This document shows, one piece after another, positions 1-46,341 of a stretch of DNA of 46,341 nucleotides. Source of the stretch: Sphingomonas sp. (GTDB lineage Bacteria > Pseudomonadota > Alphaproteobacteria > Sphingomonadales > Sphingomonadaceae); NCBI GenBank assembly GCA_019747165.1, contig JAIERC010000043.1:1-46341 (forward strand), written 5' to 3'. The notes below the pieces were generated by a model. It was not told where the DNA came from and ran no database searches. It saw nothing but the letters and a program-made list of their open reading frames with translations. Made by a program: the position numbers and the translations under genes. Numbering within the stretch: position 1 is the stretch's first letter; each line of letters starts with the position of its first letter.

Positions 1-105
1 GCGCCCGAGGTGCGGCCAATTGTTGCTCCGGTCCGTGCCAACACGCTCGGCACTATGCCGCCCTTGCTCGACGACGATTTGGGTGCCGAGCAATACGGCG
101 GTTGA
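1..105 (+). CDS. 3' end of a CDS truncated by the window start (C-terminus ...NTLGTMPPLLDDDLGAEQYGG*); family unknown
   Basis: Open frame 1 from base 1 to TGA at 103-105, directly upstream of the mobilization locus. Confidence 0.5.
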   Translation, partial: APEVRPIVAPVRANTLGTMPPLLDDDLGAEQYGG

Positions 106-126
106 TTGAAGCTGGGTTCGGTCCGC

Positions 127-166
127 GGTCAGCGACACATCATCAATCGATGATGTGTCGCTGACC
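127..166. repeat. Perfect 18-bp inverted repeat with AATC loop; terminator of the upstream gene or part of the oriT/regulatory region
   Basis: ggtcagcgacacatcatc-aatc-gatgatgtgtcgctgacc, arms exactly complementary, followed by TTTAT. Confidence 0.8.
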
Positions 167-326
167 TTTATCCGGTTCCGGTCATTCTAACCGTCGCACC
201 CTGCAAGTTCTGACCGGTCCACCGGGGCCCTTAAGCAGTGCGCCCGAGAGGGTTTCAAAATCAAGACAGGGGTCGTTTCGGACCGGGCGGCAACCGAAGG
301 GCCGCGAAGGTGGGCAGTATTTTTAT

Positions 327-351
327 GCAGGATGGACCCGGTGGCCCGGGT
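327..351 (-). other. Candidate oriT nic region: bottom strand 5'-ACCCGG-GCCA-CCGGGT-CCATCCTG|C
   Basis: CATCCTG|C matches the YATCCTG|Y nic consensus of the RP4/R64/VirD2 (MOBP) group. A perfect 6-bp inverted repeat lies 5' of it on the nicked strand, and RHH and relaxase genes follow. Confidence 0.5.
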
Positions 352-401
352 CGTGCCGGTCTTGCGGCGCTGAAGCTTCTTAAGACCGGAAGGGCAGGAA
401 G

Positions 402-755
402 GTGGCTATGCGCATTTTTGCAGCGGCGAAGGAATCGCCGAAAAAGAATAAACGGGCGAGCCGCTACGCGATCAAAGCCAGCGTGTCGCAAGTAGAATAT
501 CAGGAATTGCAGGAGCGCTGCGGCGCGTGCGGCTGCACCATGGCCGATCTCGTTCGGGGGGCGCTTCGGCTTGACCAGCCGTCGCGCGAACGGCCGTTGC
601 TGGTCTGCGCGGGTCAGCTGTTGAGAGCAGGAAATGCGCATGCTGCGGCGTCCGCCGGGAACGATGAGCAAACGGCAATGGAACGCGGCGATGAACTTCG
701 ACGATTAGCCGTCGAGCTGATTGCCCTTGCCGTCGAGCAGGGCGAGCTCAGGTGA
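402..755 (+). CDS. Mobilization accessory protein, MobC/NikA-like ribbon-helix-helix
   Basis: Small basic-N-terminal protein (ASRYAIKASVSQVEYQELQERCGACGCTMADLVRGAL) overlapping the relaxase start by 4 nt; GTG start at 402 or ATG at 408. Confidence 0.65.
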   Translation: MAMRIFAAAKESPKKNKRASRYAIKASVSQVEYQELQERCGACGCTMADLVRGALRLDQPSRERPLLVCAGQLLRAGNAHAAASAGNDEQTAMERGDELRRLAVELIALAVEQGELR

Positions 756-3172
756 TCGTCAATTCGATCTCGCACGAACAACGCCAACGCGCAAAGGCCG
801 CGCGCTCGAAAGCGAAAAGTGTCGGCGAGACAGTGTCCCTTGAGCGCGTGTCCGCCGCCGCGCAGGCGGCGCTTGTGAAGAGTTCCAGCAACTATTTCAT
901 GCAGCCGACGAAAGCGGCGGCACGAGCACTCGGGATCGAGCAGCACATAGCTGGGAAAACCAGCGAATATCTTCATCGGAACAAGGATGGAAATGAACGC
1001 GTCGTCCTAGTCGCACACCGAAATTTCGAAACGGACACACTCATAACGCAACAGGCCGAGATGATCGCGGAAATGACGGCGGTGCCAGACAACGATCATG
1101 CGTTTGAGCATCTCGTAATATCGCCCGGTCACGGAATCGAGCCTACGGAGCAACAGATGAGGGAGGTCCCCGGACGGCTGCTCGATCTGCTCGGCGTTGG
1201 AACGCACAAAGCGTTCGTCGTCTGGCACGGCGATACGGTTCATCCCCATGGTCACATCGGGGTTAGTCGAGTCCATCCCGCCACCGGCAGACGCGTCGTG
1301 ATGGGTGATGGTTGGCTGCTCGAGACGATGGGGCAGGCGATCGCGCAAATCGAATATGAGCAAGGATGGCAGCCGGAACCCAACGCGCGCTATCACGCAA
1401 ATGAATATGGCGTGTTTGCAATGGCCACCCGGATAAAGGTCCGGGACGCCGAGTTCAACCATCTGGCTACCGCACGGGACTATAAGCGGATCCGTGCCGC
1501 AGAAGCAGAACGTGAGGCGAAGCTGAAACTATCGCCGGGCGCGATCGACTACGAGCGTCATCACGGACGATGGAGCGACGAGCGGACGGCGAAGCTTGTT
1601 GCTTGGCCAATCATCCGCGATGCCGCCACTTGGCCCGAACTCCATCGTCAATTGGGACGGTATGGCATCCGCTATGAACAGGAGCGTAGCGGCGCGCGGC
1701 TTTACATCGGTGACCGCCCGGTCACGGCAACGACAGCAAATGGCGCGGCATCCCTTGAGAAACTGAAACCCCGGCTCAAAAGTTTTCAGCCCCGAGCGCC
1801 CGACGTGTTGGTCTACGCGCATGCGCCGCCCATGCTCGACGGGGCGGAGCAGCGAGCTGAAAAGGCAGCGGCTAGGAAGGGCGCGAATGCGGATCGCGAT
1901 CTGGCGAAAACGGTCGCGGACAACGCGAAGGCTATCCTCCTGGAAGAGCATAAGCGCCTGCAGGCGAGTATCAACGAGACCCAATGGGTAGGGCGGGCGA
2001 AGGATCTTGAATTGGTGCGGGGTCTCGTCGGCGCCAGTTACCGAAATGCAAGCTTGGCCGTCGAAGATTGCCGCCGGGACGTCCTTCAAAAGATCCGGCG
2101 ACGACGAGATCGCGATTACGAAGGTCGGGACGGCGACGAACTTGATGACGAAACGGCAGAGAACGCACCCGATATCGCGATCCTCATCGGGAGCAACGGG
2201 CGGCACGATGCATTGGCTTGGACGATCCCCGGGTATGACATTGAGGAGACGCCGACCGAATGCCGCTATCTGAAGGCGAAACAGGTCAAGTTCATCGATC
2301 ATGGAAACTTCATCGCGATCCAGGATGCGACTGATCGACAGGCTGTCACCGATGCGCTCAAGCTTGCCGCGGCGAAATGGGAGCGCGTCCATATCGTCGG
2401 CGATCGGAAGTTCATCGAAACGGCTCTCGACATTGCCATCGATCAAGGAATCGTTGTCACCAATCCCGAACTTCAGGCCAGGATCGCCGAGAAACACGCA
2501 GCGATCGCGCACCGAGACCGGGTTGCAGCTGCGCGTGTCCAGCAGGCAGTCCAGAACTGGCCATTCCTGCACAAGGTTGACAATGCAGTTGTGATGACAA
2601 AGGCCGAGCTGAAACGGCATGGGGTCGATCGCACGCAAATGATGTTGCCAGCGGGTCAAGCAATCTTGCGTGGCCATCATGCGAAGCAGACTGAGGAAAT
2701 GCGACGGCTGAAGGAACGAGTGGTTACCAACCCTCACGCGTTCCTCGACGAACAGAGACGCGTCAGATTCGGGCCCAACGCAGGATCCGACTATTACCCC
2801 CGCGCGCAAAGCTGGATGCGCGATCCGATGTTTGCCGGGGTATTCGAGAAATGGGTCCGCGATGCCATGAACGGCCGGGCTTCGGAACAACCCGGCAACG
2901 TCGCTGGTGCCGCTGTCGCAAGACCTACGGCCCCGCCGAACCAACCGGCTTTAAGTCCTCGAGACATTGCCTTGCGGAACGCTGTCTGGCGCGCATCGGC
3001 ACGATACGGTCGGCGTGTTGCGGCGCAGTGGGATGCGTTAGAGCGTCTCGATCGTGAACGCATGCCTTGCGCTGGCGAACCGCTCTTGCGACCCAACCAG
3101 GACCCGGTTGGCCAAAGCGCATCGACCATTGCGGCGAAGGACCTTATGTCCGGGTCTGCGGCTGAGCTTTAA
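752..3172 (+). CDS. Relaxase/mobilization nuclease (VirD2/MOBP-like) with C-terminal LPD7-like domain
   Basis: Histidine motif WHGDTVHPHGHIGVSRVHPATGRR (relaxase motif III); LPD7-like segment AAKWERVHIVGDRKFIETALDIAIDQGIVVTNPELQ. Confidence 0.85.
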   Translation: MIVNSISHEQRQRAKAARSKAKSVGETVSLERVSAAAQAALVKSSSNYFMQPTKAAARALGIEQHIAGKTSEYLHRNKDGNERVVLVAHRNFETDTLITQQAEMIAEMTAVPDNDHAFEHLVISPGHGIEPTEQQMREVPGRLLDLLGVGTHKAFVVWHGDTVHPHGHIGVSRVHPATGRRVVMGDGWLLETMGQAIAQIEYEQGWQPEPNARYHANEYGVFAMATRIKVRDAEFNHLATARDYKRIRAAEAEREAKLKLSPGAIDYERHHGRWSDERTAKLVAWPIIRDAATWPELHRQLGRYGIRYEQERSGARLYIGDRPVTATTANGAASLEKLKPRLKSFQPRAPDVLVYAHAPPMLDGAEQRAEKAAARKGANADRDLAKTVADNAKAILLEEHKRLQASINETQWVGRAKDLELVRGLVGASYRNASLAVEDCRRDVLQKIRRRRDRDYEGRDGDELDDETAENAPDIAILIGSNGRHDALAWTIPGYDIEETPTECRYLKAKQVKFIDHGNFIAIQDATDRQAVTDALKLAAAKWERVHIVGDRKFIETALDIAIDQGIVVTNPELQARIAEKHAAIAHRDRVAAARVQQAVQNWPFLHKVDNAVVMTKAELKRHGVDRTQMMLPAGQAILRGHHAKQTEEMRRLKERVVTNPHAFLDEQRRVRFGPNAGSDYYPRAQSWMRDPMFAGVFEKWVRDAMNGRASEQPGNVAGAAVARPTAPPNQPALSPRDIALRNAVWRASARYGRRVAAQWDALERLDRERMPCAGEPLLRPNQDPVGQSASTIAAKDLMSGSAAEL

Positions 3173-3416
3173 CATCGTTACCGACCGTCAGCGACGCGAA
3201 AGCGTGCGCATCGCAATCTGTGACGGCCCCCAAACCTCCGCCATACATCTTCGCCCGAAACTCGATGCAGAAGCAGAAGGGTTTTCCGTCGATGACGTAC
3301 CAGCGGCTCGCTGGACAACTCACGCAGATCGGCTTCCCCTTTTCAAACGCGATGGTTTGATGCCGGGTCAATGTAGGTCCACGATGCTGGTTTGGAATTG
3401 AAATGGGACGGTCCAT
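3144..3416 (-). CDS. Small Cys-rich hypothetical protein (CVSCPASRWYVIDGKPFCFCIEF)
   Basis: 90-aa ORF with strong upstream GAGGAGAGG; paired cysteines; its 3' end overlaps the relaxase 3' end convergently. Confidence 0.5.
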   Translation of the reverse strand: MDRPISIPNQHRGPTLTRHQTIAFEKGKPICVSCPASRWYVIDGKPFCFCIEFRAKMYGGGLGAVTDCDAHAFASLTVGNDVKAQPQTRT

Positions 3417-3757
3417 TACCCTCTCCTCGGGATTAACGGATGAGGTTATGGCTCCGCCCGATTAAGATCATGTTGATCGATCGGCGGCATCGGTCGACCG
3501 CCAAGTCGACACTGAAAAGGCATGCAGTTTAGCGCCAATCGGAATTGCGCGACGGTCCGCAGGTAAACGACAATGTCAGTTCGAACGTCAGCTGATTTGT
3601 TTTCACTCCTGAAGCCGACGGACGGCTTTCTGGACAGCATGAGACAACAGAATCTGTCGGTCGGCAATGCGCCTAATCTCGGTCATCAAGCTCGCGCTAA
3701 CGTGGCCCGGAAACCCGCCATTGTGCCGGCGACCTTCGTCCTACCACCTCTAAATAG

Positions 3758-4507
3758 TTAGGCTTTCCGCGAATGCATCGAGATCAATCGCCGGAAGTTG
3801 CGGGTCATTAGGCGCTCTGCATCCTTCGAAGACGTAGCCTTAAGTTGGGCAAAATCGTGATACAGAGATCCGCCCCCGCCGGGGACGAGCGGGACGCCAT
3901 CCGCCGTCCCAAACGGTCCATCCGTCTCGGGCAGCAGACGGTCGACCGGCATTGCGTCGATGGCATCGCGTCCGGATTTACTAACTATCATGCCCGGCCC
4001 CACCGAAAACCAACATCCCAGAGCAGCGGCGCGGTCGATGATTGCAGACTTTGCCGAGAACCAATGAAGTATGAATGTCCCGGCAAGCGGCTCAAACTCT
4101 AGCATATCGAGAAGCATCTCCACTGCCCCGCGACTATGAAGGGAGATAATTCGACCTCCGGCCGCGGCGCAAGCATCGAGAATTTCATGCAACACCTCAG
4201 CCTGAGTTGTGAGGGTCTCGCGGTGCGGTTTTGAGCCGTCGAGCCCAATCTCACCAACATAGTCGGTGGTCGGCAGCAGTTCGTGAAAAAGACGCAGCTC
4301 GTGTCGGCGGGTGGCCGCAAGCTCGGGATGCAGCCCCAACGCGGTGCGGATCCTTCCGCCCTTGGGGACGAGCGCCGAGGTCCCCGCAAACGCACTCGGC
4401 GTCGTCGTCACCGAGAGAATATACACGCCGTCCTCGACGGCCTTGCGGACTGTCGCTGCCGGATCGGGGTAGAGGTCGAGATGGCAATGGAAGTCTATCA
4501 GCGCCAT
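3758..4507 (-). CDS. qatD: QatD: TatD-like metal-dependent DNase
   Basis: MALIDFHCHLDLYPD...GLHPEL...YVGEIGLDGSK...HSRGA...LPETDGPFG TatD-type motifs; start taken at 4507 rather than the ORF-track 4618, overlapping the qatC stop. Confidence 0.85.
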   Translation of the reverse strand: MALIDFHCHLDLYPDPAATVRKAVEDGVYILSVTTTPSAFAGTSALVPKGGRIRTALGLHPELAATRRHELRLFHELLPTTDYVGEIGLDGSKPHRETLTTQAEVLHEILDACAAAGGRIISLHSRGAVEMLLDMLEFEPLAGTFILHWFSAKSAIIDRAAALGCWFSVGPGMIVSKSGRDAIDAMPVDRLLPETDGPFGTADGVPLVPGGGGSLYHDFAQLKATSSKDAERLMTRNFRRLISMHSRKA

Positions 4508-5760
4508 CGAACCGTGCCAAACAAGGCGCCGAGCTCGGCCAAACCGCGGCCAACGGCGTCGATGGTGAGGGCGCGGGTCGCGGCGTCCGCGGGAAGCGGA
4601 CCGGCGCGCGCGACCCATCGACCGATCTCACGGGGACCGTCGCCGTCGTGGGCCGCCACGGCGTGCCTCGCTGCCAACACGTCATCGTTGCGCGAACTTG
4701 CCCGCAGATCGTTGAGATACAACGTGCCGTCATGCATCCCGGCTGCATGAAAGGACGCGCGCCGGATCAGACAGGGGACGCATCTGCCGCACTGCCCGTT
4801 GGCCCGCTTCCCCTTCCCGCAGGAATAGGTCTTGGAGGCAAGGTCGACCAGATGCGGATGGTGGCCCCGCGCAAGCATCTCGCCCTTCGTCGTCGCAAAG
4901 AACGGGTTCCGCAGTTCGGCCTGAACGCCCGTCGCTGCCCAGATCTGGTTCAGTCGTGACATGAAATGCGGATGCGTCGTGCGCGTGCTGAGCGACCCCA
5001 TGCGCCGGTTCGTGAATGGCGGATTGATCGCGATGAGTGCGTTCTCGGGGACCAATACCTCACGGATCCCGCAACCCGTCGCCGCCAACGCGCCATAGGC
5101 GAAGAACAGGATCGACCTGGCGCGTGTCGAGCCCTCGTATGGCTGGCGCCAGCGCTCGGCGACTCGACCTTCGAAACGGTGACCCTCAAGCCCAAGTGCC
5201 GCAGCGAGTTGCTTTTGTGGTCCGATCTCCTTGGCCGAACCCTGACTGACCAGGAACGGGCGGGCACCCCCGTTCAGGGCCGCGACCGCGCCGAGGAAGC
5301 TGTCCAGTCCGCCGGAGAAGAGGCAGATGGCGTCGCGGTCGTGAAGCCGGCCCTCTACGTGTGGACACGCGAGCCCGCCCGCTCGGAAGTTTAAGTGCCA
5401 AACGTCGCCCGTGAGAAAGCGCAGCGCTTCGGCCAGCTCACTTGCCTGCGCGGTCCATGGCATCGGATCGACTACGGCGACGTCGAGGCCAATGACGCGC
5501 GTCCAACCGTTCGGCGAGCCCGACCGCAGGACAAATCGGTCGGCGGCGAAAACCGACATCGCTATTGACATGAAGTCCCAAGCGGCCGCGCTCGGTGCGC
5601 CGGGGATCTGCCTGCGGACACGGTCCGCCAGCGTCGCGCCGAGGCCCGGCAGGTCTGACGTCCCGCTGGCGTAGAGATGGACACCGATTGTGTCCGGTTG
5701 CCGGTGCGACGCGACGGCGTCAGCGGTGATGGGCGTCGCCTGGACGCTGAGGTCTACCAT
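4498..5760 (-). CDS. qatC: QatC: QueC-like (7-cyano-7-deazaguanine synthase-like) PP-loop protein
   Basis: PP-loop ICLFSGGLDSFLGAVAAL; C-terminal Zn cluster CGKGKRANGQCGRCVPC; position between qatB and qatD. Confidence 0.87.
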   Translation of the reverse strand: MVDLSVQATPITADAVASHRQPDTIGVHLYASGTSDLPGLGATLADRVRRQIPGAPSAAAWDFMSIAMSVFAADRFVLRSGSPNGWTRVIGLDVAVVDPMPWTAQASELAEALRFLTGDVWHLNFRAGGLACPHVEGRLHDRDAICLFSGGLDSFLGAVAALNGGARPFLVSQGSAKEIGPQKQLAAALGLEGHRFEGRVAERWRQPYEGSTRARSILFFAYGALAATGCGIREVLVPENALIAINPPFTNRRMGSLSTRTTHPHFMSRLNQIWAATGVQAELRNPFFATTKGEMLARGHHPHLVDLASKTYSCGKGKRANGQCGRCVPCLIRRASFHAAGMHDGTLYLNDLRASSRNDDVLAARHAVAAHDGDGPREIGRWVARAGPLPADAATRALTIDAVGRGLAELGALFGTVRWR

Positions 5761-6536
5761 CGTGCCATCTCCCCATAGACGGCACTCGTTATCTCGACGA
5801 CGATCCCATCTAGGCCGTCTGGGCTCAGCGAGCCACCGCTCCGCTGGATGATCGGGGTGGCGATCTCGTCAGCTGCAGCGCGGACAAGATCCCTTAGAGC
5901 GTTCTCGCGCTGGACCGCGGTCGCGGGCGCCACGTTCTCGGCAGACTTGCCCTGTTCCGCGGCGATCGCCGCGAAGACCAGTTCCGCGACGAAGCATACC
6001 GTCGCGACGACGACCACGTGGTCAGTCACGGCGTTCAGGTCGAATACCGGCTGGTCGCCGAGCGCCTCGAATAGCGCCTCGGCCATCGCCGACCGCACCA
6101 TGTCCTCGTCGAGGATGCCCGGCGGACAGAACTGGTCCACGATAGTTGTGATCGCCTCCTCCAGCGGCCGACCGGCAAGGGTTCCCAAGTCGAAGCCGGC
6201 GACAACCACCGCTGCGCCGTTCGCCTGCGCAACTGATGCCAAGGCCGACAGCGCGGCACCGCCCGTCCGCGCGGCACGCGCATGGCGCGCCGAAGCCCGC
6301 GAGCCTCCCATCGCCCGGGCATAGTTCCCAAGTGCGCGGCGGCCTGCCGCCCTGTCGCCGGTGCCCATGTACTCCCTGAGCGCCCGCCGCGCTCCCGACA
6401 GCGGCGCGGCGGGCAGCACGTCCGGCAGCGCGGGCGCAGGCTGCGGCTGGTCAGGCGCCGGCGGATCCTGATCCGCCCAAGGTGCGACCAGTGGCGATCC
6501 GCCCGGCGTTGATGGCTTCGACTGCGATGTGCCCAT
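5754..6536 (-). CDS. qatB: QatB: Qat anti-phage system associated protein
   Basis: Low-complexity N-terminus and helical body; identity rests mainly on position between KAP ATPase and QueC-like genes and overlap with qatC. Confidence 0.8.
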   Translation of the reverse strand: MGTSQSKPSTPGGSPLVAPWADQDPPAPDQPQPAPALPDVLPAAPLSGARRALREYMGTGDRAAGRRALGNYARAMGGSRASARHARAARTGGAALSALASVAQANGAAVVVAGFDLGTLAGRPLEEAITTIVDQFCPPGILDEDMVRSAMAEALFEALGDQPVFDLNAVTDHVVVVATVCFVAELVFAAIAAEQGKSAENVAPATAVQRENALRDLVRAAADEIATPIIQRSGGSLSPDGLDGIVVEITSAVYGEMARW

Positions 6537-8300
6537 CTACTTTCCCCCCAGATACCCCTTGCCGCGCAGGGCGAACTTCACTCCCGAGTTCATCGTGTCC
6601 CGCGGGATATCGTCAATGAGCGCCTGCAGCTGACGCTTCCCGCCCTCCGACTTTTCGCCGAGCAGGATCGCGCCCTGGATGCCGGGCAGCTTCCCGGTCC
6701 AGTCGCCCTCGCGCAGGCTCGCGACCATTCCCGCCATAACGGCGACGCGCTCGTCGATGTTCAGCCGGTCGATCACGTCAATGGCGGCCGGGGAGTTCAC
6801 GCTCGTCACGCCGAGCAACGCCTGCACGGCGGCCCCGACGCTGTCGCTCGCCCTAGAGCTCGCGGGCGAGGCCATCACGTCGCGGCTGAGGAACAGCGCC
6901 GGCTGCAGCGCCTTGGCGTCATTGAAGCGAGGCTCCAGCCGCCGCCATTCCTCGATGAATGCCTCGTATGCTTTCCATGCCGCCGGGGTCTGCGGGCGCT
7001 TCACGCCGTCCCCTAAATCCTCGGTCGCCTTAAGTTGCAGGTCCGCACCCTCCTCGCCAGCCATGACCATGGTGTAGAGGGCTTGGGTCGCGTCGGAGTC
7101 AGTTCCGCGCTCGAAGATCGCGAGCTTCGCGAGGGTGCCCAGGTCGATCTTCATTTTCCTCGTGGCGGCCAGCGATCTGCGCAGCATCACGGCATTGAGC
7201 AGGCGCTTGATGATGCGCGGGTTGCCGTCGATCTTGTCCGCAGTTGTGAGCGTCGGTGCGAGACCGTCTGCCGTGCCGAGCATCTCGAGGAGCCCGGCGG
7301 GACGTCCGGCGACGCCGTCGATCTGGTCGGCGGTAAAGCTGGCACCGTTCCACGCGTTCTGCAGGGCCTCCAGCAGGACCGCCTGCACCTTGCCAAGCGC
7401 GGCGGGCGCGAGTTTCTGGGTAAACAGGGAATACATGTAGGCGCGCACGTCGTCGACGCCGACGCGTGGGACCCGGAACGGAACCTGGATTACCTTATCA
7501 AGATAGTCGTGGACGTGCTTGGCATTGGGATCGCTGAAGTGCCTCGCCACAGAGTGGCGGATCATGTCCTCATCGGCGGCAACTACGAAGGCGGTGCCGG
7601 GCAGGAAGAGGAATAGGCGAATGGCTTCGAGCGTGCCTATCGCAACATCGGGCAGGCATCGATCGAGGTTGTCGACGAACACGATCAGCGGACGGCCGAG
7701 CTCGTCGAGGATCTCGCCAAACTCCTTGCGGAACGCCGCGATCTCTCTCGGCGGCGTCTTCGCCTCCCCGGGCTTGATCAACTTGGACCAGCCCTCATGG
7801 GCGTCCTTCGCCGCTTCCTTCAGTGCCTTGGCTTCGTCGCCTCCTCCGCCACCGACGACCAGCGATGAGATCGCCGAGCCCGCCTTCGTCAGAAGGCCTG
7901 GCGGCACTCCGAAGGCCATCCCAATTCCGAAGTCGGCCGCCATGCCGATCGCGCGGAAATAATTCACGCGCGACGCGAACTGCTTGATCTTTTCGATTAG
8001 CTTCTCGTCGTCCTTGGCAGCCTTCAGCAAGGTGTCAGCGACCACTTCCATCAAGGCCGCCTTAGAATCATCGAAGCCTTGGTAGAGCCAGGCGTCGAAG
8101 TCGATGAAGAGAGGCGGTGCCTCGCCCCGCTCGAGCTTCCCCCTAACAAGTCGCAGCACCGTGGACTTGCCGGTACCCCAAGTCCCGAACACGCCGATCG
8201 AGAGGGGCAGCATCTCCTCCGTCGTCGCTAGAGCGCCGATCTGGTCCGCCAGTTCAGTGAAATTTAGGAAATCCTCGGCGCTTTCGCGGTCGCTCCACAT
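6537..8300 (-). CDS. qatA: QatA: KAP-family P-loop NTPase
   Basis: Walker A GVFGTWGTGKSTVLRLV; Walker B LIVFVDNLDRCLP; KAP-like FIDFDAWLYQGFDDSKAALMEVVAD; GGGGAGGAG upstream of ATG. Confidence 0.88.
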   Translation of the reverse strand: MWSDRESAEDFLNFTELADQIGALATTEEMLPLSIGVFGTWGTGKSTVLRLVRGKLERGEAPPLFIDFDAWLYQGFDDSKAALMEVVADTLLKAAKDDEKLIEKIKQFASRVNYFRAIGMAADFGIGMAFGVPPGLLTKAGSAISSLVVGGGGGDEAKALKEAAKDAHEGWSKLIKPGEAKTPPREIAAFRKEFGEILDELGRPLIVFVDNLDRCLPDVAIGTLEAIRLFLFLPGTAFVVAADEDMIRHSVARHFSDPNAKHVHDYLDKVIQVPFRVPRVGVDDVRAYMYSLFTQKLAPAALGKVQAVLLEALQNAWNGASFTADQIDGVAGRPAGLLEMLGTADGLAPTLTTADKIDGNPRIIKRLLNAVMLRRSLAATRKMKIDLGTLAKLAIFERGTDSDATQALYTMVMAGEEGADLQLKATEDLGDGVKRPQTPAAWKAYEAFIEEWRRLEPRFNDAKALQPALFLSRDVMASPASSRASDSVGAAVQALLGVTSVNSPAAIDVIDRLNIDERVAVMAGMVASLREGDWTGKLPGIQGAILLGEKSEGGKRQLQALIDDIPRDTMNSGVKFALRGKGYLGGK

Positions 8301-8449
8301 GCCCTAATGCTCCTCCCCGAGCTACAACTCGCGCAATTTATTAACTTAGTCGATGCCTGCTCGGCGCGCGAAACCAAATATCCATCCATATCGGGCCCGA
8401 ATGCCGCGCCGTCACGACCTGGGCCGAATATCGTGCTCACAGTTTCGCC

Positions 8450-11400
8450 TCACCGACCAAGTCCGGCTAGGGTCCGCACATCGTCGAGATGAACCTGCGT
8501 AAACCGCAACCGGACCGGCTCGCCCGCCAATGTCAGCTGTAATTCGGGCGCAACCGCACCAGCGAGTAGCGTGCGTATCTCGCCGTCCGTGGCAGGATTG
8601 GCGTAACGCCACTTGGCGGCGCATGTCGGACACATTGCGAGATGGTTTTCGGCATGCTCAGAAGTGAAGGATTCGAGCAGCTCCGATGCCTCGAAGTAAG
8701 GCGATCCGTCCGGCAATGCAAAGGGCATTTTCTGGTGGCAGCACTGGCAGATCATGTCACCAAGTGGGTTGGTGTAATGGTCTTCAAGATAGGTGCGCGC
8801 CACGGCACGGCTCTCGCCATTGCTCGTCCGCACACTGCGCTGGCGGACCTCATATGCTTTAGCGGGTGCATTCTCGGCTCGAGCGGCGAGGCGCTGAGCT
8901 CGCCGTGTTGGATCCCGCGTTTCGCGCTCGGGAAATTCGACTTGCTCGTAGGCGCGCGTCGCGAGCTTCCGGGCTAAATCCTCGTTCAGCGCTGCCAGGG
9001 CCTCGGCGGGCAGGCCTTCGAGCTGGTCGACCAGCTCGGCGGACAGGCCGATCAGTTCGGCTGCTTTCAGGCGCGCCTTGTGTTGGTCGCTGCGCTTGCG
9101 CTGTTCCTCACCGAAACCGATCGCCTGCAGCCATGCTTCGTTGCCGCCTGGGCTATAACCTGCAGCTAGTTCGGCTGTTGTGATCGCACGTGGCTTCCGC
9201 AAGCTGCCGTCCTTGGCCGGGATCCACGCCGTGTCACAAAGCGCAATGGCAAGCGACGATGGCCGCTGGTTGGCCGCCCGCGACTGATTGGGCGAGTAGG
9301 TGGCGACCATCGCAGATGCGCCGTGCAGTTTGACCGCATCCCAGATCAGCCGAGAGATCGCAGGATCACCCCGATCGAGCAGTTCATCGATCGACTCGAT
9401 AAAGTAATCGATGTCCGTCCCCGTGCCGGTATGGCGTGTCGCGCCGAAGCCATGCTTCAGCTCGGCCCAATGCGGGTGCGAATAGGCGATGGGCGAATAC
9501 ATCACCGAAAGACCGTCCTCGACGCCGCACTCGGTCAGGAACTCGATGAGGTCCTTGCGCTTGAGCTTTTCATAGCCCTCCCATAGCGCCACCCGATCGC
9601 GTCCCTCGATCGTGCCGTCATAGATCAGGCCGAGCGCCGACTGGAGATAGGGCACGTCGAAATATACCGCGTCCGCAACGTGATAGTCTGCCTCCAATCC
9701 CGCTCGGATGAAGCTGACTCCGGCGAACAGGCTTACATCGTCGTGTTCCTTCCACCACCGCAGGAACCGGCGCATATGTTGAAGGTGGCGTTCGCGATTG
9801 GGCCGCGGCCCGTCGCCCTTGTATTGAGTGCGGATGATCGCAGTGAGATATGCTCTCTCGTCGACATCTTTCACGCCGACGCGCCGGAGGAACTGCTCGA
9901 CATCCTTACCGCGCCCGCGACCCAAACGGACTAGGCTGTTCTTGACCAGATATAGATCGCATTGGCCAGCCTCAGGGTCGAGCGCGCTGTCGGCGGGTGC
10001 GAACACGGCGGCGCTAGGTGAGGCGCGCCGGTTTCCTTCAATTCGGACGAAGTGAAGGCTGGCGATCGACGTGGCGCGCTTTTGCGCCTTGAGGGCGGGG
10101 TCCAGCGCCAAATAGAAGCGTTGTGCGTCCTCGTCCGCGAGCCCGTCAAACCAGGCAAGCGCCCGTTTGCGAGCATCAATCTCGGATTGATACCAAAGCT
10201 GAATTTGCCCGAACGCGCGCTGGAAGGCGTTGAAGAACTCGCCATAGCCCCATTCCTCGATCTTGAGCATCGTCAGAAACGCTTCGGTTCGGCTGTTGCG
10301 CAAACCTGTGATGATCCAGCTGCGCCCCGCCTTTCCGCCAAACCGGTCAAGTCCATCGTCCCCGAGCAATTCACGCAGTTCGGCAGGACCCCGCACGGCA
10401 CTGCCGGCGGTCACATAACCCCCGGCATGGGTGGGGATCAGCGGCTCGGCAAGGAACCTCTTCGCGATGATGGAGCGGATCGGCGCGAAGATCGCAGGTA
10501 GCTCGTCGCCACCGTTGGGGAGGAGGTCGAGAACACCGCGCTTCAGCAGGCCACGCTCGCGCAGGTCAGGAGGCGTGTCGGCGACCAACGTCGCCAGTGT
10601 CTCGATCAGCTCGGCGTTCCACGCGTCGTCTAGCTTGATGTTGGCCCGGTTATCGGTGAGCTGGAACGGGCCGTGGATGAGAAAGTGCAACCCCGTAATT
10701 TCCTGGGTCTCGAAGAACACCATCAGCTTTGTCGGGGTGTCCTCGGCGATCAGTTCGCCGCCATCGTTCATCCGTATCGCAGCCTTGACCTCATATTGCT
10801 TGCGCTGCTCACGCTGCTCGACCGTGCGCGTCAGGATCAGGAAGCGCTCGCGATGCGTCGACCGATCAGGGAGGACAGAACGGATTGTGCGCAGTCCCTC
10901 GGCGTTGTCCTCGACCTCGGCATGGCTGGGAGTCGGGCCCTCAAGCCATTCGAGGCGCTTGATGTGCTTCAGAAACAGCAGCGAGCGCGGGCCTCCGGCA
11001 GCGAGGCCGTCGCGCGCGCGACCCAGCGTGGTCGCGGCGGTGTCCGGTCTGAGCGGAAGGACGATGCGCGTGGTCGCGTCGCGATGTTGTGTCGGAATAA
11101 TGCGCGGAACCACAAGATTTTCGATCGCGAAAGCGAGTGGATCGCCTTCGATCCGCGAATGCACTTCAGGCCGTTCGGTGATGACGTAGACCGATTTGAA
11201 GCCGATACCGAAACAGCCGATCTTGTGGCCGTCGTCCAATTTGGTCGTGTTGCCGATTCCTGTGATACCCTCGATATCTTCCCGGTCGAACGGGCGTCCG
11301 TCATGCTCGAACTGGATACGGTCAGGTTCGAGTAGGAAGCGAACCCAGGTCGCCTCGGCATCTTCGGCATTCTGCAGAAGCTCGAAGATGAAATGGCTAG

Positions 11401-11533
11401 GATCCGCATATTTCTCCACGGTAGCGTTCCAGATGCCGCGGTCGAAATTATTCTCGTGGCTGGCATCGACCCAGCGCTGTCGCTTGGCGCGAAGGGCGTC
11501 GAGCCAGATGTCGAAAGGATCGTCCATGATCAA
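8450..11533 (-). CDS. Sacsin N-terminal-like GHKL/Hsp90-type ATPase with C-terminal Cys4 treble-clef/HNH-like region
   Basis: FELLQNAEDAEATWVRF (N box), FEHDGRPF (G1), HKIGCFGIGFKSVYVIT (G2); C-terminus CQCCHQ...YFEASELLESFTSEHAENHLAMCPTCAAKW. Confidence 0.8.
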   Translation of the reverse strand: MIMDDPFDIWLDALRAKRQRWVDASHENNFDRGIWNATVEKYADPSHFIFELLQNAEDAEATWVRFLLEPDRIQFEHDGRPFDREDIEGITGIGNTTKLDDGHKIGCFGIGFKSVYVITERPEVHSRIEGDPLAFAIENLVVPRIIPTQHRDATTRIVLPLRPDTAATTLGRARDGLAAGGPRSLLFLKHIKRLEWLEGPTPSHAEVEDNAEGLRTIRSVLPDRSTHRERFLILTRTVEQREQRKQYEVKAAIRMNDGGELIAEDTPTKLMVFFETQEITGLHFLIHGPFQLTDNRANIKLDDAWNAELIETLATLVADTPPDLRERGLLKRGVLDLLPNGGDELPAIFAPIRSIIAKRFLAEPLIPTHAGGYVTAGSAVRGPAELRELLGDDGLDRFGGKAGRSWIITGLRNSRTEAFLTMLKIEEWGYGEFFNAFQRAFGQIQLWYQSEIDARKRALAWFDGLADEDAQRFYLALDPALKAQKRATSIASLHFVRIEGNRRASPSAAVFAPADSALDPEAGQCDLYLVKNSLVRLGRGRGKDVEQFLRRVGVKDVDERAYLTAIIRTQYKGDGPRPNRERHLQHMRRFLRWWKEHDDVSLFAGVSFIRAGLEADYHVADAVYFDVPYLQSALGLIYDGTIEGRDRVALWEGYEKLKRKDLIEFLTECGVEDGLSVMYSPIAYSHPHWAELKHGFGATRHTGTGTDIDYFIESIDELLDRGDPAISRLIWDAVKLHGASAMVATYSPNQSRAANQRPSSLAIALCDTAWIPAKDGSLRKPRAITTAELAAGYSPGGNEAWLQAIGFGEEQRKRSDQHKARLKAAELIGLSAELVDQLEGLPAEALAALNEDLARKLATRAYEQVEFPERETRDPTRRAQRLAARAENAPAKAYEVRQRSVRTSNGESRAVARTYLEDHYTNPLGDMICQCCHQKMPFALPDGSPYFEASELLESFTSEHAENHLAMCPTCAAKWRYANPATDGEIRTLLAGAVAPELQLTLAGEPVRLRFTQVHLDDVRTLAGLGR

Positions 11534-14500
11534 TGCTCCACGCGCAGGATACCCGCGGCGACGCGGCGGGGCAGGATGTCAGCTCGGCGTTCGGCCGCAG
11601 CGAGATTATCGAGCGCCTCGCGATGGTCCGCATTCGCGCGCGCAAGCTGGCCCTGGCGCATGCGGCGGATGCGATCCTCCGAGACCAGGCTCAACTGCTC
11701 TTCGAGAATCGCGACGCGGGCCCGGTGGCTGGCTTCGAGACTGTCGCGCCGGAACCGCGCGATTTCGCCAGCCTCGGCGATGTGCGCCGTCCGACGTCGG
11801 GTCCATAGTTCGTGATGCCAGCCCTCCAGACCTTCGACGACGGCGATGCTCGGAAGCGCAACATCGTCGGTGTCTTCGGCGGCGGCAAAGATGTCCATGA
11901 ACACCGCGCCGACGGCCGAGTCCTCAACGACGGAAACCAGCATGGCGTCTTCCCGTAGCCCGCGCATCTGCCATTGGTAAATCGCGAAGGGATGGTCGCC
12001 GACCGGCAGGGCCGGGTCGGACACCTTTAGCGCCACTTGTATCTCTTCGTCGCCGGCAAAGGACCGGGCGGCCGCTTGGGTCAGCGGGTGGACCGGCGTA
12101 ATGAAGGCGAGATCGCGATCGGCATTGGCTGTTTCTCGGTCGAAGGTAAGCGCCAGGGTCTGCTGGTCGCCACGCAGCCAGCCCTCCCATTCCCGCTCGG
12201 CAAGGTTCAGCCGCGACCCGCGCGTGCGGGGCGGGACGAGACGCCGACGCGCGTCTGCGGACAGCCGCAAACTCTTGGCCGGACCTTGGCCGCTGATGGG
12301 GTTGCGGCCCACATCCAGCTCGCGCTCGAGATGGAGGCCGACCAACCGTTCGATCGAGCTCGGCTCGAGCCAACGGCTCGATGCCTGCGCAATGTCGTCG
12401 TCGATCTGAGTGCGCTCGATGCGCACGCCGAACAGCTCCGCCTCGCGCTCCTCGAGCGCATCGGTCTCGATGACCTGCCGTATCTCATTGTCGGCGAGTT
12501 GCTGAAGCCGCGCCTCGCGTTCCTCGTCGGTCAGGGTGAAGTCATCCGCCACGGCCTGCAGCGCCCCGGCGATCTCGCCGAGAATTGCCTCGCTGCCGCC
12601 GATGGCACGTTCGAACACGCCGATGCGCAATAGACACCGGTTGAAGATGTCAAAATCGACCGTGCCCGGTGTCACGAAATTGTAGATCGCAACGGTCTGG
12701 CTGGCCTGGCCGTAGCGGTCGATGCGTCCGATCCGTTGCTCGATGCGCATCGGGTTCCACGGGATGTCGTAGTTGACCAGGGCGTCGCAGAACTGGAAGT
12801 CGAGGCCTTCCGAGCCGACTTCGGACGAAAGTAGCACATCGATCGCGTCGTCATGCTCGGGCGGCAGGGCAAACGCCTTGCGCAGCCTTCGACGATCGTC
12901 GTCGGCGACCCCGCCATGGATGAGCCCGACGCGCACGCCGCGCGAGCGCAGCGCCGCCTCGACATAGGCAAGGGTGTGCCGGAACGAGCTGAACAGCAGA
13001 ACGCGCCGATTGGACATCTCCGCCTTTTGGGTAATGATCTCGATCAGCCGCGCGAGTTTGGGATCGTCGTCCGGCAAGCCGCCGGCACGCTCGACAATGG
13101 CAGCAATTTCGGCCCGGATCGAGTCCACCGCGGTTTCGGCATCGTCTAGTTCGCCGCCGCCAATCTCGATGAATTCGAGCTCGGTGAGGCGCCGCGACAG
13201 GATCGTCTCGAGAAAGGGCACAAGGCCATGCAGCGAGCTCGCGGCCTGACGCCGGATCGTGGTCATCAGGAAGCCCAGCGGCCCCGCGCCATGCGTGCGC
13301 AGATAGATCGCGCGCTGCAACGAAAGCAGGTCGTCGTGGATGGCGCGTTGCTCGGGTGTGAACGGAACCTCGATCGTTCGGGCCTTGCGGCTGGTGAAGT
13401 TGCCGATGTCGCGCCGACGCGTGCGGCTGATCATCGAGGCAAAGCTGTGGAGCCCCTCGGCCGGGCGGATCAGACGCACGCGTTCATCGTCTGTTTCCGC
13501 AGCGGCTATCGCAGCCAGCAGGTTACGAAAATCGGGTGACGGCGCCAGCATCGCGCGGCCCCAGTCCGTGCCCGCCGCCTCTTGCAGATGAGACCGTGCT
13601 TGAGCTTGCCAACCCGGCGCGGCGGCGCGAATGGCGGCGATCGCCGCATTGATGGCTTCGTTCGGTTCCGCCATCCGTTCGAAGGTCGGCCGGTCGATCA
13701 CCAAATCGGGACGCATCAGGTTCAGCAGCGAGAAGAGGTCACCGGTCCCCAGCTGGACCGGCGTCGCGGTAATGAGCACCACCGCCTCGGCATTGTCCGC
13801 GAGCAATCGCAGACCTTGATGCAGGCTGGTATCGCTGTTGCGCGCGTTGTGCGCCTCGTCGACGATCAGCAGGTCGAAGCGCGGCGGCGTGTCAAGAGTG
13901 CTCAGCCCCGGGCCACGTCCGCCGCCACGCTGCGAAAAGCCTTGGAGCAAATTCTCATTGACCAACGAGAAGGGCAGGATGGCGCGCGAGAAGCGGTCGG
14001 GCCATTCGCCTTCGAGGTCGCTCTGGTCAAGGCAGTAGCGGAGGTCATCGCTGGTGAGCGTCACGAACTCCTCGTCGAAGCGCCGCATTTCGCGGTGCCA
14101 CTTCTCCTCCACGACGAGCGCCTTGGAGCAAACGATCAGAACGGAACGCAGCGGGCGTCGCGCCTGCAATTCGCGCAGCAGCAGGCCAGCCTCAATCGTC
14201 TTCCCTACGCCCACTTCGTCGGCCACGAGCATGCGCGGGCGATCTGCGCGGACGAATTTGAGCACCGGGCGGAACTGGTAAGGGATAAAATCGATCCGCC
14301 CGGCCTGCAGCGAATAGAGATTTGCGATGCTGGGCTCGGCCAGCTGAAGCGCGGTCAGGCGTGCGCTGAACTCATCCAACGTTGCGCGCACGGCTCCCGG
14401 CGTCAGGTCCGCGGCAATGACCTGGCTGAGATACCAGGTCTCCAGTCGCCCATCGATGAACACGCTGAGCCGCGTTTCGCGATTGCTGGGCGTAATGCCG

Positions 14501-14754
14501 GTGATCACGCCGATCCGGGCGGGATCGGACCGCAGCGAGACGGTATGGCCAATCTGGAGATTGGGTGCGGGCGCAGACTGCGCGGTTTCCATGCGAATCG
14601 CGATGATCTCGCGGACCTTGCGCTCGAGCGCCGCGACATCGACGCCGTGAGCCCGTGCGGCCGCAACTATTTCCTCGTCGCTCGCCTCCAATATGCCTTC
14701 GGCAATGAGCGAGAGAAGCTGGTCGGGATCGCGGGACATTGTCATGAGGTCCAT
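11530..14754 (-). CDS. SF2 helicase of the SNF2/RapA (HepA) type
   Basis: MLVADEVGVGKTIEAGLLLRELQ, LLIVDEAHNARN, VVLITATPVQ, LLSSEVGSEGLDFQFCDALVNYDIPWNPMRIEQRIGRIDRYGQ; overlaps the GHKL gene by 4 nt. Confidence 0.9.
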   Translation of the reverse strand: MDLMTMSRDPDQLLSLIAEGILEASDEEIVAAARAHGVDVAALERKVREIIAIRMETAQSAPAPNLQIGHTVSLRSDPARIGVITGITPSNRETRLSVFIDGRLETWYLSQVIAADLTPGAVRATLDEFSARLTALQLAEPSIANLYSLQAGRIDFIPYQFRPVLKFVRADRPRMLVADEVGVGKTIEAGLLLRELQARRPLRSVLIVCSKALVVEEKWHREMRRFDEEFVTLTSDDLRYCLDQSDLEGEWPDRFSRAILPFSLVNENLLQGFSQRGGGRGPGLSTLDTPPRFDLLIVDEAHNARNSDTSLHQGLRLLADNAEAVVLITATPVQLGTGDLFSLLNLMRPDLVIDRPTFERMAEPNEAINAAIAAIRAAAPGWQAQARSHLQEAAGTDWGRAMLAPSPDFRNLLAAIAAAETDDERVRLIRPAEGLHSFASMISRTRRRDIGNFTSRKARTIEVPFTPEQRAIHDDLLSLQRAIYLRTHGAGPLGFLMTTIRRQAASSLHGLVPFLETILSRRLTELEFIEIGGGELDDAETAVDSIRAEIAAIVERAGGLPDDDPKLARLIEIITQKAEMSNRRVLLFSSFRHTLAYVEAALRSRGVRVGLIHGGVADDDRRRLRKAFALPPEHDDAIDVLLSSEVGSEGLDFQFCDALVNYDIPWNPMRIEQRIGRIDRYGQASQTVAIYNFVTPGTVDFDIFNRCLLRIGVFERAIGGSEAILGEIAGALQAVADDFTLTDEEREARLQQLADNEIRQVIETDALEEREAELFGVRIERTQIDDDIAQASSRWLEPSSIERLVGLHLERELDVGRNPISGQGPAKSLRLSADARRRLVPPRTRGSRLNLAEREWEGWLRGDQQTLALTFDRETANADRDLAFITPVHPLTQAAARSFAGDEEIQVALKVSDPALPVGDHPFAIYQWQMRGLREDAMLVSVVEDSAVGAVFMDIFAAAEDTDDVALPSIAVVEGLEGWHHELWTRRRTAHIAEAGEIARFRRDSLEASHRARVAILEEQLSLVSEDRIRRMRQGQLARANADHREALDNLAAAERRADILPRRVAAGILRVEH

Positions 14755-15293
14755 CCGGGGCTGAATTGGCGTTGTAGAGTACGGATCATCCGACGCCGGG
14801 CCGTGTCGTAGCCGGTTTCATCGATGCCGAGGTGGTTGCGCGCGTCTTTGCGGCTAGTCTGCGCGAGGAGGTGCTCGAATATGCCGAGTGCGTTGGCATC
14901 TTCGAGCAGCACATCGCGCATGCGTTCGACCAGGTCGATAAACTCATTCGACGCGGCCGATCCGCGGTCGTCGGCCACCGCGTCGCTGTCTTCAGTAAGC
15001 GGCTCGCGCTGGTCTTCGTGACGCCATTGGCTGGCGATGCTACGCATCACCTGCGAAAGAAAGGCGGGCAACGGCACCTCCGCTGGCCATGGCCGGTCGC
15101 CCGACAAGGCGCGCGCGAGCGCTTCGTGCAGCAGCTCCGCGGCATCGCGCCGCGGGCAACCGCTCACCCAGGTCTTGGCCAGAGCCGCGAGACGCAGCAG
15201 ATCGACTTGGCGTAACCGACTTAGCAGCCGGCTCACCTCCTCAATCGATAGCGTTTCGACTCCGTCCGGCATGTCCGACAGGTCTCCCTTCAC
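14742..15293 (-). CDS. Sigma70/ECF-like protein, first gene of the helicase-GHKL operon
   Basis: Region 2-like RRDAAELLHEALARALSGDRPWPAEVPLPAFLSQVMRSIASQWRHEDQRE and region 4-like DARNHLGIDETGYDTARRRMIRTLQRQF; 3' end overlaps the helicase start. Confidence 0.6.
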   Translation of the reverse strand: MKGDLSDMPDGVETLSIEEVSRLLSRLRQVDLLRLAALAKTWVSGCPRRDAAELLHEALARALSGDRPWPAEVPLPAFLSQVMRSIASQWRHEDQREPLTEDSDAVADDRGSAASNEFIDLVERMRDVLLEDANALGIFEHLLAQTSRKDARNHLGIDETGYDTARRRMIRTLQRQFSPGWTS

Positions 15294-15707
15294 ATCTGTT
15301 ACGGAGATGAGAGGGAAAACGGGAAGCGACGAGGAAAAAAGTTTGAACCGGGTCGCGGTGTCGGATCATAGCCACAACGCCGGGTCACCATGACTTCATC
15401 TTGCACAGGCGGCCGCGATCGCCTTCGTCGTGAAGCCGCACCTCGGCTTCGTCATCGTCGAAAATCTCGTCGCCGTCGTCGCGGTGTGAGTTCGGAATCA
15501 ATAAGCGTGATGATCGATGGCAGGCCCAGTGCCGTTTAACCCCATACCCGCGAGTTGATCAAGGGCGGTCGAGGCTTGCGATCCAATAACGATCTAGTTT
15601 GAGCCGTTCGGATCAGCAGTGGCACGGCGTCTGTTTTTCGCGTGGTCGAGCTAAATACCGACAGACCGCTGCCGGCTCACTTCGTCCATCCACGCGCCCC
15701 TGCCCGG

Positions 15708-16607
15708 TCAACTAACGCCGTCCCCCGCAGCACTGCGTGCCAACCAGAACCCTGGCACCAATTCGGCGTATCGCTTTTTCTGGTCAGCGGCTGCCCCGAG
15801 GGTCACAATCATCAACGAAAATGGCGTGTGCTGGCCCTGTCCTCGCGAGTCCAAAAACCGCACGCGCCCCCTCAGCAAGTAAATCTCTGCGTCGGCGCTC
15901 AGCGTATCGTGAAACCAGCGCGAATCGGTTCGAACGGGGACGAGGCAAACAACGGTCTCGACCGTTCCTGCTCGCCACTGGTCATGGGCACGCTGCAGCC
16001 ATTTGAGAAGCTCAGAGAAGGGTGGGTTGACGAACACGAGCCTGCCCCACCAGGCGTCAGTCAGCCCGTCGCCGCCCTCGCTCAACAAAATTCGGCGGCG
16101 CGCGATGACCGGACTGAGCAGGTGGCCGCAGGGGTCGAGATCGATTTCACCAAATGCCGCATAGATCGCAGCCATGAAGTCAGGCGGCGTGAAGCGGCTG
16201 TCGCGATCGTCCTTGTCGCCCTGTCCCCAATAGCTCCGCTCTTGCGCGCGTCGCCGCGCCTGGGGCGCAAGCACCGCCATCAAACGAATCAGGCTTTTCA
16301 CCGACCCGCCGCCCCGTTCCAGACTGGCGATGGTCGTCCTCGATAGCTTTGTCTTGGCCGTCAGTTCGTCGAGCGTCACCGAGCGTTTGCGTCGGGTGGC
16401 GCGCAATTGTTGGGCCAGAGTTCTGCCTGGGCCCACGCCGGTAAGACGAAAATCCAACGCCGTCATCACCGTCACGAGGGTCGCGACCGAGCCAACACCT
16501 TTTTCCAGCCGTTTGATGGTCTGGGCATCGACACCGACCCGTTCGGCCAAAGTGCGTTGCGACCATCCCGCCAGCCGCCTTGCCTCGCGCAATTCTTTGA
16601 GCAGCAT
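15708..16607 (-). CDS. Tandem XRE HTH protein fused to phage-type Dam adenine methyltransferase domain
   Basis: Two HTH units (LKELREARRLAGWSQRTLAERVGVDAQTIKRLEKG; TLDELTAKTKLSRTTIASLERG), then FTPPDFMAAIYAAFGEIDLDPCGH...GRLVFVNPPFSELLKWLQRA. ATG at 16607 preferred over ORF-track TTG at 16643. Confidence 0.75.
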   Translation of the reverse strand: MLLKELREARRLAGWSQRTLAERVGVDAQTIKRLEKGVGSVATLVTVMTALDFRLTGVGPGRTLAQQLRATRRKRSVTLDELTAKTKLSRTTIASLERGGGSVKSLIRLMAVLAPQARRRAQERSYWGQGDKDDRDSRFTPPDFMAAIYAAFGEIDLDPCGHLLSPVIARRRILLSEGGDGLTDAWWGRLVFVNPPFSELLKWLQRAHDQWRAGTVETVVCLVPVRTDSRWFHDTLSADAEIYLLRGRVRFLDSRGQGQHTPFSLMIVTLGAAADQKKRYAELVPGFWLARSAAGDGVS

Positions 16608-16617
16608 TCGATCCCAT

Positions 16618-16638
16618 TTGGGTTTAAATTCTACCCAA
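16618..16638. promoter_or_regulatory. Candidate operator of the XRE-Dam gene
   Basis: Perfect dyad TTGGGT-N9-ACCCAA directly upstream of the preferred ATG. Confidence 0.45.
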
Positions 16639-16914
16639 TACAATTCAAGGTCGGGGCCGGCAACTCCCAGAATTCACTCGAGCTTGTTCTCGATCCCCGA
16701 GGCTGGAGCTGGCGGGCACGGCTGCCCACGTCGCACTCGCATTTCGAACATGGCGGCATGTCATGCCGCCAATGGCAGAGGGGGAGGCGGCTGCTTCCGG
16801 GGCGATTCGGGTGGAATGCGGAATGGCCGCTTTGGAGCAGCGGTCCGAAGTAAGCGGACATCGCGCCAAACCTCCCACATTGCCCTTACACCGTCGTCCG
16901 GCGCAGTCGAGTTT

Positions 16915-17340
16915 TCAGCGGTGTGAGGTCCGCCCGGCGCAGCGCTGAAATGCGGGCAAGTGCCTTTCCATCGAGGCCGTTTGTAGTGCGCGATACACGC
17001 TCAGAATTTCTTCACGGGCCGTGCTGGCGAGCGCGCGGTCGTAAAGCGCGCCATTCTCGATTTCGCCCGTGACCGCCGCGACACAAGCTTCATGCACGCT
17101 GGCATAGCGCGGCGCGTGGCCGTGCCAGCGATTGGCGGGTGGCGTGACACCATAGCGATCAAATAGTCGCAGCAGCGCCGTATAGTGGCGCTGTTCGGCA
17201 TCGACGATATTGATGAACGGGCGAATGGCGCCGAAATCATCGATCACCTGAGCATAGGTCTCGTAGGACTTATACTCGTCGTCGAGCGTCGCTTCGAGCG
17301 CGTCGATTTCGGCTCGGCTCAGCGTTGGGGCTGTCGTCAC
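16915..17340 (-). CDS. DUF2202-like ferritin-like protein
   Basis: LDDEYKSYETYAQVIDDFGAIRPFINIVDAEQRHYTALLRLFDRYG ferritin-like E..Y and E..H pattern. Confidence 0.75.
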   Translation of the reverse strand: MTTAPTLSRAEIDALEATLDDEYKSYETYAQVIDDFGAIRPFINIVDAEQRHYTALLRLFDRYGVTPPANRWHGHAPRYASVHEACVAAVTGEIENGALYDRALASTAREEILSVYRALQTASMERHLPAFQRCAGRTSHR

Positions 17341-17411
17341 GACAGGTTGGTCCTTTCCGAGCGATCGCGGTCGTACGGCGCATGGCTGCGCTTCTCCACC
17401 GTCGCAGTTGG

Positions 17412-17525
17412 TTAGTTGACCGTCTGGTCCTGGGAGGGGTCGACATGAAATTCATGCCAGACGCCGTTCAACACTGCGACGCCGACCGCGAGGCCCAGAC
17501 CGAGAATCCACGCAAAATACCACAT
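17412..17525 (-). CDS. cydX: Cytochrome bd oxidase small subunit CydX
   Basis: 37-aa ORF absent from the ORF track: MWYFAWILGLGLAVGVAVLNGVWHEFHVDPSQDQTVN*, directly downstream of cydB. Confidence 0.9.
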   Translation of the reverse strand: MWYFAWILGLGLAVGVAVLNGVWHEFHVDPSQDQTVN

Positions 17526-17547
17526 TCGATCAATCCTTTATCGATGA

Positions 17548-18690
17548 TTAGTAATAATCGGGGTTGAACCGTACCTGCTCGGTCGTCACGCGCCCGAACA
17601 TCACGCGATAGACCCAGGTGGTATAGGCAAGCACTAGCGGCAGGAAGATCACCGTCACAATCAGCATGATGAACAAGGTGAGGTGGCTTGACGACGCGTT
17701 CCACGCGGTAAGGCTCGACGCCGGATCGATTGAGCTTGGCAGGATGAACGGGAACATCGACAGGCCAACGGTCGAGATAATGCCGATATTGGCAAGCGAC
17801 GATCCGGCAAAGACGAGCGCGTCGTGCCGCGCGCTGATACCGATCACCGCCAATACTGGCCCGATGAGCCCGAACACTGGTGCGGCCAGCATCCACGGAT
17901 TGGCCGTGAAATTATCCAGCCAGGCGCCCGGGGCGGCGACAGCCTTGATCAGATGCGGGTTGGATGGCCCGCTGGGATCGATCACGCCTTCAAGCCGATA
18001 GCCCATGCCGCCCCAGGCGACAAAGGCGCCGCCTGCGGCAAACAGGATAATCGCCAGCACTGCCGCGAACCGACCGTAAGTGCGCGCACGATCGAGCACT
18101 GGCCCCGCCTCGAGCTTGAGGCTGAGCCAGCCTGCGCCGTGCATGACCAGCATCGCGACCGAAAGCAGCCCGGTCAGCAAGGTGAAGGGCGTGAACAGGC
18201 CGAGCAGGCCGCCCTCGTAGAACGACCGCAAATCGCTATCGAGCCGGAACGGCGCGCCGAGCAGGACATTGCCGACCGCAACGCCGAAGACCAGTGCGGG
18301 CACGAAGCCGCCGACGAACAGCGCCCAGTCCCAGCGGCCCCGCCATTTCGGGTCATCATGCTTTGAGCGATATTTGAACCCGACCGGCCGCAGGATGAGT
18401 GCGGCTAGCACCAGGAACATCGCGAGGTAAAAGCCCGAAAAGCTGACCGCATAGACCAGGGGCCATGCCGCAAAGATCGCCCCGCCGCCCAGGATGAACC
18501 ATACTTGGTTCCCCTCCCAGGTCGCGCCAATCGTATTGATCACCAGCCGGCGTTCCTCGTCATTACGCCCGACAAAGGGCAGCAGCGCGGCAGCGCCCAG
18601 ATCGAACCCATCCGTCAGCGCAAAGCCGATCAGCAGAACGCCCATTAGCGCCCACCAGATGATCCGCATCGTTTCATAATCAAGCGGCAT
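17548..18690 (-). CDS. cydB: Cytochrome d ubiquinol oxidase subunit II
   Basis: MRIIWWALMGVLLIGFALTDGFDLGAAALLPFVGRNDEERRLVINTIGATWEGNQVWFILGGGAIFAAWP. Confidence 0.95.
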   Translation of the reverse strand: MPLDYETMRIIWWALMGVLLIGFALTDGFDLGAAALLPFVGRNDEERRLVINTIGATWEGNQVWFILGGGAIFAAWPLVYAVSFSGFYLAMFLVLAALILRPVGFKYRSKHDDPKWRGRWDWALFVGGFVPALVFGVAVGNVLLGAPFRLDSDLRSFYEGGLLGLFTPFTLLTGLLSVAMLVMHGAGWLSLKLEAGPVLDRARTYGRFAAVLAIILFAAGGAFVAWGGMGYRLEGVIDPSGPSNPHLIKAVAAPGAWLDNFTANPWMLAAPVFGLIGPVLAVIGISARHDALVFAGSSLANIGIISTVGLSMFPFILPSSIDPASSLTAWNASSSHLTLFIMLIVTVIFLPLVLAYTTWVYRVMFGRVTTEQVRFNPDYY

Positions 18691-18716
18691 GGTCTGTCTC
18701 CGGTTCGATCAGGCGG

Positions 18717-20306
18717 TTATTCGGCGGGCACGGCAAATGCCGGGCTCGTGGCTGGGGCGGGTGGCACGGCGTCGTGACGGGGGTGCCACGGCGTATAGGT
18801 TTCCGGGCCCTTCTTGATCATCGCCAGCATCAGCCGAACCTCGATCACCGCGAGCGTGCCGTAAAGCAGCGTAAAGCCGATGATGGTCGTCCAGATGGCC
18901 GGGACGCTGAGGCTCGACGCGCCGAGGAAGGTCGGCAGCACGCCGTCAACTGCCCAGGGCTGGCGACCGATTTCGGCAACCATCCAGCCAAACTCCGCCG
19001 CAAGCCAGGGCAGCGGCATGATGAGCACCGCGATACGCAGGAACCATTTGCGGTCGAAACGGCGGCTATTGGCAAAATACACCGCGGCACCAAAGAAGGC
19101 GATGAAGAAGAAGCCCAGTCCGGCCATCCCGCGGAACAGCCAGAACAGCACCGGCACGTTCGGCACTGTCGACCACGCCGCCTTGTCGATCGCGGTCGTA
19201 TCGGCCGTGCGCGGATCGGCGACATAGCGCTTCAGCAGCATGGCATACCCAAGATCACCCTTGTTGCGCTCGAACGCTTCGCGGGCAACTGTGTCCTTCG
19301 GATTGAGCTTCAGCCGCTCGACCGCGTCATAGGCTGGCAGGCCGTTCACGATACGCTCCTTGGCGCGGGCGACCAGCGGGAAGATGCCTTCGACCTGACC
19401 GGTCAGACTGCGCGTGCCGATGATCCCGAGCACATAGGGGATCTTGACCTGATAGAGCGTCTCGCGTCCCGAATTGGACGGCAGGCCGAACACGGCGATG
19501 CCCGCCGGCGCGGGCTCGGTGTGCCATTCGGCCTCGATCGAGGCGAGCTTCATTTTCTGGTTGTCGGTCAGCGCGTAACCGCTTTCGTCACCCAGCACGA
19601 CGACCGACAGCGACGAGGCGAGTCCAAAGGCAGCCGCGACCACGAAGCTGCGCTTCGCGAATTCGAGATGACGGCCTTTGAGCAGATAAAAAGCCGACAC
19701 GCCGAGCACGAAAACCGACGCCGTGACGTAACCGGCGCTCACTGTGTGAACGAACTTGGCCCGGGCAACAGGATTAAAGAGGACCGCGCCGAAATCCGTG
19801 ACTTCCATCCGCATGGTGATCGGATTGAACACCGACCCCACCGGGTTCTGCATCCAGCCATTGGCGATCAGGATCCACAGCGCCGACAAGTTCGATCCGA
19901 GCGCGACCATGAACGTCGTGAACAGGTGCTGGCGCTTGGTAAGTTTTTCCCAGCCGAAGAACATCACGCCGATGAAGGTCGCTTCGAGGAAGAAGGCCAT
20001 CAGCCCTTCGATCGCCAGCGGCGCACCGAAAATATCGCCGACATATTGCGAGAAATAGGACCAGTTGGTGCCGAATTCGAATTCCATCGTCAGCCCGGTG
20101 GCCACACCCAGAACGAAATTGATGCCAAACAGCTTGGCCCAGAAGCGCGTGATGTCGCGCCAGATCGGGCGATCGGTCATCACATAGATGCTTTCCATGA
20201 TGACGAGGATGAACGACAGCCCAAGCGTGAGCGGCACAAACAGAAAATGGTACATCGCGGTAAGCGCGAACTGGAGCCTCGATAGCTCAACAACAGCCAT
20301 GTCCAT
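18717..20306 (-). CDS. cydA: Cytochrome d ubiquinol oxidase subunit I
   Basis: LSRLQFALTAMYHFLFVPLTLGLSFILVIMES...RDITRFWAKLFGINFVLGVATGLTMEFEFGTNW; start set at ATG 20306 (ORF track begins at 20381). Confidence 0.95.
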   Translation of the reverse strand: MDMAVVELSRLQFALTAMYHFLFVPLTLGLSFILVIMESIYVMTDRPIWRDITRFWAKLFGINFVLGVATGLTMEFEFGTNWSYFSQYVGDIFGAPLAIEGLMAFFLEATFIGVMFFGWEKLTKRQHLFTTFMVALGSNLSALWILIANGWMQNPVGSVFNPITMRMEVTDFGAVLFNPVARAKFVHTVSAGYVTASVFVLGVSAFYLLKGRHLEFAKRSFVVAAAFGLASSLSVVVLGDESGYALTDNQKMKLASIEAEWHTEPAPAGIAVFGLPSNSGRETLYQVKIPYVLGIIGTRSLTGQVEGIFPLVARAKERIVNGLPAYDAVERLKLNPKDTVAREAFERNKGDLGYAMLLKRYVADPRTADTTAIDKAAWSTVPNVPVLFWLFRGMAGLGFFFIAFFGAAVYFANSRRFDRKWFLRIAVLIMPLPWLAAEFGWMVAEIGRQPWAVDGVLPTFLGASSLSVPAIWTTIIGFTLLYGTLAVIEVRLMLAMIKKGPETYTPWHPRHDAVPPAPATSPAFAVPAE

Positions 20307-20381
20307 GGTCGATTCCTTCGCTGCATTGGCGTCTGACGCGTGGTCGGATGGAATCACGCTTGGCGCCTTGACCAATATCAA

Positions 20382-20406
20382 TTACTCAATACGCAATGAT
20401 GAGTAA
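20382..20406. promoter_or_regulatory. Dyad in the cydA/cydD divergent region
   Basis: TTACTCA-N11-TGAGTAA perfect inverted repeat across the cydD start; contains ATTAC...GCAAT resembling the other island motifs. Confidence 0.45.
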
Positions 20407-21934
20407 ACAAAAAATTGCGGGGCTGATCTGGCTGGTCGACGTGGCGGGGGCTGCCCTGTTCGCGTGGGGGCTCGCAGCCGCCGTTGCTGCGCTGGCACAG
20501 GGCGATGCATGGCCGCTGATCGCGCCGGGTGCCATGATCGGCGGCGGGCTGGTGCGTGCCGCAGCATCGTGGCTGGTGCAGGCAATGGCGGTGGACGGCG
20601 CGCAGGTGACGTCGATGCACTTGCGCCACATGATGACACAGCGGCTCTTTACGATGCCGCTCTCAGCCGGTCCGCTGATCGGCGAAGCCGCGGTAGTGGC
20701 GATCGATCACCCGGCCACCATCGAGCACTATGAAGCACGCTTCGTCCCGGCCCGCATGGCCGCTGCGGCGGTGCCGCTGGCGGTGCTCGCCATCGTTGCC
20801 TTTGCCAGTCTGATCGCCGCTGGCATTCTGCTGGCAACGCTCATCCCGTTCGCATTCGGGATGATTCTGGCGGGCTCGCTGGCGCGCGGCGCTTCGGAAC
20901 GGCAGCTTGCGGCGCTGGGGCAATTGTCGGGCCTGTTCGTCGATCGCGTGCGAACACTGCCGATCATTCGCCATTTTGGGGCCGAGGAGCGGATTGCGCG
21001 GCAGGTCGCCGCCGCCACGCGCGATGTCGCCGATCGCACGATCACCGTCCTGCGCGCCGCTTTTCTCTCAAGCGCAATCATGGAGTTTTTTGCCGCGTTG
21101 TCGGTCGCGCTGGTTGCGGTTTATTGCGGGTTCAGTCTGCTCGGCCTGCTGCCCTTCCCGGATCCCGAAAGCCTGACACTGCGCGAGGCATTTTTTGCTC
21201 TGGCAATGGCCCCTGAATTCTACCTGCCGATGCGGCGGCTGGCAGCGGCCTACCACGAAAAGCAGCTCGGCGAAGCAGCGATGGCGCAAATCGAGCCGAT
21301 GCTCGCGACTGACCTACCGAGGCCGCCAGAGGCACCCTATGCAGGCGCAGTGGCGAGCGCTTTGACGATTGCGTGGCCGGGGCGCGAGATCGGCCCCGTC
21401 GACTTCGCGGTCGGTCGCTGCGGCATGATCGCGCTCACCGGGCCAACCGGGAGCGGCAAGACGAGCGTGCTGGCGGCGATTGCCGGACAGATCATCCCGA
21501 CCGCTGGGTCGATCACGCCGATCAGGCCCGCCGACATTGCCTGGGCCGCGCAGCATCCACTGCTCCTGCCCGGCAGTCTGCGCGACAATCTTGCGCTTGC
21601 TCAGCCAATGGCCAGCGATGCCGATATCCTGCAGATCGTCGAGCAGGTGGGGCTGGGACCGTTGCTGGCCGGGCGCCCGGATGGATTGAACCTGCCGGTC
21701 GATCATCGCGGCTCGGGCCTGTCGGGCGGTGAGCGTCGCCGGATCGGGCTGGCGCGCGCGCTGTTATCGGGCCGGCCAATGATGCTGTGTGACGAGCCGA
21801 CCGCCGATTTGGACGCCGCCAGTGCAGCCGCGATCATTGCGCTGCTGTGCGCCGTCGCGCGCGACCGGGCGATCATCGTCGCGACCCATGATGCGCGCCT
21901 CGTCGCTGCCGCCGGCGCTGTGGTTCGGCTGTGA
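20396..21934 (+). CDS. cydD: ABC transporter CydD (cytochrome bd assembly)
   Basis: TM region, Walker A ALTGPTGSGKTSVLAAIAG, signature LSGGERRRIGLARALLSG, Walker B MMLCDEPTADLD. Confidence 0.85.
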   Translation: MMSKQKIAGLIWLVDVAGAALFAWGLAAAVAALAQGDAWPLIAPGAMIGGGLVRAAASWLVQAMAVDGAQVTSMHLRHMMTQRLFTMPLSAGPLIGEAAVVAIDHPATIEHYEARFVPARMAAAAVPLAVLAIVAFASLIAAGILLATLIPFAFGMILAGSLARGASERQLAALGQLSGLFVDRVRTLPIIRHFGAEERIARQVAAATRDVADRTITVLRAAFLSSAIMEFFAALSVALVAVYCGFSLLGLLPFPDPESLTLREAFFALAMAPEFYLPMRRLAAAYHEKQLGEAAMAQIEPMLATDLPRPPEAPYAGAVASALTIAWPGREIGPVDFAVGRCGMIALTGPTGSGKTSVLAAIAGQIIPTAGSITPIRPADIAWAAQHPLLLPGSLRDNLALAQPMASDADILQIVEQVGLGPLLAGRPDGLNLPVDHRGSGLSGGERRRIGLARALLSGRPMMLCDEPTADLDAASAAAIIALLCAVARDRAIIVATHDARLVAAAGAVVRL

Positions 21935-23568
21935 GCCGCCCGTCGGACCCGATTGCGTTTGGCACCAGCGAACGCGTGACGCTGCGCTGGGCGCTGGTCT
22001 GCGCGGTGCTTGCCGGGATCTCGTCAATCCTGTTGCTGGCGCTGTCGGGCTGGTTCTTGACGGCAGCAGCGGTTGCTGGTGCGGCGGGCAGCGCGGCGGT
22101 GCTTGCGTTCAACTATCTGCTGCCGAGTGCCGCCATTCGCGGTCTCGCGATCCTGCGTACCGGCACGCGGTACGGCGAACGCCTGCTGGCGCACCGCGCA
22201 GCGTTGATCGGGATGGCGGGGCTGCGGGCGCAGCTCTTCGCCAAGCTTGCCGCGCAGGACAGCCGCGTGGCCGATGACGTATCGGGCGGCGATGCAAGTG
22301 CCCGCCTGATTAGCGACATCGCCGCGCTTGAAGATCTGGTGGTTCGTCGGCCGACGCGCCCGGCCAGCCTGATCGCGGCGCTGCTTGCGGTTGGCCTGAC
22401 GCTGTTTGCCGGCTGGGTGTCGGCGTTCATCTTGGCGCTGATGCTCGCGGCATTGCCGGCACTGCTGGCGCTGGCAGGCAGGCGATTAACGGCCGCCCCC
22501 GCGCGGGATGCCGCCGATGCGCTAGGAGAGTTGCGTACGGGCTTTGTCGATTTCGCGGCGGCGCGGGCGGAGATAATTGCCTATGGCCTTGTCGATCGCG
22601 TCATGGCCGAGCTTGAGCGGCCCGCGCACCGCCTTGATCATGCAAGGGCGCGCCTGCATCGCGGCGAGGGCGCGATTGCCGGGTTGATGCTGGTTTACGG
22701 CGTGGTGAGTGCTGCGCTGGTGCTGATCCTTGCCGAAGGATCTGCGGCGGGTATTGCCTTGGCGTTGCTTGCCGGGACCGCGTCGGTCGAGGCGATGGCT
22801 GCGCTGGCGCGGACCGCCTTCCGGCAAGCGAGCGTCGATGAATCGCTGGCACGACTGGCGACGCTGATTGCCCTGCCAGTGCCACCGACTGCGCCGACTC
22901 CAAACGCGGTTGCGGCCGCGGCACTCTCGCTTGGGTCGGTGCAATGCCCGCCCGGCGCAAGGATAGCGATCACCGGGGTGTCGGGATCGGGCAAGACCCG
23001 TCTGATCGCTGCGCTCGCCGGTATCCGGCCCGCCATTCACGCGCTTGCCGTGGATGGCGTGGCGGTGGCTGCGTGCACGCCCGATCAGCTTCGCCGCCAG
23101 TTCGCGCTGGCGCCACAGGATGCGATGCTGATTGCAGGGACGATTGCCGACAATCTCCGCCTGGCGCGGGCGCGCGTTACGACGGATCAGATGCACGCAG
23201 CCTTGGCGGTCGCCTGTCTTGACGACCGGATCACGGCGATGGCTGAAGGGATCGAGACGCGGATCGGCGAAGATGGCGGCACGCTATCGGGCGGCGAGCG
23301 CAAGCGGCTTTCGCTCGCCCGCGCATTGCTCGCCGAACGCCCGTGGCTGATCCTCGACGAGCCGACCGAGGGCCTTGATGCCGCGACGGAAGCCGAACTG
23401 GTCGAGCGCCTTGGTCGCTGGCTCGATACGACCGGCACCGGCCTGATCCTGGTATCGCATCGCCGGACCCCGCTGATGCTTGCCCAGCGCCACATTCCGA
23501 TCGCAGAGATTGCCAGCACTTCACCAACACCTTCAGCACGGCGAGCAATCACAGACACGATTACATAA
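21931..23568 (+). CDS. cydC: ABC transporter CydC (cytochrome bd assembly)
   Basis: Walker A ITGVSGSGKTRLIAALAG, LSGGERKRLSLARALLAERPWLILDEPTEGLD; overlaps cydD by 4 nt. Confidence 0.85.
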   Translation: MSRPSDPIAFGTSERVTLRWALVCAVLAGISSILLLALSGWFLTAAAVAGAAGSAAVLAFNYLLPSAAIRGLAILRTGTRYGERLLAHRAALIGMAGLRAQLFAKLAAQDSRVADDVSGGDASARLISDIAALEDLVVRRPTRPASLIAALLAVGLTLFAGWVSAFILALMLAALPALLALAGRRLTAAPARDAADALGELRTGFVDFAAARAEIIAYGLVDRVMAELERPAHRLDHARARLHRGEGAIAGLMLVYGVVSAALVLILAEGSAAGIALALLAGTASVEAMAALARTAFRQASVDESLARLATLIALPVPPTAPTPNAVAAAALSLGSVQCPPGARIAITGVSGSGKTRLIAALAGIRPAIHALAVDGVAVAACTPDQLRRQFALAPQDAMLIAGTIADNLRLARARVTTDQMHAALAVACLDDRITAMAEGIETRIGEDGGTLSGGERKRLSLARALLAERPWLILDEPTEGLDAATEAELVERLGRWLDTTGTGLILVSHRRTPLMLAQRHIPIAEIASTSPTPSARRAITDTIT

Positions 23569-23580
23569 AGCGATATAATG
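23559..23580. promoter_or_regulatory. Recurrent island motif upstream of peroxiredoxin
   Basis: GATTACATAAAGCGATATAATG; close match to the bottom strand at 37351-37371 with one extra spacer base. Confidence 0.4.
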
Positions 23581-23649
23581 AATTTGTCGTTCAAGCGCGG
23601 CCGGGCTAAAGACAGGGCAACGGCGATCACCGCCGCGAAGGACCAGCCG

Positions 23650-24306
23650 ATGGAAACCGATACCACCACCCGCCCCGCCATGCCGCGCATTGGCGAGCCC
23701 GCCCCCGACTTCAGCGCGAAGACCACGATGGGGCCGCGATCGCTGGCTGATTATCGCGGCAAGTGGCTCGTGCTGTTTTCGCACCCCGCCGATTTCACGC
23801 CTGTCTGCACCACTGAGTTCATCGGCTTTGCCGAGGCATCGGGCGCATTCGAGGCACTGAATTGTGCGCTGCTCGGACTGTCGATCGATTCGGTGCACTC
23901 TCACATCGCCTGGGTCCGCACGATCAAGGAGAAGTTCGGTGTCGATATCACTTTTCCGATTATCGACGATCTGTCGATGCAGATTGCCAGCGCCTATGGC
24001 ATGATCCACCCCGGCGCGTCGGACACTGCCGCTGTTCGTGCAACCTTCATCATCGACCCCACCGGGATTGTGCGCGCGATGGTCTATTATCCGATGTCGA
24101 ATGGTCGATCGGTCGCCGAATTCCTGCGCTTGCTCGAAGCGCTGCAGACGGCCGATGCGAACAAGATCGCGACTCCCGAAGGCTGGCAGCCGGGCGATGA
24201 CGTGATCGTGCCGCCGCCAGCGACCGTTGCCGCGGCCGAAGCGCGCAGTGGCGAGGGCTATGACTATGTCGACTGGTTCTTCAGCAAGCGGTCGCTGGCT
24301 GCCTGA
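23650..24306 (+). CDS. Peroxiredoxin (Prx6/AhpC-TSA family)
   Basis: PRIGEPAPDFSAKTTMGPRSLADYRGKWLVLFSHPADFTPVCTTEF. Confidence 0.9.
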   Translation: METDTTTRPAMPRIGEPAPDFSAKTTMGPRSLADYRGKWLVLFSHPADFTPVCTTEFIGFAEASGAFEALNCALLGLSIDSVHSHIAWVRTIKEKFGVDITFPIIDDLSMQIASAYGMIHPGASDTAAVRATFIIDPTGIVRAMVYYPMSNGRSVAEFLRLLEALQTADANKIATPEGWQPGDDVIVPPPATVAAAEARSGEGYDYVDWFFSKRSLAA

Positions 24307-24313
24307 TCATCCC

Positions 24314-24344
24314 GGCGGGACGAAGCATGGGCTGTCGTCCCGCC
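24314..24344. terminator. Stem-loop after the peroxiredoxin gene
   Basis: GGCGGGACGA-N11-TCGTCCCGCC perfect 10-bp stem 8 nt after the stop; no clear U tract. Confidence 0.5.
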
Positions 24345-24393
24345 ATGGGCATTGCTAAACGCTCGCACCAGACGCGCAACTGAGGGGGCGACG

Positions 24394-25233
24394 ATGACAG
24401 CAGGCGAAAATCCGACAAGCGACGATTGGGCAGGCGCGCGGGGTGAGAAATGGCTGGCGCAGCTCGACCGGATGGAAGCGATGCTTGCCCCCGTCGATGC
24501 CCCGCTGATCGCGGCGCTGGCGCCAGCCGGGGCGCGGCGGCTTGCCGACCTCGCCTGTGGTGGCGGCGGGACGACGCTGGCACTAGCGGCAGCGACTGAC
24601 CCAGGCGCGGCAGTATTTGGTTATGATATTTCGCCCGCTCTGGTGGCTTTCGCTGCCAAGCGCGCGCAGGCGCATGTTCCGCGCCCGATCTTTGCGGTCG
24701 GCGACAGTGCATCGCTCGCCGTCGACGCCCCGTTCGACCGGATTGTATCGCGCTTCGGCACGATGTTCTTTGCCGATCCCGCCGCTGCCTTTGCCAATAT
24801 CGCGACGCTGCTGGCACCCGGCGGGCGCTTTGCCTTTGCCGTCTGGGGGCCGCCCGCGGACAACGGGTGGATGGGGATGATCCGCGATGTGGTCGCCGAG
24901 CTGATTGAACTGCCGCCCCCTTTGCCCGATGCGCCGGGGCCGATGCGCTACGGCGATGTCGATCGGCTGCTTGGGCTGCTCGACGCGGCCGGCTTACGCG
25001 ATCTGGCTGTGACCGACTGGCAGCATAAGCTCGGCATTGGCGGCAATCTTGCGCCGGCCGATGCTGCTCGGTTCGCGATTGAGAGCATGTCCGTCGCCCA
25101 GGCGCTCGCCGCCGAGGGGCCAGCGATGGTGGCGGCGGCAACTGCGCTGCTGGAACAGCGGTTTGTGCTGCATTGGTCCGATGGTGCCGTGCGGCTGCCA
25201 GCGCGCGTGCATCTGGTTCACGGCACGCGCTGA
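24394..25233 (+). CDS. Class I SAM-dependent methyltransferase
   Basis: LADLACGGGGTTLALAAATDPGAAVFGYDISPALVAFA; DRIVSRFGTMFFADPAAAFANIATLLAPGGRFAFAVWG. Confidence 0.8.
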   Translation: MTAGENPTSDDWAGARGEKWLAQLDRMEAMLAPVDAPLIAALAPAGARRLADLACGGGGTTLALAAATDPGAAVFGYDISPALVAFAAKRAQAHVPRPIFAVGDSASLAVDAPFDRIVSRFGTMFFADPAAAFANIATLLAPGGRFAFAVWGPPADNGWMGMIRDVVAELIELPPPLPDAPGPMRYGDVDRLLGLLDAAGLRDLAVTDWQHKLGIGGNLAPADAARFAIESMSVAQALAAEGPAMVAAATALLEQRFVLHWSDGAVRLPARVHLVHGTR

Positions 25234-25293
25234 GCACCCGATAATCGCCTTTGCCACTTGCACTGCGGCACGGTGCACCCCAGATATAACGTC

Positions 25294-25314
25294 GATTACA
25301 CATAACGAGTAATC
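25294..25314. promoter_or_regulatory. Perfect dyad GATTAC-N9-GTAATC upstream of the Rieske gene
   Basis: gattac acataacga gtaatc. Confidence 0.6.
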
Positions 25315-25393
25315 TAAGACGATCGAGCCGTCAGGGCTCCTTAGATATATCGGCGACCGCTTGCCGCTGACCAACGCAACAATGGGCCATCAC

Positions 25394-25948
25394 ATGACAG
25401 ACATTGTTCTGGGCGCGCCACATGCCGACGATGAACGTCGCCGGGATTTTATTGGCATCGCTGCGGGCAGCTTTGCGGCGATCGGGGCCGGCGCCGCCGT
25501 CTGGCCGCTCGTCAACCAGATGAACCCGTCTGCCGACGTGCTGGCGGTGGCCAGTACCGACGTCGATCTTGTCGGTATTGAGCCGGGGCAGGCGATCGTT
25601 GCCGTCTGGCGCGGCCAGCCGGTTTTCGTGCGCAATTTGACGGCTGCTGAACAGGCGTCGGCCAATGCGTTCCCCACCGCCCAGTTGCGCGACCCACAAA
25701 CGCTGGCCGAGCGCACCAAGTCGGGCCACGCCAATTGGCTGGTCACGATTGGCGTCTGCACGCATCTTGGCTGCATTCCGCTTGGTGGTAAGGAAGGCGA
25801 AATGAAGGGCGATGCCGGGGGCTATTATTATCCGTGCCACGGATCGACCTATGATACCGCAGGCCGCATTCGACATGGCCCGGCCCCCCGTAATCTGGAC
25901 CTGCCGCCCTATAGTTTCACCACGCCCAACCAGATCACCATCGGTTGA
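25394..25948 (+). CDS. Rieske iron-sulfur subunit (ubiquinol-cytochrome c reductase type), orphan
   Basis: GVCTHLGCIPLG and GGYYYPCHGSTYDTAGRIRHGPAPRNLDLPPY; no cytochrome b or c1 gene adjacent. Confidence 0.88.
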   Translation: MTDIVLGAPHADDERRRDFIGIAAGSFAAIGAGAAVWPLVNQMNPSADVLAVASTDVDLVGIEPGQAIVAVWRGQPVFVRNLTAAEQASANAFPTAQLRDPQTLAERTKSGHANWLVTIGVCTHLGCIPLGGKEGEMKGDAGGYYYPCHGSTYDTAGRIRHGPAPRNLDLPPYSFTTPNQITIG

Positions 25949-25970
25949 GCGGCCTGAACTCAATCGTGCA

Positions 25971-26330
25971 TCATTGCGCGGGCGTGTCGCGCGCGGTGAC
26001 CTGGTCGACGGCCTCGAGCGCTTTGGCGGCGTACATCACAGATGGCCCGGCGCCCATGTAAACCGCCATAGCCAGCGCTTCGGCAACTTCGGCACGCGAT
26101 GCGCCTGCCTTCAACGCGCCTTCGGCATGATAGGCAATACACGGGTCGCACCGCACCGCCACGCTGATCGCCAGCGCAACCAGTTCCTTGGTCTCGCCGT
26201 CCAGCGCATCTCCCGCATGCGCCGCGCGCGCCATCTCGGAAAAGGCCTTCATCACTTCGGGTGAGGCGGTGCGCAGATCGCGAACGGCGCCGTTCATATT
26301 GCCCATCAGAGCAAGCCAATCTTCAACCAT
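25971..26330 (-). CDS. Carboxymuconolactone decarboxylase/AhpD-like protein
   Basis: DGETKELVALAISVAVRCDPCIAYHAEGALKAGASRAEVAEALAMAVYMGAGPS. Confidence 0.85.
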   Translation of the reverse strand: MVEDWLALMGNMNGAVRDLRTASPEVMKAFSEMARAAHAGDALDGETKELVALAISVAVRCDPCIAYHAEGALKAGASRAEVAEALAMAVYMGAGPSVMYAAKALEAVDQVTARDTPAQ

Positions 26331-26408
26331 GTCCGGATCCTGTCATCAGTGGCTATTGTCGGGCATTAACCGTTGAGACCGGCTTTTGGGGGCAAGGATC
26401 GGCCCGCC

Positions 26409-27675
26409 TCACTCCATCCCCGCAATCGCGCGCAGGCGGTGCTGCGCTACGAGCAGCTGCCCACTCGCTGCGGCGCGCGCTGCCTGCGCATCGATGGCTT
26501 CACGTTCGGCGTCGAGCTGCGCGAGCAAGGGCTTGGCTCCGGCTTTGACTTCAAGTGCGGTACCGCGCAGCGCGGCTTCGCTTGCGCCTAACCGCGCGTC
26601 GCTGGCCAACAGCACGGCACGCGCGGCGGTGACGGCTTCGAACGCGACGATGGCCTGCTGCTCGACGGTGAGGCGGGCGTTCGCCGCGTCAGCTTGGGCT
26701 GCGCGCAGATCGGCGGCTGCCCCTTGCGCCTTCGCACCGATGCGACCGCCGCTGAAGAGTGTCCACCGTCCGCGCAGACCAATCGACGCGCTGTCGGCCT
26801 TATACCCTGGAAAGAACTGGTCGCGCACGCTGGCCGCTTCGGCATAGGCGCCGATGCTCGGCAGTCGCTCGGCGCGCACGCCCTGCACCTTGGCTTGCGC
26901 GGCATCGACCTGGCGCGCGGCGGCGAGCAGCATCGGATTGTCCTTCATCGCGAGTGCGACTGCGGCCTCGCGCGATGGCGGGAGGACTGGGGCGGCGGGC
27001 AAATCGGCGTCGATCATCACGGGATGACCAGCAAGTGCCGCCAAATGCGCCATGGCCCCGGCATATTGCCCCTGCGCGCGCGCCAGCCCTGCCTCCGACT
27101 CGGCCCGGCGCGCTTCGGCTTGGGCGGTTTCCGTCGAGGTGCCTTCACCGACCTTGAACTTCAGCCGCGCTTGGCGAAGCGCTTCATCGAGCGCGCGATT
27201 AAGCGTGGCATAACGGGCGATCAATTGCCGCGCGGCAACGGCCTGGGTGTAGGCCTGGACAACGCCGACGCGCAGTTCGATCGCCGTCATGCGCAGCTGT
27301 TGGTCGGCCGCGTCCGCGCCGCCGGTTGCCTGCCGGATTGCGGCAGCGGTGCGGCCGCCGGTAAAAAGCGGCAGCTCCACCGTCACGCGCGCCGATCGGG
27401 GCACGACATCGTCGGCCGCCAGCCCAAAAAAGCCCTGCGGATCTATACGACCGACTCCGATCTGCCCATCCAACGCGGCCAGGGGCGATCGTTCGGCGCG
27501 CGCCTGATCAACCCCGGCACGCGCCGAATCGGCGCTTGCGCGCGCAGCCTCCAGCGCAGGCGACCGCGCCAGTGCCTCGGCAATGACGGTGTCGAGACTT
27601 TGGGCCGATGCCGGGGCAGCCTGCGCGACCAGCGCCGCGCTTGCGAGCAGCAACAGAGCAAGGCGGTGTGGCATG
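26409..27675 (-). CDS. TolC-family outer membrane efflux protein
   Basis: Signal peptide MPHRLALLLLASAALVAQAAPASAQ; TolC repeats (LDTVIAEALARSPALEAARASADSARAGVDQARAERSP). Start set at 27675; the ORF track extends upstream without support. Confidence 0.85.
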
Positions 27676-27676
27676 A

Positions 27677-27880
27677 TCAGCGAAACGCCGTTCCGGCACG
27701 CACCCCGAGCGCCTTGAAGATCATGGCGGCCGGGCACCAGCCAGTGATGCTCGCCTGGACCATGTTGGCGCCCGCAAAAAGCGTCAGCGCGATCCACCAG
27801 GGCGAGTAAGTGACGGCAAGCGTAGCGCTGACCAGAATGATGAGGCCGGCAAAGGCAAGCACGGCGCGATCGAGATTCAT
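27677..27880 (-). CDS. DUF2892/YgaP-type two-TM protein
   Basis: MNLDRAVLAFAGLIILVSATLAVTYSPWWIALTLFAGANMVQASITGWCPAAMIFKALGV. Confidence 0.85.
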   Translation of the reverse strand: MNLDRAVLAFAGLIILVSATLAVTYSPWWIALTLFAGANMVQASITGWCPAAMIFKALGVRAGTAFR

Positions 27881-27892
27881 CGTCGTTTTCCT

Positions 27893-29176
27893 TTATTTGT
27901 CGAAGTGGAGTTTCTTGATACCCATCACGTGCAGCGCGAGCTTTTCGTAGAATGGCTCGCTTTCGCCCATGCGCACTTTGCGCAGGAAGTATTTCTCGAA
28001 ACCGATCTTGGCCAAATGCACCCATTTGCCGCTCGACGACCAATTGGTGTTGCGCGGCGGGATTTGCGGCTGCGCGACAAAGGCCACGCCGCCGTCGCCG
28101 AAATCGGCCAGGCAGATCGCGTTCCACGTCGCTTCGTGAGTGGGTTCCTTGCCGTTGTGCAGTTCCTTCAGATTGGCGGCGATGGCGCTGACCATCGATT
28201 CGATCATGAAGCCGGTTTTGGGCACGCCGACCGGCACCGGTGTCGGCCCGGTCGGGGGGATGGCGATGCATACCCCCAACGCGAAGACGTTGCGGTGCGT
28301 CGGGTTGCGTTGATGCTTGTCAGTGAGGATGAAGCCGCGAGGGTTCGAGAGACCCTCGACCCCCCGGACGGCGGCGATCCCGCGAAATGGCGGCATCAAC
28401 ATGCCCCAGCCAAAGGGCAGATCATGCGTTTTCTTGTCGGTGCCGTCATCGTTCACTTCGGTGACGTGCATCATGCCGGCGTCGATGCTTGAGACCTTGG
28501 CGTTGGTGATCCACTTGATGTGGCGCTGGCGCATCTCGCTCTCCAGCAGCCCCTTAGTGTCGCCGACCCCGTCCAGCCCAAGATGGCCGACATAGGGTTC
28601 AGGCGTGACGAAGGTCATCGGCACCTTGTCGCGGATCTTGCGCTTCTTGAGTTCGGTATCGAGCGTCATCGCCATTTCATAGGCAGGCCCGAAGCAGGAT
28701 GCGCCTTGCGCGGCGCCCACCACGATCGGGCGGGGATTGGCGCAAAGCTCCTCGAATTTGGCGAAAGCGGCGACGGCATGGTCGGTCTCGCAGATCGATA
28801 CCGTGTGCTGATCAGGGCCGAACCCGTCGATTTCGTCGAAGGCGAGCTCGGGGCCAGTGGCGATAACTAGATAGTCATAATCAATAAACGAGTTATCGTT
28901 GAGCTCGATACGATTCGCCTCAGGGTGCACCTTGCGTGCACCGATCCCGCTATAAGCAATTCCATGCTTGGCCATCACCGGGGGCAAGTGCACGCGCAAC
29001 GCTTCCGGTTCGCGCCAGCCAACAGCAACCCACGGATTCGACGGAACGAACCAGTAGTCCTCACCTTTGCTGACCACGGTGACGCGTGCCTTCCCCTTGA
29101 GTGCGGCGCGGATTTCATAAGCAGCGATTGTGCCACCAAGCCCAGCACCCAACACGACGACATGCGATTCGGACAT
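27893..29176 (-). CDS. sqr: Sulfide:quinone oxidoreductase family flavoprotein
   Basis: VVVLGAGLGGTIAAYEIR; GAAQGASCFGPAYE; FALGVCIAIPPTGPTPVPVGVPKTGFMIE, with SQR-like cysteines. Confidence 0.82.
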   Translation of the reverse strand: MSESHVVVLGAGLGGTIAAYEIRAALKGKARVTVVSKGEDYWFVPSNPWVAVGWREPEALRVHLPPVMAKHGIAYSGIGARKVHPEANRIELNDNSFIDYDYLVIATGPELAFDEIDGFGPDQHTVSICETDHAVAAFAKFEELCANPRPIVVGAAQGASCFGPAYEMAMTLDTELKKRKIRDKVPMTFVTPEPYVGHLGLDGVGDTKGLLESEMRQRHIKWITNAKVSSIDAGMMHVTEVNDDGTDKKTHDLPFGWGMLMPPFRGIAAVRGVEGLSNPRGFILTDKHQRNPTHRNVFALGVCIAIPPTGPTPVPVGVPKTGFMIESMVSAIAANLKELHNGKEPTHEATWNAICLADFGDGGVAFVAQPQIPPRNTNWSSSGKWVHLAKIGFEKYFLRKVRMGESEPFYEKLALHVMGIKKLHFDK

Positions 29177-29216
29177 TTCCGGTTCCTCTCCCTTGATAGT
29201 GCTTGACGCATATATT

Positions 29217-29237
29217 GCTTACACGATATGCGCAATC
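29217..29237. promoter_or_regulatory. Recurrent island motif between sqr and rhodanese
   Basis: GCTTAC-ACGATATGC-GCAATC, downstream of a TTGACG -35-like element at 29204. Confidence 0.5.
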
Positions 29238-29258
29238 GAGAAATAAAAAGGACGCCCA

Positions 29259-29594
29259 ATGTTTGGATTTGCCCGCAAACCCGCCCATGTCGAAGTCGGC
29301 CCCGATGCGCTGCAGGCAATGTTGCGCGACGGCGCGGCAATGATCGTCGATGTGCGTGAGCCCGACGAATTCGCTGCCGGACACATTCCCGGCGCGCACA
29401 ACCTGCCGCTCTCGCGCTTCGATCCCGCGCAGTTGCCCGATCCAGGCGGCAACCGGCTGATCCTCAGCTGCGCGGGCGGGAAACGGTCGGCCATGGCGCT
29501 CGATCGCTGCGCCGCCGCCAAGGCAGCGGTCGACACGCATCTTGCCGGCGGCTTCGGTGCCTGGACGGCCGCCGGTTTACCGGTCGAGCGATAA
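29259..29594 (+). CDS. Rhodanese-domain sulfurtransferase
   Basis: MIVDVREPDEFAAGHIPGAHNLPLSRF; active-site loop LSCAGGKRS. Confidence 0.92.
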   Translation: MFGFARKPAHVEVGPDALQAMLRDGAAMIVDVREPDEFAAGHIPGAHNLPLSRFDPAQLPDPGGNRLILSCAGGKRSAMALDRCAAAKAAVDTHLAGGFGAWTAAGLPVER

Positions 29595-29595
29595 G

Positions 29596-30615
29596 ATGGG
29601 CTGCCTCACCCGCCTTCGCTTTACCGTTGGTGCCACGCTGCTGGCGGCAGCGTCGCTATCGGCCTGTGGCAGTGCGCCAGAAGCCTCGACCGTCAAGCCA
29701 GACCCCGTCACGGGCGCGCGGCTCAAGATTGCCGCGTCCGAGACCGGTGACTGGAAGGCCGTGAGCGCCGAAATCGCAACCGTCGATCAGGCACAGGCGA
29801 TTGCCCGCATCCCCGGCATTTTGAGCACGCTCAGCGTCCGCGCGGGCGATGTGGTGCGTAAGGGGCAGGCAATCGGGCGGATCGTCGACAGCCAGCTTGC
29901 GCCGCAATCCGCCGCCTTTGGTGCGCAGGCGGCTGCCGCGCAGGCGCAGGCCGCCCAAGCTCAGGCTGATCTGGCGCGGGTCAAATTCCTTTACGACAAT
30001 GGCGTCTATGCCAAGGCGCGGCTCGATCAGGCGCAGGCGGCCACCGCAGCGGCCACGGCGCAGATCCGGGCGGCGCGCGCGCAGCAATCGGCGGTCGGTG
30101 CGGTGGCTGGGCAGGGCACAATCATCGCGCCCGCCGCGGGGCGCGTGCTGCGCGCCGATATTCCGGCCGGATCGGCGGTTGCACCGGGCATGGTGATCGC
30201 GACGATTACGGCTGGCGAGACCGTGTTGCGGCTGACGCTCCCCGAATCGCTGGCCGATCGGGTCCATGCCGGATCGCGCGTCCGTGCCGATGGCCTGAGC
30301 GGTCGCGTGATGCGCGTCTATCCTTCCGTCCAGGGCGGCCAGATCACTGCCGATGTCGCGATGAGCGGCATCGACAACAGCCTGATCGGTCGACGCATCG
30401 CTGCCGAGGTCGAAACCGGCACCCGTCCAGCCATCATCGTCCCGCAGGCCTTCGTCACCCGCGCCTATGGCATCGACACCGTCACCATGCTCGCCGCCGA
30501 TGGCACCGCCGCCAGCGTGCCGGTGCAGACCACCGCTTCGGGCGAGCCGGGCAAGATCGAGATTCTGTCGGGCGTCAACGCTGGCGACACGCTGATCGCG
30601 GCTCCGGCCAAATGA
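29596..30615 (+). CDS. RND efflux periplasmic adaptor (lipoprotein)
   Basis: LSACGS lipobox; HlyD-like RIPGILSTLSVRAGDVVRKGQAIGRIVD; coupled to the downstream permease. Confidence 0.88.
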   Translation: MGCLTRLRFTVGATLLAAASLSACGSAPEASTVKPDPVTGARLKIAASETGDWKAVSAEIATVDQAQAIARIPGILSTLSVRAGDVVRKGQAIGRIVDSQLAPQSAAFGAQAAAAQAQAAQAQADLARVKFLYDNGVYAKARLDQAQAATAAATAQIRAARAQQSAVGAVAGQGTIIAPAAGRVLRADIPAGSAVAPGMVIATITAGETVLRLTLPESLADRVHAGSRVRADGLSGRVMRVYPSVQGGQITADVAMSGIDNSLIGRRIAAEVETGTRPAIIVPQAFVTRAYGIDTVTMLAADGTAASVPVQTTASGEPGKIEILSGVNAGDTLIAAPAK

Positions 30616-33600
30616 CCCTTGGCATTTCAGGGTGGATCACCCGCTCCACGATCCAGTCGCCGCTAACGCCGCTGTTCCTGCTGGCGGCGATCCTTGTCGG
30701 CTTGCTGGCAACGTTTACGATCCCGCGCGAGGAAGAACCCCAGATCAAGGTGCCCGTGGTGGACATTCGCGTCGCCGCGCCCGGTCTATCAGGCGCGGAC
30801 GCGATCGAACTGATCGCCAAGCCGCTCGAGACGATCGTCAAGTCGGTCGATGGGGTCGAGCATGTCTATACCCAGGCCGAGGATAATGGTGTGCTCGTCA
30901 CGGCCCGCTTCCTGGTGGGGTCGAACCCGGAGGACGCCGCGACCCGGATCGATGAGAAGCTGAACGCCAATATCGCATCGATCCCGGTCGGCATTCCGCC
31001 GCCACAAGTGACCGTGCGCGGAATCAGCGACGTGCCGATTGTTGTGTTGACGGTATCGCCCAAGCCCGGCGCGCCGGGAGCGTGGACTGATCAGTCACTG
31101 TTCGAACTCGCGGGGCGGCTGCGCACTGAGATCGCCAAGGTCGACAATGTCGGCCTGAGCTTCATCGTCGGCGGCCAGCGCGAAGCGATCCGCATTGCCC
31201 CCGATCCGGCAAAGCTCGCGCTTTACCGGGTGCCGCTGAACAGCGTGATCGAGGCCGCATCGCAGGCCAACCGGGCGTTCCCGGTCGGCACGGTGCGGGA
31301 GGGCGGGCAGGCCGCAAGCGTGATTGCCGGCCAGACGCTGGGCAGTGCCGCCGATGTCGGCGCGCTGATCGTGCGGTCCGTAAGCGGCGCACCCGTCTAT
31401 TTGCGCGATGTCGCCAGCGTCGAACAGGCCGCAACCGAGGATCAAGCCCGGGCCTGGCGCTGGTCGCGCACCGAGGGCAAGGGCTGGCACCGCGCGCCCG
31501 CCGTCAGCATTGCGATTGCCAAGCGCGCAGGCGCCAATGCGGTTGATGTCTCGACCTCGGTCGTGGCGCGCGTGGATGCGCTGCGCGGATCGCTGATCCC
31601 CGCCAGCGTCGATGTCGCCGTTACGCGCAATTACGGTGAAAGCGCTAATGACAAGGCGAACGAGCTGCTGTTCCACCTCGCGCTTGCAACCGTCTCGATT
31701 GTCGTGTTGATCGGCTTTTCGATCGGCTGGCGCGAAGCGGGCGTCACCGCGATCGTCATCCCGACGACGATCCTGCTGACGATGTTCGCTTCGAACCTGA
31801 TGGGCTTCACGATCAACCGCGTGAGCCTGTTTGCCCTGATCTTTTCGATTGGCATCCTGGTCGACGATGCGATCGTGATGATCGAGAATATCGCGCGCCA
31901 CTGGGCGATGTCCGATGATCGCAGCCCGGTCAATGCCGCTGTCGATGCCGTTGCCGAAGTCGGCAACCCGACGATCGTTGCAACACTGACCGTCGTCGCG
32001 GCGTTGCTGCCAATGCTGTTCGTGTCGGGACTGATGGGTCCATATATGGCACCCATTCCGATCAATGCGTCCGCGGCGATGATCTTCAGCTTCTTCGTTG
32101 CCGTCATCATCGCGCCGTGGCTGATGATCCGCTTTGCGCGCTCGGCCACGTCGCACGGACACGGCCATGATGACACTCACGGCGGCAAGCTTGGCGCGCT
32201 GTACGCCAGCGTTGCCGCTCGCGTCATTGCCACCCGGCAAAGCGCCCGGCTGTTCCTGATCGCGGTGGGCATAGCGACGCTTGTCGCCTGCTCGATGTTC
32301 TACTTCAAGGCGGTGACGGTGAAGCTGCTGCCGTTCGACAACAAGAGTGAGGTCCAGCTGGTCGTCGATCTGTCCGAGGGCAGCAGCCTTGAAGCGACCG
32401 CGCGCACGCTTGAACAGGCAGCCGCCGTTGCGCGCACCTTGCCCGAGGTGGAGGCGATGGAGGCCTATGTCGGCACCTCCGCTCCGTTCAACTTCAACGG
32501 GCTGGTGCGCCATTACTTCCTGCGATCGCGACCCGAAATGGGCGATCTGATGGTCACGCTCGCACCCAAGGATGATCGTGCCCGCGCCAGCCACGCCATT
32601 GCCGTTGCACTGCGCGAGAAGCTGAAGGCGGTGCCGCTGCCAGCGGGCGGATCGATCAAGGTGGTCGAAACGCCGCCGGGCCCGCCCGTGCTCGCGACGT
32701 TGCTGGCTGAGATCTATGGCCCCGATGAAGCCGTGCGCCGCGCGACGGCAACGCAGCTAGAGGCGATCTTCAAATCGGTGCCGTATATTGTCGATGTCGA
32801 CAACAGCTTTGGGCAACCACGCCCCGAACTGCGGCTGATCCCGGATCGCGCCAAGCTTGACCAATATGGCTTGTCCGAACGGCAGCTGTTCGATTCGATC
32901 GGCGCGCTTCTCGGCGATCAGGTCGTCGGCTATGCCCCGCGTGGCGGCGGGCGCGATCCGCTGCCGATCCAGATCGCGCTCGATCAGTCGCAGCGCAGCT
33001 GGAGCCAGGCGCTCGCCGCTACCCCGGTGGCAGTGGCGCAGGCACCGGGCGGCCCGCAATTGATCCAGCTCGATGAACTCGTTGAAGCAAAGGTGCAGCC
33101 CGGCGGGCAGTCGCTCTTCCGCCGCGACGGGCGTGGCGCGACGATGGTGACTGCCGAGCTTGCCGGGCGCTACGAGGCGCCGATCTATGGCATGCTCGCC
33201 GTCAACGACGCGGTCGAAAAATTCGACTGGAAGGCGAAGGGCCTGATCAAGCCCGAGATCCGGCTGAACGGCCAGCCGGTCGATGAAAGCAAGACGTCAC
33301 TGCTGTGGGACGGCGAGTGGGAAATCACCTGGGTCACTTTCCGTGACATGGGGGCGGCCTTCGGGGTGGCACTGTTGGCGATTTATGTGCTCGTCGTCGG
33401 CCAGTTCCGGAATTTCAAGCTACCGCTGGTGATCCTGACGCCCATTCCGCTCACGCTGGTGGGGATTGTCATCGGGCATATGCTCTTCGCGGCACCCTTT
33501 ACGGCCACATCGATGATCGGCTTCATCGCGCTCGCTGGCATCATCGTGCGCAATTCGATCCTGCTGGTCGACTTCATCAACCACGCCCGCGCGCCCGATA

Positions 33601-33836
33601 AATCGCTGCGCGACACGCTGCTCGAGGCGGGCATGATCCGCTTCAAGCCGATCGCGCTGACGGCGGCGGCGGCGATGATCGGGGCGGCAGTGATCCTGAC
33701 CGATCCGATCTTTCAGGGCCTCGCCATCTCGCTGCTGTTCGGGCTGGCTTCGTCGACCTTGCTGACGGTGCTGGTAATCCCCGCGATCTACATTGTCTTG
33801 CGCGATGACGGTCTCCCCGCCACTTTGGCCACATGA
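30612..33836 (+). CDS. RND-family efflux transporter permease
   Basis: 1074 aa; IPREEEPQIKVPVVDIRVAAPGLSG; GILVDDAIVMIENIARH; paired periplasmic and TM repeats. Confidence 0.92.
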   Translation: MTLGISGWITRSTIQSPLTPLFLLAAILVGLLATFTIPREEEPQIKVPVVDIRVAAPGLSGADAIELIAKPLETIVKSVDGVEHVYTQAEDNGVLVTARFLVGSNPEDAATRIDEKLNANIASIPVGIPPPQVTVRGISDVPIVVLTVSPKPGAPGAWTDQSLFELAGRLRTEIAKVDNVGLSFIVGGQREAIRIAPDPAKLALYRVPLNSVIEAASQANRAFPVGTVREGGQAASVIAGQTLGSAADVGALIVRSVSGAPVYLRDVASVEQAATEDQARAWRWSRTEGKGWHRAPAVSIAIAKRAGANAVDVSTSVVARVDALRGSLIPASVDVAVTRNYGESANDKANELLFHLALATVSIVVLIGFSIGWREAGVTAIVIPTTILLTMFASNLMGFTINRVSLFALIFSIGILVDDAIVMIENIARHWAMSDDRSPVNAAVDAVAEVGNPTIVATLTVVAALLPMLFVSGLMGPYMAPIPINASAAMIFSFFVAVIIAPWLMIRFARSATSHGHGHDDTHGGKLGALYASVAARVIATRQSARLFLIAVGIATLVACSMFYFKAVTVKLLPFDNKSEVQLVVDLSEGSSLEATARTLEQAAAVARTLPEVEAMEAYVGTSAPFNFNGLVRHYFLRSRPEMGDLMVTLAPKDDRARASHAIAVALREKLKAVPLPAGGSIKVVETPPGPPVLATLLAEIYGPDEAVRRATATQLEAIFKSVPYIVDVDNSFGQPRPELRLIPDRAKLDQYGLSERQLFDSIGALLGDQVVGYAPRGGGRDPLPIQIALDQSQRSWSQALAATPVAVAQAPGGPQLIQLDELVEAKVQPGGQSLFRRDGRGATMVTAELAGRYEAPIYGMLAVNDAVEKFDWKAKGLIKPEIRLNGQPVDESKTSLLWDGEWEITWVTFRDMGAAFGVALLAIYVLVVGQFRNFKLPLVILTPIPLTLVGIVIGHMLFAAPFTATSMIGFIALAGIIVRNSILLVDFINHARAPDKSLRDTLLEAGMIRFKPIALTAAAAMIGAAVILTDPIFQGLAISLLFGLASSTLLTVLVIPAIYIVLRDDGLPATLAT

Positions 33837-34156
33837 GCTTCACCGGACCTATCGCCGTGCTGCACGACAATGCCGCGCATGTTGCTGAACGATTGCGACT
33901 TCTTGCGCACCGAGACCGGCTTATCATGCTGTGCCGGATGACCGACGGTGAGGTTTCGGTCGGCGAACTCGTCTCACTGACCGGCCTTTCGCAGGCGAGC
34001 GTGTCGCAGCATCTAGCGGTACTGCGTGATGCGGGTACGGTACGCGTGCGCGCAGAGGCGCAGTCGCGCTTCTACCGGCTGGTCGATGCGCAAGTCGCGG
34101 GCATCATCGCAGCCTTGTGCGATTATAGCGGACGCATCGCAGGAGAGCCCGGATGA
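33833..34156 (+). CDS. ArsR-family repressor, SqrR/BigR-like (two cysteines)
   Basis: RLRLLAHRDRLIMLCRMTDGEVSVGELVSLTGLSQASVSQHLAVLRDAGTVRVRAEAQSRFYRL...IIAALCDYSG. Confidence 0.8.
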   Translation: MSFTGPIAVLHDNAAHVAERLRLLAHRDRLIMLCRMTDGEVSVGELVSLTGLSQASVSQHLAVLRDAGTVRVRAEAQSRFYRLVDAQVAGIIAALCDYSGRIAGEPG

Positions 34157-34590
34157 GCAGTGCAATCCTCGTCTGCCCGCACTGCCAGGCGCTCAACCGC
34201 GTCCCCGAGGCGCGGCTGGTCGACAATCCGAACTGTGGCACCTGCCACCGCCGTTTGACGACAGGCGCACCGATCGACGCCGATAAAGCGCTGTTCGACA
34301 AGGTGATCACCCGGAGCAGCGGCCCGGTGCTGGTCGATTTTTGGGCCAGTTGGTGCGGGCCATGCCGGATGATGGCTCCGGCTTTCGCCGCCGCTGCAGC
34401 CGAGCTCGATCCAAAGGTTCGGCTGCTCAAGGTGGATACCGAGGCCGAGCAGGTGCTGGCCGGGCGCTACGCAATCCGCTCGATCCCAACCTTGATATTG
34501 TTCAAAGGCGGCGTCGAGACCGCCCGGCAGGCTGGCGCAATGGACAAGGCGGGAATTATGCGCTGGGTAGAGAGCGTGGGCGTTAGCTAG
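34153..34590 (+). CDS. trxC: Thioredoxin TrxC (thioredoxin 2 type)
   Basis: N-terminal Zn ribbon CPHC...CGTCHRRL and active site WASWCGPCRMMAP. Confidence 0.92.
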   Translation: MSSAILVCPHCQALNRVPEARLVDNPNCGTCHRRLTTGAPIDADKALFDKVITRSSGPVLVDFWASWCGPCRMMAPAFAAAAAELDPKVRLLKVDTEAEQVLAGRYAIRSIPTLILFKGGVETARQAGAMDKAGIMRWVESVGVS

Positions 34591-34635
34591 GGTCACGCGA
34601 TTTGAATCGTTGGCACTGAATTCAGGGAGAGCTCG

Positions 34636-35178
34636 ATGAAACTATGGTTTGCTGTCGCCGCGCTGGTGACATTCGCTACGGCAGGCCCCGGCTTTGCGCA
34701 GGAGCACCGCGCGCCGGCGATCGAATCCTTTGGCGCGGGCTTCCCGACCGAGGGGGCGATGGAGCGGCCTGATCCAGTGCTGCGCTACCGCGTCGTGTTT
34801 CCCGTAACGAAGGCAAGCGCCGATCCAGCCAAGCCCAACGCTTCGCTCGAACGCGTTGCGCGCTTCCTCAACCTGCTCGCCGCCGACGGCGTCCATGTGA
34901 AACCGGGCGATATCGTCGCGATCCTCTATGGTCCCGCCACCCAGATCATCACCAACGACGCCGTTTATGCTGCCCAGACCAAGGTGCCGAACAACCCCAA
35001 CATCGCGCTGATCGCCAAGTTGCGGGCGGCGGGTGTCGTTGTCGCGGTTTGCGGGCAGGCGCTGTATGCGCACAAATATGAAGTAAAGAACGTCGCAACC
35101 GGCGTCAGGGTTGATGTCTCGGCTATGACGACCATGGCGAACCTGCAACTGCGTGGCTGGGCCTTGCTGCCCGAATGA
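34636..35178 (+). CDS. Secreted DsrE-family-like protein
   Basis: Signal peptide; DIVAILYGPATQIITNDAVY...NPNIALIAKLRAAGVVVAVCGQALYAHKYEVKNVATGVRVDVSAMTTMANLQLRGWALLPE. Confidence 0.75.
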   Translation: MKLWFAVAALVTFATAGPGFAQEHRAPAIESFGAGFPTEGAMERPDPVLRYRVVFPVTKASADPAKPNASLERVARFLNLLAADGVHVKPGDIVAILYGPATQIITNDAVYAAQTKVPNNPNIALIAKLRAAGVVVAVCGQALYAHKYEVKNVATGVRVDVSAMTTMANLQLRGWALLPE

Positions 35179-35227
35179 GACGTTAGATGCCGCCGGATCG
35201 GGTGGGCGGACTGACCAGGGACGAGAG

Positions 35228-36226
35228 ATGCATGACGGATTGAGTGACACGTCCCAGCGAACATTGGGGCGACGTTTCCTTGCCTGGGCGGGTATCCCGC
35301 TCGCGATCATCATTGTCGGCGCGGTCATGTACATGATCGGCTTGCGCGGCGGCGTCGACGCCCCGACCGCACGGGTAGCTTCGACCCCAGCAGTGCCGAT
35401 ATCGTTTACGCCACCACCCGATTCGGCGATACCCGGCGGGCCCGAGGGTGCCGCGATCCGGCGCGGGCAGCAGATTTTCCTCCATACCAAAGCGAATGCA
35501 GGCGCTTATGTTGGTAACGGCCTGTCATGCAGCAATTGCCACCTGAACTCCGGTCGCCAGCCCCATGCAGCGCCAATGTGGGCTGCATGGGGCGTCTATC
35601 CCGCCCATCGCGCCAAGAACGGGCGGATCAATACGATGGAGGATCGTATTCGCGATTGCTTCACCTATTCGATCAATGCGCAGGTTTCCTCCAGCGGCAG
35701 CGCGCCACCCCCCGCCGATCCGATCTATCGCGATCTGCAGATGTACTTCTTCTGGCTTGCCAAGGGAGCGCCGACCGGCGTCGATCTGCCTGGCAGGGGA
35801 TTTCTGAAACTCAAGCCGACCGCGCCCGGTCATGATCCGCAGCGCGGCGCCAAGGTTTATTCCCAGCATTGCGCGGCGTGCCATGGTGTCGATGGGCAGG
35901 GCCAAAAGGCTGATGATGGCGGCTATGCCGTCCCGCCGCTCTGGGGGGCGCAGTCGTTCAATTGGGGGGCGGGGATGGCCAGGGTCGCCAACGCCGCGGG
36001 TTTCATCAAGGCGAACATGCCCTTGGGGCAGGGATATAGCCTGAGCAACCAACAAGCCTGGGACGTCGCGGCCTTCATGGACAGTCGAGACCGCCCCCGC
36101 GATCCGCGCCAGACCGGCAGCATCGCCGACGCGCGCGCGCTCTTTCACCCGAACGGGGATTATTATGGCCAGCGGATCGACGGTGATCTGCTGGGCGATG
36201 GCGTCGCTGGCCTGACGGGGCGGTAG
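35228..36226 (+). CDS. Dihaem c-type cytochrome, TsdA (thiosulfate dehydrogenase)-like
   Basis: Haem motifs CSNCH and CAACH; NGLSCSNCHLNSGRQPHAAPMWAAWGVYPAHRAKNGRINTMEDRIRDCFTYS; ATG at 35228 preceded by GACGAGAG. Confidence 0.8.
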   Translation: MHDGLSDTSQRTLGRRFLAWAGIPLAIIIVGAVMYMIGLRGGVDAPTARVASTPAVPISFTPPPDSAIPGGPEGAAIRRGQQIFLHTKANAGAYVGNGLSCSNCHLNSGRQPHAAPMWAAWGVYPAHRAKNGRINTMEDRIRDCFTYSINAQVSSSGSAPPPADPIYRDLQMYFFWLAKGAPTGVDLPGRGFLKLKPTAPGHDPQRGAKVYSQHCAACHGVDGQGQKADDGGYAVPPLWGAQSFNWGAGMARVANAAGFIKANMPLGQGYSLSNQQAWDVAAFMDSRDRPRDPRQTGSIADARALFHPNGDYYGQRIDGDLLGDGVAGLTGR

Positions 36227-36254
36227 AGAGCAGGCCCGCCACCCCGCCTGCCTG

Positions 36255-36662
36255 CTACTGCATTCGGGCGAACATTGCGGCACCGCCGCCGCTTGTCATG
36301 CGGTCGGACAACGCATCGCGGCGCGGCACGGCGATCGTATCCGCAAAAGCATCGAGCAGGGCGCTCAATTCAGCGAAGCGCATGTGATTGATGCGGTAAA
36401 ACACCTGTTTCGCCTCGCGCCGGGTCAGCACAAGGTCGGCCTTGCGCAAAATGCCGAGCTGTTGCGACAAGCCGGGCTGCACTACGCCGGTTGCCGCCTC
36501 AAGGTCGCTGACGCTGCGCTCCCCGCCGGTCAGCGTGCGCAGGAGATCGAGCCGCACCGCATGTGCGATCGCACGGAGCAATTCGGCATGCATCTCGATA
36601 TCGACCGCGCGCAGATCAACGCCCATGATCAGCCCGCATCCTTCATGGGGGTATAGAACCAC
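36255..36662 (-). CDS. ArsR-family transcriptional regulator (second)
   Basis: ELLRAIAHAVRLDLLRTLTGGERSVSDLEAATGVVQPGLSQQLGILRKADLVLTRREAKQVFYRI. Confidence 0.85.
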   Translation of the reverse strand: MVLYPHEGCGLIMGVDLRAVDIEMHAELLRAIAHAVRLDLLRTLTGGERSVSDLEAATGVVQPGLSQQLGILRKADLVLTRREAKQVFYRINHMRFAELSALLDAFADTIAVPRRDALSDRMTSGGGAAMFARMQ

Positions 36663-37339
36663 TCGGTGGGATCGTTGGCGGCGAACACATCGGGCAGCAA
36701 CTGGCTGGGTACGGTCAGCAGATCGTTGCCCGGTGTCCAGTCGGCCGGGACGAGCGCGTGCTGCGCATCGGTGCGCTGAAGCGCAGCGAGTAGCCGCAGC
36801 ATTTCATCGACCGAACGGCCAACCGTGGCCGGATAACAAGTCGAAGCGCGCAAGCGGCCCTCAGGATCGACGAAATAGGTCGCCCGCACCGATGCCGCGT
36901 CGAGCGCGTCGGGCGCGATCATGCCGTAGGCGCGGGCAATCTCGAGCGTCGGATCTTCAATCAGTGGAAACTCCACCTTGACGCCGAATTTCTCATGAAT
37001 CGCGCGGAGCCAGGCAAAGTGCGAGAAAAGGCTGTCAACCGATAGCGCCATCAGATTGCAATCAAGCGCCGCGAACCGATCCGCTGCACGGGCGATCGCC
37101 ACGAATTCGCTGGTGCAGACCGGGGTGAAATCGGCGGGATGCGAAAACAGGATCAACCATTTTCCGCGAAAATCACTAAGCGACTTGACGCCTTGCGTCG
37201 TTCTCGCGGTGAAATTGGGAAGCGGATCGCCGAGCCTTGCAGGCCCGCAAGGTGTAACCAAGCGCCTTTGATCGTCCAATTTTTCTCGCCCTTTCGCCCG
37301 TCGATGATCGAATATGCCACTGCCGAACGATTGACGCAA
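36629..37339 (-). CDS. Peroxiredoxin (Prx6/AhpC-TSA family), second copy
   Basis: ARLGDPLPNFTARTTQGVKSLSDFRGKWLILFSHPADFTPVCTSEF; true start uncertain. Confidence 0.88.
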   Translation of the reverse strand: MRQSFGSGIFDHRRAKGREKLDDQRRLVTPCGPARLGDPLPNFTARTTQGVKSLSDFRGKWLILFSHPADFTPVCTSEFVAIARAADRFAALDCNLMALSVDSLFSHFAWLRAIHEKFGVKVEFPLIEDPTLEIARAYGMIAPDALDAASVRATYFVDPEGRLRASTCYPATVGRSVDEMLRLLAALQRTDAQHALVPADWTPGNDLLTVPSQLLPDVFAANDPTEWFYTPMKDAG

Positions 37340-37350
37340 GACGCTTACAT

Positions 37351-37371
37351 GATTATATCATTTACGTAATC
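37351..37371. promoter_or_regulatory. Recurrent island motif between Prx-ArsR and persulfide dioxygenase
   Basis: Top strand GATTAT-ATCATTTAC-GTAATC (imperfect dyad); preceded by TTGACG at 37331 and overlapping a TATATC -10-like element. Confidence 0.5.
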
Positions 37372-37392
37372 GTGAAATCCCAGGAGTATGTC

Positions 37393-38331
37393 ATGGCCTC
37401 GACGCCGCGCGATGCGATAATTGATCGCGCATCCGCCACCATCACCGCAAGCCTGATCGGGGAAGCGCCCCGCGCCATCGTTCGCAGCTTTTTCGACGAG
37501 GCGACCTTCACGGCCAGTCATGTCGTGCATGATCCCGAAAGTCGGATCGCAGCGATCATTGATTCGGTCCTGGACTTCGATCCTGCGTCGGCGCGCACCG
37601 GCCATATGTCGGCCGATGTGATTATCGATTATGTCCGCGCGGAAGGGTTGACCGTTGAATGGTTGCTCGAAACCCACGCCCATGCCGATCATTTCTCTGC
37701 CGCACCCTATTTGCAGGAAAAACTGGGCGGCAGGATCGCCATCGGTCGGTCGATCACGACGGTGCAGCAAGTGTTCGGCACGCTGTTCAATGAGACCACC
37801 AGCTTCGATCGCGATGGATCGCAATTTGGCCAGTTGTTCGACGATGGCGATCGTTTCAGCATCGGCGGGCTGGAGGCGATCGTGCTGCATGTCCCCGGCC
37901 ATACGCCTGCCGACCTTGCCTATGTGATCGGCGACGCGGTGTTCCCCGGTGACACGATCTTCATGCCCGATTTCGGCACGGCACGCGCCGATTTTCCCGG
38001 CGGCGATGCGCGCCAGCTGTTCCGCTCGATCCGTCGCCTTCTGTCGCTGCCTCGCGCGGCACGGCTGTTCCTGTGCCATGACTACAAGGCCCCCGGACGC
38101 GATGTCTTTGCTTGGGAAACGACGATCGGCGCCCAGCGCGACGGCAATGTTCATGTTCATGACGGCGTGGACGAGGATGCATTCGTCGCGATGCGAACGG
38201 CGCGCGATGCCACGCTGGATATGCCCCGCCTGATCCTGCCTGCCATTCAGGTCAATATGCGCGGCGGCCACCTGCCCGAGCCCGAGGCCAATGGCACGCG
38301 CTATCTCAAAATCCCGCTCGACACGGTCTGA
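37393..38331 (+). CDS. MBL-fold hydrolase, persulfide dioxygenase (ETHE1/Blh)-like
   Basis: LETHAHADHFSAAPYLQEKLGGRIAIG; GLEAIVLHVPGHTPADLAYVIGDAVFPGDTIFMPDFGTARADFPGGDARQLFRSIRRLLSLP...LCHDY. Confidence 0.88.
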   Translation: MASTPRDAIIDRASATITASLIGEAPRAIVRSFFDEATFTASHVVHDPESRIAAIIDSVLDFDPASARTGHMSADVIIDYVRAEGLTVEWLLETHAHADHFSAAPYLQEKLGGRIAIGRSITTVQQVFGTLFNETTSFDRDGSQFGQLFDDGDRFSIGGLEAIVLHVPGHTPADLAYVIGDAVFPGDTIFMPDFGTARADFPGGDARQLFRSIRRLLSLPRAARLFLCHDYKAPGRDVFAWETTIGAQRDGNVHVHDGVDEDAFVAMRTARDATLDMPRLILPAIQVNMRGGHLPEPEANGTRYLKIPLDTV

Positions 38332-38337
38332 TTACGC

Positions 38338-39132
38338 TTGATCGATACCCTTCATTACGGACTTGGCGCGCTGTCCGGCGTTCTTGTCGGCTTCACGCTC
38401 GGGCTGGTCGGCGGGGGTGGATCGATTCTGGCCGTGCCGCTGATGGTCTATGTCGTGGGGGTGGCGAGCCCGCATATCGCGATCGGCACCAGCGCGCTGG
38501 CGGTGGCCGTCAACGCCGCGACCGGACTGATCAGCCATGCCCGATCCGGCACCGTCAAGTGGCGGTGCGGGGGGATGTACGCGGCTGCAGGCATTTTCGG
38601 CGCACTTGCCGGATCGACGGTGGGCAAGGCATTTGACGGCGACCGGCTGCTGTTCCTGTTCGCACTCGTCATGGTCGTGGTTGGCGCGGCAATGCTGCGC
38701 GGGCGGAACAACAGGGGCGTCGAGGCGGCCGTGTGCAACCGCACCAATGCACCGAAAGTGTTCGGCTTTGGACTGGGCACGGGCGCGTTTTCCGGCTTTT
38801 TCGGCATTGGCGGAGGCTTCCTGATCGTGCCGGGGCTAGTGGCTGCAACGGGCATGCCGATCATCAATGCCGTCGGCACGAGCTTGATCGCCGTTACCGC
38901 TTTTGGGCTGACGACGGCGGCAAACTATGCCTGGTCGGGGTTGATCGACTGGCCGCTTGCCGGGGTGTTCATTGCCGGTGGCATCATCGGCGGGCTTGGC
39001 GGCACGGTGCTGGCCAAGCGGCTTGCCGATGGGGGCAAGCTGACGACGATATTTGCCGGTCTGATTTTTGTCGTTGCGGCATATATGATCGGGAAAAGCG
39101 CTGGGGCAATCGGCTTGATTGGATCGCCATGA
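38338..39132 (+). CDS. TauE/SafE-family sulfite exporter-like permease
   Basis: FTLGLVGGGGSILAVPLMVYVVGVASPHIAIGTSALAVAVNA; FSGFFGIGGGFLIVPGLVAATGMPIINAVGTSLIAV. Confidence 0.9.
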   Translation: MIDTLHYGLGALSGVLVGFTLGLVGGGGSILAVPLMVYVVGVASPHIAIGTSALAVAVNAATGLISHARSGTVKWRCGGMYAAAGIFGALAGSTVGKAFDGDRLLFLFALVMVVVGAAMLRGRNNRGVEAAVCNRTNAPKVFGFGLGTGAFSGFFGIGGGFLIVPGLVAATGMPIINAVGTSLIAVTAFGLTTAANYAWSGLIDWPLAGVFIAGGIIGGLGGTVLAKRLADGGKLTTIFAGLIFVVAAYMIGKSAGAIGLIGSP

Positions 39133-39279
39133 GTGCTTGTTCGTGAAAGCATCCGTCGCCTACCGAAAGATGCGGTCGGTCATTGCCGAAAGTCCTGATC
39201 TCGCTCCAGATCGGGCTCTTCAGCGGGCGGTGGCAATCGCGGGCTTCGGCCCGATGACAGATGATCGAGATTGGTTTAG

Positions 39280-39696
39280 GTGGCGTTGATGGCACTCTGG
39301 CGCGCCTATTTTCTGAAGCATCAACGGCTAGCATTTATGCTGGTCGCGGTGGCGCTGCTCGCCAAAGCGATCGTGCCGCAGGGGTTTATGGTCATGCCGT
39401 CAAACGGCACGATCATGGTCGCGCTCTGCTCGGGCCAAGGGCCACAAATGGTTGCGCTCGATCTGGGCAAGAGCGCCGAAGATCAGGGCGGCGATCATCA
39501 GGATGGCAACAATGCCCATCCGCCATGCGCCTTTTCCGGGCTCAGTATGGCGGCAGCGCCGGGTGCCGACCTTGTGTTGCTCGGGCTTGCCATCGCCTAT
39601 GTCCTGACGCTCGGGTTCCTGCCTGTCGTCTTCCGCGCTCAACGCGCGCCTTCTCGTCTGCGACCGCCGCTGCGCGCGCCGCCGGTCTTCGGCTGA
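39280..39696 (+). CDS. DUF2946-like membrane protein
   Basis: KHQRLAFMLVAVALLAKAIVPQGFMVMPSNGTIMVALCSGQG...PPCAFSGL; next to copper genes. Confidence 0.75.
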   Translation: MALMALWRAYFLKHQRLAFMLVAVALLAKAIVPQGFMVMPSNGTIMVALCSGQGPQMVALDLGKSAEDQGGDHQDGNNAHPPCAFSGLSMAAAPGADLVLLGLAIAYVLTLGFLPVVFRAQRAPSRLRPPLRAPPVFG

Positions 39697-39770
39697 TCCT
39701 GTCCGCCTGATCTGCTGACCCGCCCGCTGCCGATCGCGGCAGCGGAGCGCCGTGACGAGAGATATATTCA

Positions 39771-40004
39771 ATGGCCTATCATGTCGTCGCGCGGCCCGAG
39801 CGGTCGCGTGAAGGCGCGTTCGATCTGCAAATGCAGATGAACCGCGCATGCCTGCCTTGGCACATCCGCGAGCTGCGCCGGATCAGGCGGTCCGCCTGGC
39901 TCGCGATCCTGCTGTTCACGCCGTTCCACATCGCGCCCTTGGCGGTCGGACCAGCCACCGCCTCGGCCACTTCCCTTTCCATCCATTCGGAGAATAACCA
40001 ATGA
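39771..40004 (+). CDS. Hypothetical 77-aa protein with one hydrophobic segment
   Basis: Upstream GAGAG; its stop overlaps the PCuAC start codon. Confidence 0.45.
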   Translation: MAYHVVARPERSREGAFDLQMQMNRACLPWHIRELRRIRRSAWLAILLFTPFHIAPLAVGPATASATSLSIHSENNQ

Positions 40005-40483
40005 CCTATGCCCGCCACTTCCTCGCGCTAACTGCCGCGATCCTTGCCGTCCCGCTCGCTGCGCACGATGCTACGGTGGGCAAACTCAAGATTGGCCATC
40101 CCTGGTCACGCGAGACCGCACCCGGCCAGAGCGCCGGTGGCGGGTTCCTGACGATCACCAACACCGGCAAGCAGGCCGACCGACTGATGTCAGCAACATC
40201 GCCCGCCGCCGCCGAGGTACAAATTCACACCGTTTCGATGACGGACGGCATCATGCGCATGCGCGAACTGCCCGGCGGCCTCGAGATTCCCGCAGGCGCG
40301 ACGGTCGCACTCAAGCCGGCCGGCTTTCACATCATGCTCATCGGGCTGAAAACACCGCTCAAGCAGGGCAAGATGGTCCCCGCCGAACTGCGCTTCCAGC
40401 GTGCGGGCAAGGTCAAAATCAACTTCAAAGTCGAAGCGATCGCCTATGCCGGCCCGGAAGGCGGCGATCATGCAGCGCACTAA
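40001..40483 (+). CDS. Copper chaperone PCu(A)C
   Basis: IGHPWSRETAPGQSAGGGFLTITNTG...AAAEVQIHTVSMTDGIMRMRELPGGLEIPAGATVALKPAGFHIMLIGLKTPLKQG. Confidence 0.92.
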   Translation: MTYARHFLALTAAILAVPLAAHDATVGKLKIGHPWSRETAPGQSAGGGFLTITNTGKQADRLMSATSPAAAEVQIHTVSMTDGIMRMRELPGGLEIPAGATVALKPAGFHIMLIGLKTPLKQGKMVPAELRFQRAGKVKINFKVEAIAYAGPEGGDHAAH

Positions 40484-41096
40484 GGCAGGTGGACGCCTGC
40501 GCATCATTCGAATCGCGCTGTGGGGCCTGGTAGCGCTCGCGGCGGGCGTTGCGGCCTATCTCTTCGTCCAGGGGCAAAGCGCACCACCATCGCCCGCGCA
40601 AAGCTATGCCAGCGCGATCGGCGGCCCGTTCGTGCTGACCGATCCGGCGGGCAAGCCGGTCAGCAACCAAACGCTGAAGGGCAAGCCGTTCGCGATCTTC
40701 TTCGGCTTCACCCGCTGCCCCGATGTTTGCCCGACGACGCTCAGCCGTCTGGCGGCGCTGCGCAAGCAACTCGGGGCTGACGGCCAGAAGTTCAACATCG
40801 TCTACGTCTCGGTCGATCCCGGCCACGATAAGCCGGCTGACATCGGCCAATATGTAGCGCTGTTCGGTACGCCGATCATCGGCCTGACCGGCACCGATGC
40901 GCAGATCGCGCAAGTCGTGAAGGCCTATCGCGTCTTCTACGAAAAGGTGCCGCAGCCGGGCGGCGACTACACGATCGACCATACCGCCACCGTCTTCCTA
41001 ATGGGGCCGCAAGGCGAGTTCGTGACCACCATCGATCATCAGGAGGGGCAAGACACTGCCCTTGCCAAGCTCAAGCGGCTGATCGCCGCGAGCTGA
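40470..41096 (+). CDS. SCO-family protein (SCO1/SenC)
   Basis: FFGFTRCPDVCPTTLSRLAALRKQL; YTIDHTATVFLMGPQGEFV. Confidence 0.93.
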   Translation: MQRTKAGGRLRIIRIALWGLVALAAGVAAYLFVQGQSAPPSPAQSYASAIGGPFVLTDPAGKPVSNQTLKGKPFAIFFGFTRCPDVCPTTLSRLAALRKQLGADGQKFNIVYVSVDPGHDKPADIGQYVALFGTPIIGLTGTDAQIAQVVKAYRVFYEKVPQPGGDYTIDHTATVFLMGPQGEFVTTIDHQEGQDTALAKLKRLIAAS

Positions 41097-41129
41097 CGGA
41101 CAGCCATTTAAATTCAAGGAAATCGACCC

Positions 41130-43223
41130 GTGAAGACTTCAACTATTGCCATTGCTGCCAGCCTTTTGGCCGCATCACCCGCCGTCGCGCAGGACCGACC
41201 CCGCGAAGACCAACCCGGCTGGACGCCGACCGACATCGTCGTCACCGCCACGCGCGAAAAGGGCTATAGCGCGCCCGAGGCAAGCACGCTGCGCACCTCC
41301 GTGCCTATCATCGAGACGCCGCAGTCGGTGCAGGTGCTGACCCGCACGCTGATCGACGAGCAGCAGCTGACCACGCTGGCGGATGCGACGCGCAACATTT
41401 CGGGGGTCGTGCCCGCGCTGCCATCCGAGGCAGTGCTCGCCAACCCGATCGTCCGCGGCTTCGAATCCGAAGTCTTCGTCGATGGCTTGATCGCTTATGG
41501 TGACACCGCTGTGGTCGATCCGTCGAGCCTGACGGCGGTCGAGCGGATCGAGGTCGCCAAGGGGCCGACGTCGCTGCTGTTCGGCGGCGGCACGGGATCG
41601 CCCGTGGGTGGCCTGATCAACCTCGTGACCAAGACGCCGGTCGATCGCCTGATCTATGCCGCATCGATCCGCGCGGGCAGCTTTTCGACGGTGCAGCCCT
41701 CGGTCGATATCAACGTGCCGATCACCGGCAACATCGGCGTGCGTTTTGCGGGCGACTATACCAGCAGCGACGATGCGATCGACAAGGTCGGGATCGAGCG
41801 GTTCAGCCTGAACCCGTCGTTCCGTGCCAGCTTCGGTGATACCGATCTGGTCGTTCGCGGTTCCTACAGCGACGTGAAGCAACTCGAATATGCTGGTCTT
41901 CCAGCGGCCATTGCCCGGCGCGTCGACATCAACCCGTTCCGCTTCTCGGGCGCGACAAATGCGCCGAAAACCGAGATCGAAAACCTGATGATCACGGGGG
42001 TCTTGACCCACCGGTTCAGCGACAAGGTGAAGGCGGCGGTGCAGCTGCGCCGCTATGAAAGTGACTTCTACGAATATGCCAGCTTCCCGTTCTTTTCCTT
42101 CTTCCCGGCCACGGGGCCAACCAGCTACCCGATCATCAAGGGCACGCTGCCGGTGCATGTCGACGAATGGACCGTCGATGCCAGCCTGACTGCTGAGTTC
42201 AACACCGGGTCGATCGCGCACGTCCTGCTCGGCGGCGTGCAATATGACGCGACCGACTATAACGGCGCGACCGGCTTCGATTTCACGCCAATCGGGGTGA
42301 TCGATTATGCCAATCCGGCAAGCGACGTGAACTTCGGCGCTGTCCCGGCGCTGGGCGGCATTTTCGTCAACCAGTATCGCACCACCGCGGTCTATGCGCA
42401 GGACCAGCTGACGATTGCGGGTCGCATCCATATCCTCGCCGGGCTGCGCTGGACGAGCCTTGGCATCAGGGAAGTCGTGGGCGGGACCAACAATACGACA
42501 CGCAGTCGGGTCGATCCGCGTGTTGGTGTGACGGTCGATATTGCCGACGGCGTCGCCCTTTATGGCGGCTATGCGACGGGATCGCGGCTGACTCTGTTCT
42601 ATAATGGCGGGGGCACGCCGCCCAGGCCCGAGACGTCGGAAAGCTATGAGGCCGGCATCAAGCTGGGCGCGAAGCAAATCGGCCTGTCGGGCACGATCGC
42701 GCTGTTCCGCCAGTTCCGCGACAATGTGCCGGTCGCCAGCCCGACCATTCCCTTCGCCTCGGTCCAGTCGGGTCGCCAGCGTGCGCAGGGCGTCGAGGCC
42801 GACATCATCTGGGAACCAAGCAAGCAGTGGTCGCTGCTCGCCAGCTACGCCTATACCGACGCAGCGGTGGTCAACGACACCGACGTAGCGAATATCGGAT
42901 CGCGACTGCCGCGCGTACCCGAGCATAGCGGCAGAGTCGCGGTGCGCTATCGCTTCACCGGCAAGCTGAATGGTCTTGGAATTGGCGCAGGCGTGACGGC
43001 TGCGACGGCATCGGAGATCACCATTCCGAACACCCAGCGCGGCGATAGCTTTGCGGTCGTCGATGCGCAGGCGAGCTACCAGACCGGACCGTTCCGCATT
43101 GGCGTGTCGGTCGAGAACCTGTTCGATCGCCGCTATTTTATCCCCTACCAATATCTCAACCAGGCAGTGGTGCGGCCGGGAACGCCGCGTTCCGCCTTCG
43201 TGACGCTCGGCGTCGGTTTCTGA
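41130..43223 (+). CDS. TonB-dependent (siderophore-type) receptor
   Basis: Signal peptide; plug IIETPQSVQVLTRTLIDEQQLTTLADATRNISGVVPALPSEAVLANPIVRGFES; C-terminal VENLFDRRYFIPYQY...FVTLGVGF; GTG start. Confidence 0.92.
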   Translation: MKTSTIAIAASLLAASPAVAQDRPREDQPGWTPTDIVVTATREKGYSAPEASTLRTSVPIIETPQSVQVLTRTLIDEQQLTTLADATRNISGVVPALPSEAVLANPIVRGFESEVFVDGLIAYGDTAVVDPSSLTAVERIEVAKGPTSLLFGGGTGSPVGGLINLVTKTPVDRLIYAASIRAGSFSTVQPSVDINVPITGNIGVRFAGDYTSSDDAIDKVGIERFSLNPSFRASFGDTDLVVRGSYSDVKQLEYAGLPAAIARRVDINPFRFSGATNAPKTEIENLMITGVLTHRFSDKVKAAVQLRRYESDFYEYASFPFFSFFPATGPTSYPIIKGTLPVHVDEWTVDASLTAEFNTGSIAHVLLGGVQYDATDYNGATGFDFTPIGVIDYANPASDVNFGAVPALGGIFVNQYRTTAVYAQDQLTIAGRIHILAGLRWTSLGIREVVGGTNNTTRSRVDPRVGVTVDIADGVALYGGYATGSRLTLFYNGGGTPPRPETSESYEAGIKLGAKQIGLSGTIALFRQFRDNVPVASPTIPFASVQSGRQRAQGVEADIIWEPSKQWSLLASYAYTDAAVVNDTDVANIGSRLPRVPEHSGRVAVRYRFTGKLNGLGIGAGVTAATASEITIPNTQRGDSFAVVDAQASYQTGPFRIGVSVENLFDRRYFIPYQYLNQAVVRPGTPRSAFVTLGVGF

Positions 43224-43246
43224 AGCCGCTTCTTGATCAAGGGAGA

Positions 43247-44131
43247 ATGACGATGACAATCGATCGACGGATGCTGCTCGGCGGCATGGCGGGCGCGGCA
43301 GCGCTCGGCCCGTTTCTCGCGCTTGAGAAGGCAATGGCGGCGCAGGCGGCAAGCGCTGCGCCACCCGCCAATCCCAGCGTCGAGGAGCAAAAGGCGATGG
43401 CGGCCCGACATATGGGTACAATGGAGACAGTTCTTGGGCCGGGGCTGTGGGGCAAGGAAGAAGTGGCGATGCTGCTCTATCCAGGCTTCACCGCGCTCGA
43501 CCTGGTCGGGCCGCACTATTTCTTCGCCTGTATGTTCGGCGCGAAGGTGCATCTGGTCACCACCGCCACACCCAACGCGGCGGTGCCTTCGGACCTTGGA
43601 CTCGCCATCCAGCCTACAACGACGATGAAGGACTGCCCGAAGGATCTCGATCTCATATTCATCCCCGGCGGCACCGACGGCACGATGAAGGTGATGAACG
43701 ATCCCGTCGCGATCGCCTGGCTTCAGGACCGCGCGTCGCGCGCAAGGCATGTCACCAGCGTCTGCACCGGTTCGATGATCCTCGGCAAAGCGGGGCTGCT
43801 GAAAGGCAAGCGCGCGACCTCGCACTGGGCGGCGCGCAATGTCCTGCCGGATTTCGGGGCGATCCCGGTTGACGCACGCGTCGTCACCGACGGCAAGGTC
43901 ACCACGGGCGCGGGCGTGTCGGCGGGACTGGACTTCGGGATCGCCCTCGTCGCCGCGCTCCGGGGCAAGGCCTATGCCGAGGCGCTCATGCTCCAAGCCG
44001 AATACCACCCCGAGCCGCCCTTCCCCGGCGGAACTATGGCGACCACGACGCCTGCCGTAGGCGGCATGATGGGCGAAATGTTTGCGCCGCTGGAAAGCAA
44101 GTTCCGGGCGATCGCCAAGCAGCAGGGCTAG
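43247..44131 (+). CDS. DJ-1/PfpI (isonitrile hydratase-like) protein with Tat-like signal
   Basis: MTIDRRMLLGGMAGAAALGPFLA; MLLYPGFTALDLVGPHYFFACMFGAKVHLVTT; VTSVCTGSMILGKAGLLKGKRATSHWAA. Confidence 0.85.
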   Translation: MTMTIDRRMLLGGMAGAAALGPFLALEKAMAAQAASAAPPANPSVEEQKAMAARHMGTMETVLGPGLWGKEEVAMLLYPGFTALDLVGPHYFFACMFGAKVHLVTTATPNAAVPSDLGLAIQPTTTMKDCPKDLDLIFIPGGTDGTMKVMNDPVAIAWLQDRASRARHVTSVCTGSMILGKAGLLKGKRATSHWAARNVLPDFGAIPVDARVVTDGKVTTGAGVSAGLDFGIALVAALRGKAYAEALMLQAEYHPEPPFPGGTMATTTPAVGGMMGEMFAPLESKFRAIAKQQG

Positions 44132-44298
44132 GGTTCTGTACTGCGGCGAGCCATGCTGCGCAGGTTCGACCCATTCGTATCCGCTACGCCAAACCGCGCG
44201 GCCATTCGGCAACGTGAATGAACGTCCAAAGTTGGGATGGTCAAAGGCTAAATCGAGCATCCTAGATTGGGTCCTTCGAGACTCTATCCGTTGCAAGC

Positions 44299-44841
44299 CT
44301 ATGCTCGAAAGGACGCTAGCATTCCGCGGATCTGGCCGTCCAATCGCTGACGTGCATGGCGCAAACGGGCGAGGAATAAGGCTGCTTCATCCTCCCCGAT
44401 CTCGAGCGTTGTTTGTTGGATGGCTGCGGCACGGAGGCTGGTAAGTTTGATGATCAAACGCCACTTGCCCATCGACTCCTCGATTGTCGCGCTGGTGCCA
44501 TGGCATAGGAATGTTCGATACCGATGGAGATCTTTGAACTCATCCAGAGCGCTCGCTACTCTTGAGCCCACCGCTGCTAGCGGCCCCTCCGCATCTACTA
44601 CAATTCTCAGAGCTTCGAAGCGCTTGCCGACCAGATGGGGTAGTAGGCCCTCAGCACCGCTGGTTGCGATCGTCGACAGATGGCTGAGAGCTTCACTGAC
44701 TGCCGCTTCGGCAAAAGCGAATTCTTCGATGCAGCGCCCTCGCCAGAGGCTGCATTCGCTGGCGGATGTAGACTGGCCGCAATGGTTAGCTTCGACCAAA
44801 GGAGTGAACGCGTTCATTTTTCTACGGTAGGGTATACTCAT
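44299..44841 (-). CDS. Hypothetical protein with HEPN-like R-X4-H motif
   Basis: ORF 44299..44901 (internal ATG at 44841 more plausible); SALDEFKDLHRYRTFLCHGTS. Confidence 0.5.
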   Translation of the reverse strand: MSIPYRRKMNAFTPLVEANHCGQSTSASECSLWRGRCIEEFAFAEAAVSEALSHLSTIATSGAEGLLPHLVGKRFEALRIVVDAEGPLAAVGSRVASALDEFKDLHRYRTFLCHGTSATIEESMGKWRLIIKLTSLRAAAIQQTTLEIGEDEAALFLARLRHARQRLDGQIRGMLASFRA

Positions 44842-45521
44842 TACCGATGCCTTGCGCATCGTGCTTGCGGCTAGGCCATTTCGTTCAACTTGATGCCGCA
44901 AATCGCCGGCTGAACAGATGTCCAGAACTGGGAGGGGACTAAGGGGCCGCGAGCGACCGCAAATGGGTCATTCCGCCCGATCATGGCCGTGCCAGCGCGG
45001 AGGTTCGCCGCGCCCTTCGTCGCACTCCCGTCCAAAACCGGCCCCGGAATCGTGGTCAGAATCTGATACCTGCATGGGTCAAAGAGTAGCCGCTTATGCG
45101 TCCGGCTCAAGGAAAGGGCTGGCAGGGTCAAAGGCCTGGATCGAATCACCAGCGCGGGCAGATTTGCATGCTCCGAAAGATCGCGAGTGATTTCTGCCTC
45201 AGCCCCGCCGCAGCGAGCCCGGTCGTGACCCGACATGCGGTCGCAACATCTGCGAAACAGGAGAGCGCCGATGACTGTCGCGACGATCTCACCCACCCCA
45301 TGGACCGACCAGTCTGTCTCTGGCGTCGGAAAATCGCGGCGCACCATGCGCCGCAATGCAGCGCCACCGGGCGCAATAGAACAGATTGGAAAGGGGAAGA
45401 GCGATCGGAAGGGGAGTTGGAAAAAATTGGATGCGCCGACAGGCGCAGCTGGTTTTTGCAAACTTGCCTTTCGATCCGTGCGTGCACCGGCACGCGCGAT
45501 CGTTCCTGAAGGATATGGTTT

Positions 45522-46341
45522 ATGCGATCAATCTATCCACAACGCCCCAGCGACGAGCATGCGGGCGATCACGTCGTGGTGTTCGATGTCGAATCGATCG
45601 TCGATAATGAAACTGATGATGGCAGCTTCCCGAAGTGGCCGTTGCACCGGCCGGTGGTTGCGAGCTTCCTGACCGCGTCGCTGCAGGATCGTCGCTACCG
45701 GTTCCGGATGACGAGCATCGTCTGCCAGCCGGGTAGGGAAGGGGACTTCTACCAGGCGGTCGATGCGCAGATGACGACGGGTGCGACCACCGTCGGGTTC
45801 AACAGCCGCGGTTATGATTTGCCGGTGCTGCAGCTCGGGGCAATCGCCGAACGGCGGTTCGATCTGACAGGCTTGTCGCACCATGCACGCGCGCACCGCT
45901 TTGGCCGGTCGCACTGCGATCTGGCAGAGATGTATTCGCTCTATGGCGGGACCAAACGGCCGAGCTTGTCGGAGGTCTGTGACCGGCTCAGTATCCCTGT
46001 GAAAACGACCGTCCACGGCAGCGACGTCGGTGCGCTTTGGCGATCGGGCGACGTCGATGCCATTGCGCGCTACTGCGAGGAAGATGTCGCCGCGACCTAT
46101 TGTGCCTGGCTTGCGCATCATGCCTGGCGGCACAGCGATGAAGCGCTGATTGTCCGGCCGCTTGCCGCCTTCGCGCAGTGGATCGAACGTTCGCCCAAAC
46201 GCGCGCACCTCATGCCGTTTGCAACGTCGCCGGCTGCCGTCTGGGCACGATCTCGCGCGCTGGCGCTGGGCATTGCCGATGCGCTGAAACTTGCCGAGCG
46301 CCGTGTCCAGCACGCCGCCGACGAACGCGCGTTCAGCGGCG
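45522..46341 (+). CDS. PolB-like 3'-5' exonuclease (RNase H fold), truncated at window end
   Basis: Missing from ORF track because no stop lies in the window: MRSIYPQRPSDEHAGDHVVVFDVESIVDNE...TTVGFNSRGYDLPVL...CDLAEMYSLYGGTKRPSLSEVCDRL...DVDAIARYCEEDVAATYCAWL; AAGGA upstream. Confidence 0.85.
   Translation, partial: MRSIYPQRPSDEHAGDHVVVFDVESIVDNETDDGSFPKWPLHRPVVASFLTASLQDRRYRFRMTSIVCQPGREGDFYQAVDAQMTTGATTVGFNSRGYDLPVLQLGAIAERRFDLTGLSHHARAHRFGRSHCDLAEMYSLYGGTKRPSLSEVCDRLSIPVKTTVHGSDVGALWRSGDVDAIARYCEEDVAATYCAWLAHHAWRHSDEALIVRPLAAFAQWIERSPKRAHLMPFATSPAAVWARSRALALGIADALKLAERRVQHAADERAFSG

What the first reader, a model, noticed from the sequence alone, without database searches (positions are those of the whole stretch)
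8450..15293. Translationally coupled sigma70-like / SNF2-RapA helicase / sacsin-GHKL ATPase trio: candidate undescribed defence system
Three minus-strand genes run 15293->8450. The sigma-like gene end overlaps the helicase start (~13 nt) and the helicase stop overlaps the GHKL start by 4 nt, so they form one unit. The helicase has complete RapA-type motifs and the ATPase complete N/G1/G2 boxes. Established: helicase plus large ATPase combinations are common in defence systems (DISARM, Zorya, Hachiman, Azaca). I cannot match this exact trio to a named system from memory. Inference: the helicase translocates on foreign DNA, the GHKL protein acts as a gated clamp or effector, and the sigma-like protein regulates or tethers. 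Position next to QatABCD supports a defence role.
Basis: partly seen in the sequence, partly recalled or inferred. Interest (0 to 1): 0.85.

Follow-up and report, generated by a model that had tools for sequence, protein, structure and literature searches.

The report
Sigma-switched helicase-ATPase defence operon
A three-gene unit in alphaproteobacterial defence islands pairs a DNA-motor protein and a chaperone-like ATPase with its own dedicated transcription-initiation (sigma) factor, which appears to switch on the unit's single promoter; a sigma factor inside an anti-virus operon has not, as far as I could find, been described.

Summary
The trio is real: sigma-like, DrmD/RapA-type SNF2 helicase and sacsin-type GHKL genes, overlapping or nearly so, on the minus strand. 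It recurs as one unit, in the same order, in 14 other alphaproteobacterial copies. Most sit beside known defence systems (Qat, IetAS, Lamassu-like, ABC-3C, SPARTA-like). No PADLOC system matches it. New here: (1) the small protein is most probably a true ECF-type sigma. Upstream of it, in 15/15 copies, lies a -35/-10 element [T/A]TCCC-17 bp-CGYA; in the window's genome the consensus pattern occurs only there. (2) Its relatives head separate sigma + small protein + ImmA/IrrE cassettes beside CBASS and ubiquitin-like (E1-E2/JAB) operons. The helicase's N-terminal ~45 residues resemble that small protein, and three related helicases without a sigma gene lack them. I infer a sigma-partner (anti-sigma-like) domain. 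(3) The GHKL C-terminus is an McrA-like HNH fold that kept its zinc cysteines and lost the catalytic histidines. In one natural chimera this module stayed while the other ~880 residues were replaced. Best reading: a sigma-autoregulated, apparently non-nucleolytic helicase/GHKL defence module. Antiphage activity, sigma function and anti-sigma role are untested. Helicase+GHKL pairing was foreseen (Iyer 2008); sigma control looks new.

The parts
15299..15326 (-). Dedicated promoter: -35 CTTCCC (15321-15326), 17-bp spacer, -10 CGTAA (15299-15303)
   Evidence: Same element with invariant 17-bp spacing in 15/15 copies; only match of the consensus pattern in the 2.68-Mb genome; 28-mer conservation score 230 against a shuffled maximum of 181
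15335..15344 (-). A/T tract upstream of the -35, UP-element-like
   Evidence: AAA....TTT columns conserved in the 13 aligned loci; function inferred
14742..15272 (-).
   Evidence: Alignment A4; low-confidence model whose best PDB matches are ECF sigmas; weak sigma-70/ECF HMM hits; conserved promoter
11530..14745 (-). DrmD/RapA-type SNF2 helicase/translocase (ATG 14745, 4-nt overlap with the sigma stop)
   Evidence: PADLOC DrmD 2e-104; PDB closest RapA 4e-39; 72-90% identity across 13 loci
14575..14712 (-). Helicase N-terminal sigma-partner-like domain (residues ~12-57)
   Evidence: Profile of sigma-cassette small proteins finds it above 2000 shuffled decoys; absent from helicases without a sigma gene
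8450..11527 (-). Sacsin-type GHKL ATPase (1025 aa)
   Evidence: Pfam SACS 3e-18, NCBIfam P_loop_sacsin 1e-25; PDB sacsin 7e-10; alignments A1, A5
8594..8773 (-). McrA-like HNH fold at the GHKL C-terminus: zinc cysteines kept, catalytic histidines lost
   Evidence: Matches McrA 6ghc 211-272, E 1e-6; HH replaced by xE and CPNCH by CPxCA; same in all family members
3758..8300 (-). QatABCD, a separate known defence system next to the trio (context, not part of it)
   Evidence: PADLOC QatA 7e-173, QatB 1e-31, QatC 1e-89, QatD 1e-79

Best explanation
A mobile antiviral module with a built-in transcriptional switch. Shown by sequence: one operon of an ECF-like sigma gene, a DrmD/RapA-type SNF2 motor and a sacsin-type GHKL ATPase, headed by one conserved, dedicated -35/-10 element. 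Inferred: the sigma loads RNA polymerase on that element and amplifies the whole operon (positive feedback). The helicase's N-terminal domain, which resembles the protein encoded directly after the sigma gene in independent sigma + small protein + ImmA/IrrE cassettes, binds and restrains the sigma; when the motor engages foreign or abnormal DNA the sigma is freed. The degenerate McrA-like domain docks the GHKL protein to the conserved sigma/helicase part. The variable GHKL/middle region senses or acts in an ATP-gated, chaperone- or clamp-like way, because no nuclease active site is recognisable in any of the three proteins. Subjective confidence: conserved operon 0.98; genuine promoter-directing sigma 0.85; antiviral role 0.8; helicase N-terminus as sigma partner 0.5; non-nucleolytic GHKL effector 0.4.
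For: Trio in the same order in 12 further complete copies, plus one split over two contigs and a second R. leguminosarum copy with a diverged GHKL. Independent sigma, GHKL and helicase searches of 72,556 plasmids retrieve the same three replicons, then drop to 30-37%. Promoter; the 17-bp spacing is invariant. Two copies not used to define it carry it too. In the trio-bearing genomes, matches outside trio promoters (17) do not exceed the reversed-pattern control (20). ECF fold. Sigma relatives lead small-protein + ImmA cassettes beside CBASS and E1-E2/JAB operons, five of seven with mirrored promoter pairs. Helicase N-terminus resembles the small protein. HNH degeneracy. GHKL chimera: 22-41% over ~900 residues, then 83% and 63%. 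Defence neighbours.
Against: No experiment. The sigma misses the curated ECF cut-off (14-15 bits against 42.9) and its region-2 model is poor. The -35/-10 assignment is by sequence only; a repressor or activator operator at that place is possible. Helicase/small-protein homology is weak (hhalign probability 31%, P 5e-4 with three sequences; better with six) and was noticed before it was tested. No ImmA-like protease accompanies the trio, so the release signal is unknown. Known defence controllers (CapW/BrxR, CapH+CapP, CapK+CapS) are repressor-based (PMC13373217), so there is no precedent. No background rate of defence genes in random flanks was computed.
Confidence: 0.6

Rival explanations
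1. The sigma-like protein is a DNA-recognition or tethering subunit of a helicase/GHKL complex and does not start transcription.
For: Sigma-HTH-like domains serve as DNA-binding parts in other defence proteins (BrxL, PMC12839542); the helicase is RapA-like, and RapA binds RNA polymerase (my knowledge).
Against: Both region-2- and region-4-like parts are conserved, and a dedicated -35/-10 element lies before the gene in 15/15 copies. Relatives in cassettes also have cognate, often mirrored promoters.
Confidence: 0.12
2. A restriction-like system that degrades DNA: the helicase translocates and the HNH domain or an unlinked nuclease cuts (paraMORC/DISARM-like).
For: paraMORC GHKL + SNF2 helicase + nuclease operons (PMC2292703); McrA similarity of the C-terminus; an orphan HTH-Dam methyltransferase lies upstream in the window at 15708-16643.
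Against: HNH catalytic histidines replaced throughout the family; no methyltransferase or nuclease conserved with the trio; HTH-Dam has no match in 15 loci holding the other copies.
Confidence: 0.2
3. The conserved element is the site of another regulator or an unusual housekeeping-sigma promoter, and the sigma-like protein is vestigial.
For: The 17-bp spacing and part of each hexamer resemble alphaproteobacterial RpoD promoters (CTTGAC-N17-TATAAT; my knowledge).
Against: The deviating bases (CCC, CG) are the invariant ones; the pattern is unique in the window's genome; the sigma gene is intact in 15/15 copies and coupled to the helicase.
Confidence: 0.12
4. Not antiviral: a plasmid/chromosome transaction or transcription-recycling module that happens to sit in islands.
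For: RapA homology; some copies lie on conjugative or large plasmids; no phenotype known.
Against: Patchy distribution; at least 9 of 15 copies beside recognised defence genes; helicase and GHKL families both recur in defence systems.
Confidence: 0.15

Closest known systems
Tiamat (TmtA)
   Same: N-terminal sacsin-type GHKL region matches TmtA models (best 2e-47, residues 14-572 of a 1302-position profile)
   Different: Tiamat is a single-gene system (my knowledge); here there are helicase and sigma partners and a different, McrA-like C-terminus. TmtA models also match other sacsin-GHKL proteins in other gene contexts
DISARM class 1 (DrmD) and BREX type 3 (BrxHII), RapA-type SNF2 helicases
   Same: Helicase aligns over most of its length with DrmD (2e-104) and with RapA/BrxHII
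   Different: Below NCBIfam DrmD and RapA equivalog cut-offs (317 of 610 and 194 of 576 bits); no DrmA/B/C, PglZ or methyltransferase partners conserved; extra N-terminal domain
MORC/paraMORC + SFII helicase restriction-like operons (Iyer et al. 2008, PMC2292703)
   Same: GHKL ATPase with an SNF2-type helicase in a predicted defence operon
   Different: Those neighbourhoods carry methylases and/or active nucleases; none is conserved here and the HNH is degenerate; the parts of that paper I read mention no sigma factor
Immune-operon controllers CapW/BrxR, CapH+CapP, CapK+CapS (PMC13373217)
   Same: A regulatory gene packaged with the immune operon; sigma relatives occur with ImmA/IrrE proteases beside CBASS, as CapH+CapP does
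   Different: Those are repressors relieved by ssDNA or phosphorylation; here the controller would be an activating sigma factor
Helicase-GHKL dyad in Methanomethylovorans (L021)
   Same: Helicase + GHKL with the same zinc C-terminus (27-31% identity)
   Different: Archaeal; no sigma gene and no N-terminal extension on the helicase

Membership tests
ECF sigma factor | Regions sigma2 and sigma4 with ECF fold | tested here: inconclusive
   HMM hits below cut-off; top PDB fold matches are nearly all ECF sigmas, but none at E<0.001 and sigma2 is modelled poorly
ECF sigma factor | Cognate, autoregulated -35/-10 promoter | tested here: met
   15/15 copies, 17-bp spacing, dedicated in the genome; sequence evidence only
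ECF sigma factor | Binds core RNA polymerase and initiates transcription | not testable with these tools
   Needs biochemistry
Tiamat | Full-length TmtA match | tested here: inconclusive
   Partial match, profile 10-576 of 1302
Tiamat | Single-gene system | tested here: not met
   Conserved three-gene operon
DISARM | DrmD equivalog plus DrmA/DrmB/DrmC | tested here: not met
   317 of 610 bits; no Drm partners among the neighbours examined
RapA (RNA polymerase recycling) | RapA equivalog cut-off | tested here: not met
   194 of 576 bits; RapA_C below cut-off
BREX type 3 | BrxHII with PglZ and PglX | tested here: not met
   Helicase similarity only; no PglZ/PglX among the neighbours examined
paraMORC restriction-like system | GHKL ATPase with SFII helicase | tested here: met
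paraMORC restriction-like system | Associated nuclease and/or DNA methylase | tested here: not met
   HNH histidines lost; no methylase or nuclease conserved across loci
McrA-type HNH nuclease | Catalytic HH...N...H | tested here: not met
   HH to xE and CPNCH to CPxCA, N and zinc cysteines kept
CapH+CapP type controller | HTH repressor with ImmA/IrrE protease | tested here: not met
   Neither gene is in the trio; ImmA occurs only in the related sigma cassettes

The most novel reading that the evidence does not exclude
A sigma-factor-switched immune system in which the helicase itself is the anti-sigma: its N-terminal domain holds a dedicated ECF sigma, and engagement of invading DNA frees the sigma to fire the operon's only promoter. 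Together with the sigma + small protein + ImmA/IrrE cassettes found beside CBASS and ubiquitin-like systems, this would define a fourth, activator-type class of defence controllers beside CapW/BrxR, CapH+CapP and CapK+CapS.
Probability: 0.33. Interest if true: 0.87.

Novelty: new variant of a known kind. Interest (0 to 1): 0.75.

Why it matters
How bacteria keep costly immune operons quiet until needed is an open question, and the operon-encoded controllers described in the paper I could read are repressors. A dedicated sigma that drives one promoter gives a clean, testable switch with a reporter ready to build. The sigma-cassette family offers the same logic for CBASS and ubiquitin-like systems, including one in the laboratory strain Cereibacter sphaeroides 2.4.1. 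The GHKL chimera points to which part varies (GHKL/middle) and which docks (McrA-like module).

Tried and rejected
Full GHKL structure prediction gave pLDDT 48 and was not used. The sigma has no PDB sequence match. A search for the sigma in 386 Alphaproteobacteria found only distant relatives in other contexts. Small-protein searches in Alphaproteobacteria found nothing useful; the E>1 plasmid hits of the helicase N-terminus are unrelated genes and were dropped. A first helicase/small-protein HMM test with one sequence failed; pairwise and profile tests with more members succeeded. HTH-Dam was considered as a fourth gene and rejected: no match in the other trio loci. Literature searches for a sigma factor inside a defence operon found none, in a library limited to open-licence papers.
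Full report
OBSERVATION. The three genes are present as stated. Comparison with 12 complete relatives moves the likely starts to ATG 15272 (sigma), ATG 14745 (helicase; 4-nt ATGA overlap) and ATG 11527 (GHKL; just after the helicase stop). Domain assignments hold: Pfam SACS, SNF2-rel_dom and Helicase_C; PADLOC DrmD 2e-104 and TmtA 2e-47 for single genes, no hit for the sigma-like protein, and QatABCD confirmed next door. No single PADLOC system accounts for the trio.

CONSERVATION. Three independent tblastn searches of 72,556 plasmids, with sigma, GHKL and helicase, each return the same three rhizobial replicons as the only close matches; the next hits fall to 31%, 37% and 30% identity. A scan of 85,462 species genomes with the GHKL alignment gave 11 loci: nine with the complete trio in the same order, one truncated by a contig end (its sigma and helicase lie on another contig of the same genome), and one degraded in Bradyrhizobium retamae. 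A second copy in R. leguminosarum (L076) has sigma 55%, helicase 71%, but a GHKL only 31% identical. That makes 15 copies with an intact sigma gene, the window included. Helicase identity to the window is 72-90%, sigma 53-74%, GHKL 54-78% apart from L076. The scan used two strict peptide patterns, so the true frequency is probably higher than found.

CONTEXT. Neighbours differ from locus to locus and are mostly defence genes: Qat (window, L012, L016), IetAS or its parts (L010, L012, L015, L019), Lamassu-like pair (L006, L018), ABC-three-component system (L007), SPARTA-like TIR/pAgo-associated protein (L019); weaker cases are L008 (RecB-like, MkoA/MkoC hits) and L013 (REase-like). So at least 9 of 15 copies lie beside recognised defence genes. 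The Qat copies are only ~28-51% identical to the window's and sit in different orientations, which suggests repeated linkage. No background rate was computed for random flanks.

SIGMA. The small protein misses curated ECF thresholds (14-15 bits against 42.9) but hits ECF/sigma-70 models weakly. Its low-confidence model (pLDDT 57; C-terminal HTH region 78-90) retrieves almost only ECF sigma structures, best M. tuberculosis SigH E 0.018, and the sigma4 of SigD at TM 0.74 over ~60 residues. The decisive sequence evidence is upstream. In all 13 aligned loci an ungapped element CTTCCC-(R)-TTTT ... CGYAA, with exactly 17 bp between the boxes, lies 48-52 nt before the ATG, preceded by an A/T tract, while the rest of the upstream DNA does not align. 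L008 has CATCCC, and the last base of the -10 varies in a few copies. Two copies not used to define it (L058, L060) carry it too. The best 28-mer scores 230 matches against a maximum of 181 in 60 locally shuffled sets. In the window's 2.68-Mb genome the consensus pattern occurs once, at this place. Across 14 other genomes or replicons, 12 of 29 matches are trio promoters; the other 17 do not exceed the reversed-pattern control of 20. So the element is dedicated to this operon and, by inference, is the sigma's own promoter.

SIGMA FAMILY. Relatives of the sigma (profile E 1e-10 to 1e-25) lead three-gene cassettes: sigma, a ~140-aa protein mostly starting in a 4-nt overlap, and an ImmA/IrrE protease. 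They are divergent from CBASS (L067, L073) or E1-E2/JAB ubiquitin-like operons (L065, L066; PADLOC), or lie near other island genes. Five of seven intergenic regions hold the -10-like motif in both orientations, four of them with ATGTCCG about 15-16 nt before CCGCATA on each side, as expected if the sigma fires both its cassette and the divergent operon. The N-terminal ~45 residues of the trio helicases resemble the N-terminus of the cassette small proteins. Hhalign with three sequences gives P 5e-4, probability 31%; a profile of six small proteins ranks seven of 13 full-length helicases above all 2000 shuffled decoys, always at residues 12-59. Helicases of the same broad family without a sigma gene (L021, L023, L024) begin directly at the following domain and lack this part. 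I infer a sigma-partner, possibly anti-sigma, domain. This is moderate evidence, noticed before it was tested.

GHKL PROTEIN. Residues ~39-126 match sacsin. Residues 921-980 match the HNH domain of McrA (6ghc, E 1e-6), but the catalytic His-His is replaced by x-Glu and the His after CPxC by Ala in the family, while the zinc cysteines and Asn remain. The archaeal homologue has likewise lost the His-His. L076 is a natural chimera: 22-41% identity to L008 over the first ~900 residues, then 83% and 63%. The C-terminal module therefore stays with the sigma/helicase pair, while the GHKL/middle part is exchanged, which fits a docking module plus a variable sensor/effector. No nuclease active site was recognised in the three proteins, though a hidden one in the helicase C-terminal region was not excluded by structure.

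MECHANISM. Shown: operon, conservation, dedicated element, domain make-up, chimera. Inferred: sigma-driven positive feedback; restraint by the helicase N-terminus; release on DNA engagement; an ATP-gated GHKL action. The trigger is unknown. The helicase+GHKL idea predates this work (PMC2292703). Controllers described for immune operons are repressor-based (PMC13373217). I found no paper describing a sigma factor inside a defence operon, in a library that lacks most subscription papers.

VERDICT. A real, recurrent, probably antiviral unit: a new variant of helicase/GHKL defence with an apparently new control principle. Interest 0.75.

Noticed in passing
L065, L066, L067, L072, L073, L074, L075: Three-gene cassettes of ECF-like sigma + ~140-aa protein + ImmA/IrrE protease beside CBASS, E1-E2/JAB and other island genes, with mirrored TGTCCG-N15/16-CCGCATA promoter pairs in most; includes the laboratory strain C. 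sphaeroides 2.4.1 (L073). Looks like an undescribed activator-type controller of immune operons.
   Followed up: partly
L076:10428-13601: Second R. leguminosarum copy: GHKL protein is a chimera, with the C-terminal ~150 residues close to the L008 copy and the rest only 22-41% identical.
   Followed up: yes
L021:6998-14458: Archaeal plasmid (Methanomethylovorans) with coiled-coil protein + DrmD-like helicase + sacsin-GHKL protein with the same zinc C-terminus; no sigma gene.
   Followed up: partly
L022:7300-15835: Sulfuricurvum plasmid: NERD-domain protein and sacsin-GHKL/DUF3883 protein directly upstream of QatABCD, another GHKL-Qat neighbourhood.
   Followed up: no
window 15708-16643 (-): Two HTH domains fused to a phage-type Dam N6-adenine methyltransferase upstream of the trio; no match in the other trio loci.
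   Followed up: partly
window 752-3172 (+): MobA/VirD2-type relaxase with LPD7 domain about 5 kb from the trio: the island end looks like a mobilisable element.
   Followed up: no
L020:3044-4414: Degraded remnant of the trio in Bradyrhizobium retamae (fragments of all three genes).
   Followed up: no
L006:15281-17242: A gene annotated as elongation factor G directly downstream of the trio on a Rhizobium plasmid, in a defence island.
   Followed up: no
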